IMG/VR virus record: IMGVR_UViG_3300023296_000646
Span: 1-64,000 of that record
DNA length: 64,000 nt
Origin: a virus
Direction: 5' to 3' (one strand)
Within the stretch, counting starts at the first letter, position 1, and the number at the start of each line of letters is the position of its first letter. The translations under genes and the position numbers were made by a program. Of this stretch, positions 1 to 64,000 are shown one piece after another. Below the pieces are notes generated by a model, which saw only the letters and a program-made list of their open reading frames with translations, did no database searches and was not told the DNA's origin.

Positions 1-3000
1 GTTACTTGTCCACCCCTAGCCGCCGTTGTACTGTCTGTCTTAACGAGTATTGCGCCACTATATGCACCGTCAAAAACCATTAACTGTGGTAAGATTGTAC
101 TCGAAGTTACACCTGAATACACTTGAACGACTGCACCTGTACCGTGTGTAGCGACGCCCGTTCCTACCGCCCCCGTAGTGGTTATTGTGCCTGATCCAAG
201 TGCCAACGCTCCCGACATAGTGAGGGAGGTTATCCCTGTTACGGCTCCAACTAATGCGGTCGTGCCGACTACGTGGAGTCTACTTGTAGGCGCTGTCGTC
301 CCTATACCAACCCTGTTATTGGTCGAATTAGCAAAGAATGTATTCGTATCTACGGTTAAGTCACCCGTAACAGTAGCACTTGCAAGCGTAGCCAACCCAC
401 TCGTTTCAAGCGTTGTTATCCCTGAGAGTGCGCCAGCGAATACTGCTTGAGTCGTTCCAGTTGGAATACGTAGAACCTGAGTTCCTGCACTATTTAATAG
501 TCGTAAATCATTAGTTGATCCACTACCGTGAAGTTGTACACCATTCACTGCATCTGAATACATTGCACCTTGACCAGCAGTTGTTGCATCATAACCACCA
601 ACATCGACAATAAATGATCGTCCTGTGGTTACTGTGTTGGTAAATGTCGCGTCGCCTGTTGAGTGGTCTAAACTGAAATATGGCGTACTGGCATCAAGTC
701 CCGTTGCCTTTCCAATCGTGTAAGTATTTCCTGCTGTGTGACCGTCGTTTCCAACCAACCACTTAATAGACTCATTAGAATTATAGGCTATCCAAGCATT
801 GCTTGCGTCAGGAGCGTTAACCGATACGTAGGCAGATCCAGAGGCGGAATTTGAATGGATTTGATACGTACCGTGAACCGCTGCCGTACCTGCTGAGAAG
901 TGAGAACTCACCCCAAGTGTGCCCGACATCTCAGTGTTGCCAGAGCCATCTATTGTGAAATAATTACTATTTCCTAAATCGCTAGACTTACTGATCTTGA
1001 ACGAATCACCATCACTATTATCAATACCAGCACTCCAATTAACTGCACCTGTCAATAGAAAGTTTATACTAGCATCACCAGTACCGTCTTGCTCTACTAA
1101 TATGGCAGGAGTTGTGGTTGTTGTGTCATTAATGTAAATATCCAATGGAAACGACGGTGCGCCACCAATTCCAACGTTACCCGCAAAGGTCGCGTTTTGA
1201 GAAGTGTCAATTGTAATAGCCGCAGTGTCATTTGTATCTATATACAAATAATGCGATGTGGTCGTGCCTATATGGGCGTTGGTATCTTGAGAGTATGCTT
1301 TAAACGTGACAGTATTTGTAGTATCTGTAAGGGTTATAGTCGGAGTTGATGCATCTTCCATGCTTAGATTGTTTGCCGATACCGAACCAGCAACATTCAT
1401 TCCTTTACTAAAGTCAAAAACATCTGTGGTATCGTTAAAACTCATTGAAACGTTTACGTCACTTCCACGATCTACTTCAATACCTGCACCATCTGCAGCG
1501 GCACCGTTTGTGCTACCACTTGCTACTGTGATTATTTTGTCTTCTATGTAGAGTTCTGTTATCTGGGCTTCTATTGTCTCACCAAGAACTACTAAAGAAC
1601 CACTAATAGTTAGCGAACCGCTTACAACTTGATCTCCGTTAAGTGTTATAGATGTACCATTTAGTTTTAGTGGATATGCACCACTACCAACTACAACTAT
1701 ATCAGATGAATTGACTTTAAGTAAATCAATGTTACCACCACCAGATGCTTCACCTAAGATGCCTTTATTATTTGTGTCAAAGTATAAATCACCAGAATTC
1801 AACGCTAAATTACCAGCGTAATCTAATGACATCTTCTCAGTAATAGATCCCGCGTTTCTTGTCCAAAATTCAACGTTTGATTTTTCTGCGCCATCAGTTA
1901 CATCGGTAAATGTATAATTCAAGTAACCCATTGTGGATGTAGTTCCACCATCATCCTCAGATTGAAATGATAATCTAGTTCCTATACCGTTTGCCGCCGT
2001 TCCAGATGTGAGGTGAGTGAATGTTCCAACTGGAGTAACTGCATTCGTCGTTGCGTCTGTTACTGTTTGAGATAATACACCATCATTAATAGTAATATCA
2101 CCAGATGTAATTTCAACATCCCTAGTACCAGTTGGAATTTGTAGAACCGCTTGATTTAAATCATTTTGAATCGTAATATCATATGACGACCCTTGACCAG
2201 CCATTACAAGTCCTTGCGTAGTATTCCACCCAAATTGTGCGTTACTGGACGGTGTACCAATTGCTCCGATGGATGTCACCTTACCAGAAAATGCAGTTTC
2301 AAGTGTATCAAGATTTGAATTCCATACAACTTGACCGCCAGCCGCTCTTCTAAGTTGTATACTATCGGTACCTGTACCGAAATATGCATGAGTATATGTA
2401 CTTCCGCTTGTAGTTGCTATATAAAGTTCCTGACCATCTATTGTAATATCACCACCTACCGAAACGTCACCTACAAATGTTGCATTTTGAGATGCGTCTA
2501 ATGTGAGCGCAATCGTGTCATTCGTTATGATATTCAAATCATGGTTTGAAATCATACCCAAATATCCAGTAGACGTTGATTGGTATGCACCCATTTGGCT
2601 AGTGCTTCTAATACCCCGCCAAATATTACCACCAGCTAATGACGAATCTGTATCGAATCTGAATGATGTGGGTGTCACCGCTACCCCAATGTTGCCAACA
2701 AACGATGCGGATTGATTTGCGTCTAACGTTAGTGCTGTTGTATTATCAACACTAAAAATAATGTTTGAACTAGCTACCGCATCTGCCCTATCTGCAAAAA
2801 ATCCTAGTGAAGTGTTTGATGAAAGTATTTCAGATATGTTGCCACTTGAATCATCTACAATAGCAATTTGGTATCCTTCATCATGTATGTTAAGCGAACC
2901 AGTTATGGTAAAATCACCTTCAATTACTTGATTTGATGCTGAAACAAATGTGATTCCGTCCGTTGAATCTGGGCCGATTTGTAACAGATTTGAGCCATCA

Positions 3001-3116
3001 GCACCAATAACATCGAGTCTACCGTCAGCTTGTGCTACAAAATTGACACTTGCACTTGCAGATCCTGTGAACTGAAGTGAAGCATTCGCTGGTGTGATTA
3101 ATACATTGTTAGCCAT
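1..3116 (-). CDS. Giant tail-fibre-like structural protein, C-terminal part cut by window edge
   Basis: Open on the minus strand from an ATG at 3116 (protein begins MANNVLITPANASLQF) to the left edge without a stop, so at least 1038 residues are visible and the C-terminus is missing. The sequence is rich in Ser, Thr, Gly, Asn and Asp, with repeated beta-strand phrases such as LTLDASQNATFVGDV, SGSLTISGSLVVLGET and NNRVGIGTTAPTSRLHV. These are typical of phage fibres that form long trimeric beta-structured shafts. It resembles the much larger gene at 5389-14334, and a module of about 50 residues (encoded near 1460-1640) is almost shared between them. A late-type promoter element lies about 30 bases upstream of the ATG. 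Fibre role is inferred from composition and neighbours; the receptor is unknown. Confidence 0.8.
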   Translation of the reverse strand, partial: MANNVLITPANASLQFTGSASASVNFVAQADGRLDVIGADGSNLLQIGPDSTDGITFVSASNQVIEGDFTITGSLNIHDEGYQIAIVDDSSGNISEILSSNTSLGFFADRADAVASSNIIFSVDNTTALTLDANQSASFVGNIGVAVTPTSFRFDTDSSLAGGNIWRGIRSTSQMGAYQSTSTGYLGMISNHDLNIITNDTIALTLDASQNATFVGDVSVGGDITIDGQELYIATTSGSTYTHAYFGTGTDSIQLRRAAGGQVVWNSNLDTLETAFSGKVTSIGAIGTPSSNAQFGWNTTQGLVMAGQGSSYDITIQNDLNQAVLQIPTGTRDVEITSGDITINDGVLSQTVTDATTNAVTPVGTFTHLTSGTAANGIGTRLSFQSEDDGGTTSTMGYLNYTFTDVTDGAEKSNVEFWTRNAGSITEKMSLDYAGNLALNSGDLYFDTNNKGILGEASGGGNIDLLKVNSSDIVVVGSGAYPLKLNGTSITLNGDQVVSGSLTISGSLVVLGETIEAQITELYIEDKIITVASGSTNGAAADGAGIEVDRGSDVNVSMSFNDTTDVFDFSKGMNVAGSVSANNLSMEDASTPTITLTDTTNTVTFKAYSQDTNAHIGTTTSHYLYIDTNDTAAITIDTSQNATFAGNVGIGGAPSFPLDIYINDTTTTTPAILVEQDGTGDASINFLLTGAVNWSAGIDNSDGDSFKISKSSDLGNSNYFTIDGSGNTEMSGTLGVSSHFSAGTAAVHGTYQIHSNSASGSAYVSVNAPDASNAWIAYNSNESIKWLVGNDGHTAGNTYTIGKATGLDASTPYFSLDHSTGDATFTNTVTTGRSFIVDVGGYDATTAGQGAMYSDAVNGVQLHGSGSTNDLRLLNSAGTQVLRIPTGTTQAVFAGALSGITTLETSGLATLASATVTGDLTVDTNTFFANSTNNRVGIGTTAPTSRLHVVGTTALVGAVTGITSLTMSGALALGSGTITTTGAVGTGVATHGTGAVVQVYSGVTSSTILPQLMVFDGAYSGAILVKTDSTTAARGGQV

Positions 3117-3144
3117 TTAGATCTCTATGTTATTCTTTCTCTTC

Positions 3145-3153
3145 TATAAATAT
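3145..3153 (-). promoter_or_regulatory. Putative late promoter element ATATTTATA
   Basis: On the gene strand the gap between 3117 and 3213 contains ATATTTATA, ending 28 bases before the ATG at 3116. The same nonamer recurs in other gaps before late genes. Function is inferred from this recurrence. Confidence 0.55.
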
Positions 3154-3213
3154 ACCTTGCTAGTGAAACCTATTGTTTTATTTGTATCTTGACTTTTGTG
3201 CGTTGTAATTTGT

Positions 3214-3957
3214 TTAGAAGTACTTGCCTTTGGTGTTGGTATAGTTCTCCAGAATTTCAGATGCTGTGAGTTGTCGGTTGTACATTTTAACAGAACCGAA
3301 ATGTCCTGCGAAATTATTTATATCATCAAGATCACGCATTAAATAATGGTAGGTATTACCTGTATTTGTTGCCCAAGATCCTACTGCGAATGGTGAACTA
3401 GTCAATACACCATCTTCATAATATGAACCAGATGCCACACCATTGGCTTCACACGTCATGGCGTAGTGTCGCCACCCACCCAGTAAGAATGTTCCAACTG
3501 CTGATGCTTGTGATCCATAAAAGCGAATAGCATTTGATGGTGGACTACTTCCGTATCCTAAATTAATTTGCATTTGTGCGCCGTTACCTGTTGCATTATC
3601 ATTCTCCGAAAATGTAGATCCACATTGCTGTGCCCCGTCTGTTGGGGTTGCCGTACCCATTGCCCAAAATTCTAAAGTAAAGTCGCCATGAATGTTTAAA
3701 TACGCCACAGAACCCGTTATCGTACCATCACTTATATTGGTGGATCTAATATATGCAGAATCTACTGAGACAGATTCACTATGAATAAGTGAGATTGCCC
3801 CAGATGCTTCCGTCAGAGTCCATCCCATCATCTCATAATTGGTACCATTACCACTTAGATCTAGCATACTGCCAGATGAATAACATCTATCAGAACTCAC
3901 ATCTAAAGCAAGAATCAGCCCGTCTGTAATTATTTTTCCACCGCCTTTAACTGCCAT
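3214..3957 (-). CDS. LamG-like (concanavalin A-fold) virion protein, copy 1 of 3
   Basis: A 247-residue protein with the layout of the LamG/concanavalin A-like lectin fold: an opening LALDVSSDRCYSSG, a DLSGNGTNY strand, a central FTLEFWAMG, a WRHYAMTCE strand and a closing GSVKMYNRQLTASEILENY. Phage proteins of this type usually decorate fibres or capsids and may bind carbohydrate. It is the last of three tandem paralogues. Its ATG overlaps the stop of the preceding gene by one base (TAATG), implying translational coupling. All three start with a conserved Gly-Gly-x-Ile-x-Thr-Asp phrase. It is the most diverged copy: the start of the fold lacks the usual TTWTDLSGNG and the middle is rearranged. 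Binding target is unknown. Confidence 0.75.
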   Translation of the reverse strand: MAVKGGGKIITDGLILALDVSSDRCYSSGSMLDLSGNGTNYEMMGWTLTEASGAISLIHSESVSVDSAYIRSTNISDGTITGSVAYLNIHGDFTLEFWAMGTATPTDGAQQCGSTFSENDNATGNGAQMQINLGYGSSPPSNAIRFYGSQASAVGTFLLGGWRHYAMTCEANGVASGSYYEDGVLTSSPFAVGSWATNTGNTYHYLMRDLDDINNFAGHFGSVKMYNRQLTASEILENYTNTKGKYF

Positions 3958-4667
3958 TAGTCAAACCTCCCTTTAAGTACATTATAATTTTGAGTAATTT
4001 CGGCTTGGGTTAATACTCGGTCATAAATCATAAAATTTGCCATATTACCTCGTACAACTTCATCAGCAACACCTTCTCTAGCCCCAATTAAAAACGTGCC
4101 TGTACTTGGAGCAAATGTTTGATGTACCTGTGAACTCATAACACTTCCAGATGTGTTTATATATAATGATGCAGTCGTATCAGTTCTAGTAAGTGTGATC
4201 ATATTCCAATTAGATTCCAATTGAGCTACTACATTTTCTGATGTTGCCGTTAACCAACTTTGAGATACACTGCTTTGACATAAAATATCCTCCCCAGCAC
4301 CACCCCCAGTTCTTAATTGATATACTGAATATGTTGTTGATTCTTGAAGAGCGAAGAACTTTTTGTTTTCTAAAAGTCCATTACCGTAAAACCAAAACGA
4401 AACAGAGAAATCACCAGTAATAAAATCTACATTGTTACCAACTGCTAACGATATTTCTGTACCATCTACTCCATCTAGTGCCATAGTATTAATGCTAGAA
4501 CTAACAGTACCTATTGATTCTGCACTTAGTGTTCCGTCGTACCCATTCCCAGAAATATCTGTCCAAGTCGTACCGCCAACGTCGCCATCATATGATCTAG
4601 GTGATGACGCGTCCAGTGCGAGCATTAATCCGTCTGTTACTATTTGCCCACCATTTTTAAAAGCCAT
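3957..4667 (-). CDS. LamG-like (concanavalin A-fold) virion protein, copy 2 of 3
   Basis: A 236-residue paralogue of the flanking genes. Visible fold markers are GGQIVTDGLMLALDASSPRS, GTTWTDISGNGYDGTLS, FSVSFWFYG, WNMITLTRTD, SLYINTSGSV, GTFLIGARE and MANFMIYDRVLTQAEITQNY. The final phrase (I-Y-x-R-x-L-T-x-x-E-I-x-Q-N-Y) is shared with copies 1 and 3. Start and stop are each coupled by one-base TAATG overlaps to the neighbouring copies. Probably a virion surface or fibre-tip component; the LamG assignment is from sequence pattern, the role is inferred. Confidence 0.77.
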   Translation of the reverse strand: MAFKNGGQIVTDGLMLALDASSPRSYDGDVGGTTWTDISGNGYDGTLSAESIGTVSSSINTMALDGVDGTEISLAVGNNVDFITGDFSVSFWFYGNGLLENKKFFALQESTTYSVYQLRTGGGAGEDILCQSSVSQSWLTATSENVVAQLESNWNMITLTRTDTTASLYINTSGSVMSSQVHQTFAPSTGTFLIGAREGVADEVVRGNMANFMIYDRVLTQAEITQNYNVLKGRFD

Positions 4668-5389
4668 TATAGGAACCTCCCTTTAGTTGCGTTGTAGTTT
4701 TGTAAGACTTCTGTAGATGTCAATTCCTTACTGTACATGTGAGTCATGGCTATATTTCCGTGAAAAAATCTATCTGGGCCAGTCATGGCACCAATATTTA
4801 ATGCTGAGCTAAAATCATCCATGGCCACATATGTCCCACTAGTAGTGTCCGTATCATCTACCTGAACACCGTTTAGGTAAATTTTAATTCCACTTTCCGA
4901 ACTACCACCATCATATGTTCCAGTTATGTTGTACCATGTATCAGTAGATAATGCTGTTGAATAATATCTACCAATAGAACCATTATTAGTCTGATCGTAC
5001 ATTAAAAATTCTACTTCACCGTTTTGTGTATCAAGTCTCCACTCAGATGTACCACTGCCGTATTTTGATACTACGTAATTGTCTTCAGTTAAAGTTTTTA
5101 CGTAAACCCATGCGTTGACTGAAAATGGTGAATCCGTTACGCCATCACCAAATGTAAATACAGGTGAATCACCCATTGTTATATAATCTGAGCTTGCAGA
5201 TTCAAATGCCATGGCATTTAAACTAGAACTGACAGTACCGACTACTTCTGCGCTTAATGTCCCATCATTTCCATTCCCGCTCAGATCTGTCCAAGTAGTG
5301 CCACTTCCTGCGTACGATCTGTCTGAACTTGCGTCTAAAGCTAAAACTAGCGAATCCGTTATTATTCCACCACCGTATAAATTTCCCAT
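4667..5389 (-). CDS. LamG-like (concanavalin A-fold) virion protein, copy 3 of 3
   Basis: A 240-residue protein with the clearest LamG pattern of the trio: GGGIITDSLVLALDASSDRS, GTTWTDLSGNGNDGTLS, FSVNAWVYVKTL, WYNITGTYDGG, IKIYLNGVQVDDTDT, LNIGAMTGPDRFFHGNIA and MYSKELTSTEVLQNY. Copy 2 shares its TTWTD.SGNG.DGTLSAE region at near identity, so copies 2 and 3 are the more recent duplicates. The ATG at 5389 overlaps the stop of the giant fibre gene by one base, so the three LamG genes and the fibre gene are probably one translational unit. This suggests that the LamG proteins work with that fibre. Confidence 0.8.
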   Translation of the reverse strand: MGNLYGGGIITDSLVLALDASSDRSYAGSGTTWTDLSGNGNDGTLSAEVVGTVSSSLNAMAFESASSDYITMGDSPVFTFGDGVTDSPFSVNAWVYVKTLTEDNYVVSKYGSGTSEWRLDTQNGEVEFLMYDQTNNGSIGRYYSTALSTDTWYNITGTYDGGSSESGIKIYLNGVQVDDTDTTSGTYVAMDDFSSALNIGAMTGPDRFFHGNIAMTHMYSKELTSTEVLQNYNATKGRFL

Positions 5390-8300
5390 TATTGATTTAC
5401 CTCTAATTTTGGAACGTCTTTTCGTTCAGCATGTATTAAATAGAAACAGTTAATAATTCCTGTTTCTGAATCTATGTACACTTTATTATTTTTTACCTTT
5501 ACAAACCAATGTAGGACAGGTCCGTTAGCTGAAGTCAATTGGACCGTTATGGAGTCCTCGTGCGTTAGCCAAGCCCACTCTTCTGGAAGTTCTATAATAT
5601 CAGTTGTAGCTTTGCCTCGATAGCTTACAGAGTGTTCCCCTGCCTCTACAGAACCATATACAAGACTTCCGCCCTTAACAGGATCTTTGATTTTGAATGA
5701 TTTTGTGAGACCTGAAATTGCTCCTGTAACATCTAGTGATCCAGTTACACCCACTGCCCCATTTGTAATATCTACAACTTCACCACCAGCCGATAGCGTC
5801 ATTTGATTCGTTCTAAATCTAACGTTGGTGTCAGTATCGCTCGTATGATATAAGAATTCTTCAATCCGAACATCTGTAGCGAGATTAACTTGACCAGTTG
5901 CAGTTAAATCATTAGCGAATGTTGCATTCTGAGAACTGTCCAGAGTGAGTGCTAGTGTAAGTGCACCAGAAGCAGGTCGAGTCATGAACTCTATAGATCC
6001 TTCGTTAGTCGCAGAATCATCATGTACAATTGCTATTCTAGCAGATGTACCACCTGATGAGTTCGTACCATCAAACTTACTAAATACTCCAGCAGTAGAA
6101 GTCATATTTCGAACTGTTAGTCCAATTGAATTAGCAGTTGCAATATGATTAGTTTGAGACCCAGAACTTTGTAATGAGAATTGAGATCCGTATGATTTAA
6201 CACCACCATTAAAATATGCTTGATCTGATTGATCGTAATAGAACGTAGTCTGAGATGGAACTCCAGCAGTGACTGCACCAAATCCAAATGCCATGATATT
6301 ATCGGTAGTACCTGATGCATTGGTGCTTGATATTGCGCCACGTCCCGAACCTACGTTTTGGAATGCAGTTACAACCCCATTCGTTGTACCAGCTTGTACC
6401 GTTACTGAGGCTTGGATTCCAGAAGGTTGTTCAACGGTTAGAGATCCAGAAACATCAAGAGATCCAGTTACTTGAGCACCAGATGTATTTACGTTTACTA
6501 TTTGAGTACCACCAGCTATAAGAGAAAGTTCATTTGCTCCAGAGTGCCCGATACCTGTATCTGCATCACCAGCGACAACAAATACAGGATTTGTACTGGA
6601 TGCTACTTCGTTCAACATTAATGGGTATCCAGCGTCATTCCTTCCAAAAAGACTTGTACCAAATTCCCACCGCGCATTGCCCCCTATAGAAACTTCTAAA
6701 ACGTCATCTGCTGATTCGTAAAATCCTGTGTCACCATCGCCAAATGCAATTGTAGGTGCCGCTGAAGTTCCGCTTCCAGAAACTGTTAGTGATCCAGTAA
6801 TTTGAGTATCATCTAAGATCTGAATTGTTGGATTCGTAGTAGTGTTACCAAGAACAACTTGCTCAGAACTATTTGTTGTGTGAACTGCGATGTACTCATT
6901 TGATCCTTGTTTTACAACAAACATATCATGTTGATTATCAACACCACTTACAGATAGTGCAGATCCTGCTGAACTGTTTATGTCAACTGATCCAGTTACA
7001 TTCACACCAGAAGAATTAATTTCCATTCTCTGGGTATCAGATATTGTTGTATGGAATGTTATACTGTTATTAGCGTGTTGCATAATCCTAAGATTATTGT
7101 TTACAACTGTTTGCCCTATAAAAATACCTTGACCAGCACCCTGATCTGTTTTTCTCATATGGATATAATTCTCACCACCAGCAACGGTTGCACCTTCAAT
7201 TTGTAGTGATGCAGTTGGAAGTGAAGTACCGATACCAACATTCCCACCAAATTCAGTCGTTCCACCATTTGTTTGGATTTTCAAGTTCCTAGCTACTGGG
7301 TTGTGATCATCGACATTCATCGAAATAAATCTACTTCCAGTAGTATTGTTAGATACCCCAGCAGATACTACCAACTTTGTGTGGGTAGTTGGCGTTGCTG
7401 AATCACCTCTAAATGTTGCTATAGATCCTGTAGTGTCTGCTGTTATACCAGTTACCCTAGTTATTAAGGATCCTGTTACTGTAGTGTCACCACCAATATT
7501 AATGGTCCCATCCGTATTCAGAACGAGTTGTTCAACCCTTGTTGATGAACCTGCCCACATATATACGTTTCCAGCGTTCGCGGCTGTAAATGAATCAACA
7601 GTGAGGTCAGTATAATTTTGACGAATTGAAAAATAATCAGATCCTACACCGTCACCATTTGAACCATCTACAAGTAGTGCCGCATCTCCTGTGCCTGTTT
7701 GCCCAACACGCATTGTGGAAATATCGGTGCTATCACGTGTGGCAACAAGGGTTCCTGTGGCTGTAATGATTCCAGATGTGCCATTATCTTGAATTCTAAA
7801 GAATTCCTGTGCATTTGATGCTTGGAATATATGATCTTCACCATTATTGGCTTTATAAACTACATCGTTAGAAGAAGACACAAACATAGTTGTTCGATTC
7901 GTACCACCAACGTCTTTCCACTGTAATACTTGGGCATTGTCAAGACCAATTTCACCAGTAGCTTTTAAAGATCCAGTTACCTGAACGTTTCCGTTAGGAA
8001 TAAACACATCCCCGTTACCTTTCACTTTAAATACAAGTGTGTCATACAATTCAGATGACATGTAACTTCCGTTACCAGAAATAACAGAGAATGAATCACT
8101 ACTGTCGTTATCACGAATACCAACGACAATACTACCATTATTTCCACCTTCTATGATCGAACCAAAATCGCTTGAAGCATTTACGCTTGCAGTAATATCA
8201 GTATCGGCTGAGTTGTACCCACGGATACGCATAGATTCATTTGCAGATCCACCATCCTTAGATACACTAAGAGATCCAGATACTTGAACATCATCTTTAA

Positions 8301-11300
8301 ATGCTATGATATTCGTGTCACGAGCAACGTGCATAATATCAGTAGTACCTTCCCGTAGATAGAAATCATTAGATTCCATCTCCAAATACCAATTGTAACT
8401 ATTGTCACTAAATTGTACTTGGGGATTGTTACCACCACCAATACCAGATGAATCGTTTATGCGAAGTTTTGTAGATTCAATAGTAACGTCACCACCAAAT
8501 GTTCCAGTAGTTGTTACACTAAGACTACCGCTCAAGTCAGTAGATCCGCTAACCGTTAATTCAGCAGTTGGAGTAGATGTTCTAATTCCAACAAAATCTG
8601 AACTATTGTCATAAATTAGATTTGTTGCACCATCCGTAGTACCTGCATTGTTATATTGCATTTGAGTATTACTACCAGCACCTGCTGCAACACCAACTGA
8701 TGCAGTTACGTTTGTCAATCCAGATCCGTCACCAACAAATGTTCCAAAGGATGCAGTTGAAGATGATGAGCCTGACAGTAAGCCGTCTGGGGTTAATCGC
8801 ATTAATTCAACCCACACTGCGTTAGCGTCAGCAACTTCAGATGTAGCAGATGACCAAACCATACCTTCACTATCTGCGTTGATATATGTTGAGAATGATG
8901 GACCAGTGCCTTTATGCTTCCATGCACCATCGTAATATGCATTCGAAAGAATATAGATTGAATCATTTGCAGTTCCTGCCATAATAGCAGATTCGAAGAA
9001 CTCAATAGCACCAAACGATGTAGACCAATTTTCAATATCAGTAGTTCCGATCCCGATAGCGTATGAATCAGATGCAATTCGCATTCGCTCCGTATCGCTC
9101 GTTGCGAAGTTTATATACGATGCTTCACTGTTCCAAATTTGACCTGCCTCATCATCATTCATACCAAACAATACACCATCTGTAGCTGTTGTTCCTGTTG
9201 TGGTATTTGTGAATTGTATTCGCCCACCACTGGTACTTGATCTATGTATGTTTACAATCCTTGCAGTATCTGCATTAACTCTAAGTACTTCATCCGCGTG
9301 ACTCGTTGCGGATGTAGTTCCAATAAGGAAATTACCGCTACTGTCAAATCTTGCAACTTCATCTGATGTAGCAATACCTGCGTTGTAGAATATAATAGGA
9401 TTTGCTACTTCATTTCCAATGGCTATACCATTCGTTCCACTTTGAGCGTCTAAAAACGCGCGGTTTTCTAATATATTTGCACTACCCGAACCACCAATTC
9501 CAAATACTGCACCAGATCCGTCTGAATTTTCAGCTTCTAAAAATGTGTTGACAGTATTATCTGTAGTTTCTTGTAATCGAAGTCTGTGAGTGGCACCAGT
9601 TCCAACTATATCTAATGTGAATGCAGGGGATGTTGTTCCTATACCTATATTACCAGATGCACTTATGTAAAGAGAATTTGCTTCTGCTTCAGCCGCAACT
9701 GTTATAATATTTAAACTATCTGATTGATTTCGTAATTTGAATACTCCTGTAGTATCAGTAAGCATTCTCCACTGCTTTTGATCTGCACTTTGAATTGATA
9801 TTGCAGTGTCACCACTACCAGAAACGTGCATTAGATCAGTTGGTGAAGAAGTTCCAATACCAACTTTACCGTCACCCTTCATTGTTAATATATCACCACC
9901 ACCTAAGTCGGTTGTGAACTTGAGTTTGTTTTCTCCACCTGCACCTGCGAAATCACCTCGGAGTTCGAATTCATCAAAATTGACACCTTCAGCAAATCCA
10001 ATAAGTACAACATCATCATCCGAGCCTACGTTGGTAAATTGTAATTTACCAGCATCTATATTTAGTCTACCTTCGGGTGCAGATGTACCAATACCAACGT
10101 TACCAGTAGTGTGCACTGCACCAAACGATCCAGTGTCACTTGTTATATCATCTAAATTTATGTCACCAATTACAGATAGGTTGCCAGAGACATATAGATC
10201 TCCTGTAAAGCTACCAGTTCCGTTTACATCAAGTTCATATTGTGCATTTGGTTTATTGATACCAATGTCGCCAGATGAAGATACGTTGAAGATTGGAACT
10301 CCAGATGAATCGTTGACTGACATTAATGTGCCTTCGAAAGTATCAACTACTTCAAATAAACTTCCAGATGTTCCTTCTACTTTGAATACTGAAGCTCCGC
10401 CGACTGAAGATGATACGTAAAGTCCACCATCAACGTTAACTGTGTACCCTGCTTCTGATGTTGATGTGCCGAACGATGCCGAATCAGCAGTAATACCCGC
10501 CGTAAATGTTGCAAGATTGGTACTGTCATCTATGTTGAGAATTGATGTTGTTTCATTATACAGATCGAAATTTCCAAACGAATCAACACCCATTTGCCAA
10601 TATTCACCACCACCCCCCGCATTCTCAAGAATTTGAATAGCGTAACCCGATCCATCACTAAATGCACGTATAAGACTGTTGGAATTTATATTTCCGTCAA
10701 ACGTAGCAGTATTAGTGGTGGTAAGTGATCCAGTTATTTGAACGTGTGTGGCAGATGTATCAATAACAATAATGTCAGATGCTGTATCACCTATAGTAAT
10801 ATCTATATTACCATCTGATTGAATTGTAAGTTTACCAGCGACATTCGTAATTTCACCAATATATGTATCTGACGCACCACCGACCCTAAATCCACTTCCA
10901 TTGTCAATTGTAATATCAGCAGATGCCGTAACGGGTCCTGTTAGTGCTGTACTACCAGCAAAAATTGCGTGTTCTGCACCAGATGCTCCAGACAATGTTA
11001 AATTCGTAATATCATTGTCACCCTTCAGAGCCGTTACCGCTCCAACCTTATTTGAACCAACTTCAAACACTGAGTTATTGTACACCCATCGCAGTTGTGC
11101 GCCAGTATTATCAGTGGGGGAACCAAATGCAATAGAAGATGCGTTTGAGTCTGGAGTTAGTATTGTTATACCCCCACTTGAACTATGCTCTATCACTAAA
11201 TCGTCTGCACCAGTATTTGCAGTAGTTGCTCCAGCATCACCAGTTCTGAAATATCCAGATCCACTTACTATTGTATTTTGGTTTAAATTAATTGTGGTAC

Positions 11301-14300
11301 TTGCATCAAGTTCCATGATGCCCGTAGCTTGATTACCCTTTATACCTTCAGTCCCACTAACCCAATGTAGTTGTCTAGCATTATCAAGTTTAATATCGCC
11401 AGAGGTTACTGTTAAATCACTTGATATTGTAGTTGCACCACCAATGGCAACTCCAGCAGTGAATGTTGCTAATTGGGATGAATCGATTGTAAGTGCAAGT
11501 GTTCCAGTGGTTGTTGTTGTTGTTACGGCTGTGTAAAATTCAAGGGCTGTTGCCGTATTTACTTCAGCGCGTCCGCCACCAATTAAAATTCTGTTACTAC
11601 CAGCGTCGATTCGTCCAGCAATTAATCCAACTGGTTGTTCTGCATTCGTATAATGTTGTGCCGCAATTCTAGTATCTTTAAGGGTGGCATCCGTTGCAGT
11701 GGATGTTACAATTATTTGTGCACCACGGGAGACTGCTGATTCTGTAACTAGAACTCCAGCGTCTAACGATGTGATTCCACTTACTGTTAGATTTTGTGAA
11801 AACGTTGCTTCGCCATTTGCTATAAAACTCAACGCAGTTCCAGTGTCGTCTGTACCAATGGTTAACGTTTCTCCGCGTAAAAATAATGGTTTATACGCAG
11901 ATGTATCCCTACTATACGCAGTAATGTAATTATTTGCTCCACCTTGAAATTCCAACCCTTGCCCATTGGCTGGTGTGAATGCACCTCGAATTGCTAATCC
12001 ATCACCAATAGTTGAATCTCCAGTCACATCAAGTGATCCAGTTATTTGAACATCGCCAGTAATATCTGTTGCGCCAGTAATTGATGTGACTAATAACGTT
12101 GTTGGTCCACTTGAAACTGTGATGCCGTTTGAGGATGTAAATCCCTGTGATGACATGTGCTTATATACGTCTACACCTTCTGATCCATTAGTCGTAACAA
12201 ATCTCATATATGGATTTGCGCCTTCTTTGATTTCAAGGGCAGCTCCGCTATTATCTATCATTAAAATATCTTTAGCAGAACCAAATTCTAAATCGGCTTC
12301 AAGCGTAACCTTTCCATTATTAACATATAATTCAGTTCCACTGGTATTGTATCCGATTAGAACACCTTCATCACCAGTATCACCATAAATGTCTGGATTC
12401 GTTGTACCAGTACTAGAACGTCTAAGTGCTATTGAATATAATCCAGATTGTGAACTACCATTCGTTGACATTCCCTTTGCAGTAATAGTTTGTGTTACAT
12501 TTAATGCACCACTTATAAATGTGCTACCAGATATAGTTAAACCTTTGTTTAAATTGAACCTGTCTTCTGGATTATCCCAAGTAAGAGCTACTGTAGAATC
12601 TGAACCTCTATCTATTTCAATACCTGCACCATCGGATGCTGATCCATTTACTGAACCACTTGCTACTGTAATTAATTTATCTTCTATATAAAGTTCGGTT
12701 ATCTGGGCTTCTATTGTTTCACCAAGAACTACCAGTGATCCACTGATTGTAAGAGATCCACTGATTACTTGTGCTTGGGTTGTTACAGTGCCAGCAAACG
12801 TAGTATTTTGAGAACTGTCGAAATGGACAGCCTCTGTTACAGATGCACCAGTGCCAATTTTTACTCCACCAGCCGATGTGCCCCAAACCCCACCTCTAAA
12901 TGTCCCTGTGACTGTTCCATCGTTTGTCCATAGGAGTGTTCTACTTTCTCGCAAGGAGTGATTTGCAGTTGAAGTGGTAGCTTGTATAGAACCACCAAAG
13001 GTAGCTACACCAGTAGATGATAACGTTCCTATAACCTCAACACCCGTAGTATCAATATCTAAAACGGAAGTGGCAAATCCATTAACACCGAACTTGAATT
13101 TACCTGAATCTGAGTAATCTGCCCCAATAAACCAATCGGTTGCCAACCCGACATCAAATGATATTCTTGCATCTGATGTCCCAGTTCCGACTAATTGTAA
13201 TCCAGTTCCAGACGCAGTAGTAATCGTAGTTGCACCACCAATGGTGACTGTACCAGATTGAAAATCGTGCTCACCTGCCCCACCTATTTGGTATCTAAGG
13301 GTAGTATCGGTGAAAAAGTCTAGTTGAGAAGATGCACCAGTATCGTTCCAGATGTAAGCAAAAGAAGCATCATCATCAGCATAGAAATACGCCTTACCCC
13401 TATTTCTAACAAAGAGACTACCGTTTACGGTAGTAGATCCAAACGTACCCGTTCCCGTAGATTCAATTGATCCAGTTACAACTAGATTCTGAGATAAATC
13501 AACATTACCAGATGTATCCATTACAAACCAATTGGCAGTTTCGCCAACGTTGGTTATTTTAAGGGCAGTTGAGTTTGCAACGTATCCAAGTTTGTGAACA
13601 GCAGTTCCTGCTGTTGCAAATTGAATCATACCAGCCCTAGAAGATGCACCACGATCTAATTTGATTGTTGCGTGGACTGCGGCATCAATATGTAAGATTG
13701 GTGAATCCCCAGTTAGTGTGACATTGCCATTTAATGCAGAATTTCCGTTAACTCCAAATGAGCCTGTGATTTCAGTTGCACCACCAATGGTTACTGTATC
13801 AGTAACCCCAATTTGACCAAATGATCCAGTTCCAGCAGAAAGCGCGCTTGAGCCAATGTCAATACTTCCAAATCCAGATGTAATAGAACCTGTGTTAACA
13901 GTTCCAACTTCTACAATAGCAGATTGAATATAGTGTTCTCCAGCAACATAGTTCGTGGTTAAATCGTGGTCAATTTGAGCAGAACCAGAAGTAGTTCCAC
14001 TTGGAAGTATGGCATCAACATTACCGCTAGTAATCGTACCTAATGCTATAATTGAAGATTGACCTACATACGTATCAAACGTAGCAGTACCACCGACGTC
14101 AAGGCTACCATCTGAAATGTATTGGCTTCCACTTATTGTTAGACTACCAGATATATTTATGGAGCCTGTTGTGAGAGAATTTGTCGTTACAATACCTTGA
14201 ACAGTATCATCACCACGTTTGAAATGCCACTTACCATCTGCAGTATTTGTTGAAAGCTCACCTAGCTCAAGTTGAGATGTAGTTGGTACTTTGCCAGCCG

Positions 14301-14334
14301 TAGCTGATCGTTTAAGTACGATAGTTTGCGACAT
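5389..14334 (-). CDS. Giant tail-fibre-like protein (2981 residues)
   Basis: One uninterrupted 2981-residue frame. The N-terminus (MSQTIVLKRSATAGKVPTTS...LELGELSTNTADGKWHFKRGDD) is a widespread phage fibre start. The shaft is a long series of beta repeats, including many GSLxVSGS or TGSLDVSGS phrases and several V-G-I-G-T-S-x-P units (GNVGIGTSAPEGRLNIDAG, KVGIGTSSPTDLMHVSG). The last ~105 residues form a separate domain starting KSFKIKDPVKGGSLVYGS, with IELPEEWAWL, DSITVQLT and a terminal HAERKDVPKLEV. That end domain recurs in other marine phage fibres and is probably a trimerisation or maturation cap (inference). A strong Shine-Dalgarno (GGGAG) precedes the ATG. A structured leader and a late-type promoter lie upstream. 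Attachment point and receptor are unknown. Confidence 0.85.
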   Translation of the reverse strand: MSQTIVLKRSATAGKVPTTSQLELGELSTNTADGKWHFKRGDDTVQGIVTTNSLTTGSINISGSLTISGSQYISDGSLDVGGTATFDTYVGQSSIIALGTITSGNVDAILPSGTTSGSAQIDHDLTTNYVAGEHYIQSAIVEVGTVNTGSITSGFGSIDIGSSALSAGTGSFGQIGVTDTVTIGGATEITGSFGVNGNSALNGNVTLTGDSPILHIDAAVHATIKLDRGASSRAGMIQFATAGTAVHKLGYVANSTALKITNVGETANWFVMDTSGNVDLSQNLVVTGSIESTGTGTFGSTTVNGSLFVRNRGKAYFYADDDASFAYIWNDTGASSQLDFFTDTTLRYQIGGAGEHDFQSGTVTIGGATTITTASGTGLQLVGTGTSDARISFDVGLATDWFIGADYSDSGKFKFGVNGFATSVLDIDTTGVEVIGTLSSTGVATFGGSIQATTSTANHSLRESRTLLWTNDGTVTGTFRGGVWGTSAGGVKIGTGASVTEAVHFDSSQNTTFAGTVTTQAQVISGSLTISGSLVVLGETIEAQITELYIEDKLITVASGSVNGSASDGAGIEIDRGSDSTVALTWDNPEDRFNLNKGLTISGSTFISGALNVTQTITAKGMSTNGSSQSGLYSIALRRSSTGTTNPDIYGDTGDEGVLIGYNTSGTELYVNNGKVTLEADLEFGSAKDILMIDNSGAALEIKEGANPYMRFVTTNGSEGVDVYKHMSSQGFTSSNGITVSSGPTTLLVTSITGATDITGDVQITGSLDVTGDSTIGDGLAIRGAFTPANGQGLEFQGGANNYITAYSRDTSAYKPLFLRGETLTIGTDDTGTALSFIANGEATFSQNLTVSGITSLDAGVLVTESAVSRGAQIIVTSTATDATLKDTRIAAQHYTNAEQPVGLIAGRIDAGSNRILIGGGRAEVNTATALEFYTAVTTTTTTGTLALTIDSSQLATFTAGVAIGGATTISSDLTVTSGDIKLDNARQLHWVSGTEGIKGNQATGIMELDASTTINLNQNTIVSGSGYFRTGDAGATTANTGADDLVIEHSSSGGITILTPDSNASSIAFGSPTDNTGAQLRWVYNNSVFEVGSNKVGAVTALKGDNDITNLTLSGASGAEHAIFAGSTALTGPVTASADITIDNGSGFRVGGASDTYIGEITNVAGKLTIQSDGNIDITIGDTASDIIVIDTSATHVQITGSLTTTNTATFDGNINSNSLIRAFSDGSGYAIQILENAGGGGEYWQMGVDSFGNFDLYNETTSILNIDDSTNLATFTAGITADSASFGTSTSEAGYTVNVDGGLYVSSSVGGASVFKVEGTSGSLFEVVDTFEGTLMSVNDSSGVPIFNVSSSGDIGINKPNAQYELDVNGTGSFTGDLYVSGNLSVIGDINLDDITSDTGSFGAVHTTGNVGIGTSAPEGRLNIDAGKLQFTNVGSDDDVVLIGFAEGVNFDEFELRGDFAGAGGENKLKFTTDLGGGDILTMKGDGKVGIGTSSPTDLMHVSGSGDTAISIQSADQKQWRMLTDTTGVFKLRNQSDSLNIITVAAEAEANSLYISASGNIGIGTTSPAFTLDIVGTGATHRLRLQETTDNTVNTFLEAENSDGSGAVFGIGGSGSANILENRAFLDAQSGTNGIAIGNEVANPIIFYNAGIATSDEVARFDSSGNFLIGTTSATSHADEVLRVNADTARIVNIHRSSTSGGRIQFTNTTTGTTATDGVLFGMNDDEAGQIWNSEASYINFATSDTERMRIASDSYAIGIGTTDIENWSTSFGAIEFFESAIMAGTANDSIYILSNAYYDGAWKHKGTGPSFSTYINADSEGMVWSSATSEVADANAVWVELMRLTPDGLLSGSSSSTASFGTFVGDGSGLTNVTASVGVAAGAGSNTQMQYNNAGTTDGATNLIYDNSSDFVGIRTSTPTAELTVSGSTDLSGSLSVTTTGTFGGDVTIESTKLRINDSSGIGGGNNPQVQFSDNSYNWYLEMESNDFYLREGTTDIMHVARDTNIIAFKDDVQVSGSLSVSKDGGSANESMRIRGYNSADTDITASVNASSDFGSIIEGGNNGSIVVGIRDNDSSDSFSVISGNGSYMSSELYDTLVFKVKGNGDVFIPNGNVQVTGSLKATGEIGLDNAQVLQWKDVGGTNRTTMFVSSSNDVVYKANNGEDHIFQASNAQEFFRIQDNGTSGIITATGTLVATRDSTDISTMRVGQTGTGDAALLVDGSNGDGVGSDYFSIRQNYTDLTVDSFTAANAGNVYMWAGSSTRVEQLVLNTDGTINIGGDTTVTGSLITRVTGITADTTGSIATFRGDSATPTTHTKLVVSAGVSNNTTGSRFISMNVDDHNPVARNLKIQTNGGTTEFGGNVGIGTSLPTASLQIEGATVAGGENYIHMRKTDQGAGQGIFIGQTVVNNNLRIMQHANNSITFHTTISDTQRMEINSSGVNVTGSVDINSSAGSALSVSGVDNQHDMFVVKQGSNEYIAVHTTNSSEQVVLGNTTTNPTIQILDDTQITGSLTVSGSGTSAAPTIAFGDGDTGFYESADDVLEVSIGGNARWEFGTSLFGRNDAGYPLMLNEVASSTNPVFVVAGDADTGIGHSGANELSLIAGGTQIVNVNTSGAQVTGSLDVSGSLTVEQPSGIQASVTVQAGTTNGVVTAFQNVGSGRGAISSTNASGTTDNIMAFGFGAVTAGVPSQTTFYYDQSDQAYFNGGVKSYGSQFSLQSSGSQTNHIATANSIGLTVRNMTSTAGVFSKFDGTNSSGGTSARIAIVHDDSATNEGSIEFMTRPASGALTLALTLDSSQNATFANDLTATGQVNLATDVRIEEFLYHTSDTDTNVRFRTNQMTLSAGGEVVDITNGAVGVTGSLDVTGAISGLTKSFKIKDPVKGGSLVYGSVEAGEHSVSYRGKATTDIIELPEEWAWLTHEDSITVQLTSANGPVLHWFVKVKNNKVYIDSETGIINCFYLIHAERKDVPKLEVNQ

Positions 14335-14344
14335 TAAATTCTCC

Positions 14345-14401
14345 CTTTATATAAAGGTATTCGTTCCTTATGTATATGACATTCAGGTATCTACCTTTAT
14401 A
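14345..14401 (-). promoter_or_regulatory. Structured leader with inverted repeats before the giant fibre gene
   Basis: Bases 14350-14359 (TATAAAGGTA) are exactly complementary to 14392-14401 (TACCTTTATA), a 10-bp stem with a 32-base loop. Nested palindromes are present: CTTTATATAAAG at 14345-14356, and AGGTA/TACCT next to each other near 14385-14396. The element lies between the late-type promoter and the GGGAG ribosome-binding site. It could stabilise the long mRNA or tune translation; no function is shown. Confidence 0.4.
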
Positions 14402-14414
14402 TGAATGTTTCACT

Positions 14415-14423
14415 TATAAATAT
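14415..14423 (-). promoter_or_regulatory. Putative late promoter element ATATTTATA
   Basis: Gene-strand ATATTTATA in the 181-base gap between 14335 and 14515, about 80 bases before the giant fibre ATG and just downstream of the terminator of the preceding gene. The order terminator, promoter, leader, ribosome-binding site fits a new transcription unit. Confidence 0.55.
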
Positions 14424-14431
14424 CTATTAGA

Positions 14432-14468
14432 CAAAGAAAAACCCCCAATGGTCCACAGTTGGGGGTTT
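14432..14468 (-). terminator. Rho-independent terminator after the short fibre-like gene
   Basis: Bases 14439-14448 (AAACCCCCAA) pair perfectly with 14459-14468 (TTGGGGGTTT) around a 10-base loop. On the minus strand the stem is followed by TTTTTCTTT. It sits about 50 bases past the stop of the 143-residue gene at 14516. The plus-strand side has only a short T run, so the direction is minus. Confidence 0.85.
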
Positions 14469-14515
14469 ATCGTCTCATAGGCCGATGGTATCGGTATGTG
14501 CCCTACGAATTTCTT

Positions 14516-14947
14516 TTAATACGTGCCGCCGTCAATCCATCTACTTGCCGTAATTGCAGATTGACTATACATAAGTATTTGACCATCCATATTTGGAGTT
14601 ATAAATTGCTCAATATTATTTGCGTCTAAATACATAAATTGAAGTACGCTATTTGCAGCATCATGAGTAATTGCACCTGTAAATAAACTTGCACCTGATG
14701 ATGTTAAAGATTGAACGTGTACTGCACCTCCAGATATTACCAATGATCCTGTGATTTGAAGATTATTTGTTGTTGCATAGAACGATCCAGTCTGTGCGAA
14801 TATGCCAAAATTTCCAAGAACAGCAGACGCATTGGTAAAATCAGCAACTCCACCAGATACTATAAGACCACCACTGATAATCATGCTACCAGTTCCTAGG
14901 TTAACACCTTCTGTAAAGTCAATTTGTTTTAGAGGTATTAATGCCAT
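14516..14947 (-). CDS. Short fibre-like structural protein (143 residues)
   Basis: A small protein with the same beta-repeat language as the giant fibres: TGSMIISGGLIVSGG, NLQITGSLVISGGAVHV, SLFTGAITHDAANSVLQF. It ends in MDGQILMYSQSAITASRWIDGGTY, like the ends of short phage tail or neck appendages. It follows an unknown gene with a one-base gap, downstream of the neck genes, and is closed by a strong terminator. A short neck fibre (whisker-like) or fibre base is possible, but this is inference. No membrane segment, signal peptide or enzymatic motif is visible. Confidence 0.7.
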   Translation of the reverse strand: MALIPLKQIDFTEGVNLGTGSMIISGGLIVSGGVADFTNASAVLGNFGIFAQTGSFYATTNNLQITGSLVISGGAVHVQSLTSSGASLFTGAITHDAANSVLQFMYLDANNIEQFITPNMDGQILMYSQSAITASRWIDGGTY

Positions 14948-14948
14948 A

Positions 14949-15380
14949 TTATGAACTCGTTTTTAATCTAGCTCTTAATCTTACTACATCTGAGGTTTCA
15001 ATTATATTATTAATTAAAAATGCCTCTTTTGTAAAATCAATAGTAATGTTTGTTGGATTCACTTCTATTGTATAATATGATGAATCATAGTTTACAGTAT
15101 TAATAGTAAATTCTATGTCAGATCCAATATATGTAGATCCTGCGTGTGGGGTTCCACTAGTATCATCAAACGTATATCCTGTGAATACAAAATGTGGATA
15201 TCCAGATCCGTTAGTAGATCTAGATGTCGGTGAAATGGTTTTCATGCCGGCAATATGGGTAATTGAGTTAAATACTCTATGTCGAATTTCGTTATTTTTC
15301 GACTTAGGTGGCGTTGGAGGTAATCGTCTTGGACGAGTTGATCCTAAGCTAATTCTTTTTAATCCATCAGGTATTGCCAT
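14949..15380 (-). CDS. Unknown late protein between neck and fibre genes
   Basis: A 143-residue protein not recognised by family. The N-terminal third is basic and Pro-rich (RPRRLPPTPPKSKNNEIRHR); the rest looks like a beta sandwich (YPHFVFTGYTFDD, IEFTINTVNYDSSYYTIEV, ITIDFTKEAFLI). It lies two bases after the gp15-like gene and one base before the short fibre-like gene, so it belongs to the neck/tail-completion block. A role in connecting neck, sheath terminator and fibre is plausible from position only. No catalytic motif is visible. Confidence 0.65.
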   Translation of the reverse strand: MAIPDGLKRISLGSTRPRRLPPTPPKSKNNEIRHRVFNSITHIAGMKTISPTSRSTNGSGYPHFVFTGYTFDDTSGTPHAGSTYIGSDIEFTINTVNYDSSYYTIEVNPTNITIDFTKEAFLINNIIETSDVVRLRARLKTSS

Positions 15381-15382
15381 TT

Positions 15383-16558
15383 TTAAATACTCACTATTTT
15401 ACCTTTAATTACAACTTCGTCATTTGATGAAAGATCAAATCCTAATAAAGTATTGTCTAACGTAATAGTAACGTCTCTAGTACCACCACTAAGTCTTGCT
15501 GAGTTAATTAGTGAATATGTAGATGGAGTTGTTATTACGCCATTTATAAATATCTGATATTTGTCAGTTTCAGTAATTGAAGATGATAATTCTTCAGGTG
15601 TAGCAGACAGCTCAGTATCTGAAACTGAATAAACTGCGTCGCCACTTGCAACTGAGCTATTAAATGTAGATGTATATTGGTTGTTTAATGTCAAATAATC
15701 AAACAATCTTTGGTACTCTGAAATCATTGATACTTGAGGCAAATTAGTTCTTCCTAGTTTGGGACTCTTTTTATCGTTTCTATATCTGCTTAAGTTTGGA
15801 AGTCTACCAGAAAGTTCTATTTCTTGCATAAGCAAAACTCTCTTAGGAGTATATGACTTAATAGTATTCATCTTATTCGCAAATTCTTCAGGAATAATAT
15901 TTGCTTCTACTTCTAATGTGAAGGTAGCCTTTACCATTCTCTCTTGATTTTCTACTAATTCAGTAGAGGTATCAAAGTCACTGAGTTGTACTTTGAATTT
16001 ATACTTATCCTTTTTACCCCAGTATGAATCATCTGCAAAGTTAAGAGCTTCTACTATTGAATTCTGATGTTCTATGAATGATGTCCATACCATACATTCG
16101 TAAGATAGTACAATATGATCAGGGTAAACCATATTATATGTTTCATGTGTAGGCTGAACTCCATCCATTATGGAAAGCTTATCGTACTTATTCTTTTTAC
16201 TATATCTTTGAACATTTGAAATTGTAAGATATCTATTCAGAGATTTTGCTTTGTCACTCTTTCCAAATCCACTTCTTTTTATGATGATTACTGGAAGGAG
16301 TATTTGACCATTTTGATCTCTTAAATATCCGTCCTTTCTTGCAGATTTCCAACGCTCAGGATTTCCAAATAAAACAGGTACTGTAATTGTTTTTCCACCT
16401 TCAGATATCTTAGGCGCAATAACATTGTTCATATAATCAGAAATAGATTCGTCTATATTTTCTAGAGATCTAACAAAATTGGCCACATTGTCATTATCTC
16501 TTCTGACTTCTCTGGCCTTATTAAATTCGTTTGGATGTGGTTGTGGTATTCTAGCCAT
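15383..16558 (-). CDS. Tail-completion / sheath-terminator protein, gp15-like
   Basis: A 391-residue protein, longer than T4 gp15 (272). It opens MARIPQPHPNEFNKAREVRR. Residues ~50-95 (TITVPVLFGNPERW...LLPVIIIKRS) follow the order of T4 gp15's VPITYASKE and LPRI phrases. Around 145-165, IVLSYECMVWTSFIEHQNSI corresponds to gp15's YELSIFTRYEDDMFQI, and KATFTLEVEANIIPEE to its SLTFEVNGWMYPP. The C-terminal ~150 residues are an extra beta-rich extension. The order gp13-gp14-gp15 on this strand supports the call. In T4, gp15 caps the tail tube and sheath and contacts the neck. The match is by pattern, not alignment, so moderately sure. Confidence 0.6.
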   Translation of the reverse strand: MARIPQPHPNEFNKAREVRRDNDNVANFVRSLENIDESISDYMNNVIAPKISEGGKTITVPVLFGNPERWKSARKDGYLRDQNGQILLPVIIIKRSGFGKSDKAKSLNRYLTISNVQRYSKKNKYDKLSIMDGVQPTHETYNMVYPDHIVLSYECMVWTSFIEHQNSIVEALNFADDSYWGKKDKYKFKVQLSDFDTSTELVENQERMVKATFTLEVEANIIPEEFANKMNTIKSYTPKRVLLMQEIELSGRLPNLSRYRNDKKSPKLGRTNLPQVSMISEYQRLFDYLTLNNQYTSTFNSSVASGDAVYSVSDTELSATPEELSSSITETDKYQIFINGVITTPSTYSLINSARLSGGTRDVTITLDNTLLGFDLSSNDEVVIKGKIVSI

Positions 16559-17016
16559 TATTTAAATCTCTCTTCGATCTGCAATCTAGTTCTTCTTGTC
16601 ATATGAGTATCACATACAATTCCAACACTATAGTCAGTAAGTCCTCCAAACAGTGTATTTTCTCTTACAGCATTTATTTCAAAATATGTATCATTCCATT
16701 CTATAATATCTCCAATTTCTGGAAATATTGAAAGGTTGCTTAAGTGATCTCTATGAAAACCAAATACCGATGACTGACCAACATCAGGACCACCAATTTC
16801 AGAGTCGTTAGTTTCTTGATCTTCTGGATCTATGAACACATTAATTTCAGTTCCTGCAGAATAATCCTTTATAATAGATTCACCATAAATGTTTGTCCTA
16901 GTATTTTGAAGAGATATTTTATATAGCACAATTGCCTGTTGCATTACTGAATCTAGTAATTCATCATTAATGTGATTTACAAAATCAAATCCTTTTTGTG
17001 TTATGAATAATGACAT
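16558..17016 (-). CDS. Neck (head-completion) protein, gp14-like
   Basis: A 152-residue protein, shorter than T4 gp14 (256). The core phrase FPEIGDIIEWNDTYFEINAV followed by ENTLFGG mirrors the conserved gp14 pattern (P-x-E-G-D-L-I-Y-F-P, then L-F-E-I-K-F-V-E-x-E-x-P-F). The earlier NIYGESIIKDY resembles its FGED segment. It lies between the gp13-like and gp15-like genes, and its stop overlaps the next ATG by one base. In T4, gp13 and gp14 close the filled head and form the docking site for the tail. The assignment rests on this core motif and gene order. Confidence 0.6.
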   Translation of the reverse strand: MSLFITQKGFDFVNHINDELLDSVMQQAIVLYKISLQNTRTNIYGESIIKDYSAGTEINVFIDPEDQETNDSEIGGPDVGQSSVFGFHRDHLSNLSIFPEIGDIIEWNDTYFEINAVRENTLFGGLTDYSVGIVCDTHMTRRTRLQIEERFK

Positions 17017-17033
17017 TTAATATTTCTCAGTTT

Positions 17034-18179
17034 TTACATAATGTAAAATGGAAGTGGAATTTTGTTTAGCATTTCCTGGTGTTGTTCAGAAATTTCAGCT
17101 TGCTGCGCCATTTGAGCTTTAGCAGATACCTCTTCTAACGTTTCTCTTAATTGTTCTATCAGCGAATCCTTTTCCAGTTGAGCTTCACTTCTAAGTTCTG
17201 CACCATCTAGCGTAATTTCTCCAGTGGCAGTTGGAATTGATGAAAATCTTGATCTAATAGCACCAAGCAATTCTTTACACAGAGCTAACGAGTATTTTCG
17301 TATCCACTGCTTCCCAACCTCATTTATCAGATTATATGTTATAACCTGGTACGGAACATTTGAATAGTCACTAACCACTCCGGTTCTAGAGGTGTCCAGG
17401 ATTGCGTTGTCACGATCTTCTTTTACGATATAATGAAAATGCATTATATCTGTAGCAGTTGGCTTTGGAAATACTCTTAATTTATTATTTATGAGTTCAA
17501 AACTAAATGCAGATTTTCTAATCGTATCATTAAACTCTATTGCTTGTGCTCTTAATAAATCTTCGTACATTGGCATAAGAACGAATTGAACTGCCGGTGA
17601 ATAACTTCCAAATCCAAAATCGTTCAATAGGTTTTGAACTCCACCACCAGATGCGGTAGGATCAAAAAATCTAGAAACTGCAGGATCTCTTTCAAAGAAG
17701 ATTCTTTTAATTTCAATAGAAGAGCTTGCAGATTCTGATACTGCAGCAAATAATACATCTAAATCATATTGCTGGCTTCCTGATGTAATATCAATAGAAC
17801 CAGTTTTCCAATCTACAGTTCCTCCAGCTCCAGTTTCAGTTCCATACGCCTCGCTCAATCTAAGAGTGTATGGAAGATTACTTCCAACTATATCTGTTCC
17901 TGTAATATTAGATCCAGTAGATGCACCTAAGAGGTTTGTAATATTATTTCTTATATTGTACTGATTTACTTGAGCAGCATATTCAGATATTGCTTCCTCA
18001 AAGCAAGTATACATATGAGTATCTAATAACTCTACTTCTGTAATAGGGTAGCCTAATCGTCTACCAACCCATATTGCCAAATTTGGCGCATCGGTTTGAA
18101 ATGTTGAATCATCATCATATAATCCAAACGGTGTTGAGCCACTTACTGCCGAACCACTTCCTGGCCATCTAATTGCCAT
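17034..18179 (-). CDS. Neck / head-tail adaptor protein, gp13-like
   Basis: A 381-residue protein. Residues ~30-75 (NLAIWVGRRLGYPITEVEL... CFEEAISEYAAQVNQ) match the N-terminal pattern of phage neck adaptors such as T4 gp13 (L-R-K-L-G-A-P-V-x-x-V-x-V, then an acidic helix ending A-L-x-x-Y). The middle has a Thr/Ser/Gly-rich insert and a domain with FVLMPMYEDLLRAQAIEFN, KLRVFPKP and MHFHYIVKED. The C-terminus is a long charged helix (ELRSEAQLEKDSLIEQLRETL). A Shine-Dalgarno (GAGGAAATAAG) precedes the ATG, and the late-type promoter lies 35 bases upstream, so this gene heads the neck transcript. Confidence 0.6.
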   Translation of the reverse strand: MAIRWPGSGSAVSGSTPFGLYDDDSTFQTDAPNLAIWVGRRLGYPITEVELLDTHMYTCFEEAISEYAAQVNQYNIRNNITNLLGASTGSNITGTDIVGSNLPYTLRLSEAYGTETGAGGTVDWKTGSIDITSGSQQYDLDVLFAAVSESASSSIEIKRIFFERDPAVSRFFDPTASGGGVQNLLNDFGFGSYSPAVQFVLMPMYEDLLRAQAIEFNDTIRKSAFSFELINNKLRVFPKPTATDIMHFHYIVKEDRDNAILDTSRTGVVSDYSNVPYQVITYNLINEVGKQWIRKYSLALCKELLGAIRSRFSSIPTATGEITLDGAELRSEAQLEKDSLIEQLRETLEEVSAKAQMAQQAEISEQHQEMLNKIPLPFYIM

Positions 18180-18214
18180 CTTATTTCCTCACATTTTACA
18201 TACTAGTATTCTCA

Positions 18215-18223
18215 TATAAATAT
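18215..18223 (-). promoter_or_regulatory. Putative late promoter element ATATTTATA for the neck genes
   Basis: Gene-strand ATATTTATA, 35 bases before the ATG of the gp13-like gene, in the divergent gap between the minus-strand late block and the plus-strand operon. The plus strand reads TATAAATA here, which in T4 would point to the plus-strand gene. The repeated position before minus-strand genes elsewhere argues for the minus direction. Confidence 0.55.
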
Positions 18224-18272
18224 CAAGACATTTGATTAAACTGTCGAAAGATAAATCTATTCAATATATATG

Positions 18273-18302
18273 TTGTACTTTTATGAAAGAATTTGTTATT
18301 AT
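18273..18302 (+). promoter_or_regulatory. Putative sigma70-type promoter of the plus-strand operon
   Basis: TTGTAC at 18273-18278 and TATTAT at 18297-18302, separated by 18 bases, 34 bases before the first ATG of the plus-strand operon. This host-type promoter shape suggests early transcription. The match is moderate and the site is inferred. Confidence 0.4.
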
Positions 18303-18335
18303 AGACATAACCAATAACACGAGTATGTTAATATC

Positions 18336-19244
18336 ATGAAACGTACAGACATTCATAGCGAATCTAATTTAATTCCATCTGATTATGAAGATGTAGGATA
18401 TTGGGATGCAAATCCTGGATATCCGCTTACTGAATGGGAATTGAAAGAACGTAGATGGTTTGTTGACTTAGTAATCAACAACAAATCTTCAATCCATGGT
18501 CTTGGACAATGTGCCCACTGTGGATCATACATTAGACATCACGTTTTATTTAAGCACATACCAACCGATACATATTTGGTAGTTGGTAACACTTGTGCAG
18601 AAAAGCGATTTGGATTTGATGATGCAGAATATGACGCATATCGAAACAGTTTATCCAATCGTCGTAAAGAAGCAGCACTCATTGGGAAACTAGAACTTTG
18701 GAAAAAATCAGATTCTAGAAACGAAGATGCGTACAATTTCATAATTGGAGAAGTTGCTGCAAATTTAATGATGAAGCATAATGGAAGTGCAAATTTTCTG
18801 TATAGTCTTCACGAGCAATTACTTTCAAAAAAGTATCTTTCAGAAAAACAAGTCGAAGCACTTCTTAAAATCAAATTTGAAAACGAAAAGTATATAAGTA
18901 GAATTGCAGAAAATGACTCTAAGTTATCTGATGTGATTGAAGGTTCTGGGATTACGCTAAACGGAATAATCAAAAAGGTAAAATTCGTTCCAGGATATAC
19001 TGTCAATAGTTTACCTACAGTAAAAATGACAGTATTAGATTCTAGAAATTTTATGGTCTTTGGATCATGCCCAACTTCAATTGTAAAAGAAGTTTGTGGA
19101 TACAATGCGTATGATAATGAAGATATAGAACCTCTAGTTGGAAAGGAACTTTCCTTTGTAGCAAATGTTACTCAATCTTCAGATCGACCAGTATTTGGAT
19201 TTTTTAAACGACCAAGAAAGGCAACACTTTCAAAAACAGCATAA
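18336..19244 (+). CDS. Unknown phage protein with a small zinc-binding-type motif
   Basis: A 302-residue protein of unknown function. An N-terminal region holds C59-x-x-C62 (GQCAHCGSYIRHH) and a further Cys at 87 in YLVVGNTCAEKRFG. This arrangement is seen in several uncharacterised phage proteins and probably forms one zinc site. The middle is helical and charged. The C-terminal third (ITLNGIIKKVKFVPGY, VKMTVLDSRNFMVFGS, ELSFVANVTQSSDRPVFGFFKRP) has the look of an OB-type nucleic-acid-binding barrel. It heads a compact plus-strand operon of small genes and is preceded by a host-type promoter, so it is probably made early. DNA or RNA binding is inference. Confidence 0.75.
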   Translation: MKRTDIHSESNLIPSDYEDVGYWDANPGYPLTEWELKERRWFVDLVINNKSSIHGLGQCAHCGSYIRHHVLFKHIPTDTYLVVGNTCAEKRFGFDDAEYDAYRNSLSNRRKEAALIGKLELWKKSDSRNEDAYNFIIGEVAANLMMKHNGSANFLYSLHEQLLSKKYLSEKQVEALLKIKFENEKYISRIAENDSKLSDVIEGSGITLNGIIKKVKFVPGYTVNSLPTVKMTVLDSRNFMVFGSCPTSIVKEVCGYNAYDNEDIEPLVGKELSFVANVTQSSDRPVFGFFKRPRKATLSKTA

Positions 19245-19252
19245 ATAATAAT

Positions 19253-19366
19253 ATGGCACTAAAAATAATAGGACTCGTTCTCATGTTTGCAATTCCTGCA
19301 GTATGGGCTATTGCATATGATTCATATTCAGGAAATAAAGATAAACGTGATAAACCAAAATGGTAA
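19253..19366 (+). CDS. Small single-span membrane protein (37 residues)
   Basis: A 37-residue frame starting ATG at 19253, eight bases after the previous stop and overlapping the next gene by seven bases (ATGGTAA). It has one hydrophobic segment (IIGLVLMFAIPAVWAIAY) followed by a short charged tail (GNKDKRDKPKW). The tight spacing on both sides supports a real gene. Function is unknown; it may act with the three-span membrane protein encoded next. Confidence 0.6.
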   Translation: MALKIIGLVLMFAIPAVWAIAYDSYSGNKDKRDKPKW

Positions 19367-19632
19367 ACACATTACTGTTAGGATTGTTTGGAACTGCAAT
19401 TCTTTTAGCTACAAGTAAAATGGGTATAATGTTATCTGTTAAACTGAAAACTAAGGGATTACCAGTTGTGATAGGAACAATAACACTTCAAATATTACTA
19501 ATCGGATTATATTCTGGAATTTGTCTTGCAGCTGGTGCAGATGAATTGATGTATGCGCTATCAATAGGATTTGGAATTTTTTTAGATGTAGGATACAAAA
19601 TCTATCTTGCACTGAACACAACACATAAGTAA
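19360..19632 (+). CDS. Small membrane protein, about three spans
   Basis: A 90-residue protein with hydrophobic stretches at about 3-25 (LLLGLFGTAILLATSKMGIM), 36-60 (VVIGTITLQILLIGLYSGIC) and 64-86 (LMYALSIGFGIFLDVGYKI). Its start overlaps the preceding small membrane gene by seven bases, and the next gene follows after six bases. It could be an inner-membrane modifier such as a superinfection or lysis-timing factor. No family is recognised, and holin is only one possibility because no lysin is visible nearby. Confidence 0.65.
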   Translation: MVNTLLLGLFGTAILLATSKMGIMLSVKLKTKGLPVVIGTITLQILLIGLYSGICLAAGADELMYALSIGFGIFLDVGYKIYLALNTTHK

Positions 19633-19638
19633 AACAAA

Positions 19639-19917
19639 ATGGGAATGAGCACGCGTGTGGAAGGCTTTAAAGCCAGAGACAAAAAGTGGGAAAAAATGGA
19701 AAAGGTCTGGGTTGCCTGCACTGATGCCGGTATTGATCTTCCTGAAGAAGTTGAAGATTTCTTTGAAGGTGTAAATCCTGTTGGAGAACCTGGGCAATCC
19801 GTTTCAATCGACGAATGCGTATCGGAATGGGGTGCAGATATGAGTCAAGGATATCAAGTTGAAATTGCAAAAATTCCAAAAGACATTACTCACATACGAT
19901 TTTCAAATAGTTGGTAA
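19639..19917 (+). CDS. Conserved hypothetical phage/plasmid-type protein (92 residues)
   Basis: The protein begins MGMSTRVEGFKARDKKWEKM and ends GYQVEIAKIPKDITHIRFSN. I recognise this pattern from small hypothetical proteins in phages and bacterial accessory DNA, where the start M-S-T-x-V-x-G-F-x-P-x-D-x-K-W-x-K-M and the end D-V-T-x-I-R-F are conserved. The middle is acidic (LPEEVEDFFEGVNP). No function is known to me. It lies in the plus-strand operon with six-base gaps on both sides. Confidence 0.7.
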   Translation: MGMSTRVEGFKARDKKWEKMEKVWVACTDAGIDLPEEVEDFFEGVNPVGEPGQSVSIDECVSEWGADMSQGYQVEIAKIPKDITHIRFSNSW

Positions 19918-19923
19918 ATTTCA

Positions 19924-20151
19924 ATGGGATACGTCCTATCTTATGGTGAGTGTGGTAAATGCGACGAAGGGTTTTCGTTTAATCCCACTACTGTCCCAAT
20001 TATTCAAACCGAACGTGGTGAACGTCTGCCAATATGTAGGGAATGCATAGAACGTGCAAATATAATCTTAGAAGCTATAGGTGCAGAACCGGAATATATA
20101 AACCCGAATGCATATTCATCTATAGACCCAAATACACTAAAGAAATGGTAG
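19924..20151 (+). CDS. Small Cys-rich, probably zinc-binding protein
   Basis: A 75-residue protein with two Cys pairs, C-x-x-C in GECGKCDEGFSF (near residues 10-13) and C-R-E-C in LPICRECIERANIIL (near 38-41). The spacing fits one four-Cys zinc site. The C-terminal half is a short helix and an Asn/Pro tail. Six bases follow the previous gene, and its stop is overlapped by seven bases by the next ATG. A zinc-ribbon adaptor is likely; target and function are unknown. Confidence 0.65.
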   Translation: MGYVLSYGECGKCDEGFSFNPTTVPIIQTERGERLPICRECIERANIILEAIGAEPEYINPNAYSSIDPNTLKKW

Positions 20152-20462
20152 ACGATAAACCAAGGAAAAAGATTACAAGATCTAGTCTTAAAAAATCTAT
20201 GCGGTTTGCTCTTAGAAAGCACAACGATCCATCTAACGTATTAACTGAAGATGAAAGTCTTTATGTTCTGCTAGAAATTATCGATCGATATGTTGAGCAA
20301 CAATTTAAAACCCATGGTAGAGAAAATGATTTTTTGACTAAAGATCACTATAGGCCAATGGTTTTAAATGGTTTAAGAGGGGCAATACATGATCATGGTC
20401 CCATTACTCCAGATCTAATTGGATCTGCTGTCAAGCGGATTGTTGGACAGATAGTTTGCTAA
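20145..20462 (+). CDS. Unknown helical phage protein (105 residues)
   Basis: The frame is open further upstream, but the ATG at 20145 is chosen because it overlaps the previous stop by seven bases (ATGGTAG), as elsewhere in this operon. The product begins MVDDKPRKKITRSSLKKSMR and is mostly helical: VLLEIIDRYVEQQFKTHGRE, then LNGLRGAIHDHGPITPDLIG and AVKRIVGQIVC. The N-terminus is strongly basic. No family is recognised. Its last 32 bases overlap the 3-prime end of the convergent ATP-grasp gene. A small nucleic-acid-binding or inhibitor protein would fit, but that is inference. Confidence 0.6.
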   Translation: MVDDKPRKKITRSSLKKSMRFALRKHNDPSNVLTEDESLYVLLEIIDRYVEQQFKTHGRENDFLTKDHYRPMVLNGLRGAIHDHGPITPDLIGSAVKRIVGQIVC

Positions 20463-21255
20463 CATAATCTGTTAGTGATCTTACATAGTCTTCAATATTC
20501 ATTTCGTAAAATCCACTTGAGTTGGAACAGTTACATTCTATAATGCTGTAACCTTCATTTGTAAGAGCAATGTCCATTGTAAATACATCATGAGGTGTAT
20601 AGATCTTACACATATCTTCTATAAATTTAATCATGCTATCTGGGATATCTGTTCCCGATTTAGATAGTTCATGATTTTCTCTGTATCTGGAACTTGCAAC
20701 TACCTTTCCGTTTACAACTTGGTTTCTCCATTCCTTTTTAATGGAGTATGCTTCATTGACCATAATTTTCGTATCAGGTCCCAATCCAATAATGTCATCC
20801 TTAAGAAGATTATTGTACCAACTTTGAATATCACCAAATCTTAGTACATCTCCAGCAAATGCCTTTGAATCGTCGTCAGGTCTAATAAACCATTGTTCGT
20901 CAATTGGTCTTTTTGAATTTGAAAATTCTTTAAATGTCATAAAACGTGGGTTATCTGAAAGCATATTTTTTCTTCCCCATTTATTCGCAAAATTTTCCAT
21001 ACTGAATTCGATTGGATCGAAAAATATACCAGGAGTGTCCACCTGTTCATTCAGGATGTTTGACATTAACGTAGTAGATCCATAGTAAATGTTTATCGCA
21101 TTGTCATCTACTGTATGTTTTGGTGATGTATGAAGAAATGGAATAACCTGTACCTCTTCATATTCAATACCCAATTTTTTAAATGTAATTCGTAATTTAT
21201 CCAGATCATTATCTGAAAGTAAATTACCTTGCATTATCCATCTAACTTTATTCAT
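20431..21255 (-). CDS. ATP-grasp domain protein (DUF4343-like)
   Basis: A 274-residue protein with the signature order of the ATP-grasp fold: FIRPDDDSKAFAGDV (residues 123-137, nucleotide-binding loop), KIMVNEAYSIKKEWRNQVVN (163-182), the strand VVASSRYR, D228 in FTMDIALTN, and the metal-binding IIECNCSNSSGFY (238-250, E240 and N242). ATP-grasp enzymes join a carboxylate to an amine or thiol using ATP. DUF4343-type versions are common in phages, with unknown substrates. It is the last gene of the minus-strand accessory cluster. Possible roles are modification of a host protein, a peptide tag or a small molecule. The fold is fairly sure; the substrate is unknown. Confidence 0.75.
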   Translation of the reverse strand: MNKVRWIMQGNLLSDNDLDKLRITFKKLGIEYEEVQVIPFLHTSPKHTVDDNAINIYYGSTTLMSNILNEQVDTPGIFFDPIEFSMENFANKWGRKNMLSDNPRFMTFKEFSNSKRPIDEQWFIRPDDDSKAFAGDVLRFGDIQSWYNNLLKDDIIGLGPDTKIMVNEAYSIKKEWRNQVVNGKVVASSRYRENHELSKSGTDIPDSMIKFIEDMCKIYTPHDVFTMDIALTNEGYSIIECNCSNSSGFYEMNIEDYVRSLTDYVSKLSVQQSA

Positions 21256-21270
21256 AATTTTTATATACAG

Positions 21271-21381
21271 CTAAAATATCTCGCAGTGTTCCTTTAACGC
21301 GTCTAGCATTTTCCATAACAATTGATCTTCTGTTACATTATAAAAATGCTGGTATTCTCTTTTAAATTTTTGTGCGTCCAT
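21271..21381 (-). CDS. Micro-protein (36 residues)
   Basis: The frame begins MDAQKFKREYQHFYNVTEDQ and ends LKEHCEIF. Its ATG at 21381 overlaps the end of the zinc-ribbon gene by 20 bases, and the stop lies 15 bases before the ATP-grasp start. It would be a single amphipathic helix. The coding-like composition and fit in the cluster support it. No homology is recognised. Confidence 0.45.
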   Translation of the reverse strand: MDAQKFKREYQHFYNVTEDQLLWKMLDALKEHCEIF

Positions 21382-21562
21382 TTGTCTTTGTATATTTAGC
21401 GGTTCCACATAGGCATGTCATCCCATCCTCAATTTCAACTGTTAGGTGCTCCCCACATTCTCTACATTTTATTGAAGCTGTAATACTATCAGCCAACGTA
21501 TTATTAGAAGTACCTGATTCGTCTCTAAGTCTCAAATTACGTATTAATTTTTTATATCCCAT
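21362..21562 (-). CDS. Small zinc-ribbon protein (66 residues)
   Basis: The N-terminal half is basic (MGYKKLIRNLRLRDESG). The C-terminal half is a four-Cys ribbon, C-R-E-C in SIKCRECGEHLTVEI followed by C-L-C in DGMTCLCGTAKY. That spacing is close to rubredoxin- or RNA-polymerase-type ribbons. The start overlaps the previous stop by one base. Small ribbons like this often bind RNA polymerase or nucleic acid; this is an inference from fold type only. Confidence 0.65.
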   Translation of the reverse strand: MGYKKLIRNLRLRDESGTSNNTLADSITASIKCRECGEHLTVEIEDGMTCLCGTAKYTKTNGRTKI

Positions 21563-21867
21563 TATTTTGTATAAAGTTTTCCATCTTGTTCCAATGTTGC
21601 TTTTACTTCCATAGATAATAACCTAGAAGTAATAGTATTCCATTCAGTTTCATTTTCCTTATCATACGTACGAATATTCAGATTTGTATTTAATAAGTCT
21701 TCGGGTCTTGGACAACTAACACTCATTGCCTTATACGCAAAACTCTTCATAGTCTCTCTACTTGGCTTAATTGAATAGTATCCAAATACTATTATTTCAT
21801 CACCATCTTCTAGTGTTAAAATGTAACTACTAATATCAATCTTTTCTGGTGTTTCTAAAATGTTCAT
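21562..21867 (-). CDS. Unknown accessory protein (101 residues)
   Basis: The protein begins MNILETPEKIDISSYILTLE, followed by DGDEIIVFGYYSIKPSRETM and a mixed alpha/beta body ending EVKATLEQDGKLYTK. No motif is recognised. It overlaps the upstream gene by 32 bases and the downstream one by one base. Membership of the tightly overlapping minus-strand accessory cluster is the main support. Confidence 0.55.
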   Translation of the reverse strand: MNILETPEKIDISSYILTLEDGDEIIVFGYYSIKPSRETMKSFAYKAMSVSCPRPEDLLNTNLNIRTYDKENETEWNTITSRLLSMEVKATLEQDGKLYTK

Positions 21868-22057
21868 TTTTTTGTTGTTCTATTTCGCTTTTCATACATT
21901 GTGTTAAATGATCTATTAGACCCTTGTATTGTCTATACATTTTAAATGCACAGATCGGCTTTGTAAACCATTCCCACCATAGAGGCATCATACCCATTTT
22001 AACTCTTAGTTCACTAGCAGTCTCAATTGTCCATGTTGCTTTCAATTCTCGTTTCAT
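21836..22057 (-). CDS. Unknown small accessory protein (73 residues)
   Basis: A basic protein beginning MKRELKATWTIETASELRVK, with an aromatic patch PLWWEWFTKPICAF that may touch a membrane, then a helical region MYRQYKGLIDHLTQCMKSEI and a charged tail. Its ATG overlaps the preceding stop by four bases (ATGA), and its end overlaps the next gene by 32 bases. No known family is recognised; a peripheral membrane protein is possible. Confidence 0.5.
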   Translation of the reverse strand: MKRELKATWTIETASELRVKMGMMPLWWEWFTKPICAFKMYRQYKGLIDHLTQCMKSEIEQQKNEHFRNTRKD

Positions 22058-22251
22058 ATTCTTATAAACCCTTCAATTCTAGTTTCTGCTTCTGCTATTG
22101 TATCTTCTATTGACATATCTAATAGGTGATTAGCAACCTCTAACTTTCTCATTGCATCCTTTGGCAAATCACCAGTTGTTATGGTACAATACACCATAGG
22201 TCTAATCATTTGTTTACCATAGAATGGTGGAGCTACCATGCCTACACACAT
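22054..22251 (-). CDS. Unknown small accessory protein (65 residues)
   Basis: The protein begins MCVGMVAPPFYGKQMIRPMV, and the second half is an acidic helix (DAMRKLEVANHLLDMSIEDT, then AEAETRIEGFIRI). An ATGA overlap couples it to the next gene, and a 25-base gap separates it from the preceding one. The start is uncertain because there are internal Met codons at positions 5, 15 and 19. Function is unknown. Confidence 0.5.
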   Translation of the reverse strand: MCVGMVAPPFYGKQMIRPMVYCTITTGDLPKDAMRKLEVANHLLDMSIEDTIAEAETRIEGFIRI

Positions 22252-22276
22252 TAATATCGTCCGTTACAAGATTTTG

Positions 22277-22513
22277 TCATCTGTGTGATCCGTGATTTAA
22301 TTGTCTAGTTGTTATTTGAACGGGGTAATGAGAAATAGATTTTAATCTTTTATCTAAAGTTTCTATTACTGCTCCCATATCTCCATCATCTGGATTTTCA
22401 GTAATCATTGAAGATATTCCATGTTCTGCTAGAGTCTTATGTATCAAATATGCTATTGATGATTTACCTTTAGCAGTATCTGTATATACATAAATTTGTG
22501 TTGTGTTTTTCAT
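22277..22513 (-). CDS. Mini P-loop-like protein (78 residues)
   Basis: The N-terminus IYVYTDTAKGKSSIAYLIHK has the strand-loop-helix shape of a Walker A motif, with GKSS present but the first Gly of GxxxxGK[ST] replaced (T-D-T-A-K-G-K-S). A second strand, GISSMITENPDDGDMGAVIE, follows as in small nucleotide kinases. At 78 residues it is far too short for a full kinase, with no visible Walker B or lid. It may be a reduced nucleotide-binding module. It lies four bases after the preceding gene. Confidence 0.55.
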   Translation of the reverse strand: MKNTTQIYVYTDTAKGKSSIAYLIHKTLAEHGISSMITENPDDGDMGAVIETLDKRLKSISHYPVQITTRQLNHGSHR

Positions 22514-22517
22514 ATTG

Positions 22518-22730
22518 TTAATATCCCCATGCGTATTGAATCATAATGCGCTTTGATGGTGTAAATGTAATTGGACTTATTACAATAGGTGATGTTGTAT
22601 ATCTAGAAATATAAATAATTTCTCCACGATGATCTCTATATTCAATTGCAAGTTCTTGGGCAGTTTTAGCATATAGCTCATACTCTTCATCAATTTTACC
22701 ATGAATATCTAACATGACTTGAGGTTTCAT
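22518..22730 (-). CDS. Unknown small accessory protein (70 residues)
   Basis: The protein begins MKPQVMLDIHGKIDEEYELY, with a short helix (AKTAQELAIEYRDHRGEI) and a beta-rich C-terminus (YISRYTTSPIVISPITFTPS, ending KRIMIQYAWGY). No family is recognised. It sits between the Tat-leader gene (38-base gap) and the mini P-loop gene (4-base gap). Confidence 0.5.
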   Translation of the reverse strand: MKPQVMLDIHGKIDEEYELYAKTAQELAIEYRDHRGEIIYISRYTTSPIVISPITFTPSKRIMIQYAWGY

Positions 22731-22768
22731 TTTTTTCCACTTTAAAATTCTAGGTTTGCCTGCTGAAT

Positions 22769-22981
22769 CTAAAATGGCTCATCAGATGCATCTACTATTT
22801 TACATGGAACCCCTTCTGCTCTGATCATTTCAACTAACCGTTCTAGATCAAGTTCGTATTCGCTAGGCTCGTATGGTGTAGGTACTGTTTTTACGTCGCT
22901 TACAGCACTATCATTACCAAGCTTAGCCAATGGTGCAATTGGAAGCAAAGCTCCCATTTTTAATATGTCTCGTCTTTTCAC
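22769..22981 (-). CDS. Small protein with a twin-arginine (Tat) type signal peptide
   Basis: The start is GTG at 22981, with an AGG ribosome-binding site nine bases upstream. The N-terminus MKRRDILKMGALLPIAPLAK fits a Tat leader: the R-R-D-I-L-K core matches (S/T)RRxFLK in spacing, followed by a weakly hydrophobic stretch. The mature part would be about 45 residues, acidic, with one Cys (GVPCKIVDASDEPF). Tat export places folded proteins in the periplasm. It is the first gene of the minus-strand accessory cluster, just behind a host-type promoter, so it is probably early. It has no lipobox. Function is unknown. Confidence 0.6.
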   Translation of the reverse strand: MKRRDILKMGALLPIAPLAKLGNDSAVSDVKTVPTPYEPSEYELDLERLVEMIRAEGVPCKIVDASDEPF

Positions 22982-22998
22982 TGATTTACCTATTATGA

Positions 22999-23027
22999 AT
23001 TATATGTAACTAACGATATGTGGGTAA
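22999..23027 (-). promoter_or_regulatory. Putative sigma70-type promoter of the minus-strand accessory cluster
   Basis: On the minus strand TATAAT lies at 23004-22999 with TTACCC 17 bases upstream (23027-23022). It lies 18 bases before the GTG of the Tat-leader gene and after the capsid terminator. The perfect -10 and weak -35 suggest an early, host-polymerase promoter. Confidence 0.45.
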
Positions 23028-23039
23028 GTTTCAACAAAA

Positions 23040-23070
23040 CAAAAAAAGGGAGACCCGTTAGGATCTCCCT
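23040..23070 (-). terminator. Rho-independent terminator of the capsid gene
   Basis: On the minus strand AGGGAGATCC (23070-23061) pairs with GGGTCTCCCT (23056-23047), with a four-base loop and one G-T pair, followed by TTTTTTT. It lies about 35 bases after the major capsid stop and would insulate the accessory cluster from capsid transcription. Confidence 0.9.
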
Positions 23071-23104
23071 CTTAATCTTTAAGTATTTATCTAATCAATT
23101 AAGA

Positions 23105-24715
23105 TTAAACTTGGTCCATATCACCAACGTATACTTTCCCGTAAAACTCTGGGCGAATCATTTTTTTAGCGTAACGGGTCATAACTCCCCTACGTGGTGT
23201 GAAGTTGGTCGGATCCAGAACAACAGGTGTTTGGATAAGTGGTACGTATGGAGCGTACACTGCACCTGTTTCCATGAATGAAGCGCCTTTATATCCCATA
23301 AGGATTACGTTTTCAACCATGTAAGGATTCTTGTAAACCGTATAACGGTTTCTAATTGTTCCTACAGCTTCAACACCAGCAGCAAACTGTGCTGAGTTTC
23401 CATCCGTATTAACATTGAATCCTGGAACTGATTCTAGAATCGTTGCTACATCCGGAGATGTTACAAGGAAGTTAGCCCCACCCTTCATCGTTAGACGATG
23501 GATGATATTAGATACCTTGTGCAATTTGATTCCTAGAGTGGCAAACCAAGTATTTTTCTGGTATGCTGACGCTGATGCTGAACTAGAATCCGCGACGAAT
23601 GCCGTTTGATCCGAATTGATTTCATAGCCAACCTTAGCTGACCAATATTCAACAGTCTGTGCACCCTTGATAAGCATATCAAGAATTTCTAGATCGATTT
23701 CTCTAGAGATATGATCACTAAGCAATGTAGTAAGCTCTGCTTCTGCGTCGATTGAGTGATACGCGTTCAAGTCTTGTGCCATTTCTGGTGTCCAACTTGC
23801 CTTCAACCTTTTGGTTTTCGCAACAATCTGCTCGCTACGTAGTTCCATATCAACCTGTGGAATTCCAAGGTCAGTAATAGTTCCAGTACCGTCTGATTGA
23901 TCTTCAAAGTCGCCACGGGTTGAATCCGTAGGCTGCACATGGTAATCAACAACTACTTGCGTAATTGGTGCTGATCCGGATACAATAAAGTAAACGTTTG
24001 TAGCGTCTACAGTAGTATATCGTGGATAGTAACTCTGAGCAGCAGCAAAATTTGATCCTGAGATTTCAAAAGCACGAATGCCTTCTAAGTCTGGACGTGT
24101 ATATCCTGATAGAGCTGAGGTAACTTTATGAAGTCTACCTGCTGCAGCAGAAGCTGAAAGATCTGCATCAAAGTTTACATCTTTCCAAGACGCCGTAGTG
24201 TCTGTAGGAGATGCAACCATTGTTACCTGTGAGTTGTTCGATGTATATCCGAAACGACCTGCATCATATAGACCACCAGTAGCAGTCTGTGTACGATTTT
24301 CTGCAAGACCTGTTCCACCGAATAGTGACGAGCCAGAATATGCAGGCTTACCTGCTTGGTTTGTCGCATACTTATAATCTAGATAAAAGATTAGTCCGGA
24401 TGGAAGATTCATTGGCTGTACTGATACAAATTCTTTTGCAGCAATTTCACCAAAGACGCGACGAACAAGCGGAAGAGCTACACCATTCCATTGTTCAGCG
24501 CCGTTGGAATTACCAACGTTTGTGGTTTCGTCAATCAATTGACGTGCTTGGTTTTCCAGAAGTACGGCCATACCACGAGCTTCGTAATCTGTTTTAAAGC
24601 CTTCTAGAAGTCCAGTTGGTTCCCATTTAGCCTTCAATCCGCGAGTTGCCTCTAGAATTTGTTGCTGAATGTTATTTGAACTTTCTAATAGTCCTTGAAT
24701 ATCTTGTGTATTCAT
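23105..24715 (-). CDS. Major capsid protein, gp23-like
   Basis: A 536-residue protein close to T4 gp23 (521). Conserved blocks are visible: ALPLVRRVFGEIAAKEFVSV followed by QPMNLPSGLIFYLDYKY, the mid-protein EMAQDLNAYHSIDAEAELTT segment, GGANFLVTSPDVATILESVP, YKNPYMVENVILMGYKG, and the C-terminal FTPRRGVMTRYAKKMIRPEF. The N-terminal ~63 residues form a helical propeptide ending RQLIDETT, where I61-D62-E63 fits the L/I-x-E site of the prohead protease, so the mature chain probably starts at T64. A strong ribosome-binding site (GAGGAAATAAC) and strong terminator suit high expression. It follows the scaffold gene by 13 bases. Confidence 0.95.
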   Translation of the reverse strand: MNTQDIQGLLESSNNIQQQILEATRGLKAKWEPTGLLEGFKTDYEARGMAVLLENQARQLIDETTNVGNSNGAEQWNGVALPLVRRVFGEIAAKEFVSVQPMNLPSGLIFYLDYKYATNQAGKPAYSGSSLFGGTGLAENRTQTATGGLYDAGRFGYTSNNSQVTMVASPTDTTASWKDVNFDADLSASAAAGRLHKVTSALSGYTRPDLEGIRAFEISGSNFAAAQSYYPRYTTVDATNVYFIVSGSAPITQVVVDYHVQPTDSTRGDFEDQSDGTGTITDLGIPQVDMELRSEQIVAKTKRLKASWTPEMAQDLNAYHSIDAEAELTTLLSDHISREIDLEILDMLIKGAQTVEYWSAKVGYEINSDQTAFVADSSSASASAYQKNTWFATLGIKLHKVSNIIHRLTMKGGANFLVTSPDVATILESVPGFNVNTDGNSAQFAAGVEAVGTIRNRYTVYKNPYMVENVILMGYKGASFMETGAVYAPYVPLIQTPVVLDPTNFTPRRGVMTRYAKKMIRPEFYGKVYVGDMDQV

Positions 24716-24728
24716 TGTTATTTCCTCT

Positions 24729-25739
24729 TTATGATTTAATGTTAGCTAATTCTTGGAATCTCGTACGCATGTTAACTTCTGAGATAATTTCTTTGTCTAC
24801 AGCTTTGGGTTTAGTCGATGCTATAGTCTTAGAACTTGATCCTTCAGAAATCTTAACGCGTTTGGCTACCGAATTAGGAAATGCTTTTGCTAAGGTTGCA
24901 TATACAAGCTTAACTTCACGTGTTGAATTCGCTCTGTCAAGAGTTTCAATAACTTGTGATTTTTGTGCATTGTCCATATCGAAAGCACGGAACAATTTAT
25001 TTGAGAATAAAAGTTTCGAATTTAAAAGATTCACTTCGTTGATTTTATCCTTAAGGAATATTACAACGTCACGATGTTCTTTTAAAGAAGCTTGAAGTTC
25101 TACCCTTTCGGTACGCAGTGTTTCAAGCTCTCGTGTTGAATCTTCTTTTTCTTCTAATTCTTCCGCTTCGTCTAGAGCACGTAAGATTTCGTCTAAGTCA
25201 AGGTCTTCATCATCTTCATCATCTTCATCATCTTCGTCTGCATCATCACTTTCGTCAACGGTATCGTCTTCCTCATCGTATTCGACTTCGTCGTCTTCAT
25301 CGCCATCGTTGTGATCTTCATTTACAGATTCATCTGATTCCAATTCTGCTATGATTTCGTCAAGATCAAGACCATCGTCATCATCTTCTTCGTCATCATC
25401 CCCAGCTTCGTCTTCGTCTTCGTTCTCTACTACTGCTTCATCTTCGTCAATCGATTCGCCTTCGTCGTCTGATTCTTCATCATCAACTACTTCACCATTT
25501 TCGGCTTTAGTCTCGTTTGCATTTTCTGATTTAGCTTCGTCTACTTCATCTCCATCCTCTTCATCATCACTTTCGTAATCATCATCATCCATATCATCCA
25601 TTTCAGCCTGTAGCTTTCTAGATAACATTGATTGGAGTTTTGGAGTAAAAGCTTCTTCTAATACCAGTTTGGCATTTTCAAGGGCTGTCTCGCGAACTAA
25701 CTTCGCTTCTGCAACAGCTTCCTTAAGCAAGTCACTCAT
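24729..25739 (-). CDS. Prohead core scaffold protein, gp22-like
   Basis: The frame is open to 25778, but the start at 25739 is chosen because it gives the typical scaffold N-terminus MSDLLKEAVAEAKLVRETAL and has an AGAGAAA ribosome-binding site. The protein is 336 residues: an N-terminal helix, a very acidic middle of Asp/Glu runs (about residues 50-190), then a coiled-coil region (TLRTERVELQASLKEHRDVV) and a C-terminal domain. Extreme acidity, helicity and position directly before the capsid gene fit T4 gp22, the main scaffold, which is degraded by the prohead protease during maturation. The acidic block is longer than in T4 (gp22 has 269 residues). Confidence 0.85.
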   Translation of the reverse strand: MSDLLKEAVAEAKLVRETALENAKLVLEEAFTPKLQSMLSRKLQAEMDDMDDDDYESDDEEDGDEVDEAKSENANETKAENGEVVDDEESDDEGESIDEDEAVVENEDEDEAGDDDEEDDDDGLDLDEIIAELESDESVNEDHNDGDEDDEVEYDEEDDTVDESDDADEDDEDDEDDEDLDLDEILRALDEAEELEEKEDSTRELETLRTERVELQASLKEHRDVVIFLKDKINEVNLLNSKLLFSNKLFRAFDMDNAQKSQVIETLDRANSTREVKLVYATLAKAFPNSVAKRVKISEGSSSKTIASTKPKAVDKEIISEVNMRTRFQELANIKS

Positions 25740-25824
25740 TTGTTTCTCTTTTTCTCTGAAGCAATTAAGTGACTTCAATATAGATTTGTGTCGTGTTACA
25801 CTATAGTAATAGGTATTCGTTAGT

Positions 25825-25833
25825 TATAAGTAT
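25825..25833 (-). promoter_or_regulatory. Putative late promoter element ATACTTATA for scaffold and capsid
   Basis: Gene-strand ATACTTATA, about 85 bases before the scaffold ATG in the gap after the bS21 gene. It is the C variant of the recurrent ATAYTTATA element, also seen at 55658 and at 47325 on the plus strand. Confidence 0.5.
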
Positions 25834-25864
25834 ACACGATATTAACAGAAAATTAAAATACTTT

Positions 25865-26086
25865 TTAATATTTTAGATTATTTGAATATTTTTTTGAACG
25901 CAGCTTGGAGATCGATCGCTCCTTGCGCTTCTTATCAGACGGTTTCTGAAATTCCATTCTCTGTTTGTATTCTAAGAGAATTTTGGAATTTTTTACTTTC
26001 TTCTTAAAAATAGATAGTGCTATGTCTAATCTACCATTTCTAACGGTCACACCAACACCGTTTCCTTTACTATAATGCTTTCCCAT
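25865..26086 (-). CDS. rpsU: Phage-encoded ribosomal protein bS21
   Basis: A 73-residue basic protein matching bacterial bS21 in order: VGVTVRNGRLDIALSIFKKK (strand and first helix), then EYKQRMEFQKPSDKKRKERS and SKLRSKKY. The diagnostic F-x-K-P-S followed by a Lys/Arg-rich helix is intact. bS21 sits on the small subunit near the mRNA exit and anti-Shine-Dalgarno, and affects initiation. Phages with bS21 genes are known, and the proteins are thought to enter host ribosomes. Here it lies inside the late head block, between small head proteins and the scaffold gene. That position suggests production during the capsid phase. It has a short extra N-terminus (MGKHYSKGNG) relative to most bacterial forms. 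Confidence 0.85.
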   Translation of the reverse strand: MGKHYSKGNGVGVTVRNGRLDIALSIFKKKVKNSKILLEYKQRMEFQKPSDKKRKERSISKLRSKKYSNNLKY

Positions 26087-26131
26087 ATTACTTAACCTTT
26101 ACGTCCATTTATAAAACCTTCCAACTAATTG

Positions 26132-26461
26132 TTATTTATTTTTTCCAGTGAATACACTATCTTTAGATGCGGCTACGATATAACGTAACTTATAATACTT
26201 CTTTTCACCAGGAGTTAGAAGTTTGTTCATGCGTTTCATCTTAGCTTGGGCATCAGCATACTCTTCAAAGATATTTTCTCCATCAGGAACTTTTATTCCA
26301 GTAAGATCTCTTACGTTACGTATATTCTTCTCACCGATTGAACCTCCTGATAAGACTACTGCGAATTTCGTAACTGAGTCTACTGCTTCATTTAGCGATC
26401 CTAATTTCATTCCAGATGCTATCTGTTCTGATAGAAGTTCTATTGTTGTTTTAGTTTTCAT
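26132..26461 (-). CDS. Putative internal head protein with capsid-targeting leader (109 residues)
   Basis: Begins MKTKTTIELLSEQIASGMKL and then GSLNEAVDS; L23-N24-E25 followed by Ala fits a prohead-protease cut site. The 104-residue neighbour at 26534 has nearly the same first 26 residues but a different body, as expected for a removable N-terminal leader like the capsid-targeting sequences of T4 internal proteins. The predicted mature part (~84 residues) is mixed alpha/beta and ends in a Lys-rich helix (KYYKLRYIVAASKDSVFTGK). It lies in the head block near the protease gene. Enzymatic function, if any, is not visible. The cargo role is inferred from leader, cut site and position. Confidence 0.6.
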   Translation of the reverse strand: MKTKTTIELLSEQIASGMKLGSLNEAVDSVTKFAVVLSGGSIGEKNIRNVRDLTGIKVPDGENIFEEYADAQAKMKRMNKLLTPGEKKYYKLRYIVAASKDSVFTGKNK

Positions 26462-26462
26462 A

Positions 26463-26534
26463 TTATTTAATATACGATTTAATTACTTTTACGATACCAT
26501 CCGTAAGATCTAGGAAATCTATGTAATCTAGCAT
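26463..26534 (-). CDS. Micro-ORF (23 residues) fitted exactly between two leader-tagged genes
   Basis: Starts at the ATG of a TAATG overlap with the stop of the 104-residue gene and ends TAA one base before the ATG of the 109-residue gene. The product is MLDYIDFLDLTDGIVKVIKS plus YIK, one amphipathic helix. The exact fit supports translation, at least as a coupling leader; a peptide function is unproven. Confidence 0.4.
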   Translation of the reverse strand: MLDYIDFLDLTDGIVKVIKSYIK

Positions 26535-26848
26535 TAGTACTCGTTCATTATCAATCGAAAGAATTCTTCAGAAAGATTACTTTCGTTAAATTTTGCATTT
26601 GGTCTGGTAGGGTGATCATTAGATAAAGTTATCTGGTACCAAACTGTACTAGAAGTATTACCATTAGAATGGTACACAATTAGTATTTTAGTAACTTTGA
26701 ATGTACCACCTAGTGAAGTCTTACCCTTGTCACCTACAGTAATTTCTCTAGGTACTCCTTTAGGGTATGCAGCTTCGTTAAACGATGTTAATCTCATACC
26801 ACCTGAAATTTGCTCTGATAGAAGTTCTATTGATGTTTTAGTTTTCAT
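26534..26848 (-). CDS. Putative internal head protein with capsid-targeting leader (104 residues)
   Basis: Begins MKTKTSIELLSEQISGGMRL then TSFNEAAY; F23-N24-E25 before Ala occupies the same place as LNE in the paralogue at 26132. The body is a small beta-rich domain (GGTFKVTKILIVYHSNG, VWYQITLSND) ending KFNESNLSEEFFRLIMNEY. That body resembles the 98-residue protein at 52246, whose end is KFKESNAGQTFLDLIRDTY but whose leader is different. So the same domain is joined to two different leaders in this phage. It lies two bases after the 223-residue head gene. Confidence 0.6.
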   Translation of the reverse strand: MKTKTSIELLSEQISGGMRLTSFNEAAYPKGVPREITVGDKGKTSLGGTFKVTKILIVYHSNGNTSSTVWYQITLSNDHPTRPNAKFNESNLSEEFFRLIMNEY

Positions 26849-26849
26849 A

Positions 26850-27521
26850 TTACTTGATTACCCAATCTTTTGTTTTACCATCAAAGATCACATTGAAATT
26901 TCTGAAATGTGATTTGAATTGTTTTATCTTTGAATGTGATATTACATCCCATTCGTCTTCTCCACCGTCATCTGTATAATATACTAGCACGTCACCAAAT
27001 TTAGATGCCATTCCAAGTAGATTTTTAAACCACGCAGTTTTTGCTAATTTCTTCACATATGCTACATTTATTTCTGATATTCGTTCAGGACCACCATGAA
27101 TAATTCTTGCTTCTTCTAACGCATCTGCATGTTCAGACAAATCCTTAATTTCAAAATACCTTCCTAGAACATGTCCCATATCATCAAACAGGGCGTTCAT
27201 TCTATTTTCCAATTTGATTGCATCCTGAGATGTTTTAATGAATTCCTCGTTGAACTTCTTAAGTTCCTTCATATTTCTTTTTATTGTAACTTGATCAAAC
27301 CAATCATCGGCCTCGTTCATTGTAAACGCTTCTGCCGCATTTGCAACTGTTCCAAGTTCTTTTGCAATTTCAGATAATGAATGGCTGCGTTCTAATCTTT
27401 TACCATATTCTGCATATGTTGCAACTAGACGTAAAAAGCCGTTTTTAGCTTCTTCGCTAAGTACTGGGCCTTCTATATCCTTTAGTTGGGCTTCTGTTAA
27501 AAAGAAATCTTTTAAGTTCAT
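26850..27521 (-). CDS. Putative prohead-associated protein (223 residues)
   Basis: A longer frame reaches 27587, but the ATG at 27521 is preferred because the longer version overlaps the protease gene and lacks the leader-like start. From 27521 the protein begins MNLKDFFLTEAQLKDIEGPV followed by LSEEAKNG. L8-T9-E10 and L21-S22-E23 fit prohead-protease sites, and a short hydrophobic leader before LTE recalls T4 capsid-targeting leaders. The body is helical (residues ~25-130) followed by an alpha/beta end (WFKNLLGMASKFGDVLVYYT, FRNFNVIFDGKTKDWVIK). No known enzyme motif is seen. It lies 17 bases after the protease gene. Confidence 0.6.
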   Translation of the reverse strand: MNLKDFFLTEAQLKDIEGPVLSEEAKNGFLRLVATYAEYGKRLERSHSLSEIAKELGTVANAAEAFTMNEADDWFDQVTIKRNMKELKKFNEEFIKTSQDAIKLENRMNALFDDMGHVLGRYFEIKDLSEHADALEEARIIHGGPERISEINVAYVKKLAKTAWFKNLLGMASKFGDVLVYYTDDGGEDEWDVISHSKIKQFKSHFRNFNVIFDGKTKDWVIK

Positions 27522-27538
27522 CTTAGTTTCTCTAATTG

Positions 27539-28153
27539 TTATTGTAGTTCCATTAAGATATTTCTCATAATATCTTGTGATCTGCAATATTCGTTACACA
27601 TATATCGTTCTTCATCAGTGATTCCAACAGATTCATTTACCGGGGTTAGAAACGCCCCATGCGTGCTTGGATTTGATACGAAATCAAATGCAATTAGTTC
27701 AAAGTCGTCCTGAACTTCTAGTGTTCCTTCACCTAGTGGGCGTACTGATCCCATTCCCCTGCTACTAATACCCAATGTGATATTACTTTCAAACAATTTC
27801 TTAAGAATGTTTCCGCTTGGGGTTGGGAGAACCTCAATGGTACCAATAACATCATCACCTTTAAAATGAATCTCCTTTACGTTATGTGATACGTTTTTTA
27901 AGTTTACAACAGATGATTCCGGATGATCTAATTCACCAAGCGCATTTCTGTTAGATACAAAATTTTGGTGATACTTACGTACCTCTCTTACGAGAATATC
28001 TTTTGGATATATTCTTCCATTTTGATTTTTTGCGTCTGCTCTTTGAAGAACTCCGTTTACAATAAACATTCCATTACCATCTTCAGTAATAGCTTCATTC
28101 ATTGACTGAACTTCAAATTGAAACGGCATATATTCTAATAGTAGTTTTTTCAT
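27539..28153 (-). CDS. Prohead core protease, gp21-like
   Basis: A 204-residue protein, close to T4 gp21 (212). Family features visible are NQNGRIYPKDILVREV, the catalytic His in GELDHPE (H77), the catalytic Ser in ITLGISSRGMG (S130 or S131), and FELIAFDFVSNPST with D157. The enzyme cuts scaffold, capsid propeptide and internal proteins after L/I-x-E inside the prohead before DNA packaging. Possible self-processing sites are MNE 18-20 near the N-terminus and VNE 172-174 near the C-terminus. It is surrounded by candidate substrates. The motif set makes this a firm call. Confidence 0.92.
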   Translation of the reverse strand: MKKLLLEYMPFQFEVQSMNEAITEDGNGMFIVNGVLQRADAKNQNGRIYPKDILVREVRKYHQNFVSNRNALGELDHPESSVVNLKNVSHNVKEIHFKGDDVIGTIEVLPTPSGNILKKLFESNITLGISSRGMGSVRPLGEGTLEVQDDFELIAFDFVSNPSTHGAFLTPVNESVGITDEERYMCNEYCRSQDIMRNILMELQ

Positions 28154-28157
28154 AGTG

Positions 28158-28331
28158 TTAAACCCATGTCCCCCTTTTCTTAAACAAATCGAAAAATATT
28201 GCTGCTATCTCCTTCCTAATAAACTTACGAAGTACTTCAAAATCAGCTGAGTCTAATTCCTCATTCAATAGTGAGTTACTAGATAGTTCTTCTCTAACTA
28301 ATTGTTCTATTTGAGTTTTAGTTATTTTCAT
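28158..28331 (-). CDS. Small late head-type protein (57 residues)
   Basis: Starts at the ATG 28331, inside the end of the upstream gene (14-base overlap), and stops five bases before the protease ATG. It begins MKITKTQIEQLVREELSSNS with LLNEELDS after it (a possible LNE site at 22-24), then LRKFIRKEIAAIFFDLFKKR and GTWV. The start K-I-T-K-x-x-I-x-x-L-V-R-E-E-L is a common opening of small T4-like head proteins, and the I-A-A-I-F-F-D-L-F-K-K-R ending also looks familiar from that group. A core component analogous to T4 gp67 or gp68 is possible by position. Confidence 0.65.
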   Translation of the reverse strand: MKITKTQIEQLVREELSSNSLLNEELDSADFEVLRKFIRKEIAAIFFDLFKKRGTWV

Positions 28332-29217
28332 GTGGATCTATTGTTGCTAATTTATCGTAATATTCTGGATCTTCAACTAAATGATCTAACGCAATTTCTG
28401 CAGCTATATTTAAATTAGGAGTATGTTCTAATTCTACTTTAGTGCCAATTTTAAGTTGGCTGTGAATTTGATCTAAAGAAACACCATGCATATCTGCAAT
28501 TTCTTGTGGATTTTTTCCACTTGAAACTCCACCAGGAATTTCTTCTTCAGTTACAACTTCTGACAATTTAATAGAATGTCCAGATCTTACATAAATTTTA
28601 CGATCTTCATCATCAGTTCCAAGCGTTTTAATCACCTTAGATAAATTTTGCAATTCCTTTCTAATTGCAACTAAAGGTTTTACAATTTTACCAACTCCTT
28701 TAAGTTTTGTATCTGCAGATCCGTTTTGACCCCTGACTCCGGCTAATATGTCATCAATTACAATACTAAGATCATTTCTAAGTTTTCCAAGATCTTTATA
28801 TGTTGCACCTTCGTTTAGTTCTGAAGATTCATTTAAATTTTTATCTAATTTGTCATCCCAGTCTATATCCTGTTGGTAGATAAACTTACCATTACTAGCT
28901 TCATACTTTTCTCTAGGTTTAACTATTTTACTTATCGTATATGTTTTAATTCTTCCAGATCTTATAGATCTAACTTTAACCTTATCTCCAACCTTTCTAG
29001 CCTTACCTACCTTGTATGATTCGCTTAGTTTTGAAGATTCCTTTTTAGAATTCCAACGTTCGTCTATATCTGTAAATAGCTTCTGTTGTGAGCTTTCTGG
29101 CATATTATTAAATTTATCAGATCCAACCTTATCTAAAATTTGCATAATAAAATTATGATAATCAGATTGTTCGTTTGCAATTTCTTTAACTATTTGCTTT
29201 AATTTGCCTTTATTCAT
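28318..29217 (-). CDS. Modular head-core protein with C-terminal DUF5661-like domain
   Basis: A 299-residue protein that looks like small domains joined by prohead-protease sites: LSE 64-66, LNE 128-130, LNE 134-136 and LSE 218-220. Segment 1-66 is helical and starts MNKGKLKQIVKEIANEQSDY. Segment 67-127 is SH3-like (VGDKVKVRSIRSGRIKTYTI). Segment 137-217 is a helical bundle. Segment 221-299 matches the DUF5661 pattern (EIADMHGVSLDQIHSQLKIG, VELEHTPNLNIAAEIALDHL, EDPEYYDKL). It lies between the protease and portal genes, one base from the next gene. It may be a polyprotein packed in the core and cut into pieces. The domain boundaries are inferred; no function is known. Confidence 0.65.
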   Translation of the reverse strand: MNKGKLKQIVKEIANEQSDYHNFIMQILDKVGSDKFNNMPESSQQKLFTDIDERWNSKKESSKLSESYKVGKARKVGDKVKVRSIRSGRIKTYTISKIVKPREKYEASNGKFIYQQDIDWDDKLDKNLNESSELNEGATYKDLGKLRNDLSIVIDDILAGVRGQNGSADTKLKGVGKIVKPLVAIRKELQNLSKVIKTLGTDDEDRKIYVRSGHSIKLSEVVTEEEIPGGVSSGKNPQEIADMHGVSLDQIHSQLKIGTKVELEHTPNLNIAAEIALDHLVEDPEYYDKLATIDPHENN

Positions 29218-30011
29218 TATTTCATCTCCCTTAGATTTCTAGCTAGTTTAAGAATACGCTCACTAATCTTATTCATTTTAACATGAGTAGATTTCCAATA
29301 AGTATCTGGAGTTACTCCTGTTTCTGTTTTTAATTTTTTCAATTGTTTTACTGCGCGTTCTATTCTATATAACTTACCACTAATTTCCTTAATAGTCTTT
29401 CCAATTTTTTGTCTAGGAGATCGTGTTTCATCATTCTTAAGGGCTCTATACGAAACCTCGTTTAATTTAGATTTATTTTTCTTAGTTTGAGTTCCTATAA
29501 TTTTTTTTACGGCTCTGTATTCATCTACCATATCATTAAATCTGCGATATGATGATTTATCAATTACGTCCAATAACTTAAGGTCTATGATATTAGTTTG
29601 AAGCGCAAACATTGCGTTTGTTACCTTGCTGAAGTTATTGATATAATCTATATTACCTTTAGCTTCATTAATATTGTCTGCCTTGCCATGAATCTGCTTA
29701 GACACCGTTCCGTGAGCAATTCTAGCATCATCTGAATCTTTCTTTTTGCGACTCTTCTTTCCAGAAAATGCACCAGGAACATTATATCCTGCTACTGAAG
29801 CCTGAGCTGTCATTTCATCAACAGTTTCTTCATCAGTATCTTCTAATTGTCTTCTGACCATATACTTTGAAGTAATATCCTTTGCAGATTTTTCGTTTAA
29901 CCCAATAGATGCAAATAAACTCTCTACTGATTCTACAGTAGGAGTTTTTAATTTGGTATCTACCATTGAAAAAATCTTTTCTAGATTTTCCTTATTTACC
30001 TTTTGCGACAT
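29217..30011 (-). CDS. Modular head-core protein (264 residues)
   Basis: A mainly helical, Lys-rich protein with L/I-N-E sites at 38-40 (GLNEKS), 114-116 (INEAKG) and 183-185 (KLNEVS). These split it into four parts: 1-40, 41-116 (with a basic KKSRKKKDSD stretch), 117-185 (helical, TNAMFALQTNIIDLKLLDVI) and 186-264 (basic helices, LYRIERAVKQLKKLKTETG). The start overlaps the previous gene by 20 bases and the end overlaps the next by one. The regular placing of sites suggests maturation into several small basic peptides inside the head, as T4 core proteins are. No family is recognised. Confidence 0.6.
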   Translation of the reverse strand: MSQKVNKENLEKIFSMVDTKLKTPTVESVESLFASIGLNEKSAKDITSKYMVRRQLEDTDEETVDEMTAQASVAGYNVPGAFSGKKSRKKKDSDDARIAHGTVSKQIHGKADNINEAKGNIDYINNFSKVTNAMFALQTNIIDLKLLDVIDKSSYRRFNDMVDEYRAVKKIIGTQTKKNKSKLNEVSYRALKNDETRSPRQKIGKTIKEISGKLYRIERAVKQLKKLKTETGVTPDTYWKSTHVKMNKISERILKLARNLREMK

Positions 30012-30861
30012 GCTCTAACTCCTTTATAAGTTCATAAGCCATCATAACTGCGGTTACATGATTATCTTTAACAATTCTCCCGTGAGATGCAGTCTGTAGT
30101 TGCTTAATAGTTTCTTCTAATTTTATTATAGTTACACTATCATCAATCCTCTTTGATATAGCCTTTAAAACTAATTGAATTTTTGGAACTTCTGATTTTA
30201 TGTACTCACTTAACGAATTAGTATTTGATACGTTATTGATGTATTCCCTAAGAAGTTTCTTCTGACGACTGTCAAATGATTTGTATTTATCGTTGAATTT
30301 TTTAAGAAATACATACTGAGATAATTTTCTAGTATCAGCATCTTCTTTTGAAAACGCTTCCATAAGTGGATCTATTTTTGTCACCTTAGCAGACGAATCA
30401 CTTATAATAGATTCTATAATAGTTGTCTTAGATACAAATACATCCTTAGGTCTATATAATTTTGTACTAGTTGCGTTTTCAAACAACTTGTAAATTGATG
30501 CTAGCACTTTATATGAGGTAACCTGAGATCTAAAGAATTTATCAATATCATACGTATTCTTTATTTCCTTAATCAGTTCAAATTTTTCTAATCCTAATCT
30601 ACGTTCACTAAGTCTTTTACGAGCTCCTAGAACTGCATCTAAAATTCGTTCTGCCTTGATTTCAGATATAACTCGCTTTGAAAGAATCAAGTGATACATT
30701 TGAAGTTCTTTCCCAAGCTCAGTGCCTTTACCAAAATACTTAGATAAAATACCTTCTGCCAATGATTCTCTTCCACCAATTATATCTGCAGTAATTTGGC
30801 GCACAATCATTTCATACAAAAAACCAGTATTTTTATATTTTGAATGTCTTAGTTTTCTCAT
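29992..30861 (-). CDS. Conserved late head-block protein after the portal (289 residues)
   Basis: Begins MRKLRHSKYKNTGFLYEMIV and is almost wholly helical and basic, with phrases FGKGTELGKELQMYHLILSK, LGLEKFELIKEIKNTYDIDK and FFRSQVTSYKVLASIYKLFE. This pattern is familiar from uncharacterised proteins of environmental T4-like phages, where the opening M-R-K-L-x-H-x-K-Y-K-N-T-G is conserved. It has a candidate late promoter about 35 bases upstream and sits directly behind the portal gene. A role in the prohead core or portal vertex is plausible from position. It lacks the obvious internal protease sites of its neighbours, apart from a possible LSE near 217. Confidence 0.65.
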   Translation of the reverse strand: MRKLRHSKYKNTGFLYEMIVRQITADIIGGRESLAEGILSKYFGKGTELGKELQMYHLILSKRVISEIKAERILDAVLGARKRLSERRLGLEKFELIKEIKNTYDIDKFFRSQVTSYKVLASIYKLFENATSTKLYRPKDVFVSKTTIIESIISDSSAKVTKIDPLMEAFSKEDADTRKLSQYVFLKKFNDKYKSFDSRQKKLLREYINNVSNTNSLSEYIKSEVPKIQLVLKAISKRIDDSVTIIKLEETIKQLQTASHGRIVKDNHVTAVMMAYELIKELEHVAKGK

Positions 30862-30894
30862 AATTGTTTCTTACTTAATGCGTGCTAATTCTTT

Positions 30895-30903
30895 AATAAA
30901 TAT
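30895..30903 (-). promoter_or_regulatory. Possible late promoter element ATATTTATT
   Basis: Gene-strand ATATTTATT, one mismatch from the recurrent ATATTTATA, about 34 bases before the ATG at 30861 in the short gap after the portal gene. Weaker than the other sites. Confidence 0.35.
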
Positions 30904-30926
30904 CACCTTTGTTTCGATTACGATTA

Positions 30927-32711
30927 TTATATAATATTGCTCTCATCTAATAGTCCTTTAGAATTAAGATTAGCGCTATTCATTCCACCAATCAATCTTT
31001 TAATTTCATTCATTGAAATTGAATTTCTACCTATAGGGTCTCTTCCTAGTACATGCTTATCTGTAGCATACTTAGTTTGATTTCCTCTAGGTCTTCCACC
31101 CTGTTTATATTTTTCATCGTTTTCAAAATCTTCTGCATCTTCATCTTCTCCGGAGAATCCAGATACATCATCGCTATCTTCATCTTCTCCGTTAAATGGA
31201 TCTATTGCCTGACCACCAACTACATGTTGACCAGATTTTGCAGGATCATTTCCATCAGAATCTATCTGATCCAATCTATATTTGAATTTTGCATCGTTCA
31301 CTAATCTCAATCGTTCTCTAACAATATCGTCTTCAGATAGTTTGAAAATAGTTTCATAAATCCAATCTACTGACAACAGCTGTCCGGATTTAATATCATC
31401 ACCAAGTCGAACCTTTTCTTGCCAAATTCTAATTTGCTCCTGTTCGTACACGGTAGAAGACATCGCTAATTCCAATGAGAAGTCTATTAACTCCTTATCC
31501 GTGTATCCGTTTGCATATAAATGAACTATTGCTATTTTTGAAAGTTCAGATACAACAATTCTCTGAACCTTTCTAATACTTCTAGCAAATCTCATATCCT
31601 CTTGAGCTAATGTACCCTTTCCACTTGTATCTTCTTCATAGCCAAGATATGCTCTAGGAATTTTAAGACCTGCAAATAATTTCTTTTGTAGGTATTCAAT
31701 ATCCTCTACTGTTTGATATTCCAATCCAGGAAGATTTTCAATTGATGTGCCATCCTTAGTACCACGAACTGGAAGGTAGAAATCTTCTAACAGGTTTTGA
31801 ATGTTAAATTTTAAATTGTATTCACCTGTATTGGGATCCATCAGCGATGCCTTTTTAGTCTTTTGCATAAGACGCTGCATATATCCTTCTACATCCTTAG
31901 GAGGAATATTACCAATATCTACTTTATACATTCTACGTTCAGGAGCTCTAACGATTCTATGAACCATCATTGCGTCTTCCATAAGTTTTATTTGTTTCCA
32001 AATTCTACGTATGTTTTCAACAATAGCCTTTCCGTATGGAAGGAAATTTGAATCTGTACCCAATCTAAAATGGGCCATTTCGTAATCATCGTATGTAGTT
32101 GCTTGATTACTTGAATATGTTGTTGCTCCTGATATATCATGAATAAATCTAACAGCCTTAGGATCTTCTATATCGTATCCTTCTTCTCGTATTATCTCGT
32201 ATACTGAAAGTGGAATTACATCTATAACTCCAATTCCTTCTTCTATTTCTAGTTTTAAAAACAGATCACCATACTTACATAAATTTCTAATCCATGCAGA
32301 TAAATTGAAATTGATGTTTAGAATATCATAAAATAGATTATGAAGAATTTGCTTCACATCGTTATTAGATGTGGTAATTTTTAAGATTTGACCAAACTCA
32401 TCTTCCAATGAAGATTCTTCTGCATACATATCTATTGCTGATGCAATAATTGGATCAGCATCCATTCCTTCATAATCCCTGAATAGGTGGTATCTGGTTG
32501 CTTGAAATACTCCAGTTTGATCCCTACCTTGGGCGCCAGGAGTTCTATATATGGATGCATGTCTTTGCTTCCAACTACCCTTAGGCATTAGCTGACTACT
32601 ATTTGCGTCAAATACTTTTATTCCCTTTCCACTGCCCTTGCTTACTACACGAACTACAGATCCGTTTGAGAATAATCTTTTTAATCTTGCATTAAAGCTT
32701 TTGTTTGCCAT
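30927..32711 (-). CDS. Portal vertex protein, gp20-like
   Basis: A 594-residue protein (T4 gp20 has 524). Conserved portal blocks are visible: YHLFRDYEGMDADPIIASAI followed by DMYAEES, FNLSAWIRNLCKYGDLFLKL, the MVHRIVRAPERRMYKVDIGN segment, NTGEYNLKFNIQNLLEDFYL, and PGLEYQTVEDIEYLQKKLFA followed by LKIPRAYLG. The dodecameric portal initiates head assembly, anchors the terminase and passes DNA. The C-terminal ~90 residues are an acidic, disordered-looking extension (EDEDSDDVSGFSGEDEDAED), longer than in T4. It is followed by the head-core genes and preceded by the terminase gene. Confidence 0.95.
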   Translation of the reverse strand: MANKSFNARLKRLFSNGSVVRVVSKGSGKGIKVFDANSSQLMPKGSWKQRHASIYRTPGAQGRDQTGVFQATRYHLFRDYEGMDADPIIASAIDMYAEESSLEDEFGQILKITTSNNDVKQILHNLFYDILNINFNLSAWIRNLCKYGDLFLKLEIEEGIGVIDVIPLSVYEIIREEGYDIEDPKAVRFIHDISGATTYSSNQATTYDDYEMAHFRLGTDSNFLPYGKAIVENIRRIWKQIKLMEDAMMVHRIVRAPERRMYKVDIGNIPPKDVEGYMQRLMQKTKKASLMDPNTGEYNLKFNIQNLLEDFYLPVRGTKDGTSIENLPGLEYQTVEDIEYLQKKLFAGLKIPRAYLGYEEDTSGKGTLAQEDMRFARSIRKVQRIVVSELSKIAIVHLYANGYTDKELIDFSLELAMSSTVYEQEQIRIWQEKVRLGDDIKSGQLLSVDWIYETIFKLSEDDIVRERLRLVNDAKFKYRLDQIDSDGNDPAKSGQHVVGGQAIDPFNGEDEDSDDVSGFSGEDEDAEDFENDEKYKQGGRPRGNQTKYATDKHVLGRDPIGRNSISMNEIKRLIGGMNSANLNSKGLLDESNII

Positions 32712-32736
32712 TGTAATACTAGGTTGTTTGTCAGTT

Positions 32737-32745
32737 TATAAATAT
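32737..32745 (-). promoter_or_regulatory. Putative late promoter element ATATTTATA for the portal gene
   Basis: Gene-strand ATATTTATA, about 26 bases before the portal ATG, in the 60-base gap after the terminase stop. No obvious Shine-Dalgarno follows. Confidence 0.55.
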
Positions 32746-32771
32746 ATGCACAAGTTAATTAGCCTAAAATA

Positions 32772-34400
32772 CTACCCTAATAGCCAGCGCAAATCTTCCT
32801 CGTCACCATTACCTACGTCCATTTTGTATGGATCACTACCACCAGTAGAGTCTAAACTGTTATACATTCCATCATATGGACGTTTAACTGATATTGAACT
32901 AATTGCTGCTGCCGTCAAATCTATTCCTTCTTGTTTAAGTTTTATTGCAGTATCTCTTACCCATAATCCTATGCCCAATGGCATTACCAAATCATCATTA
33001 TATCCTCTAAGGGCTTGTGCCTTTCCATTAAGCCAATTAAAGGTAAATAATTCTTCTATAGTTCGTATTGATTTAATCGTTACTGCTTTATCTCTGAAGT
33101 ATTCATCTAACTTAGAAATGATAAGTGGTCTAGTTCTTGCAGATGTAGTAAATCCTGCTACCATTTTGGTATCAGGATCATACTTATTAATATTCATTTG
33201 GTGTTCTACGTCTACATACTTTAAATCGTTAGACATATAAAATAGATTTGGGTATCCTCTATCTATTACAACCTGAATCGCATGCCAACCTACTGTTGCG
33301 TTTTCTACTACAAGAAGGGCATCATTATATTCTGTTGCTATTGACAGTAACATATTTCCAAAGATTTTGGTAGTAACCTTACCTTTAAATTCTGCTACCT
33401 GCGTCATTGTCTCTAGATCGAAAACATGATATGCAGAATAATCTGCACCATCACCCCTTGCAACGTCAGCCACAACTAGATATCCCATTTTTCTGTTATA
33501 ATCTACAGGTTCCCAAACCCATAAATTGGATCCCATTCCTCGTCTCTCTAATGGCTCTTCTACATATGTGTCTTTATAAAATTGAATTACTTCACCAGGA
33601 ATTACAGTATGACCAGACGCAATGAAATCGCAGTCACATTCCTGAGCTGATCCCTTTTCTCCCAACAATTCAGTCTGCTGATCTCTCCAGTCTTGATCAC
33701 GTTCTGGATGGAGTGACCAATGAATATTAATTGGGTTCCATGTAATAACGTTATTCTTAGTTTCTATTTTTTCTTTAGCCAGTGCCTTTTGCCATGTTTG
33801 ATGGAACCAATTTCCCATTCCGTTTGGAGTAGATACAGCGATTGCAGTTCCACCCGTTGCTAAAGTCGAAGACGATGCTTTCCAAATTTCATCAATCTTA
33901 TCAATAAACGCTGCCTCATCGAATATAAGAAGAGATAGCGCTTCAGAACGTCCTGCTTCTCCTGATGATGAAATTGCCTTTATTTGAGAACCATTTGCAA
34001 ATCGCAATGACAATTTATTATCCTCTAGTGCCTTTCCCTTTAGCCATACTGGAAGATTTGAATGCATATGTCTAACCTTCGTAACTAGGTTTTTCGCAGT
34101 GTCTTGTTTTGTTGCAATCACTAATACATTCTTATCATCATGAAACAGAATCAACCAGAGCGCATAAGCTGCAGTTAGTGTTGATATCCCAGTTTGTCGA
34201 CTCTTAAGAATTGCATTGAACCTGTGATTTTGGAAGTCCTTTAGTGCATCTTCCTGAAATGGAAACATTTTAAATAAAATGCTACCTCGAATAGGATGTT
34301 GAATTTTGCAATACTTCCTTACAAAATGGGCAGGATCTATCATGCAGTTTTTATATTCCTGCTTTATTATATCCTGTAATGATTGTTGTTTTTCTGCCAT
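32772..34400 (-). CDS. Large terminase subunit (ATPase and nuclease), gp17-like
   Basis: A 542-residue protein (T4 gp17 has 610). The N-terminal ATPase has a Walker A in the terminase form, KSRQTGIST (residues 66-74), where the usual GK is replaced and the upstream Lys66 probably serves. Walker B is LSLLIFDEAAF (D161, E162), and the coupling motif region is AVSTPNGMGNWFH. The C-terminal nuclease has VVADVARGDGADYSAYHVFD (first catalytic Asp near 312) and LLVVENATVGWHAIQVVIDR (acidic residue near 370). It packages DNA into the prohead through the portal. No gp16-like small subunit is recognised upstream. The start overlaps the previous stop by one base. Confidence 0.95.
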   Translation of the reverse strand: MAEKQQSLQDIIKQEYKNCMIDPAHFVRKYCKIQHPIRGSILFKMFPFQEDALKDFQNHRFNAILKSRQTGISTLTAAYALWLILFHDDKNVLVIATKQDTAKNLVTKVRHMHSNLPVWLKGKALEDNKLSLRFANGSQIKAISSSGEAGRSEALSLLIFDEAAFIDKIDEIWKASSSTLATGGTAIAVSTPNGMGNWFHQTWQKALAKEKIETKNNVITWNPINIHWSLHPERDQDWRDQQTELLGEKGSAQECDCDFIASGHTVIPGEVIQFYKDTYVEEPLERRGMGSNLWVWEPVDYNRKMGYLVVADVARGDGADYSAYHVFDLETMTQVAEFKGKVTTKIFGNMLLSIATEYNDALLVVENATVGWHAIQVVIDRGYPNLFYMSNDLKYVDVEHQMNINKYDPDTKMVAGFTTSARTRPLIISKLDEYFRDKAVTIKSIRTIEELFTFNWLNGKAQALRGYNDDLVMPLGIGLWVRDTAIKLKQEGIDLTAAAISSISVKRPYDGMYNSLDSTGGSDPYKMDVGNGDEEDLRWLLG

Positions 34401-34813
34401 TAGTTTCCTCCTGAACTATTAATGTTCTGTAACACTATAGAGGATACCAGTATGGTAGCTGCACCGTTTAAAAACCACAATACCTTGCTTTGTCTCCAAC
34501 CTCTCTTCTCTAGATGTGTTATATAATCAGTATGTGATTGTATTTCGTCTTCTAGCAGCCGAATACGTTGATCCTTAAATCCTAGTAGTAGACTATCCTG
34601 TTCTACAATAAACTCTAATTTTCTAATTTCTAATTTCTTAAAACCAAGTAGAGTTCGTAAATCTGCATTATCAGTTTGCAGCGAATCTACTTGAGTAAAA
34701 AACGCTTGAAGTTCTGTTTTAGGAATTGTTACCGTATCTGTGCTATCCTGGGCCTGTACATTTTGAACTCCTAGCATTAAAACAAACAGCAATGCTAATA
34801 GAATCTTTTTCAT
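34400..34813 (-). CDS. Exported coiled-coil protein with C-terminal membrane span
   Basis: The open frame extends to 34849. The ATG at 34813 is chosen because it gives a clean signal peptide (MKKILLALLFVLMLGVQNVQ, then AQDST) directly after the previous stop; MNNMKK at 34822 is an alternative. After a likely cleavage at A-Q-A|Q-D there is a coiled coil (FTQVDSLQTDNADLRTLLGF, then RIRLLEDEIQSHTDYITHLE) and a C-terminal hydrophobic segment (VLWFLNGAATILVSSIVLQN). This topology, N-terminal export signal and C-terminal inner-membrane anchor, resembles one-piece spanins, but no lipobox Cys is present. It pairs with the Rz-like gene upstream. A lysis role is inferred. Confidence 0.6.
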   Translation of the reverse strand: MKKILLALLFVLMLGVQNVQAQDSTDTVTIPKTELQAFFTQVDSLQTDNADLRTLLGFKKLEIRKLEFIVEQDSLLLGFKDQRIRLLEDEIQSHTDYITHLEKRGWRQSKVLWFLNGAATILVSSIVLQNINSSGGN

Positions 34814-34814
34814 A

Positions 34815-35135
34815 TTATTCATTACCATACTTTCTTTGAAAATCATCAATTGCGTTTCCAGTCTTATCTGGAGTTCTAGAGTTTATCCTATCTTCAATAA
34901 TCTTAGCCTTGTTTTGAATATCCTTCAACTCTGACTTTGCCTTTGCCTTATTGGCTGCAGTCTCTACTTCTCGTTCGTATAGGGCGTCGCGTCGACCTCT
35001 ATTTTTATTTACCATTTCTTGATACTTTTCCTTAACTGCATCTGCGTCTCCTCTAGTTAAATACAAAAACGCAACTATTAGAAATAGTATTCCACTACCG
35101 ATTAGTACTATATTGTTCCACAATTTTTTCATCAT
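34815..35135 (-). CDS. Rz-like inner-membrane spanin candidate (106 residues)
   Basis: An N-terminal membrane anchor (VLIGSGILFLIVAFLYLTRG) is followed by a long charged coiled coil (AVKEKYQEMVNKNRGRRDAL, AANKAKAKSELKDIQNKAKI), the topology and size of Rz-type i-spanins. It overlaps the upstream zinc-protein gene by 41 bases. The exported coiled-coil gene starts immediately downstream and could be the partner, although it lacks the lipoprotein signal expected of an o-spanin. The position next to terminase is typical of no single role, so function remains inferred. Confidence 0.55.
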   Translation of the reverse strand: MMKKLWNNIVLIGSGILFLIVAFLYLTRGDADAVKEKYQEMVNKNRGRRDALYEREVETAANKAKAKSELKDIQNKAKIIEDRINSRTPDKTGNAIDDFQRKYGNE

Positions 35136-35742
35136 CTTTGATCACCAATTCTTGTCGCATGCGGTTTAATTCTTTATTAGCTTCTGGTAGTATATATACG
35201 ATATCATCCAATTCGGTCTGAATTCCATCTCTTATGGCTTCCCAATTGCCTGCAAATTCAAATCCTGTTATAATACCGTTAGCTGATACTAATTCTGATT
35301 TAGAATCTGAGTCTTCAGATAGTGCTTCTGTAAATTGTACCTTTAACTCAGTTAAAATTGAAATTTCGTTTTCAAAAACTTTAATACGTTCCCATAGTGG
35401 ATACAATCCAGTAACCCTAAGTTTGTGTTCAAAATCTTGTTGACATGTGAAACAATGTCCAGTTCTATAGTAGAATTTGGTATCAAATTTGTTCTTCATA
35501 TGCTGATTACATTTAGGACAAAAAGAAGGTACTCTAAACTCTTTAAAAATTTCAGATTTAGCTCTTCTATTTTCTTCTTCTCTGCTCAATCGCTCTTGGC
35601 GATCATCTTGAGATTCGGTCCATCCAAATGTGTCCTTTCTGTAATCGCCATTCATTACATCTAGAATTTTACGACGCGACTTATGCATCTTATTTCTAGA
35701 ATCTGTCTTATTGTACGTACCGTCCTTTACCTTTATTAACAT
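35095..35742 (-). CDS. Zinc-finger protein upstream of the terminase block (215 residues)
   Basis: Contains C-P-K-C (FCPKCNQHMKNKFDTKF) and C-F-T-C (HCFTCQQDFEHKLRV) about 20 residues apart, a four-Cys zinc finger. A helical C-terminal half follows (RIKVFENEISILTELKVQFT; IYILPEANKELNRMRQELV-like helices). The same finger-plus-helix layout is familiar from uncharacterised proteins encoded near terminase in T4-like phages. It could be the terminase DNA-recognition partner that stands in for gp16, since no other small terminase candidate is seen. That is inference from position and zinc finger only. Confidence 0.6.
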   Translation of the reverse strand: MLIKVKDGTYNKTDSRNKMHKSRRKILDVMNGDYRKDTFGWTESQDDRQERLSREEENRRAKSEIFKEFRVPSFCPKCNQHMKNKFDTKFYYRTGHCFTCQQDFEHKLRVTGLYPLWERIKVFENEISILTELKVQFTEALSEDSDSKSELVSANGIITGFEFAGNWEAIRDGIQTELDDIVYILPEANKELNRMRQELVIKDDEKIVEQYSTNR

Positions 35743-35756
35743 AACCTATAACCTTT

Positions 35757-38171
35757 TTATTGCTGCTCTATTGTCATTTTTTTGTCGTATGCGTCTTTTT
35801 TCATATCGACAATTTGTTGAATGAATGGCGATCTTCGTAAAGCTTTAAATGCAAGATTTTCTACAGATAATTCCCCACCAGATTCTAATCCGCTTTGTCT
35901 CATTCTTTTTAACTTATCTTGAATATCTTCAATTGCACTAATTACCTTATCATATTTAGCGTCATTCATATAACCTTCTAAAATTGGAATCATTCTCATA
36001 AAATTATCTGCCTTGCTGACTACATCATCTATATCAATAGTAGACACGTCTTTGTTAGGAACACTGATCCAATTATCCTTTACTATGGAATATAGACCAG
36101 ACGCTATATGAGTTTCTCCAATGTTTTCTACAAATACTTCTACAGGAAACCCATGAATCTTAATATCGTGCTTTGTATTCCATACAGTCTTCTTAGCCAA
36201 TACTAAATTGCGAACTAAATCTTCGTTTTCGTCTATATCAGAAAATTTAATTCTAATATGAAGATCTATGTCAGAAAATTTAGACCAATTGAAATTTGAA
36301 ATACTTCCAGTAAGTGTAATGTCTTGTATTTTTACACCTTCATTAAATTCTAATCCTTCAAAAAATTCTTCTGCTATTATTAGCAGTTTGGTGCGAACAT
36401 CTGATTTTAGTTTGCTATCATTCCAAATTTTAGGATTTAGTGAATCCTGAGTTTTGAAGCTGTTCAATACGTCTGAAGGAATATCTTCATTTATACCAAG
36501 TCTGTTACGAGTCTGAGCCGGTGTTTCTCCACGTCTAGCACCTCTAATTGGTTTTTCAGAACCCAATTTACCTTGAATCTTCTTTTTCTTTTTAATCATA
36601 GGAGATTTTCCATGATCAATATCTATTCCCTTAGCAGTATTACTTCCAGTATACTCAGAAGGTTTTATAATTCTAGTTCCCTTTTCATCCTTTCCTGCTG
36701 TCTTCTTTCCAAGATATATTTCTAATTTGTATTTATTGCCAATAATTTTAATTTTCAATTGACGTTCAATTGATTTTAGTATTTTTAATAATACTGACTT
36801 ATTTGGTGGATATTTCCAAAATGATATTACCTTACGTCTTATCCAAATTCTACCTGGATATTCCCAATCATCTCTATCGGTTGGTAGTAAATCAAACTCA
36901 TCTTCATCTATAAAATCTTCATCCAATAAATGCATTGATAATTCATCATGATATGTATCATGATTTCTTGCAACATACGTTTTTCCCTTATATGAGCTAA
37001 AGGCTCTTGCATCTCGCTCATCATATTGAACTAAACTACCAACCCAATCTGGATTTTCGTTTAGTTTAGCCTTTCTAAATGTTACAACCTTTCTTCCGTT
37101 TATTGTTGGCATTCCATGCTCATCTGTTCCAATGGCCTTTACTATAGTTTTCTTATTTTTAAATTTGCCAGTTAATATCGTATCACCAATTTTTACGTCT
37201 ATACTAATTGCTTCATTTAGATATATGTTCTTTTCTGAAACCTTCTTAAATTTGGTTATGATATCCCCAGCTAGCGCATGTGCTTCTGTTTCTAATGGAT
37301 CTGTTTGATCTATTGCCCATTTACTTCCGTCTTCTGCAATAGCCCCAAGTCTACCATCTTCATTCTGCTTATGATGAACTAACTCATGAACTACTGATCT
37401 TAGATAATCTGCTAGCGCTCTTCCTTTGGTATAAATTTTAATGTCAAATGACATTGGATTATAATAAGCAGTAGTAGAAATATCTTCTCTGCTATCTGTT
37501 AATTTTATCGGAGGTCGTTCTCTAATGCTAAGTTCTTTAATGGCAAACTGAATTAAATCTTCTGTAATTGCCTTATCACCATCTTCAGATTCATATTCAA
37601 ATAATGTAACTGATTCTGAAATTTGTGGCTTTTCTTTTGCATCTGCTTTAGATTGCTTACTTGTTATACGTTTTTCTGCTGCAGTATTTATTCTAGTTTC
37701 TCTGCTTTTTACCAATTCATACCCAACCATAGCAGCTCGCCTGGTAACATGAGTAAACCACTTATTCCATGCTTCACTACCAACTAAATCTTGCTGATTT
37801 GTTGGCGTTTTTTTTCCTGCATCACCTGCAGGGAAAAATGATACAGAATCTACTGGCCCATTTGGATATATTGGTGGGTTGTCATCATCATCAGATGCAC
37901 CATCTATAATATAGTTGATAACAGACCATCCAATCTGCTCTGCTCTTTCTTTTGTAACTCTCTTATAAATAGAATGATTTTTGTAATGATAGTTTGGACC
38001 ATCATCAACTGCTAACAATCCACCGCCTACGCTAGTATTTGTCAATTCGTCTAAAACATTTTTAAATGAATCAGTTTGCACATACTCTAGTATTTCTTCT
38101 TCAGTTGGAAGGAGTTCTAATACGTCGTCTACTAAAAATAAGTCTGCTAATTGTATAGAAAGTTCGTTCAT
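35757..38171 (-). CDS. Multidomain putative head cargo: zinc metallopeptidase motif plus nucleotidyltransferase
   Basis: An 804-residue protein. Residues ~187-320 hold a zincin motif, HELVH (262-266) in LRSVVHELVHHKQNED, with a possible third ligand at E294 or E296 (DPLETEAHALAGD). Residues ~564-804 resemble a phage nucleotidyltransferase domain with GS (622-623) and the metal-binding D634-x-D636 in SKFSDIDLHI. Between domains are LNE 318-320 and LNE 370-372, INE 560-562, FNE 609-611 and ISE 184-186, which look like prohead-protease sites. Residues 321-370 are a small beta domain. It opens the head transcript behind a late-type promoter. I infer a packaged polyprotein cut into separate enzymes, possibly injected as T4 Alt is. 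Substrates are unknown. Confidence 0.65.
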   Translation of the reverse strand: MNELSIQLADLFLVDDVLELLPTEEEILEYVQTDSFKNVLDELTNTSVGGGLLAVDDGPNYHYKNHSIYKRVTKERAEQIGWSVINYIIDGASDDDDNPPIYPNGPVDSVSFFPAGDAGKKTPTNQQDLVGSEAWNKWFTHVTRRAAMVGYELVKSRETRINTAAEKRITSKQSKADAKEKPQISESVTLFEYESEDGDKAITEDLIQFAIKELSIRERPPIKLTDSREDISTTAYYNPMSFDIKIYTKGRALADYLRSVVHELVHHKQNEDGRLGAIAEDGSKWAIDQTDPLETEAHALAGDIITKFKKVSEKNIYLNEAISIDVKIGDTILTGKFKNKKTIVKAIGTDEHGMPTINGRKVVTFRKAKLNENPDWVGSLVQYDERDARAFSSYKGKTYVARNHDTYHDELSMHLLDEDFIDEDEFDLLPTDRDDWEYPGRIWIRRKVISFWKYPPNKSVLLKILKSIERQLKIKIIGNKYKLEIYLGKKTAGKDEKGTRIIKPSEYTGSNTAKGIDIDHGKSPMIKKKKKIQGKLGSEKPIRGARRGETPAQTRNRLGINEDIPSDVLNSFKTQDSLNPKIWNDSKLKSDVRTKLLIIAEEFFEGLEFNEGVKIQDITLTGSISNFNWSKFSDIDLHIRIKFSDIDENEDLVRNLVLAKKTVWNTKHDIKIHGFPVEVFVENIGETHIASGLYSIVKDNWISVPNKDVSTIDIDDVVSKADNFMRMIPILEGYMNDAKYDKVISAIEDIQDKLKRMRQSGLESGGELSVENLAFKALRRSPFIQQIVDMKKDAYDKKMTIEQQ

Positions 38172-38192
38172 TTTATGTACTCTCGTTTCTCA

Positions 38193-38201
38193 TATAAATA
38201 T
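38193..38201 (-). promoter_or_regulatory. Putative late promoter element ATATTTATA for the 804-residue gene and terminase block
   Basis: Gene-strand ATATTTATA, 21 bases before the ATG at 38171, in the 41-base gap after the 3008-residue gene. Confidence 0.55.
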
Positions 38202-38212
38202 ACGTGTAACTA

Positions 38213-41200
38213 TTATTCAATAATTTTCTCACGTTCTACACCATTCCAGTACTTGATAGCTGCTTCATCCTTTCTAGTTGCTATTACCAATACATTATAT
38301 TCACCGTCAGTGTCTGCGTATACCCTCACTGCGTTTTTGTCTGGTGTTATTTTACCGTATGCTCTACCAAAATGATCAACAGCATTTACCCATATTTGTA
38401 CATCAGTGTTTAAGTAATGGAAATAATCTGGTATGAGGGTCCAGCCAGATCCATCATACACATCAACTGTGAATCTATAAATGTTGTCACCAGCTGTTGG
38501 AGACTCAACAAACGAATGCCATAGAGTATGTGTATCCGTTTTTTCTGGATCTGGATGATCAATCATAAATGATCCAGCGGTTTTACTTAATGTACCTGCT
38601 ACGTGGAGCGACGGTTCTACCACCCACCGAACATTAGTCCAGTCGTAATAAATTTCACTACCGAAGTTTAAAGATCCACTATAAACTGGGGCAATGTATA
38701 CTTTGTTTGCTGCCAATCCAGAACCAGATACTGCAGCAATTGCCAATCCAGTACTATTGGAAGTTCCTTCAGAATCCCGTAGTAAAAACTGAGCAAGTAC
38801 GTTATTTGATCCATTAACCAATGCGTTAATTGATTCTTCAGATGTTATAGATCCCCTTGCTACTATCTTATTAGATGTTGATGCTCCAAATGAATGACCA
38901 GAACCTACCGTCAGATGATCCGTAGTTGTTAACCCACCAACAGTAAGATCTGTTGATATTTCTTGACTACCAGTTACCGAAAGTTGACCAACTACCAATA
39001 CTGCTGGTGTTGAATCTTGAACTCGTAAGTATGCGTCTGCGGCGGCTACTGCTTGAAATCCACCACCATTAATGGTTGTTTTTGCCAATTCCAACGTTGC
39101 ACTTATAGTTTCTCCAGCCAAATTAAACGATGAATCTGGGACTGTTGACAGCGGTTTTGCAGAAAACCACCCACCACTCTCTTCAATGTGCCATTGCGCT
39201 GTATATGTTGTAATACCCGATGTTAAGTCAGCATCTACTGTGAATTTATGTGAAGTCCAACTTACTGTAGTATTCCAACCTTGATCTACTGAATATGATG
39301 TTATGGTTCTAGTACCACTTTCAGCTATCAACGTGGTACCATTAAAAATTTGTAACTTAACCGTTGCCGACGCTATACCATTACCGTCAAATGCAGAATC
39401 ACCACAATATACAGTCCTACTTGCATGTGCTCCAAGTGTAGCTGATACTGTGTACGTACCAGTTAATGTGGGTGCTGGGGAGAACGTTACTGGGTGGACA
39501 TAAATTGATGATGATATTCCAGTATTAGCCCAAGAAACTGCGTGCGTTGTTGTGGTTGAAGTTTCAGTTAGAGTTTCACCCGCAGTTGGATCTGGTAGTG
39601 TCAATGCAGTATTTGCTAAGAATCTAGCCGCTCCATTTGAATCTCTAACACTTATAGAATCATTACTACCGTCAAGCGTAATTTTACCACCCACAGACGT
39701 TAATGCAGTACCCGAAAGTGTAAATCCACCAACCTCACCGCTACTTGCACTAACAAATCCAGTGAAACTAGCGTTTTTTGCAACAAGTGATCCAGATGAA
39801 TCTAAACTGAAGTTTGGTGCCTGTATCGAATCATTATATACGGCTACACCACCAATTGTACCACCTATGGCGTATATTGTACCAGATACTGCCAATACGT
39901 TTGTACCCGAATTCCACGATAAGCCGTTACCAGATCCACCAGTTCCATTTAAATAAAAGTTACCATCGTTGTTCATGTATGTTGTCCATGTACTTCCAAC
40001 ATGGAACCCAAGTTCGGTTGCAGTCAGAGACAATCCAGTACCTGTTGGTGCTGCATCTCGCCATACGAACCCCTGATTCGTTGTGAATATTGACAATGAT
40101 GCACTTGTCAAATCTCCAGCCAACGACGATGAATATGCAGAAGACGATGCATATGAATTTGTAACATCATCTGCTAGAGATCCAGAAACTTCATCAAATG
40201 CTCCAGAAACATTATTTGAACCCGAAGTGATATTATCTGCGAGTGATGATGAATATAAAGAAGATGATGCATATGAATCAGTAATACCACCCGCCAATGA
40301 TCCAGAAACGGCATCAAACGCCCCAGAAACATTATTTGAACCCGAAGTGATATTATCTGCGAGTGATGACGAATATAAAGAAGACGATGCATATGAATCA
40401 GTAATACCAGTTTCATTCAGAGTAATTGAAATTCCTTGAGCGGTAACAGTTGTTGCAGCAGATGATGAATATGCAGATGAAGATGCAAATGAATCTGTAA
40501 TTGAAATTCCTTGAGCTGTGATCGACGTCGCAGCAGATGATGAATACGCAGATGAAGATGCATATGAATTCGTTATTGAAATTCCTTGAGCTGTGATGTC
40601 AGTTGAAAATGACGACGAATATCCAGAAGAAGAAGCAAACGAATCAGTAATTGAAATTCCTTGAGCTGTTATATCGGTTGATAACGATTGAGAATACGCA
40701 GATGAAGATGCATATGAATTCGTTATTGAAATTCCTTGAGCTGTAATCGATGTGGCCAATGACGAAGAAGTTCCATCAAATGCACCAGATACATTATTAG
40801 CGTTGGCTGTAATAGTAATTCCTTGAGCTGTGATCGACGTCGCAGCAGATGATGAATATGCAGATGAAGATGCGTATGAATTCGTTATTGAAATTCCTTG
40901 AGCGGTTATATCTGTCTGAAACGATTGAGAATATCCTTCATTAGACTGTGATACCGAAGTTAATGTCAATCCCTGAGCAGTTAAATCTGCTTGAAATGAT
41001 TGAGAGTATCCAGAAGAAGAAGCAAACGAATCAGTAATTGAAATTCCTTGTGCCGTAATATCAGTTGAAAATGACTGAGAATAAGCTGACGACGACGCAT
41101 ACGAATTTGTTATTGAAATTCCTTGATCTGTTATTGATGTTGCGAATGATTGAGAAACCGTATCGAATGCCCCAGATATCGATGATGTTGTTGGGACATT

Positions 41201-44200
41201 TCCGCCAGTTACAGTAATCGCACCCTTCACCGATAAGTTGGAACCATTCCAAATCATATGACCGTTTGATCCTGACAATGACATTTTTAATGTTTCACCA
41301 CTAACTGATCCGGATCCTAAATAAAATCCAGACTGTGCGTAATTTTGGACAGATTGTCCTAACGAAATATATGGACTATCAATACCACCGTTTAATGCAA
41401 TGTTAGCCTCACCAGATACTTCGTTTGTACCAATGTTTAAAACCTTTCCAATATATGCGTCCTGTGCAAGTAAAATATCAGTAGCAACTGCTGCGAAATT
41501 TGTAAAAGTTCCCCAATAATCAGTAGTATTAGAACCTGTTGGATGCCCGTTATTTGAGCTAATTGTAGATTTTAAATCTCCGTCAGATCCAGTATAATAA
41601 TAATACGTACTACCGTGGGTAACAATATCTCTTCTAACATCGTCGTTTTGAAGTGGCCAATTTGCAAGTAAATCATCATAGTCACCTATATAAACTACTC
41701 CTGGACCCTGACGACCCTGATAGGCCTTTGTCACTGTAAATGAACCCTGAAGTGTCGTTGTATAATCACTATATGCCTTAGATGCAGTTACAGATACTAA
41801 TGCAGTTTCTAGTGTGCTAGGTGTAAATGAATCTACTGCTATTGTTTCTTTATCTGTTGCGACTAGAGCTGACATATTTGCAGAACTACTGGCCCATGTC
41901 CATGTAGTATAATCGGTCTCAAGTTCTCCGTCTACATAGAGATATACATCTACAGTATTTGGCAAACCGGATATAACATCTCCAGTAGGTCCTGCTGGGA
42001 CTACAAAGCTTTCTGGAGAAAATGATAGACCAAACGCATTACGAGGTTCTGATACTATTGTAAATTGTTCCTTTATTGTAATAGATGCGCTAGTGAACGC
42101 GATAGTCATATTGCTAGTGCCGCCGCCATCTACATCAATAGATACGTTTGCCCAATCATCGGTTCTAAGACCAGTATTTTCTGATCCAGTTTGAAGATTC
42201 GTTCCGCTAATAGTTATGGGCCAACCTCTAGTCGCAGTTACAGTATCACCTATGTAAAACGATGCAGTAATTCCATTTGTAACATCGGTAGGTGTATAAA
42301 CTCCAGTATTAGGGCTGTATTGCCAAACTCTGTTATTATCATCAAGGTTTAATATTCCGCTAGGTGCTGCTATTCCATCTGTTCCATCAGATACAACATG
42401 AAACGTTTCCTCTGTTGTGAGCGAAGTTCCGTATGTAGGATCTACATATGTAAACGTTACACTTAAATCCTTTGTATTTGCGTATGAATCTTCTGATACT
42501 GAATTGCCATCAACATCACTCACAGTGACAGCAATATCAGTAGATCCACCAGGTTCATAACTCCAGCTCATCTGATCAACTGTACCTGTCCAATTTGGAT
42601 CTATTCCTACATATCTACTATACACTACACCCGTTCCGTCGCTCTGGTTCGGTATATAAAAACTACCGGTAATTCCCAATGTAGATGGGGTGTACTCATT
42701 GCTTCCGCTTCGAATTAACGTGCGACCTGAATCTGTGGAAATATATCCAGCAGGTTTTCCGTCTTGCAAATCTGCAAGGGTAATTGTATCAGCAACTACT
42801 GATCCAGATTTTGCAATAATAGTTAAAGATCCAGTTATTGCAGAACCACTAATTTGTGCGTGATATGGAAGAATTCCAGATCCGTTATACGGAGAGCCTG
42901 TTGCTGTACCTGCTGAAATACCATTCATCGATCCTACTAATTCTACAGATGCAGAATAGAGTTTTATATCTCCTGAATTTAAAATATATTCCTGGGATCC
43001 TGATACCTTTACTAGTTGAATTTCTAAATTTCCTGCGTTACTTGGATCACCACCGTCTTTGTTTTTTAAGACAGTCCCAAAGAATGGTCTGATTAAATAT
43101 GATACAGAATTAGTACCATCAGTAATATCAGATACTGAAATTGTATCTACTACTGCTAGAGCTGATCCAGAATACCATTCAAATACTTCTAATGAATCAA
43201 TATCATCTTTAGTAATTCGATATACTGTTCCTCCAGGAAGAGATGCAGTAATATTTGAGTTATCACTCTGTTTACGCAGATATGATGTAGAACCAGATAT
43301 AATATCTGTAACAGATCCACTTGTTGTAGTTTGGGTTTTAAATTCTAAATATGCAGGCTGGTGTAATCCGGAATTTGGATTTGTACTGAAATATGTGCCA
43401 CTTATTGGAAGAATTGTGTGAGCTAACGTGTCTATGCTTCCAGAACCATCTAAACCTTCTACGGTTATGTAGAATGTCTCTTCTGTGGTCATCGTGTTTG
43501 CATATGTAGGATCAGTATACGTAAATGTTAAACTTAAATCAGTAGTAGTTGCATATGCGTCTTCTGAAACAGATCCACCGTCTAAGTCGTTTCCTATAAC
43601 CTCAATATCAGAAGTTCCTCCTGTATCATAGCTCCAACTCATTTGATCTGCAGATCCATTCCAATTTGGATCTATGGATACATACCTATTATATGTAGTA
43701 CCTGATCCATCGGATTTGTTTGGTATATAAAAACTACCAGTTAATCCTATTGAATTAATATTATATGTAGATGTATTTGGATCTCTCTTAAAAACTCTAG
43801 TATTTGCAGTGACATATCCTGCAGGAAGTCCATCTTGTAAATCTGCTAGAGTTATTGAATCCCATAAGATTCCAGATCCAGTATCCTCTGCAGTCAGTAA
43901 TAATGATCCAGTAATAGCAGATCCGCTTATTTGTGCATTGTATCTAACATCTGCCAATCTGGTGCCATCACCTATTCCATTAAAGCTAGTATTCAGTTCA
44001 ACACTTGCTGAATATAATCTTACATTTCCAAGGGCTACAGATGAACTTACTAATCTACCATCTACAAACTTTACAATTTCTATTTCAAGATTTCCTGTGT
44101 TATCTGGATCTCCACCATCTTTGTTTTTTAAAACAGTTCCAAATACTGGGCGTATGAACACCTGCTTACCAGATAAGCCGTCGGTTGAGGTGTTTATTGA

Positions 44201-47200
44201 CACAGCATCATATTTACCTTCCGAAGATGCAGTAATTTCAACATTCCCAACAGTATATCCATTATCAGATCCTGTGAAATTGGCAACAGTCATTGTTCCA
44301 CCAGAATCAGTTAAATCAGTCATTGTTCCTGGATAAACATCTGCTCCAAATGTAGAGAATAAATAGCATGTATCTGTAATAGAATCCCTATTAACCGACG
44401 CAGTAAGTGGAAAGTCTGATCTCTGAAGTGTTAATGAACTAGTATTATTTCCATAAAAAGATGATGTGAATGTTTGGTTACCAGTTCCACCAACTACGGA
44501 TCCCACTAACGACGATGTTGTAATATTAGTACCATCGTTTTTCTTGACAGTAAAGTCTCCAGATATAATAGTACCAGATAAACTTTCTTGCTGTATAGTA
44601 AAGGTGACAGTGTCCGATGTTGGAATTGTAGACCCAGATTCTTGATATTCAATTGGACTAGGAGACGCAAACATTATTAGCTTTTCAGATCCACCTGATT
44701 TGTCCTTAGATACTGTGAACGTGTGCTCATACAGCATATCCGCTATGCTAGCGCTTAGAGTTACTGTTCCACTATCAGTATCATCATGAAGAGATGCAGT
44801 ATACAATCCAGTTGAATCTATACTAGCTGTTACTCCGGCAGATGAACCAGATAATGTAAATGTTGTCCCAGATGATACGTTATCATTTGCGCTAAAGACA
44901 AAGAAACTTCCAGTAGTTCCTAGATAGTTACCACCTGTGCCATTTGCTTCAGTTGCCACGCTATGGGTAGCATTTGAAAGAAATGTTACATATGACGATG
45001 TTTCGTATGATGCAGATGGGATTAAAGAACCAGAATCATCGAACGCCTGAGATGCATAAGTTATTGATCCTGTTACTAAACCTCTAGTAGACGTAGTAAA
45101 TGTTATAGCCTGGGCTATTGGATTTGCAGTCAATACGAAACTACCTGAAATATCTGGCGTATTGAATGTAAAGCTAGGTCTGTTTGCGCTAAAGTTTACC
45201 GATTTTCCAAACAGACTACCACCATAGAAACTTTGCTTATCTGATACTACAGTTATGTCGATTAGGTTAGAGTTGACATCAAAAAATTCTGATTTGAATT
45301 CATACGTTTGGTCATTTATCGTAGTCGGTATTTGAATCGTTGTTACAAATTGATTTGGACTAAAATTGGTTTCATGATATTCCTTTAGACTAACATCACC
45401 TATGTACCATTCTGCACCTCTTATTACAAAATTAAGTACCCCAGTTCCATTATATGTTGGTTCAAAGTTTTCAGAAAAATCTAATGTAGTTCTAACACCA
45501 CCAACCTTTACGGATCCTATAAGTTGACCATACGAATGATTGTCATCTATTATTCCCAATGATCCTGTAGTATTGTTAAATGATGAACCGCTAAGAAATA
45601 CTTCCAATGATCCTTCACCCAATCCTATTGTGGAAAACGATACATTATATTCTGATCCTGTTACGTATGGTGTTTCAACTGAATTGTTAAATCCATATTC
45701 GTTTTTTACAGATGAACTATATGCATATGTACTTCCAGTATATTGACTAGTGCCTGCTAAGGAACTAGATACTTCTGCTAATATGAATATTGTATTATCA
45801 GATCCATTATTGGCAATAAAGCTTGGGGTTGAAATTTCAGTAGATGCAGATACATAAAAGCTTTGTGTAGCGCCAGAAGATATAGATTCGCTTTCGTAAT
45901 AAACAGATCCAGTAAATGTACCAGTTCCTGCGTGTGATCTAGATTCATACGTTAAAATTTGAGTTAAAAATTCTGATGCCGATGATGTTGTGAACGTATA
46001 AGTAGCAGGAAATGTTGTTGATCCTGAAGTAAATTCTTTAACGGTTGCAGATGATGTTAGATGTACAGACTGGAATAATGTTGAATCATTATTTGATGCA
46101 GTTATAAAAAATGAAGACGTATTCCAATAGCTATCAATTGTTGCCTGAGTTCTAAATGTCCCAGTTCTGTATTCTGTGCCAGTTTTAGAATCGTCCTTTA
46201 ATTCTTCCCTAGCTTCAATTACTTGATCTTGGACTAATTCGTAATCAGTTTCAACTGTACTGCCTATTGGTCTTCTATATAGTTTAATCCTATGAACATC
46301 ACCAGAAAATGTTTCTAAGTTTGTAATAGTAACCGTTGCAAATGATGCAGTACCGTCGTTTGATGGATCTGTTTCAAATGATTCTGATGTATACGCAGAA
46401 ATGAAACTGACATCGCTAAAATCTGCAATGACTTCTTTGTATGAGCTGGCGTGTATAGAATTGGACGATGTAATAAAATACGGAGTGGTTGCTAACGCCT
46501 CAGTATCACTTAGTATCTTTTTTAACTTAGTCGTGTACGTTTGATTTAGTGACGATACCGTTATTATGCCCTCGCTAGGAACCATTAGTTCGCTAAATGT
46601 AGATCCAGATATTGTTAATTTATATTCAGTATTACCGTTGAATCTACTCCAATCATGTCCTGCCTTTGGAAATCCTGCAGATCCACTTAAACTACCAGAA
46701 TTTTGAATTATTGTTGGAACTCTCTTTTTGAGATTAACAATGTTTTCTGTGACTGAAATTATTGGTCTAGAAGTAAATCTTACCCTAGTTTCGTTTGGTA
46801 ATGATTTGTTAATGAATATTGGATATTCCCACCTAACATTATAATTGTCTTTCCATTCGTCAGGAATATCTATCAAATCTCCAGATTCATTTCTATACTT
46901 TCTAAGCTCACCTAGAATTGTAATTTTACCTTGACCAATTGGAGTATCGTCATATACCCACACAGAAACTACCTTAGATCTTCCTTCGTAATATTGTGGC
47001 CGTCCTTGGGCCACTTCATAGTAAACTGGGTTTCCATCAACATCTGTAATTTCAACCTTAACGGTAGTTCCTAATTCTAATTCACGTGTTCCTGTAATTA
47101 GAAATCCGTTCTTTCCACCAGTCAGAGTTTGAGGTAGATCCGTTACTGCAAAATATCTAGAACCAACACTCCTGTCTTCTTTAAAGACTACGTATTGATC

Positions 47201-47239
47201 TAAATTTTGCTTTTCTACTATTCTCTTAATTCTTGGCAT
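38213..47239 (-). CDS. Giant structural protein, probable baseplate hub/fibre (3008 residues)
   Basis: The N-terminal ~180 residues form a distinct domain (MPRIKRIVEKQNLDQYVVFK, FINKSLPNETRVRFTSRPII) like the attachment ends of large tail proteins. A long series of Ser/Thr/Gly-rich beta modules follows, including a near-duplicate pair (about residues 1025-1263 and 1380-1615). A tandem-repeat shaft runs from about 2025 to 2383. A fibre-like region follows, and an end domain (SFMIDHPDPEKTDTHTLWHS, then FVESPTAGDNIYR and YWNGVEREKIIE) shares its opening pattern with the 2981-residue fibre. It has a GGAG ribosome-binding site seven bases before the ATG, inside a hairpin. A tail-tip or long adhesive fibre is likely; the exact structural role is not identifiable. 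Confidence 0.8.
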   Translation of the reverse strand: MPRIKRIVEKQNLDQYVVFKEDRSVGSRYFAVTDLPQTLTGGKNGFLITGTRELELGTTVKVEITDVDGNPVYYEVAQGRPQYYEGRSKVVSVWVYDDTPIGQGKITILGELRKYRNESGDLIDIPDEWKDNYNVRWEYPIFINKSLPNETRVRFTSRPIISVTENIVNLKKRVPTIIQNSGSLSGSAGFPKAGHDWSRFNGNTEYKLTISGSTFSELMVPSEGIITVSSLNQTYTTKLKKILSDTEALATTPYFITSSNSIHASSYKEVIADFSDVSFISAYTSESFETDPSNDGTASFATVTITNLETFSGDVHRIKLYRRPIGSTVETDYELVQDQVIEAREELKDDSKTGTEYRTGTFRTQATIDSYWNTSSFFITASNNDSTLFQSVHLTSSATVKEFTSGSTTFPATYTFTTSSASEFLTQILTYESRSHAGTGTFTGSVYYESESISSGATQSFYVSASTEISTPSFIANNGSDNTIFILAEVSSSLAGTSQYTGSTYAYSSSVKNEYGFNNSVETPYVTGSEYNVSFSTIGLGEGSLEVFLSGSSFNNTTGSLGIIDDNHSYGQLIGSVKVGGVRTTLDFSENFEPTYNGTGVLNFVIRGAEWYIGDVSLKEYHETNFSPNQFVTTIQIPTTINDQTYEFKSEFFDVNSNLIDITVVSDKQSFYGGSLFGKSVNFSANRPSFTFNTPDISGSFVLTANPIAQAITFTTSTRGLVTGSITYASQAFDDSGSLIPSASYETSSYVTFLSNATHSVATEANGTGGNYLGTTGSFFVFSANDNVSSGTTFTLSGSSAGVTASIDSTGLYTASLHDDTDSGTVTLSASIADMLYEHTFTVSKDKSGGSEKLIMFASPSPIEYQESGSTIPTSDTVTFTIQQESLSGTIISGDFTVKKNDGTNITTSSLVGSVVGGTGNQTFTSSFYGNNTSSLTLQRSDFPLTASVNRDSITDTCYLFSTFGADVYPGTMTDLTDSGGTMTVANFTGSDNGYTVGNVEITASSEGKYDAVSINTSTDGLSGKQVFIRPVFGTVLKNKDGGDPDNTGNLEIEIVKFVDGRLVSSSVALGNVRLYSASVELNTSFNGIGDGTRLADVRYNAQISGSAITGSLLLTAEDTGSGILWDSITLADLQDGLPAGYVTANTRVFKRDPNTSTYNINSIGLTGSFYIPNKSDGSGTTYNRYVSIDPNWNGSADQMSWSYDTGGTSDIEVIGNDLDGGSVSEDAYATTTDLSLTFTYTDPTYANTMTTEETFYITVEGLDGSGSIDTLAHTILPISGTYFSTNPNSGLHQPAYLEFKTQTTTSGSVTDIISGSTSYLRKQSDNSNITASLPGGTVYRITKDDIDSLEVFEWYSGSALAVVDTISVSDITDGTNSVSYLIRPFFGTVLKNKDGGDPSNAGNLEIQLVKVSGSQEYILNSGDIKLYSASVELVGSMNGISAGTATGSPYNGSGILPYHAQISGSAITGSLTIIAKSGSVVADTITLADLQDGKPAGYISTDSGRTLIRSGSNEYTPSTLGITGSFYIPNQSDGTGVVYSRYVGIDPNWTGTVDQMSWSYEPGGSTDIAVTVSDVDGNSVSEDSYANTKDLSVTFTYVDPTYGTSLTTEETFHVVSDGTDGIAAPSGILNLDDNNRVWQYSPNTGVYTPTDVTNGITASFYIGDTVTATRGWPITISGTNLQTGSENTGLRTDDWANVSIDVDGGGTSNMTIAFTSASITIKEQFTIVSEPRNAFGLSFSPESFVVPAGPTGDVISGLPNTVDVYLYVDGELETDYTTWTWASSSANMSALVATDKETIAVDSFTPSTLETALVSVTASKAYSDYTTTLQGSFTVTKAYQGRQGPGVVYIGDYDDLLANWPLQNDDVRRDIVTHGSTYYYYTGSDGDLKSTISSNNGHPTGSNTTDYWGTFTNFAAVATDILLAQDAYIGKVLNIGTNEVSGEANIALNGGIDSPYISLGQSVQNYAQSGFYLGSGSVSGETLKMSLSGSNGHMIWNGSNLSVKGAITVTGGNVPTTSSISGAFDTVSQSFATSITDQGISITNSYASSSAYSQSFSTDITAQGISITDSFASSSGYSQSFQADLTAQGLTLTSVSQSNEGYSQSFQTDITAQGISITNSYASSSAYSSSAATSITAQGITITANANNVSGAFDGTSSSLATSITAQGISITNSYASSSAYSQSLSTDITAQGISITDSFASSSGYSSSFSTDITAQGISITNSYASSSAYSSSAATSITAQGISITDSFASSSAYSSSAATTVTAQGISITLNETGITDSYASSSLYSSSLADNITSGSNNVSGAFDAVSGSLAGGITDSYASSSLYSSSLADNITSGSNNVSGAFDEVSGSLADDVTNSYASSSAYSSSLAGDLTSASLSIFTTNQGFVWRDAAPTGTGLSLTATELGFHVGSTWTTYMNNDGNFYLNGTGGSGNGLSWNSGTNVLAVSGTIYAIGGTIGGVAVYNDSIQAPNFSLDSSGSLVAKNASFTGFVSASSGEVGGFTLSGTALTSVGGKITLDGSNDSISVRDSNGAARFLANTALTLPDPTAGETLTETSTTTTHAVSWANTGISSSIYVHPVTFSPAPTLTGTYTVSATLGAHASRTVYCGDSAFDGNGIASATVKLQIFNGTTLIAESGTRTITSYSVDQGWNTTVSWTSHKFTVDADLTSGITTYTAQWHIEESGGWFSAKPLSTVPDSSFNLAGETISATLELAKTTINGGGFQAVAAADAYLRVQDSTPAVLVVGQLSVTGSQEISTDLTVGGLTTTDHLTVGSGHSFGASTSNKIVARGSITSEESINALVNGSNNVLAQFLLRDSEGTSNSTGLAIAAVSGSGLAANKVYIAPVYSGSLNFGSEIYYDWTNVRWVVEPSLHVAGTLSKTAGSFMIDHPDPEKTDTHTLWHSFVESPTAGDNIYRFTVDVYDGSGWTLIPDYFHYLNTDVQIWVNAVDHFGRAYGKITPDKNAVRVYADTDGEYNVLVIATRKDEAAIKYWNGVEREKIIE
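40090..41165. repeat. Coding tandem repeats, 75-base (25-residue) unit
   Basis: Within the 3008-residue gene about nine units of the form TDITAQGISITNSYASSSAY follow each other, with 25-residue spacing. Two longer ~40-residue units with DNITSGSNNVSGAFD complete the array near 40150-40400. At the DNA level stretches such as GAAATTCCTTGAGCTGTGAT recur many times. Copy number probably changes by recombination. It is not CRISPR: the frame is kept and the spacers are part of the repeat. Confidence 0.9.
42390..44165. repeat. Internal duplication of a ~240-residue module, 355 residues apart
   Basis: Two copies within the 3008-residue gene, about 44165-43450 and 43100-42390, share IRPxFGTVLKNKDGGDPxNx, IKLYSASVEL or VRLYSASVEL, AQISGSAITGSL, ITLADLQDGxPAGY, ITGSFYIPNxSDG, DPNWxGxxDQMSWSY and FTYxDPTYxxxxTTEETF. 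The copies are diverged but colinear, so the duplication is old relative to the shaft repeats. Confidence 0.85.
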
Positions 47240-47244
47240 ATAAA

Positions 47245-47285
47245 AACTCCGGACTGTTACAGTTAAATATGCACAGCTCGGAGTT
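47245..47285 (-). promoter_or_regulatory. Hairpin over the ribosome-binding site of the 3008-residue gene, with a late-promoter-like loop
   Basis: On the minus strand AACTCCG (47285-47279) pairs with CGGAGTT (47251-47245); a further CTGT/ACAG pairing extends the stem after a two-base mismatch. The GGAG of the 3-prime arm is the Shine-Dalgarno, seven bases before the ATG at 47239, and the arm is followed by TTTTT. The loop contains ATATTTAAC (47270-47262), a partial match to the late element. A transcript from upstream would hide the site or terminate; one starting in the loop would not. Confidence 0.5.
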
Positions 47286-47324
47286 ATTATTTTTGAGTAT
47301 TTTAATAAATTTTACATTATTTCA

Positions 47325-47333
47325 ATACTTATA
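47325..47333 (+). promoter_or_regulatory. Putative late promoter element ATACTTATA on the plus strand
   Basis: Plus-strand ATACTTATA followed by AGAAATAGG, 18 bases before the ATG at 47352. The minus-strand site at 52838 reads ATATTTATA followed by AGAAATAGG. The match, in the same orientation relative to each gene, fixes the direction of the element. Confidence 0.6.
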
Positions 47334-47351
47334 AGAAATAGGTTATTACAT

Positions 47352-47525
47352 ATGTCTAGAAATACAGATTACAAAATGCTTCAGATACCACTAGAAGCAC
47401 ATTCAGTTCTAAAACGATATTGTTCAGAAAACGACTACAAAATGGGAAAGTTTGTTGGTAAACTAATTGTTAGGGAATTGGGAAAATTAAAGCCAGATGG
47501 AAAGATGTTACCTACGGGTAATTGA
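47352..47525 (+). CDS. Small ribbon-helix-helix-like protein (57 residues)
   Basis: A lone plus-strand gene between two minus-strand blocks. It begins MSRNTDYKMLQIPLEAHSVL, continues KRYCSENDYKMGKFVGKLIV and ends in a Lys-rich tail. A short beta strand (KMLQIPLEAH), a helix, a turn with G, and a second helix is the ribbon-helix-helix (Arc/MetJ) layout of small DNA-binding repressors. The element ATACTTATAAGAAATAGG precedes it. Its last 14 bases overlap the 3-prime end of the convergent nuclease gene. A late-expressed regulator, perhaps shutting off the recombination or replication genes it faces, is inference. The coding call is supported by composition and position. Confidence 0.6.
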   Translation: MSRNTDYKMLQIPLEAHSVLKRYCSENDYKMGKFVGKLIVRELGKLKPDGKMLPTGN

Positions 47526-50500
47526 TGTAACTAAATCCATCTTCCTTTTTTATCTCAATTAATTTATCTACCACATCTCTCATAACATCTAAGTGGGATA
47601 TTACGATTACAAATTCGAACTGACTTCTTAGATATTCAAACATCGTAAACATTGATGTAAGATTTTCTGAATCTAAATTTCCAAATCCTTCATCAACTAC
47701 TAGGAAGTTTGACCTAGGTAAGCTACACACATTCATTGTAGCCACTCTCATACACAAATCAATAATGAACTGTTCCATTCCACTAGATAGTTCCACTAGC
47801 CAACTTGATCCATCTTCATTGATTTTACCAACAATATCCTTTCCGTCAACCTCTAATGATATTGTAAATTCTTGGGTTTGTCCTAATATGTTGTTTACTT
47901 CGTTTTCAATTGCAGGAAGAGTTTTAGCAATCAGCTCAGATGGAATTCCGTCTCGCTTAGTTGCAGTTAAATAATATTCGTAAACTGCATATTCATTTTC
48001 TAATTCTCTAAGCTGCTCAATTTGTTCTAACGTAGATTCAATTCTAGTTTCTAATGCTCGCAGATTACCAATTGCAGAAGTGTGAACTCTATATTTAGAA
48101 TCATATGTTTCAGATAATGCTGAAAGTTCTTTGTTCAATAACGAAAGTTCAAGTTCAATTTTTGTATTTTTATCAATTTGATCTTTATTATCCTTGAATC
48201 TTTGTATGTTTTCAGCTATAGGTAATAATCTATTTTGTCTATTTTGAATTTCACCACTTAGTCTAGCAACCCTATTTTCTGATTCTGATTTCGCTAATTC
48301 TAGTTTTGATACTTCACGAACTAATCTAATTGCGTTTGTGTACTCTACATAAATTGTGTTATCAACATTCAATTCTGACATTTCCTTATTGATAATTCTA
48401 GCAGATTCAATTAGCGACTTCATATTTGATTTGTCGTTAGATATTTCTTCCTCTAATTGAGATACTAATTTAATATGACCTTTTGCGTTGAAAACGCAAA
48501 ATCCACAATCTTCATCATAGTCGTATTCATCCTTTACTGAAGACAATCTTGCCTTTTTAGAAATGATAGCAGTTTTTAATTCAACTGCCTTTCCCTTTAT
48601 TGTTCTAACCTTAGTTGATAATTCCTCATTTCTATCATGTCTAAACGTAATTTCATCTACATCAACTTTATCTAATTTTTTAGATTTCCTTTTGAATTGT
48701 TTTGTATGTTCAGATAGTTTAGAATTTAATCCTTCTAAATCTATTTCAAGTTTAGATATTTCATATTCAAATGTAGCTAGCGTATCTTCTAATTTTTCTA
48801 AATCATTTCCATGTACATCTACCTTTACCATTGATGCTTCCTTAGTAGAAATTTTATCTCTAAGTTTTATGACATCCTTTTCAATTGCTTTAACTTCTAC
48901 CTTAGTGGTATCAAACTCTGATTGAACACCGTCTAACTCTTCATCCAACTCAGTTAAAATTTCATCATGATCTACCTTCTTAAGCAATTTTACTTGAGCA
49001 GCTCGTTCTTTAGTATCTGTAGAAGCTAATTTATTAAGTCTATCATAAATGCCAATTCCCATAAACTGAGACAAGAGATCTTTACGCTGAGACTGTTTCT
49101 TTTTAATAAATGTAGAATTATTACCCTGAAGTGATATTGTTGTTGCTATGAAATCATCATACGTTCCAATATGGTTTCGTATGTTAGCATTGGTACCATT
49201 TCTATCAGCTCCATTTAGAGGAATTCTAACCCCATCTTCCAACTTATAAAAACTCACAGGAACCCGTAACGATTTTGCACCTTGAGTTGCTACCCTTTCA
49301 ATAACATATTCAGTATCTGCAATTTGAAATTTAAATTCACATTCAAATCCATCAGATTTTCTGTTTTTAATATGATCTGCTTTAAATGTCTTAGATGATT
49401 TATCAAACAGACAAAATAACATCACATCCAATACAGATGATTTACCACTTCTATTTGGCGCAAACAGTCCATATAATCCAGCTAAATCCGTAAACTCTAA
49501 TGAATTTCCAAGACCATATGAAAACATATTATCGAATTTTAACGATATCGGTTTCCATACAACATTTCGAATAATCTCTTCTTCTGAAAGTCTACTATTT
49601 AAATCTGCGTTAATTTTAGCAATCTCAGAAACGGTATCCATATCTAATGAAAATTTTCTATCCAAATAATCTTTTAGTAACTCTAGCTGATATTCCACGT
49701 TAGTAACATCTCCGAATGTCAATGTGTTATCAGTTTTACCGTCTCTAGAAAATACGTCTAGCCTATTTATCGTATATGACTTTATGTTATGCTTCTTTCG
49801 AAATTCAACTAACGCTAATTTTAAATCTGCAGATGTTGTGTTTTGAACTTGAATCCTAAGTCTAGGATTCTTAGGCATATCGTCTACATTTGGAATTACA
49901 CCATTATTAATTTCTAACGTATAATACCCATAGTCGTTTACAATATCTTGAAAATCTGCATCTTCTAATTTGCCATCTGTAAAGTTCCATTGCATAAATC
50001 CATGGCCATCTAATGCCTCACCATGATTTTGCTGAACTAGAGATCCTGCATATGCAATTAGTGGGTTATCTGATTCTGGAATAATTTGACGCTTATGAAT
50101 ATCTCCACATAAAACTAGTGGACATCCTTCAAATGTTTCCGGAGTTGTATCCGTATCATATAATACGAATCCGGTATCCGTTTCAGATGCATCTACTGGA
50201 CCATGAAATAATCCTATATTATATCTACCGTCGTCTGGGGGCGTTGGCCAATCCTTTGGATCTTCAAAAATGCCATAATGAACCAAATTGATATCTGCTA
50301 ACCTATATACTCCTGAATCCTTCAAATAATGAATATTTGGATTATTCATGTTATCAATTATGGGAGATAGCGCATCTAGTCGATTGGCGTTATTTTGATT
50401 GCAATCATGGTTGCCTGGTATTAATACAGTTGGGTATCTACTTGAACATTCAGATAAAAAATTAGAGATCATCTGGATCAATTCTGGTGACATCTCAGTT

Positions 50501-50697
50501 TTTGCGTGAGCAATATCACCAGCTATATAAATAATTGACTTTTTAGACGCCCGTTCTGGCTGATCAATCTCTTCTAGAAAGTTTTTAAATACTTGCCTAT
50601 ATTCTTCATGTCTCTTAACATTTCGAATATGTAAATCTGCTATGTGAAAAATTCTGTGTAGTTTCTTAAATCCTACATCAATGGTTTCATAATTCAT
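47512..50697 (-). CDS. Fused Mre11-Rad50-type recombination nuclease (gp47 + gp46)
   Basis: A single 1061-residue protein. Residues 1-~330 are a calcineurin-like phosphoesterase with the Mre11/gp47 metal sites: D21 and H23 (IADLHIR), D61 (AGDIAHAK), N97-H98 (IPGNHDCN), H165 (GLFHGPVD), and D199 and H201 (CGDIHKRQ). Residues ~380-1061 are a Rad50/gp46 ATPase: Walker A APNRSGKSS (413-421), a long coiled coil with the zinc hook C731-GF-C734, the signature LSSGMEQF (970-977), Walker B FLVVDEGFGNLD (998-1009) and the H-loop VISHLD. In T4 these are two proteins (339 and 560 residues). The complex resects DNA ends for recombination-dependent replication. All catalytic residues appear intact. Confidence 0.93.
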   Translation of the reverse strand: MNYETIDVGFKKLHRIFHIADLHIRNVKRHEEYRQVFKNFLEEIDQPERASKKSIIYIAGDIAHAKTEMSPELIQMISNFLSECSSRYPTVLIPGNHDCNQNNANRLDALSPIIDNMNNPNIHYLKDSGVYRLADINLVHYGIFEDPKDWPTPPDDGRYNIGLFHGPVDASETDTGFVLYDTDTTPETFEGCPLVLCGDIHKRQIIPESDNPLIAYAGSLVQQNHGEALDGHGFMQWNFTDGKLEDADFQDIVNDYGYYTLEINNGVIPNVDDMPKNPRLRIQVQNTTSADLKLALVEFRKKHNIKSYTINRLDVFSRDGKTDNTLTFGDVTNVEYQLELLKDYLDRKFSLDMDTVSEIAKINADLNSRLSEEEIIRNVVWKPISLKFDNMFSYGLGNSLEFTDLAGLYGLFAPNRSGKSSVLDVMLFCLFDKSSKTFKADHIKNRKSDGFECEFKFQIADTEYVIERVATQGAKSLRVPVSFYKLEDGVRIPLNGADRNGTNANIRNHIGTYDDFIATTISLQGNNSTFIKKKQSQRKDLLSQFMGIGIYDRLNKLASTDTKERAAQVKLLKKVDHDEILTELDEELDGVQSEFDTTKVEVKAIEKDVIKLRDKISTKEASMVKVDVHGNDLEKLEDTLATFEYEISKLEIDLEGLNSKLSEHTKQFKRKSKKLDKVDVDEITFRHDRNEELSTKVRTIKGKAVELKTAIISKKARLSSVKDEYDYDEDCGFCVFNAKGHIKLVSQLEEEISNDKSNMKSLIESARIINKEMSELNVDNTIYVEYTNAIRLVREVSKLELAKSESENRVARLSGEIQNRQNRLLPIAENIQRFKDNKDQIDKNTKIELELSLLNKELSALSETYDSKYRVHTSAIGNLRALETRIESTLEQIEQLRELENEYAVYEYYLTATKRDGIPSELIAKTLPAIENEVNNILGQTQEFTISLEVDGKDIVGKINEDGSSWLVELSSGMEQFIIDLCMRVATMNVCSLPRSNFLVVDEGFGNLDSENLTSMFTMFEYLRSQFEFVIVISHLDVMRDVVDKLIEIKKEDGFSYINYP

Positions 50698-51622
50698 ATG
50701 CTATACGTTGCTTCAATAATGTTTCAAATCCCATTTCAATTGAGTCAGTCTCTAATATTCCGCTGAATCCCAATTCACTTGGATCCTTTCCCTGAATATC
50801 TAACAGTCTTACACTTATGCCCTGACTCATGTATTTCTTTGCTATCTTTAGAGCATCTGCTCTTCCATCTAAATCTAGCGCTATGTTTATTCTAGAAACC
50901 CTATTACCCATAATTTTACTATGAAGGGAGTTAGATATAAATTTACCCAATAGCGGAATTGCATTGGACTTAATTGCCAACGCATCAAACACGCCTTCTA
51001 CTAATGTAATGGGCTCATTCCAATTTATATGGAGATCAAATAGAATTGTATCTCGTTCTGCTGGTGGATTTTTGTATGCAATAGGATCATCTTTGTAATA
51101 TGCCCTTGCTACAAAATAATTTAAACTAGCAGAATCATCGTACGACGGAACTATCAATCTATTTGAATATCTTCCTTCTGCACAATAACCAATGTTATGT
51201 TTAATAACATCTTCTCTAGTTATTCCTCTTAACTTTGCATAATGTAATGCATTTCTAAATTCTATTGAGTCTTCAAATTTGAGTAGAGATTTAAATTCCT
51301 TTGGAAGACGAAGGATTGGAATTTCCTTATCGTTCTTATCCTTCTTTCTATACGTTATGTATTCAGGATCTCTAGTTAAATCGGATACTAGTTTTATCGT
51401 ATGAGAATCTGCATTTGCCTTCTTAACCAATGAGTATAAACTCTTTCCTCTAGAATTACATACCCAACAATGCCATACTCCTCTATCAATAGAGACCTGC
51501 AATTTCAACTTTCTATGGTTACAAAACGGACATTTAAAGGATTCTTCGTTATCTGCTTTACTGTGTCTGCTAGGACCTAATACAGAATTTAGAATTCTTA
51601 ATAACTCACTTACGTTTCTCAT
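50687..51622 (-). CDS. DNA primase (zinc finger plus Toprim), gp61/DnaG-type
   Basis: A 311-residue protein. The N-terminal zinc finger is C31-P-F-C34 (FKCPFCNHRKLKL) and C52-W-V-C55 (WHCWVCNSRGKS). The Toprim core follows with E209 in TLVEGVFDALA and D250-x-D252 in IALDLDGRADALK. It makes RNA primers for lagging-strand synthesis with a replicative helicase that is outside this window. It is shorter than DnaG (581 residues) and near T4 gp61 (342). It overlaps the nuclease gene by 11 bases and the endonuclease gene by 17, so the three DNA-metabolism genes are translationally linked. Confidence 0.88.
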   Translation of the reverse strand: MRNVSELLRILNSVLGPSRHSKADNEESFKCPFCNHRKLKLQVSIDRGVWHCWVCNSRGKSLYSLVKKANADSHTIKLVSDLTRDPEYITYRKKDKNDKEIPILRLPKEFKSLLKFEDSIEFRNALHYAKLRGITREDVIKHNIGYCAEGRYSNRLIVPSYDDSASLNYFVARAYYKDDPIAYKNPPAERDTILFDLHINWNEPITLVEGVFDALAIKSNAIPLLGKFISNSLHSKIMGNRVSRINIALDLDGRADALKIAKKYMSQGISVRLLDIQGKDPSELGFSGILETDSIEMGFETLLKQRIAYEL

Positions 51623-52025
51623 TTATCCAATCGATCGGAATTGTTCCTTGAGCCCATTGAAAACCGTTCTTCTCAGCCCACATTGCGTAAGTAGTTTTGC
51701 TACTCTTGCTTATTGTGTTTTTTGCTCTTTGGAAGACGAATCTTATATCTTTAGTTGGGTTTTGTTCCCTAACTAAAATCATTTTTTTACGATCTGCTGC
51801 CTTTAATCGACCCTTTGCTTCTATAACAATACCATTTGGAAGAATGAAATCTGGTGTATATGTGTGTGGTATTGCAGGAGTTATGTACGCTAACTTAATA
51901 GTTTCGTATTCAATTGGAATTCGAATAACTTTTAAATTTTCTGCAATTGTACGTTCAAAATTACTACGGTACGGATCCGTCTTTACCCTTTTTGATCTTT
52001 TAAAAGCCAAATGAAATTCCACCAC
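51606..52025 (-). CDS. Holliday-junction endonuclease, T7 endonuclease I-like
   Basis: A 139-residue protein (T7 gp3 has 149). The catalytic set is E24 (SNFERTIAENL), D59, E69 and K71 (YTPDFILPNGIVIEAKGRL), with the same spacing as E20, D55, E65 and K67 of T7. The end IRFVFQRAKNTISKSSKTTY followed by WAEKNGFQWAQGTIP is characteristic of the family. It cuts branched DNA before packaging. T4-like phages usually use gp49 (endonuclease VII) for this, so the T7-type enzyme is a substitution. It overlaps the Arg-rich gene upstream by 26 bases and the primase downstream by 17. Confidence 0.88.
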   Translation of the reverse strand: MVEFHLAFKRSKRVKTDPYRSNFERTIAENLKVIRIPIEYETIKLAYITPAIPHTYTPDFILPNGIVIEAKGRLKAADRKKMILVREQNPTKDIRFVFQRAKNTISKSSKTTYAMWAEKNGFQWAQGTIPIDWINEKRK

Positions 52026-52233
52026 CTAAAGATCCACGATTGTTACGTGCTCTTAAATTTAATGTTGCCCTACCTCTTGATCTTCTGCCTCCACTACTAA
52101 ACGCAGATAGTCTAATATTGGCACTAGATCCTCTACCTCTTCTAGAAAGACTTGTACGAATAGATCCATTTCTGCTTCTTGAAGAAAATGTTCCACTTAT
52201 ACTTAATCGCGTTCTGCGTCTTCTGTGTGACAT
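52000..52233 (-). CDS. Very basic Arg/Ser/Gly protein (77 residues)
   Basis: Contains 19 Arg, 17 Ser and 12 Gly in 77 residues and no Lys, Asp or Glu. It starts MSHRRRRTRLSISGTFSSRS and ends in GSLGGGISFGF. Hydrophobic residues alternate with Arg (IRTSLSRR, ANIRLSAF, RATLNLRAR), which suggests short beta strands rather than pure disorder. The composition fits binding to DNA or RNA or packing with DNA in the head. Downstream are three DNA-metabolism genes, upstream are two leader-tagged head-type genes, so either setting is possible. The overlap with the endonuclease start supports translation. No family is recognised. Confidence 0.6.
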   Translation of the reverse strand: MSHRRRRTRLSISGTFSSRSRNGSIRTSLSRRGRGSSANIRLSAFSSGGRRSRGRATLNLRARNNRGSLGGGISFGF

Positions 52234-52245
52234 TAGTGTTCTCTA

Positions 52246-52542
52246 TTAGTATGTATCTCTAATCAAATCAAGGAATGTTTGCCCTGCGTTTGATTCTTTA
52301 AATTTGACGCCGTCCTTTAATACGATTTCATAAGTAACCGATATTCCAACTCCTTCACGACCTTGTCTATAAAAATTAGATTTTAAAATTTTAACTTTAC
52401 CACCCTTTCCGGTAGGGTATGTTTTGCCAACTTCATATTGATCGTATCCTGCATCTTTAGCTTCTGAAAGATTATTGCGCTTAAATTTGGCACTTTCATT
52501 TAAATCATTCATTAGCGTTCTTAATTTCATTGCATCTGTCAT
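52246..52542 (-). CDS. Putative internal head protein with second leader type (98 residues)
   Basis: Begins MTDAMKLRTLMNDLNESAKF, with LNE at 14-16 and a further LSE at 25-27 (NNLSEAKDAG). The leader is shared with the 89-residue gene at 52551. The body GGKVKILKSNFYRQGREG, VTYEIVLKDG and KFKESNAGQTFLDLIRDTY resembles the body of the 104-residue protein at 26534. This gives one domain with two different leaders at two loci. The predicted mature part is a small basic beta domain of about 70 residues. Role as packaged cargo is inferred from cut sites and family relation. Confidence 0.6.
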   Translation of the reverse strand: MTDAMKLRTLMNDLNESAKFKRNNLSEAKDAGYDQYEVGKTYPTGKGGKVKILKSNFYRQGREGVGISVTYEIVLKDGVKFKESNAGQTFLDLIRDTY

Positions 52543-52550
52543 AGTGTTCT

Positions 52551-52820
52551 CTAGTATAATTTACCGTATATGCCACGGATTTCACTTTCAACTTTTTTCG
52601 CTTGTGCTATTGCCGCAATGAGAGCCTTTTCTGATTTAGAATTGCCGTCTCCATAATCATCTTCAATACCGCTTATTAATTTTGTAAGTAAACTAATTTG
52701 TGTTTCTACAAGACTTTTAAATCTTTTTAGATTTGCAGAACCTTTTGCTTCGTCTAATGTAGGCTTAACGCTTTCATTTAAACCATCCATTAATTTTCGC
52801 ATTTTATGTGCATCTGTCAT
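52551..52820 (-). CDS. Putative internal head protein with second leader type (89 residues)
   Basis: Begins MTDAHKMRKLMDGLNESVKP and then TLDEAKGS. LNE at 14-16 and LDE at 22-24 fit prohead-protease sites in the same order as in the next gene. The rest is a helical hairpin (LKRFKSLVETQISLLTKLIS, KALIAAIAQAKKVESEIRGI). Ribosome-binding site AGGAG and a perfect late-type promoter element lie upstream, so this gene heads the transcript that continues into the endonuclease, primase and nuclease genes. Confidence 0.6.
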   Translation of the reverse strand: MTDAHKMRKLMDGLNESVKPTLDEAKGSANLKRFKSLVETQISLLTKLISGIEDDYGDGNSKSEKALIAAIAQAKKVESEIRGIYGKLY

Positions 52821-52837
52821 ATTGTTCTCCTATTTCT

Positions 52838-52846
52838 TATAAATAT
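52838..52846 (-). promoter_or_regulatory. Putative late promoter element ATATTTATA for the 52.8-47.5 kb block
   Basis: Gene-strand ATATTTATA followed by AGAAATAGG, 17 bases before the ATG at 52820. This 18-base string is matched with one change before the plus-strand gene at 47352, which makes it one of the best-supported copies. Confidence 0.6.
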
Positions 52847-52849
52847 ACG

Positions 52850-53767
52850 TTAGGTGTCAAACCTGATAATAAAGTTGATTGGATAATCTGGCAATGATTT
52901 TACAGGTTTTGCCAACTTAGCAACTGCTACACAATTTAGATCATCGTCATAGAATGCCAGATTAGTAATGTATGGCGCTAAATATGATCCAGTAGGATCT
53001 ACTGAAGATGAATATTCATAATCACCAAACCCACCACCCATTGAACTGCTAAATGATGACGTAAAATTCTTATCGTAATAAACTTCACCTTCTCCTGGAA
53101 TATCATGGTATCCAGTCTTTCGTATGTAACCATAAAATGAAGATCCAGTATCATCGCTGATATATGACGTTGGATTTTGAGATACATTGAATTCTCCTTC
53201 ACCAATTTCTACAAATATTTCGTTTTCATAAATAGTAGTAGTGCTTCTAAAATCCAATGTAAAATCTGCGGCAAATGATTCTGAATAGAATGACGATGTG
53301 CTAGTTGCAATAATTATTCCATGTGGATATATTACGTTTCCCAATTGAACAGACTGAGTTGCATTGTCTACTAAATTTCCCTTTCCATCGTCTATATACG
53401 TTCGTCCAGTTGTATCGTCTGTAATAGATACAGATCCTGAAAGAATCTCTTCACCAAAATACCTAGTAGGAATGCTAATGACGTTACAGTGAGTATTGAT
53501 CACCCTAATATTATCTTCAAATTGCCCCTTCATACCAACCATCTTTATGGGCGTTTGGTTTTGATAGTACATTTGATTGATCTGATTATAAATCGATCGC
53601 TTAGGAACTAAATTACTAGTTGCTTCAGAAGCTGAGATAAAATTACTTCCAGTTATCTGTTCACCCCTGTAAACTAATATACCGTCCGACGCTTGGTCTA
53701 ATGACCATAATTTGTACGCCTTAAACGGTCGTACATTATAATGCTTTGGATCTATAGTTTTGAACAT
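52850..53767 (-). CDS. Baseplate/tail structural protein (305 residues)
   Basis: Begins MFKTIDPKHYNVRPFKAYKL and is beta-rich with Ser/Gly stretches (SSFSSSMGGGFGDYEYSSS). The C-terminal section is homologous to the 397-residue neighbour: EGEFNVSQNPTSYI corresponds to its REFNFSNNPTFI, and NCVAVAKLAKPVKS to ECLAVAKLSQPNKK. This E-F-N-x-S-x-N-P-T and A-V-A-K-L-x-x-P pattern recurs in T4-like environmental phages in the baseplate region. Probably a baseplate or tail-tip component; the exact T4 counterpart is not evident. Confidence 0.7.
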   Translation of the reverse strand: MFKTIDPKHYNVRPFKAYKLWSLDQASDGILVYRGEQITGSNFISASEATSNLVPKRSIYNQINQMYYQNQTPIKMVGMKGQFEDNIRVINTHCNVISIPTRYFGEEILSGSVSITDDTTGRTYIDDGKGNLVDNATQSVQLGNVIYPHGIIIATSTSSFYSESFAADFTLDFRSTTTIYENEIFVEIGEGEFNVSQNPTSYISDDTGSSFYGYIRKTGYHDIPGEGEVYYDKNFTSSFSSSMGGGFGDYEYSSSVDPTGSYLAPYITNLAFYDDDLNCVAVAKLAKPVKSLPDYPINFIIRFDT

Positions 53768-53776
53768 ATCTCATTC

Positions 53777-54970
53777 TTAAAAGTCGAGTTTTACTCTAAC
53801 ACTTAATTCACGATCAAACGATTTCTTATTTGGCTGAGATAGTTTAGCTACTGCTAAACATTCATTGGCTTCATTATATAATCCAATTGTTGTTGGGAAT
53901 GTTTTAGGATCTCCCTCAAATGTAGTATTCCTAAATTTACCAACTGAGCCTGTTATGAATGTTGGATTGTTAGAGAAATTAAACTCTCTATTGTTCAATC
54001 TTACGAAATAGTGGTTTGATGTAATATTTTCTGTAGATCTTGCTTGGAAATCGTTACCGTCATCTATAGCAACAAGAAGCTTTCGCTGATTATATTGATA
54101 TGCTGAAAGAGATTTGTTTGGAGTTAGCGTTGTACCTAGTGATGATGATAGTGCGCTTGGATTAAGAATGAATATTCCTGCGTCAGGATACATAAGTCCA
54201 AATCCTTGTCCGTTCGATGCAGATGTTGCGTATACAGATGAACTAACTTGTCCAAGTTGAAGAGCTCCAGATGCAATATTAAATATTCTACCAGCCTTTC
54301 CAACATTATCTGTAATTTTCTTACCACTATCATCAATTAGTGTAATTGTAGATCCACCTGCAGTTAGTGTCAATGACCAGTTACCTGGATCTATTTTTTC
54401 TTTAAATCTGTTTCTAGCAACGTTGATCACGTAAATATCATCTATATCAGCAGTACCTGCAGCGGATCCAGTTACAACAGTAAATTTAGTATCGTTTGGT
54501 TCTAACAAAAGATTTTTATATTGATTGTAAGTTGCCCTTGTTGCAAGGTTAGATGTATCCAATTGTTCTAACGATGGAGCCCCTGCCCCAGATACGTGAC
54601 CGTATGCGATAGAGAATTGAATTTCAGAACTTGTAGAAGATGTTGCAGCATTGTAGACATCTACATAATACTTGCCACTATCTAAAACAGTATCTTGATT
54701 TGAACTTGTGAAGAATGTTGTAAGACTTCCAGTATTTCCTGCCCACAATCCAGTGGTAACAACTTCGTTTTTACCAAGAACCATTTCATTTGGTCCTAAT
54801 CGCTTATAAATACCGTCAGTTATCCCAGTATCTACGGTAGTCACTCTACTTTCTGCTGGGAGAAATGCATTAAGTACGGATACAATATTATTTGTATCCA
54901 GCGCATTTCCTGAACTATTAATAAGTTCTTGAAGCTGTCTTGCTAATTGTCCTGTTGGTTCTATTGGCAT
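53777..54970 (-). CDS. Baseplate/tail structural protein (397 residues)
   Basis: Begins MPIEPTGQLARQLQELINSS, then a mixed domain and a beta-rich middle (SLTLTAGGSTITLIDDSGKK). The C-terminal domain REFNFSNNPTFITGSVGKFR through ECLAVAKLSQPNKK, ending SVRVKLDF, is shared with the 305-residue gene downstream. The two are probably old duplicates with different N-termini that sit side by side in the baseplate. The gap to the next gene is nine bases. No catalytic motif is visible. Confidence 0.7.
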   Translation of the reverse strand: MPIEPTGQLARQLQELINSSGNALDTNNIVSVLNAFLPAESRVTTVDTGITDGIYKRLGPNEMVLGKNEVVTTGLWAGNTGSLTTFFTSSNQDTVLDSGKYYVDVYNAATSSTSSEIQFSIAYGHVSGAGAPSLEQLDTSNLATRATYNQYKNLLLEPNDTKFTVVTGSAAGTADIDDIYVINVARNRFKEKIDPGNWSLTLTAGGSTITLIDDSGKKITDNVGKAGRIFNIASGALQLGQVSSSVYATSASNGQGFGLMYPDAGIFILNPSALSSSLGTTLTPNKSLSAYQYNQRKLLVAIDDGNDFQARSTENITSNHYFVRLNNREFNFSNNPTFITGSVGKFRNTTFEGDPKTFPTTIGLYNEANECLAVAKLSQPNKKSFDRELSVRVKLDF

Positions 54971-54988
54971 TTTCTATTCTCTATAATT

Positions 54989-55621
54989 TTAAGTAGATGT
55001 AGGTGCGGTTATTGTTACTGGGATTACTACAGTTCCACCAGTTTCATTTCCTACAATAGTAATCTTAGTAGTAATGTCTGTCGTAATTTGTGAATTAGGA
55101 ACAAATTCAAATGTTATTCCACTTGCAACTTGAGCAGTAGCTGCAGTAGCATCTCCTAGATAAAATGGTACAGAACCAACTTTAACGTTTTCCAATCCAA
55201 ACGCCAACACTTCCCCAGCTCGTCTGTTATGCAGAATTGCTGTATATCCTAATCTAGAATTTCCACCACCATCTGTAGATGGAGAAACTGCAACAACTCC
55301 TTGGTTGTATGCGCTAGATATGGATGGAATACCTGCAACTACTTGAGGAATTCTTGTTACTGTTTTTGGCAGAGTAACTAATTTGTATCTCATAACTTGA
55401 GTTTCATCAGGAGTTGCCTCTGTTACCGGTAATGATGTAATTGCATCATCATAGTATGCAGATCCCAATGGATGAGCGGCGTCATATAGGCCGTAATCAA
55501 TCTCATCATCAGCTGCTGCGAATTTAGTTACATTAAGTCCATTACCTGAAGAGAGTATTTGTCTACCCTTTTTAGTTAAAATCGCTTGAACTGTAATGGT
55601 TGTATTATTCAAATATGCCAT
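54989..55621 (-). CDS. Tail/baseplate structural protein (210 residues)
   Basis: Begins MAYLNNTTITVQAILTKKGR, then QILSSGNGLNVTKFAAADDE and IDYGLYDAAHPLGSAYYDDA. I recognise this opening from uncharacterised structural proteins in environmental T4-like phages. The C-terminal ~70 residues are an immunoglobulin-like beta domain (ITFEFVPNSQITTDITTKIT and GGTVVIPVTITAPTST). Such domains often decorate phage surfaces. A late-type promoter element lies about 37 bases upstream. The role in the baseplate is inferred from neighbours. Confidence 0.7.
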   Translation of the reverse strand: MAYLNNTTITVQAILTKKGRQILSSGNGLNVTKFAAADDEIDYGLYDAAHPLGSAYYDDAITSLPVTEATPDETQVMRYKLVTLPKTVTRIPQVVAGIPSISSAYNQGVVAVSPSTDGGGNSRLGYTAILHNRRAGEVLAFGLENVKVGSVPFYLGDATAATAQVASGITFEFVPNSQITTDITTKITIVGNETGGTVVIPVTITAPTST

Positions 55622-55657
55622 ATGTGTTGCTCTAATTTATTTGCTCTACTATCTGTG

Positions 55658-55666
55658 TATAAGTAT
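55658..55666 (-). promoter_or_regulatory. Putative late promoter element ATACTTATA
   Basis: Gene-strand ATACTTATA in the 65-base gap between the 1500-residue and 210-residue genes, about 37 bases before the ATG at 55621. Confidence 0.5.
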
Positions 55667-55686
55667 GTCTTTATCTTCGTTTTTTA

Positions 55687-58600
55687 TTATTCTACATTTA
55701 AAATAGGTTCATCATTGCTCCTATCGCTTTTATTAACTTTAATGGTTCCTACATTTGAAATAAATACTTCAATAGGTGGTGCACCATCAATTGTAGTTTC
55801 TTCCGTCAAATCTACTCCTTTATAAAACGAATTTCTAAGACCAGTAGATATATTTTGAGTTTTGGATGTATGAAACGGTAAATGTCCATGAACCTTAGTT
55901 CCTCCTGCTGTAAATGAAGCAGATGAATGGAGTACGTTTAAATGCTGAATAGATTCTGTTACTATTACATTGTGGTAAGCACCTTCTTGACTATCAGTAT
56001 TTCCGTCTATTAATTGACTTACTGTTTTGTAGCTATCAATATCTATAAGTTCCAGTTTAACTCTCTTTCTACCTTCTACTCCATCCTTAAGATAAATAAT
56101 TTCAGCATCACCCTCAATTGCATAAATTCCAAATATACTTTGAGGCATTCCAAATGATGTGTAGTTATAGCTAGCAGATGCAAAATTTGGCCCGCTGTGA
56201 TTAGGTACTTTGTAATTTTCATAGTATCCAACCATTATTGCCTTAGATTCTTGGTTAAAATCAATTGCAGTAGATCCAGATAAAATTGAACCAACATCTC
56301 CATCGTATGTAGTATGATCTCCTGTCATAAAAATAGATTCTGTTGTAAATACAGATCCAGAATATGAAGTTTGATCTCCTGTCATTAAAATAGATTCTGT
56401 TACGAATAATGTTGTACTGTATGATGTTACTATACCTGACGCCATTGATCCAGTATCTATTGCGTTAATTGTACCTTCTGCAGAATATTCTAATAGAGAT
56501 GGCTTTTTGAACGCTATCTTATTTCTTTCCAACATGTGAGGTTCAAAAAGAATACCCTTGGATAGTTTAGCTCTAATAGGAGTCATATCTTCTACATACT
56601 CAAAAACTGTTTTATCAAATTGACGAATTAGAGTGATATAATCATATATGTTCATTGAAGATGAATTTCTTTCCCAATAATGCTCATTGATTGCAGATAG
56701 ATCTGCATATGAAGAAGAATATCTTGCATCTGGGTCACCAATTTCATTCATGAAATCATGTCCACCAAACGCTCTAATCATATCTCTATTTATTTCAGTA
56801 GTTGGTGAAAAGAATACTCCTAATCTATTTGAATCAATAGGAGATTGATCAAATGATTTTTTAGTAATTCTACTGTTGCGTTCTAGTTGCTTACCATCTA
56901 AGAATGATTGAGATTCAAATCGTATTTTATCTGATTCATATCTAAATCCAAGTGTTGGCACTTCAAACGAAGAATCTTGTTCTATTCTAGTAAATTGAAA
57001 TGGATCGCTTACAACCGTTGTAAAGTTTGATGCGGTAGCATGTGATACACCATATCCATTAGATCCAGTATACGCAAAGTTTGGAAGTAAAGTTGAAGTT
57101 GCTAAGTTTTGTGGTCTATCAAACGTTAATCTGACCAGTAAATCTTGTACTGACGAAGTATAGTTGTTACCCCTAATAGATTCATGCCATCTGACATGGT
57201 GATCAAATGATGTTTCAGTAAGAGGAACTTTCCATACGCTGAATTCGTCAACCGATCCACTAAATTCGTTTCCTATAATAATGTCAGTAACATCTTCCCA
57301 AGAAGAGGTAGCAACGTTTACAGATGCAGAAGATGCATGAGTAATTTTTGTGTATAAACTTTTCTTAACGTAAAGATCAAAATTATCTGTAACAGATCCG
57401 CTAGTTCTAGTTACCATCATTGTAAATGAATCTCCGTCAAATAGTGGAAGTTTAGATGATGAAATTTGACTAATACCAGTAGATGAAGATATAGCCAATC
57501 TCACTCTACCGTTATATGATGATGAAGGTTCAGAATCGATAAATACGTTAATTGTGTCAGTAGAACCTGATTTTCCAGTTAATAGATTCCATGATCCGGA
57601 TATTGCAGGAGAATTAAACTCTGGAATATTTGTTGTTCTAAAACTAATTTCAAGTGAATCTGGCTTCCTAGACAAATCAGAGTCTACCCAATCTATTTCT
57701 ATCTGTTCAGAGCCAGACAATTTCAGTTCTGCAATTGGATCATCAAATGTATAATAGATGTTCTTACGAGTCATCAGGGTAGGCCCACCAAACTCTCGTA
57801 TTTGAACAAACCCGTCAGGAATACCATAAATATGGAATATAGCCCTAATTGATGCTCTAGTTCCCTTTGTCTTTAGTAAGAACGGAAGATTATTTAAGAA
57901 TCTTCTAAGAAGAAGTTCTTCTCTCTTTTTAGCAGTAGATGATGATAAGTTAGATCCATCTAGGTTTTTACCTAGTATATAATCCGTTAATTCCCTATCT
58001 GATCCAGATGTTCTAATTTGCCATCCAAACGCTTCAAGTACAGGCTTTAAAAGTTCGGTAGGAGTTCCACTTCCAGATGTATGTGTTCTCACATATACAT
58101 TGCTCATGGAATCGATGTGAGATTTTATGATATCAAAATGTTGCCCTAGCATTGTTGTAAACAATACAAAATCTACGTTAGCCGAATCTCGTATAATGTG
58201 CTCTGGCAATAAATTGGCCAAACTATCAAAATTGCTATCGTCATATGTTTGAGCAATTGTAGATTGACTTGCAAAATATGCTATTGAATTAGAACCAGAA
58301 GTATGAATAACTGATCCATTAGATTTTGGCCAAGAACTATTGCCCTCGTCAAGGTATAAGAAATTTTCATAACCGTCGAAACTTGTTTTAATTCTATTTA
58401 TGTTAGAGCTCAGCTTTCCTAATTCTCTATTTACTAATATACTTCCTGTAACTGCTCCACCATCATTGATATTATTTATCTTTAGCTGATCTGCTTCTAT
58501 TAACTGAAGTTTGTATTTGAAATTAGTTAATCTTTCGTCAGCTGAACTATAAAATACGAAATTACTAAACGATGTGTAATCAATATCTAGATTGGCATCT

Positions 58601-60189
58601 GTAATGAAATTACTTCCACCTAATACAGAATTCATAATGTCAGTAGTTGCCGAACCTGAAGAAATATATCCATATCCGGTCAAATCATCGTCTGATATTG
58701 TATTATGCTCAGCATCTGTTTTGTAATTGAGCAAATCGTCTGCCCTATACATAGCAGTTCCGTTCCTAGTGTCAGCTCCTACAATTTCGTTATTGGAAAT
58801 AGGTAATCCCAAATCCATAGAATCATCAATATCAAAATTAGGACCACGCAACTCATTACGTACGACTACAGATCCTCTTTCAAATTTGAGATTAACAATG
58901 GATGAATCCATAACCTCATATGCTATGAAAAATGAATCTAAATTTGTTGATTCAGTAGGTTCGTATAATTTAGCCACTATTGAATCATTAACATCTGTGA
59001 CGTATGAAAACATCAATTGTTCTGTTCCGTCGTCTGATACTAGAATATTTCTAAGTACCTTCTTATCGTTTATGATGTGATTAATATTTAATGGAATTTC
59101 TACATCACCACAAATGCCTATAAATAACTGATCTGTCAATTCGCTTATTGTTAGAGAACTCTTAGCTATTCCTGGCTGAATTGTCAATAGAGAATTTATA
59201 TAAACTCTAGTATCTCCAACATCATCATATCTTACAGCAGATTCAATAAACACTCTATATGTGCCCAGTGGAACTCCACTATGAACTTTGATATCTCTTA
59301 TTCTGCTTTCTAATGGCCTAGTGTCTAGTACATATTGAATTTCAATATTCTCATAGCTCTGAAGACCTACAATAACATCAGGTATTACAAATCCACCTGC
59401 TGCACCGTCATCTATAAAGAATCTTTCTGTATTTCTAGGTACATATGATACTATAATATCCTGTTCAGAAAATATAGCCTGTTTATTAATCTTAGGATCA
59501 CTAAATATTGCTTCGCCTTCTGCAACGTCAAATGATTTAAATTCAATCTTTATTGGTTCAGTTTTACTTCTACCATTTAAATTTAATGCAGATACTAATA
59601 ATGATTTACGTCCAAATTGATTATCAAAAAATGTAAATGGAAAGAATTTCTTAAGTGTAGCAGGGGTTGTAGAATTTTCTACATCTAGTGTAACAGAATT
59701 TCCAGTATTAAATAGTGTGTTAGGTCCACCTATTATAACTATGCTATCTGCGTTTGCATATGTTATAGAAATTACAGGTGCATCTGAAGGTGATTCATTT
59801 TGCTTTGTAATCACTAAGCTATGATTTACAGATGCAGTAAGCTCAATTGGAATTCCCACTAGAAAATGATACGTGTTGCGCCTGTCACTATTCGTTGAAA
59901 CTGAAAGCCATCCATCGCCTATAGAAGTATTGGTGATAACATATGATACTACAACGTCGCTACCGTCTAATTTTAGTGGAGTGTTATTTACCGCACTTAG
60001 ATTACTAGATGTGTCAACATTAAACGTGATATTGTCGACAGAACCGACACCGATCAATTTAATTTCAATCACATATGTCCTATTCAACTCAATAAAACTT
60101 GAATTGAATGATGTAGTTTTATTTAAGTCTACAGATCCCTCTGGGCTTAATGATGCTACCATATCATATATAGTTGAATTATTCACCAA
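55687..60189 (-). CDS. Large baseplate protein with P2 gpI-like and LamG-like domains (1500 residues)
   Basis: The N-terminal ~550 residues are beta-rich modules. Around residues 735-810 FGWQIRTSGSDRELTDYIL, RFLNNLPFLLKTKGTRASIR and AIFHIYGIPDGFVQIREFGG match the tail-protein I (P2 gpI) pattern of baseplate wedge proteins (L-K-x-K-G-T-x-x-S-I-R-x-x-x-x-x-Y-G-I). A LamG-type beta sandwich follows (~815-1015; FDLYVKKSLYTKITHASSAS, SGSVDEFSVWKVPLTETSFD). Later RAKLSKGILFEPHMLERNKI is another conserved phage phrase. Placement a few genes after gp6 suggests the gp7-type wedge role; T4 gp7 is 1032 residues. The start overlaps the upstream gene by 11 bases. Confidence 0.75.
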   Translation of the reverse strand: MVNNSTIYDMVASLSPEGSVDLNKTTSFNSSFIELNRTYVIEIKLIGVGSVDNITFNVDTSSNLSAVNNTPLKLDGSDVVVSYVITNTSIGDGWLSVSTNSDRRNTYHFLVGIPIELTASVNHSLVITKQNESPSDAPVISITYANADSIVIIGGPNTLFNTGNSVTLDVENSTTPATLKKFFPFTFFDNQFGRKSLLVSALNLNGRSKTEPIKIEFKSFDVAEGEAIFSDPKINKQAIFSEQDIIVSYVPRNTERFFIDDGAAGGFVIPDVIVGLQSYENIEIQYVLDTRPLESRIRDIKVHSGVPLGTYRVFIESAVRYDDVGDTRVYINSLLTIQPGIAKSSLTISELTDQLFIGICGDVEIPLNINHIINDKKVLRNILVSDDGTEQLMFSYVTDVNDSIVAKLYEPTESTNLDSFFIAYEVMDSSIVNLKFERGSVVVRNELRGPNFDIDDSMDLGLPISNNEIVGADTRNGTAMYRADDLLNYKTDAEHNTISDDDLTGYGYISSGSATTDIMNSVLGGSNFITDANLDIDYTSFSNFVFYSSADERLTNFKYKLQLIEADQLKINNINDGGAVTGSILVNRELGKLSSNINRIKTSFDGYENFLYLDEGNSSWPKSNGSVIHTSGSNSIAYFASQSTIAQTYDDSNFDSLANLLPEHIIRDSANVDFVLFTTMLGQHFDIIKSHIDSMSNVYVRTHTSGSGTPTELLKPVLEAFGWQIRTSGSDRELTDYILGKNLDGSNLSSSTAKKREELLLRRFLNNLPFLLKTKGTRASIRAIFHIYGIPDGFVQIREFGGPTLMTRKNIYYTFDDPIAELKLSGSEQIEIDWVDSDLSRKPDSLEISFRTTNIPEFNSPAISGSWNLLTGKSGSTDTINVFIDSEPSSSYNGRVRLAISSSTGISQISSSKLPLFDGDSFTMMVTRTSGSVTDNFDLYVKKSLYTKITHASSASVNVATSSWEDVTDIIIGNEFSGSVDEFSVWKVPLTETSFDHHVRWHESIRGNNYTSSVQDLLVRLTFDRPQNLATSTLLPNFAYTGSNGYGVSHATASNFTTVVSDPFQFTRIEQDSSFEVPTLGFRYESDKIRFESQSFLDGKQLERNSRITKKSFDQSPIDSNRLGVFFSPTTEINRDMIRAFGGHDFMNEIGDPDARYSSSYADLSAINEHYWERNSSSMNIYDYITLIRQFDKTVFEYVEDMTPIRAKLSKGILFEPHMLERNKIAFKKPSLLEYSAEGTINAIDTGSMASGIVTSYSTTLFVTESILMTGDQTSYSGSVFTTESIFMTGDHTTYDGDVGSILSGSTAIDFNQESKAIMVGYYENYKVPNHSGPNFASASYNYTSFGMPQSIFGIYAIEGDAEIIYLKDGVEGRKRVKLELIDIDSYKTVSQLIDGNTDSQEGAYHNVIVTESIQHLNVLHSSASFTAGGTKVHGHLPFHTSKTQNISTGLRNSFYKGVDLTEETTIDGAPPIEVFISNVGTIKVNKSDRSNDEPILNVE

Positions 60190-60943
60190 ATGCTACTCGT
60201 ATGTTATTTTTAAATTCTGTTTTAAGTATTTCTTTAAATTCCGTTTGATCTGATATTCCGTTAAGGCGTATAAATTCAAACGTACTTTGTCTAGTGTTAC
60301 TAATTATCAAATCCAATTTGTTTGGAAGAACATATGAAAAATACGCGCCCATTTCGATAGGAGATGCACTTCCGTGTCTATCAAACTTAAATAGTTCTTC
60401 CTTGAAGTTTTGAGTTAAATTTTCTGATATTATTTGTTCAGGAATAAACCCAGTAAATGGGTATGCTTCAGTTGGAGGCTTAAAGATATAATCTAACATT
60501 TTATTTATTTCTGCGTCAGATAGGCTAGCATTTGCAAATCTCTTAAATCTATCTTCATTTCCCTTAGTAGGTAATAATCTAACTTCAGTTTTTGATGGTG
60601 AAATTTCGCTTATGTATACTCCAGGAGAATCTACATCTCCAACCAAAATTCTCCAAAAATTGTATATAATTTTAAATTCCCCACTACTAAATCCGAATTC
60701 AGTAATATCTAATTCCGGATCTACTGATATTTTGCCCTTATCATATGCAGGAATATCAGTAGATATTATAGAATTAATCAAAAAATCATTTCTATCATAT
60801 AGTCTCTTAACAATAACATCCGTTGGCCCACCACCGAACCTATCTACTATTGAATTTATAGAACCTATAAAAAATTCTGCATCTCCACCAGATATTCTGT
60901 TCTGTGTGATTACGTTTATGCTATTTGTATCTATTTTTGCCAT
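60179..60943 (-). CDS. Baseplate-region protein of unknown function (254 residues)
   Basis: Begins MAKIDTNSINVITQNRISGG, then beta-rich DPELDITEFGFSSGEFKIIY with VYISEISPSKTEVRLLPTKG, and a C-terminal part with FKEELFKFDRHGSASPIEMG and FEFIRLNGISDQTEFKEILK. S-P-x-x-E-I-R-L-type phrases occur in baseplate proteins of environmental T4-like phages. Position between the coiled-coil gene and the 1500-residue wedge-type protein supports a baseplate role. No known domain is firm. Confidence 0.65.
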   Translation of the reverse strand: MAKIDTNSINVITQNRISGGDAEFFIGSINSIVDRFGGGPTDVIVKRLYDRNDFLINSIISTDIPAYDKGKISVDPELDITEFGFSSGEFKIIYNFWRILVGDVDSPGVYISEISPSKTEVRLLPTKGNEDRFKRFANASLSDAEINKMLDYIFKPPTEAYPFTGFIPEQIISENLTQNFKEELFKFDRHGSASPIEMGAYFSYVLPNKLDLIISNTRQSTFEFIRLNGISDQTEFKEILKTEFKNNIRVAFGE

Positions 60944-60950
60944 TTAAATT

Positions 60951-61898
60951 TTATCTAAAATCGTCCTGTCTAGTTGAATAAAACACATCATCAAGTAATT
61001 GCTCTAACCTATCTATGTCTATTCGTAATTTTTCAAGCTGACGTCGATTCATTTCTGCAAATATTGTGTCGAATGCATCATGTATATCTGACATTACTGT
61101 AGATGACCGTATGATAGCAATTTCACTGACAAGTTGTCTAGTATTGCTAGTACTCATATCGGAAATTACAGTTCGAGCAATACGTCTAATTTCATCAATA
61201 GGTCTGACTACAACAACATTGCCATCTCCATCTAGTTCAACACCACCATCACGTCCACCTCTATTGCCATCATCATCGCTATTCAAACTTCCACCTAATC
61301 TAATTACTTCGCTTCTAAGCGCAGCGTTTTCAAAAGATAATTTTTTGTTTTCTATGCTCAACTGTTGAACTGCGTCATCTCTAGTAGTTGCTGCACGTTC
61401 TAGGGAACTATTGCACTCTCGTAGTACTTCTATTGCAGTTACTAGCTCTTCAAAATCATTAGTTAATGATTCTAATTCAGATCTCAATTCGAATATGGTT
61501 CTATTTAGTTCTGATTGATCTGTGAGCTGTAACGTTAATCGTTCAATTTCTGCTTTTAATTTTTCAACTAAGATAGAAAGTGCATCCTTAGATTCTAATT
61601 CTACTGAACATAAAGTTCCAAATACATCGTCAGATAACACAAATGATCTGGCACCTCCAGTTAATTCTCCTATGGTAACATCAATAGATTTTATCATTTG
61701 ACCGTAATCTACTTGTGCTTGAGTAGATTCTAAACTAATAGTATTGATATTCAGTTGAGGCTGACCTTCACTGTCGGTTAAAATTACTTCGCCAGTAGGA
61801 TCAAGCATATCATACTGTAGATCTACCGTTTCTCCAGTAGTCGGGTCTATATTAAAAGTTTGTATGCCTACGTTTTGTATGTTTACAATTCTAGTCAA
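60951..61898 (-). CDS. Baseplate-region coiled-coil protein (315 residues)
   Basis: An N-terminal beta domain (MTRIVNIQNVGIQTFNIDPT, EVILTDSEGQPQLNINTISL, GARSFVLSDDVFGTLCSVEL) is followed by a long coiled coil (KLKAEIERLTLQLTDQSELN ... ALRSEVIRLGGSL). An acidic Gly/Asp linker (DDDGNRGGRDGGVELDGDGN) leads to a second helical region ending LRIDIDRLEQLLDDVFYSTR. The architecture suits an elongated trimeric wedge or connector. Seven-base and two-base gaps separate it from its neighbours. No T4 homologue is recognised. Confidence 0.65.
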   Translation of the reverse strand: MTRIVNIQNVGIQTFNIDPTTGETVDLQYDMLDPTGEVILTDSEGQPQLNINTISLESTQAQVDYGQMIKSIDVTIGELTGGARSFVLSDDVFGTLCSVELESKDALSILVEKLKAEIERLTLQLTDQSELNRTIFELRSELESLTNDFEELVTAIEVLRECNSSLERAATTRDDAVQQLSIENKKLSFENAALRSEVIRLGGSLNSDDDGNRGGRDGGVELDGDGNVVVVRPIDEIRRIARTVISDMSTSNTRQLVSEIAIIRSSTVMSDIHDAFDTIFAEMNRRQLEKLRIDIDRLEQLLDDVFYSTRQDDFR

Positions 61899-61900
61899 TG

Positions 61901-62992
61901 TTATCTCACAACCTTAAATACGTTATCTTCATCATAATAGTCTACTAGACTGTTACGCTCTATTTTAAGTACAACTCTGTAAACGCGCTCAGGCTGAAAG
62001 CCGCTAAACCACTGATCGAAATAGCTACCATTAGAATCTATACTTAATTTTGTGTTATCGCTAAATGGTATAATAACATCCTCTGTTACTGCATCCTGAA
62101 TTGAATAGTAAGATGAAGTTGGTAAGAAATTGTTTATATCGTATTGACTACCAGTAGTAAATGTTTTTGAAGGATATCTTGCCCTTGAAAAATACCGTAT
62201 ACGAGCTTTAGAATTTCTCTTATACTCACTACGTAAATCTTTAAGGTATACTACTCTATCAGAATCTGTTGACTCTGATAGTGATCCTGTTGACACTGAA
62301 GAGTCATCCCATGCCACTTCTAATGTTGGTGGATAAATTGTGTTCGTGTCCATTGAAAAGAACGCCAATGTTCCATAATCTTGAATGTCAGTTTCAACTG
62401 CCTCAGTATGTTTAACTATAAAACCATGATTAGGAATACTTCCACTTAACCACTGTCTCATAATTACAGAAACATCCATTCTGATATTTGAAGATTCGTT
62501 TGAAAACGATTGGGATGCAGCAGATGATGTATACCAAGTTCCCCCACCAGATCCGTCAACAGATCCACTTGTATTTGCTGCTAATGATCCAGTTGCAGTA
62601 GTTGATCCTGATACCCACAGCGATGCAGAATCTGCAGAATTTTTGTAAAGCCAAGATGCTCCAGTAGTTGTTACTCCATCATATTTAGTACCAACTCCCA
62701 TTTGCCAGCTCTGAGATACTGGATATGCGTATAGTGTATATTCCAATGGAATTTGCTTAGCATCTGCTATTGTCATATTAAGATAATATGAAGCTCCTGC
62801 TGCAATTGTACCACTGACGATAGAATTTGAAATTGGAGTGATATCGAAACTAACTAAACCTCTAGCGTTTTCTCTAAGAGTACCATTATAAAAGCTTTTT
62901 TCCACTTCTATGATTTCATCAATACCCGTATTTTGGGTCGACTGCTGCATATAAAGGGTAGTGTCTTTATTTGGAAAAATGAAATGATGCAT
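61901..62992 (-). CDS. Baseplate-associated beta protein, DNRLRE-like (363 residues)
   Basis: Begins MHHFIFPNKDTTLYMQQSTQ and NTGIDEIIEVEKSF, then RGLVSFDITPISNSIVSGTI and a second part with SKARIRYFSRARYPSKTFTT. The F-P-x-K-D-T-T-L-Y opening with a following L-x-F-D-I strand is a DNRLRE-type beta fold familiar from environmental T4-like baseplate clusters. The start overlaps the gp6 stop by one base (TAATG), so it is translated together with the wedge protein. A wedge partner similar in position to T4 gp7 or gp8 is likely. Confidence 0.68.
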   Translation of the reverse strand: MHHFIFPNKDTTLYMQQSTQNTGIDEIIEVEKSFYNGTLRENARGLVSFDITPISNSIVSGTIAAGASYYLNMTIADAKQIPLEYTLYAYPVSQSWQMGVGTKYDGVTTTGASWLYKNSADSASLWVSGSTTATGSLAANTSGSVDGSGGGTWYTSSAASQSFSNESSNIRMDVSVIMRQWLSGSIPNHGFIVKHTEAVETDIQDYGTLAFFSMDTNTIYPPTLEVAWDDSSVSTGSLSESTDSDRVVYLKDLRSEYKRNSKARIRYFSRARYPSKTFTTGSQYDINNFLPTSSYYSIQDAVTEDVIIPFSDNTKLSIDSNGSYFDQWFSGFQPERVYRVVLKIERNSLVDYYDEDNVFKVVR

Positions 62993-64000
62993 TATAGTAC
63001 TCTGCCTCTTATGTCTTTAGATGGATATTTCACCTCAAAAATACTGGGGTCTAAACTAGGATAGATTATTTTTCCAAGTTCTGTAGATCCGTCTACTGCC
63101 GAAGTGTTTCGTCTTGCTCTTTTGATATTATATGAGAAGTCTGAATATAAACCTCCTGATAAATTTCGTACAACTATGTTTTGAACTGATGAAACTCCCT
63201 TTACTGAAGCTAAATCTAATTCTAATTCTGAAAGATTTATTGGTTGGTTAAATGTCCAATTGTCTATATTAAAAAATTCTTTTGCCTTTTCTATCGCCCT
63301 CAATAATACTTCTTTTTTGTTTTCAGATCTAAATGCAGTAATCGAAAAATCAACTCCTATGTTAACTACAAATCCGTTTATGAGATTTACACCATCAGTT
63401 ACCATTCTGTATTCACTTAGATAGGTTTTTAAATTTTCCTTTACTGCGTCGTTTATGTTTACTAATTTTTTGTTTGCGTCGTATCCTAATGCATACATAT
63501 TGATTGCAAATGGATTATGCTTTTCTTGCTCATCATTTACTGATACATCACCGTGTGCATCTTGTGAAACTACAACCTTAGCTATGCTACCAAATCTAGG
63601 TGGCATAGACAATGCTCTAATTTCGTAGTCGCGTTTAGTAACTGCTCTTTGTTGTGATGCAAAATATGCAATAGCATTATTCCTAATATTTTCCAATGGT
63701 TCTTCATCTCTACCACCTGTTCCTGGAACTGTATTAGTCACAGATAAACTCTGTTTCAATTCAGATACCGTTATTGATTGTGCTGAGGTAAATGTTTCAT
63801 CTTCAGTTTCAAATTCAATTTTGCGAATGCTAGTAAGATCATTAACAGATACGTTTGAAGATAGGCCACCACCTTCAACATACTTAACAGTTAGTGTAGT
63901 ATTTGCTGGAACTTGTCCATATGTTCTAGTTGAAAAGAAATTCTGAGGATCAATCGGATCAGATAATGATTTTGCATTATTTCCAAGTCCAATATCCTTA
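62992..64000 (-). CDS. Baseplate wedge protein gp6-like, N-terminus cut by window edge
   Basis: The frame stays open to the right edge, so the 336 visible codons are the C-terminal part. Within it YGQVPANTTLTVKYVEGGG, VSELKQSLSVTNTVPGTGGR and DEEPLENIRNNAIAYFASQQ followed by RAVTKRDYEI match the conserved core of T4 gp6 and related wedge proteins (S-V-T-N-x-x-P-G-x-G-G-R-D-E-E). The TTG near 63759 is an internal codon, not the start. gp6 forms the ring at the heart of the baseplate and, in T4, is 660 residues. The end is coupled to the next gene by TAATG. Confidence 0.88.
   Translation of the reverse strand, partial: KDIGLGNNAKSLSDPIDPQNFFSTRTYGQVPANTTLTVKYVEGGGLSSNVSVNDLTSIRKIEFETEDETFTSAQSITVSELKQSLSVTNTVPGTGGRDEEPLENIRNNAIAYFASQQRAVTKRDYEIRALSMPPRFGSIAKVVVSQDAHGDVSVNDEQEKHNPFAINMYALGYDANKKLVNINDAVKENLKTYLSEYRMVTDGVNLINGFVVNIGVDFSITAFRSENKKEVLLRAIEKAKEFFNIDNWTFNQPINLSELELDLASVKGVSSVQNIVVRNLSGGLYSDFSYNIKRARRNTSAVDGSTELGKIIYPSLDPSIFEVKYPSKDIRGRVL

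Follow-up and report, generated by a model that had tools for sequence, protein, structure and literature searches.

We propose that the 804-residue chain encoded at 35757-38171 is multi-module cargo of the prohead core that would be cut by a gp21-type protease, and whose modules would be carried into the host with the DNA. We put the probability of this reading at about two in three. The window, meaning the whole stretch of DNA that was analyzed, is 64,000 nucleotides long and comes from a viral contig of 94,980 bases. Packaging and cutting of the chain, as predicted from sequence, are well supported by conserved [L/I]xE sites at module junctions, by T4-like leaders on syntenic homologues, by a gp21-type protease in the head gene cluster, and by homologues in the virions of Synechococcus phage S-CREM2. 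The first-pass annotation had suggested that the chain is packed in the prohead and cut between its modules. Comparison with related chains supported this suggestion in part. One of the named sites, FNE 609, is very probably wrong, and the chain's own leader has Asp at the position where Glu is required for processing in T4.

Gene and module layout

The chain is read from an uninterrupted minus-strand reading frame of 804 amino acids, and an identical chain was found on one further contig. Judged from sequence and models, at least two unrelated catalytic domains, a zincin and a nucleotidyltransferase, are joined in this one polypeptide. The catalytic motifs and the five cleavage-like tripeptides (ISE, two LNE, INE, and FNE) that had been pointed out earlier were re-derived at exactly the positions claimed for them. 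The parts of the gene are as follows.

35757..38171, minus strand: whole gene, 804-residue multi-module chain
38046..38171, minus strand: residues 1-42, N-terminal leader region, starting MNELSIQLAD and ending at the predicted site LDE 40-42
37614..38045, minus strand: N1 module, residues 43-186, with the predicted site ISE 184-186 (37614-37622) at its end
37212..37613, minus strand: predicted zincin module, residues 187-320, with the predicted site LNE 318-320 (37212-37220) at its end
37374-37388 and 37278-37292, minus strand: zincin motifs HELVH 262-266 and ETEAH 294-298, respectively
37056..37211, minus strand: small module, residues 321-372, with the predicted site LNE 370-372 (37056-37064) at its end
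36486..37055, minus strand: middle part, residues 373-562, with a Lys-rich end and the predicted site INE 560-562 (36486-36494) last
35760..36485, minus strand: predicted Pol-beta-type nucleotidyltransferase module, residues 563-804, with GS...SDID 622-636 (36264-36308)
36339..36347, minus strand: FNE 609-611, named earlier and judged a non-site, within the folded nucleotidyltransferase

Residues 1-42 start in the same way as the MNELSxFLVE leaders on syntenic chains, and N1 (residues 43-180) is common to the N-terminal part of chains of 700-1800 residues. The small module, which occurs alone or inside giant chains on at least 458 viral contigs, is probably beta-rich; it was folded without relatives, and "SH3-like" is a guess at its fold. 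Residues 374-562 had no relatives in phages, in the fetched loci, or in genome contigs, the contig query also having held the nucleotidyltransferase.

The C-terminal 240 residues match phrog_36119 (E = 1.1e-40). Across 22 sequences, the G, S, D, and D of the nucleotidyltransferase motif and an acidic residue (E) on a later strand are invariant, and the module is by these features a predicted Pol-beta-type nucleotidyltransferase. The best matches in a fold search were CdnE and AAD(9)/ANT enzymes, at E-values of about 1e-3 and with low TM-scores. Relatives of the module are mostly stand-alone genes at other places; many of these lack a leader, and the same is true for some relatives of the zincin.

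Residues 187-320 are predicted to be a minimal zincin of the gluzincin type, the AlphaFold2 model having a helix, three strands, the HExxH helix, and a Glu helix. The nearest solved folds were those of the minigluzincins selecase, jannalysin, and abylysin (Foldseek probability 0.99). These have the minimal fold, the HExxH, and a Glu on the next helix in common with the chain's zincin, but the E-values are just about 0.01 and the sequence identity is about 14%. We also noted a zincin (HEMIHH) in a 907-residue protein of Flavobacterium phage immuto (locus L016, 4261-6981) that is annotated as an NMN adenylyltransferase; a second HExxH motif (HEIEH) lies downstream of the first.

Cleavage-like sites in the chain

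Compared with composition shuffles, the chain is enriched in [LIF]NE (4 against 0.61 expected; p=0.004) and in [LIF]xE (20 against 12.1 expected; p=0.008), and its [LIF]xD count is that of the shuffles. The same bias is seen in the eight prohead-core genes at 24729-30861, with 10 [LIF]NE against 1.9 expected, and elsewhere in the window there is none (8 against 10 expected).

For the location of these sites, we used two domain-level AlphaFold2 models; the whole-chain alignment misaligned module fragments. ISE 184-186, LNE 318-320, LNE 370-372, and INE 560-562 fall wholly or partly within segments of pLDDT <50 that have ordered domains on either side. Thus, the claim that the tripeptides sit near domain borders held for four of the five, which are in predicted flexible linkers and not in buried strands or helices, but failed for FNE 609-611. 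This tripeptide is inside the nucleotidyltransferase, where it occupies an ordered loop with a helix on one side and a strand on the other. Because of this ordered position within the domain and its lack of conservation, we rejected FNE 609-611, which is probably not a processing site.

Head genes and the prohead protease

The window holds a T4-type head gene cluster, on the minus strand throughout, with TerL, the portal Gp20, an S77 prohead protease, an acidic scaffold-like protein, and the major capsid protein. The genes that bear on cutting and packaging are listed here.

27539..28153, minus strand: prohead protease, Peptidase_S77 (Pfam E=9.9e-28; 34% identity to T4 gp21)
23105..24715, minus strand: major capsid protein, with LIDE (ending at residue 63) followed by TT
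26132..26461, minus strand: small prohead-core gene, leader MKTKTTIELLSEQIASGMKLGSLNE followed by A, candidate for co-packaging
26534..26848, minus strand: small prohead-core gene, leader MKTKTSIELLSEQISGGMRLTSFNE followed by A, candidate for co-packaging

The His, Ser, and Asp regions of the protease align with those of T4 gp21, and we propose this enzyme as the cutter of the chain. T4 gp21 cleaves after L/I-x-E (PMC9026906). The capsid protein of this phage appears to follow the same pattern, its LIDE and TT matching the T4 gp23 maturation site, FLTE (ending at residue 65) followed by AE.

Several other genes drew our attention. Three small minus-strand proteins (26132-26461, 26534-26848, and 52246-52542) have [LF]NE followed by A or S near residue 14-25; two of them have the common start MKTKT[TS]IELLSEQI, and the bodies of the 26534 and 52246 proteins look related by eye. 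Farther along the same contig, at 73761-74129 on the minus strand (L270, 9761-10129), a 122-residue protein with the leader MAHVKLTELLTE followed by AD is a packaging candidate. A single minus-strand ORF of the window, 47512-50697, matches both SbcD-like and SbcC-like phage families, as if T4 gp47 and gp46 were fused.

A junction rule in related giant chains

We counted junctions in chains of other marine contigs, made nonredundant at 80%. The tripeptide [L/I/F/V/M]-x-E stands directly N-terminal to the P-loop kinase module in 10 of 10 chains, with L in six and I in four at P3, with N, S, Q, E, T, A, or K at P2, and with E in all ten at P1. It also stands directly ahead of ligase-like modules (14/16) and small beta modules (23/28). 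In N1, with one unrelated chance match left out, [LIV]xE is found 11-16 residues ahead of DDGPN in all 19 N1-bearing chains, the 804-residue chain counted. By this rule, the 804-residue chain gains a site, LDE 40-42, that the earlier reading had missed. At the nucleotidyltransferase junction, the INE of the 804-residue chain is replaced by VNE, ISE, ILE, LEE, and VNE in other chains, and the site is absent from chain L195. Zincin modules have [LI]xE ahead of them in most chains.

Over 59 nonredundant chains, 65% of the well-supported module starts have [LIF]xE within about 10 residues, compared to 22% of random positions, and [LIF]xD, [LIF]xK, [LIF]xQ, and [AG]xE are flat at module starts. When the edges were collapsed by homology, the excess was smaller (z of 2.1-4.3); this single-linkage collapse fused nearly all families, with a loss of power, and the control set, which consisted of other large ORFs, was too small to settle the matter. 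A single tripeptide rule that leaves its middle residue free and holds across unrelated folds is hard to explain by structure alone.

As a separate observation, the giant chains L111, L113, L147, L061, and L268 have cytidylyltransferase, CCA-type tRNA nucleotidyltransferase, P-loop kinase, and ligase-like modules among their parts, the last with an EKLDG that was spotted by eye. It is possible that these modules together make up a packaged RNA-repair set.

Similar junctions could be left behind in a chain that is packaged and stays uncut, a one-piece ejection protein of the polyvalent type that acts as a multidomain effector. Its LxE junctions would then have been inherited from the leaders of small cargo proteins that had fused into one chain. 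Stand-alone modules do bear [L/I]xE leaders, and fusion alone would put the motif at every joint; moreover, polyvalent proteins have been described as multidomain and packaged (PMC5512222). However, P3 and P1 are fixed in distant chains while P2 and the upstream linker are free, a pattern that points to selection acting on the site once the modules had been joined. The protease and its cargo would also share the prohead, and in T4 both ends of Alt are cut (PMC5694885). We consider an uncut chain unlikely.

The cuts could instead be made by the chain itself, its zincin severing the linkers and the prohead protease having no role. The zincin is complete, with HExxH and Glu, and polyvalent proteins have been proposed to free their domains through embedded zincins (PMC5512222). 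Against such self-processing, the junction rule also applies in chains where no zincin was detected by similarity (e.g., L147 and L170), and it coincides with the gp21 rule and with the site in the capsid protein of the same phage. We regard it as highly improbable and prefer cutting by the prohead protease.

Genomic place and leaders

All 16 giant chains compared for position share the strand of the portal gene, and 14 of them lie 2.6-4.3 kb upstream of it; N1 is present in most of these 16 chains and absent from two. The 804-residue chain lies 3.0 kb upstream of the portal, and the same slot is used in the cultured Microcystis phage Mel-JY01. The 804-residue chain is the syntenic member of a giant-chain family of marine phages, whose genes for the most part lie 3-4 kb upstream of the portal gene. 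An S77 protease is encoded on 23 and a T4 portal on 28 of the 35 contigs with giant chains, many of which are fragments. On four contigs (G018, G019, G013, and G035, which are behind L161, L164, L132, and L120, respectively), the open frames with the T4-type portal match are 943-1440 residues long, and the match is split within them or covers just a part, which would fit the insertion of a large domain or an intein into the portal protein.

Many giant chains start with MN[EK]LSxFLVE, and T4 IPII and IPIII both start with MKTYQEFIAE. The first 10 residues in T4 serve head targeting, with positions 4 and 7 used for targeting and positions 8 and 10 for cutting; an Asp at position 10 blocks cutting while targeting is kept (PMC9026906). 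A strict 10-residue T4 template was fit by 44 of 3255 distinct ORFs from the fetched loci against 1.25 expected from shuffling, although many of the 44 are mutual homologues and the template was set after the leaders had been seen. With seven other residues at position 10, there were 0-6 fits. A loose test that accepted [LIFM]xE at any place between residues 4 and 28 gave no difference from other ORFs.

The leader of the 804-residue chain, MNELSIQLAD, has Leu at position 8 but departs from the syntenic MNELSQFLVE by Gln for the aromatic residue at position 7 and Asp for Glu at position 10. Under the T4 rule, a chain with this leader might be targeted, with its first cut further in.

Homologues in virions

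S-CREM2 encodes a homologue of the nucleotidyltransferase module, ORF156 (126012-126725; 31.5% identity, E=1e-20 by tblastn). In the S-CREM2 virion proteome, ORF156 was represented by 6 unique peptides, ORF154 by 3, and ORF155 by 5 (PMC10665884, Table 3). ORF154 is a cytidylyltransferase with the leader MKNFSSFLTE, and the leader of ORF156 reads MKKLISE. NMNAT-like proteins have also been detected repeatedly in cyanophage virions (PMC9602691). The S-CREM2 data support packaging of the module families, by way of distant, stand-alone homologues rather than a cut chain.

These data also bear on whether the chain might be a tail- or fiber-associated protein, or a cytosolic multidomain one, whose motifs cap the modules structurally and are not targets of a protease. 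The gene directly adjoins a 3008-residue fiber-like gene, and the many leaderless nucleotidyltransferases mentioned above would fit such a protein. But the unrelated folds obey a single tripeptide rule in which the middle residue is free, the leaders on syntenic chains match the T4 capsid-targeting sequence position by position, homologues are found in virions, and the junction sites are conserved while the FNE within a domain is not. A role in the tail or cytosol therefore seems quite unlikely to us.

Proposed mechanism and significance

In the prohead-cargo model that we prefer, the chain would be synthesized together with the head genes and would enter the prohead core. During maturation, the S77 prohead protease would cut the linkers after [L/I]-x-E, at residues 42, 186, 320, 372, and 562. 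These cuts would free the zincin, the small beta module, the nucleotidyltransferase, and two parts of unassigned role, and the freed modules would remain in the head and enter the host with the DNA. Their targets probably belong to early counter-defense or host takeover, and a peptidase and a nucleotidyltransferase would fit the roles in these processes that have been proposed for polyvalent proteins (PMC5512222).

More broadly, we lean slightly toward the view that the prohead protease of marine T4-type phages processes true polyproteins. One late gene would bring several enzymes into the prohead to be cut apart there, its modules would be interchangeable, with their own [L/I]xE junctions and a T4-type leader, and cutting would be in step with head maturation. 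If true, a single scheme would account for the fusion of unrelated phage enzymes into chains of 1000-1800 residues beside the portal, and it would explain why stand-alone copies of the chain enzymes frequently have short [L/I]xE leaders. The sequence rule would then serve to list the proteins probably injected by uncultivated phages as infection begins; many of these may act in counter-defense or host takeover.

Comparison with known systems

Cargo processed by the prohead protease, namely T4 Alt and the internal proteins, and injected polyvalent proteins with several enzymes are already known. In the open-licence literature, we found no description of module-by-module [L/I]xE junctions in the giant chains of T4-type phages.

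The polyvalent proteins of Iyer et al. 2017 (PMC5512222) resemble the 804-residue chain in having unrelated catalytic domains in each chain, with zincins and Pol-beta nucleotidyltransferases among their components, in belonging to phages with portal-terminase packaging, and in their proposed injection. They differ in that processing was proposed there to be by embedded zincins and not by the prohead protease. The 804-residue chain had no Pfam match to an ArdC-N/LPD-type polyvalent signature domain up to E=1, and these authors left T4 Alt out of the genuine polyvalent proteins.

The head ejection proteins of phiKZ and SPN3US are also packaged into the head and ejected, with cutting after x-x-Glu (PMC5694885, PMC10052503). 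Their proteases, however, are S80-type and cut after S/A-x-E, and the known cuts trim propeptides, with none between enzyme modules. S-CREM2 has in its virions the same nucleotidyltransferase family (ORF156) and the same cytidylyltransferase-type module as the giant chains, but the S-CREM2 and cyanophage genes are stand-alone, lie away from the portal, and each have their own leader.

There are also close parallels with T4 IPI-III and Alt, which are processed by gp21 (S77). The head gene setting, the protease family, and the [L/I]xE sites are alike, and the leader start of the giant-chain family matches the 10-residue capsid-targeting sequence. T4 cargo proteins are single and are trimmed at one or both ends, whereas the 804-residue chain is made up of several unrelated modules with a predicted site at each joint.
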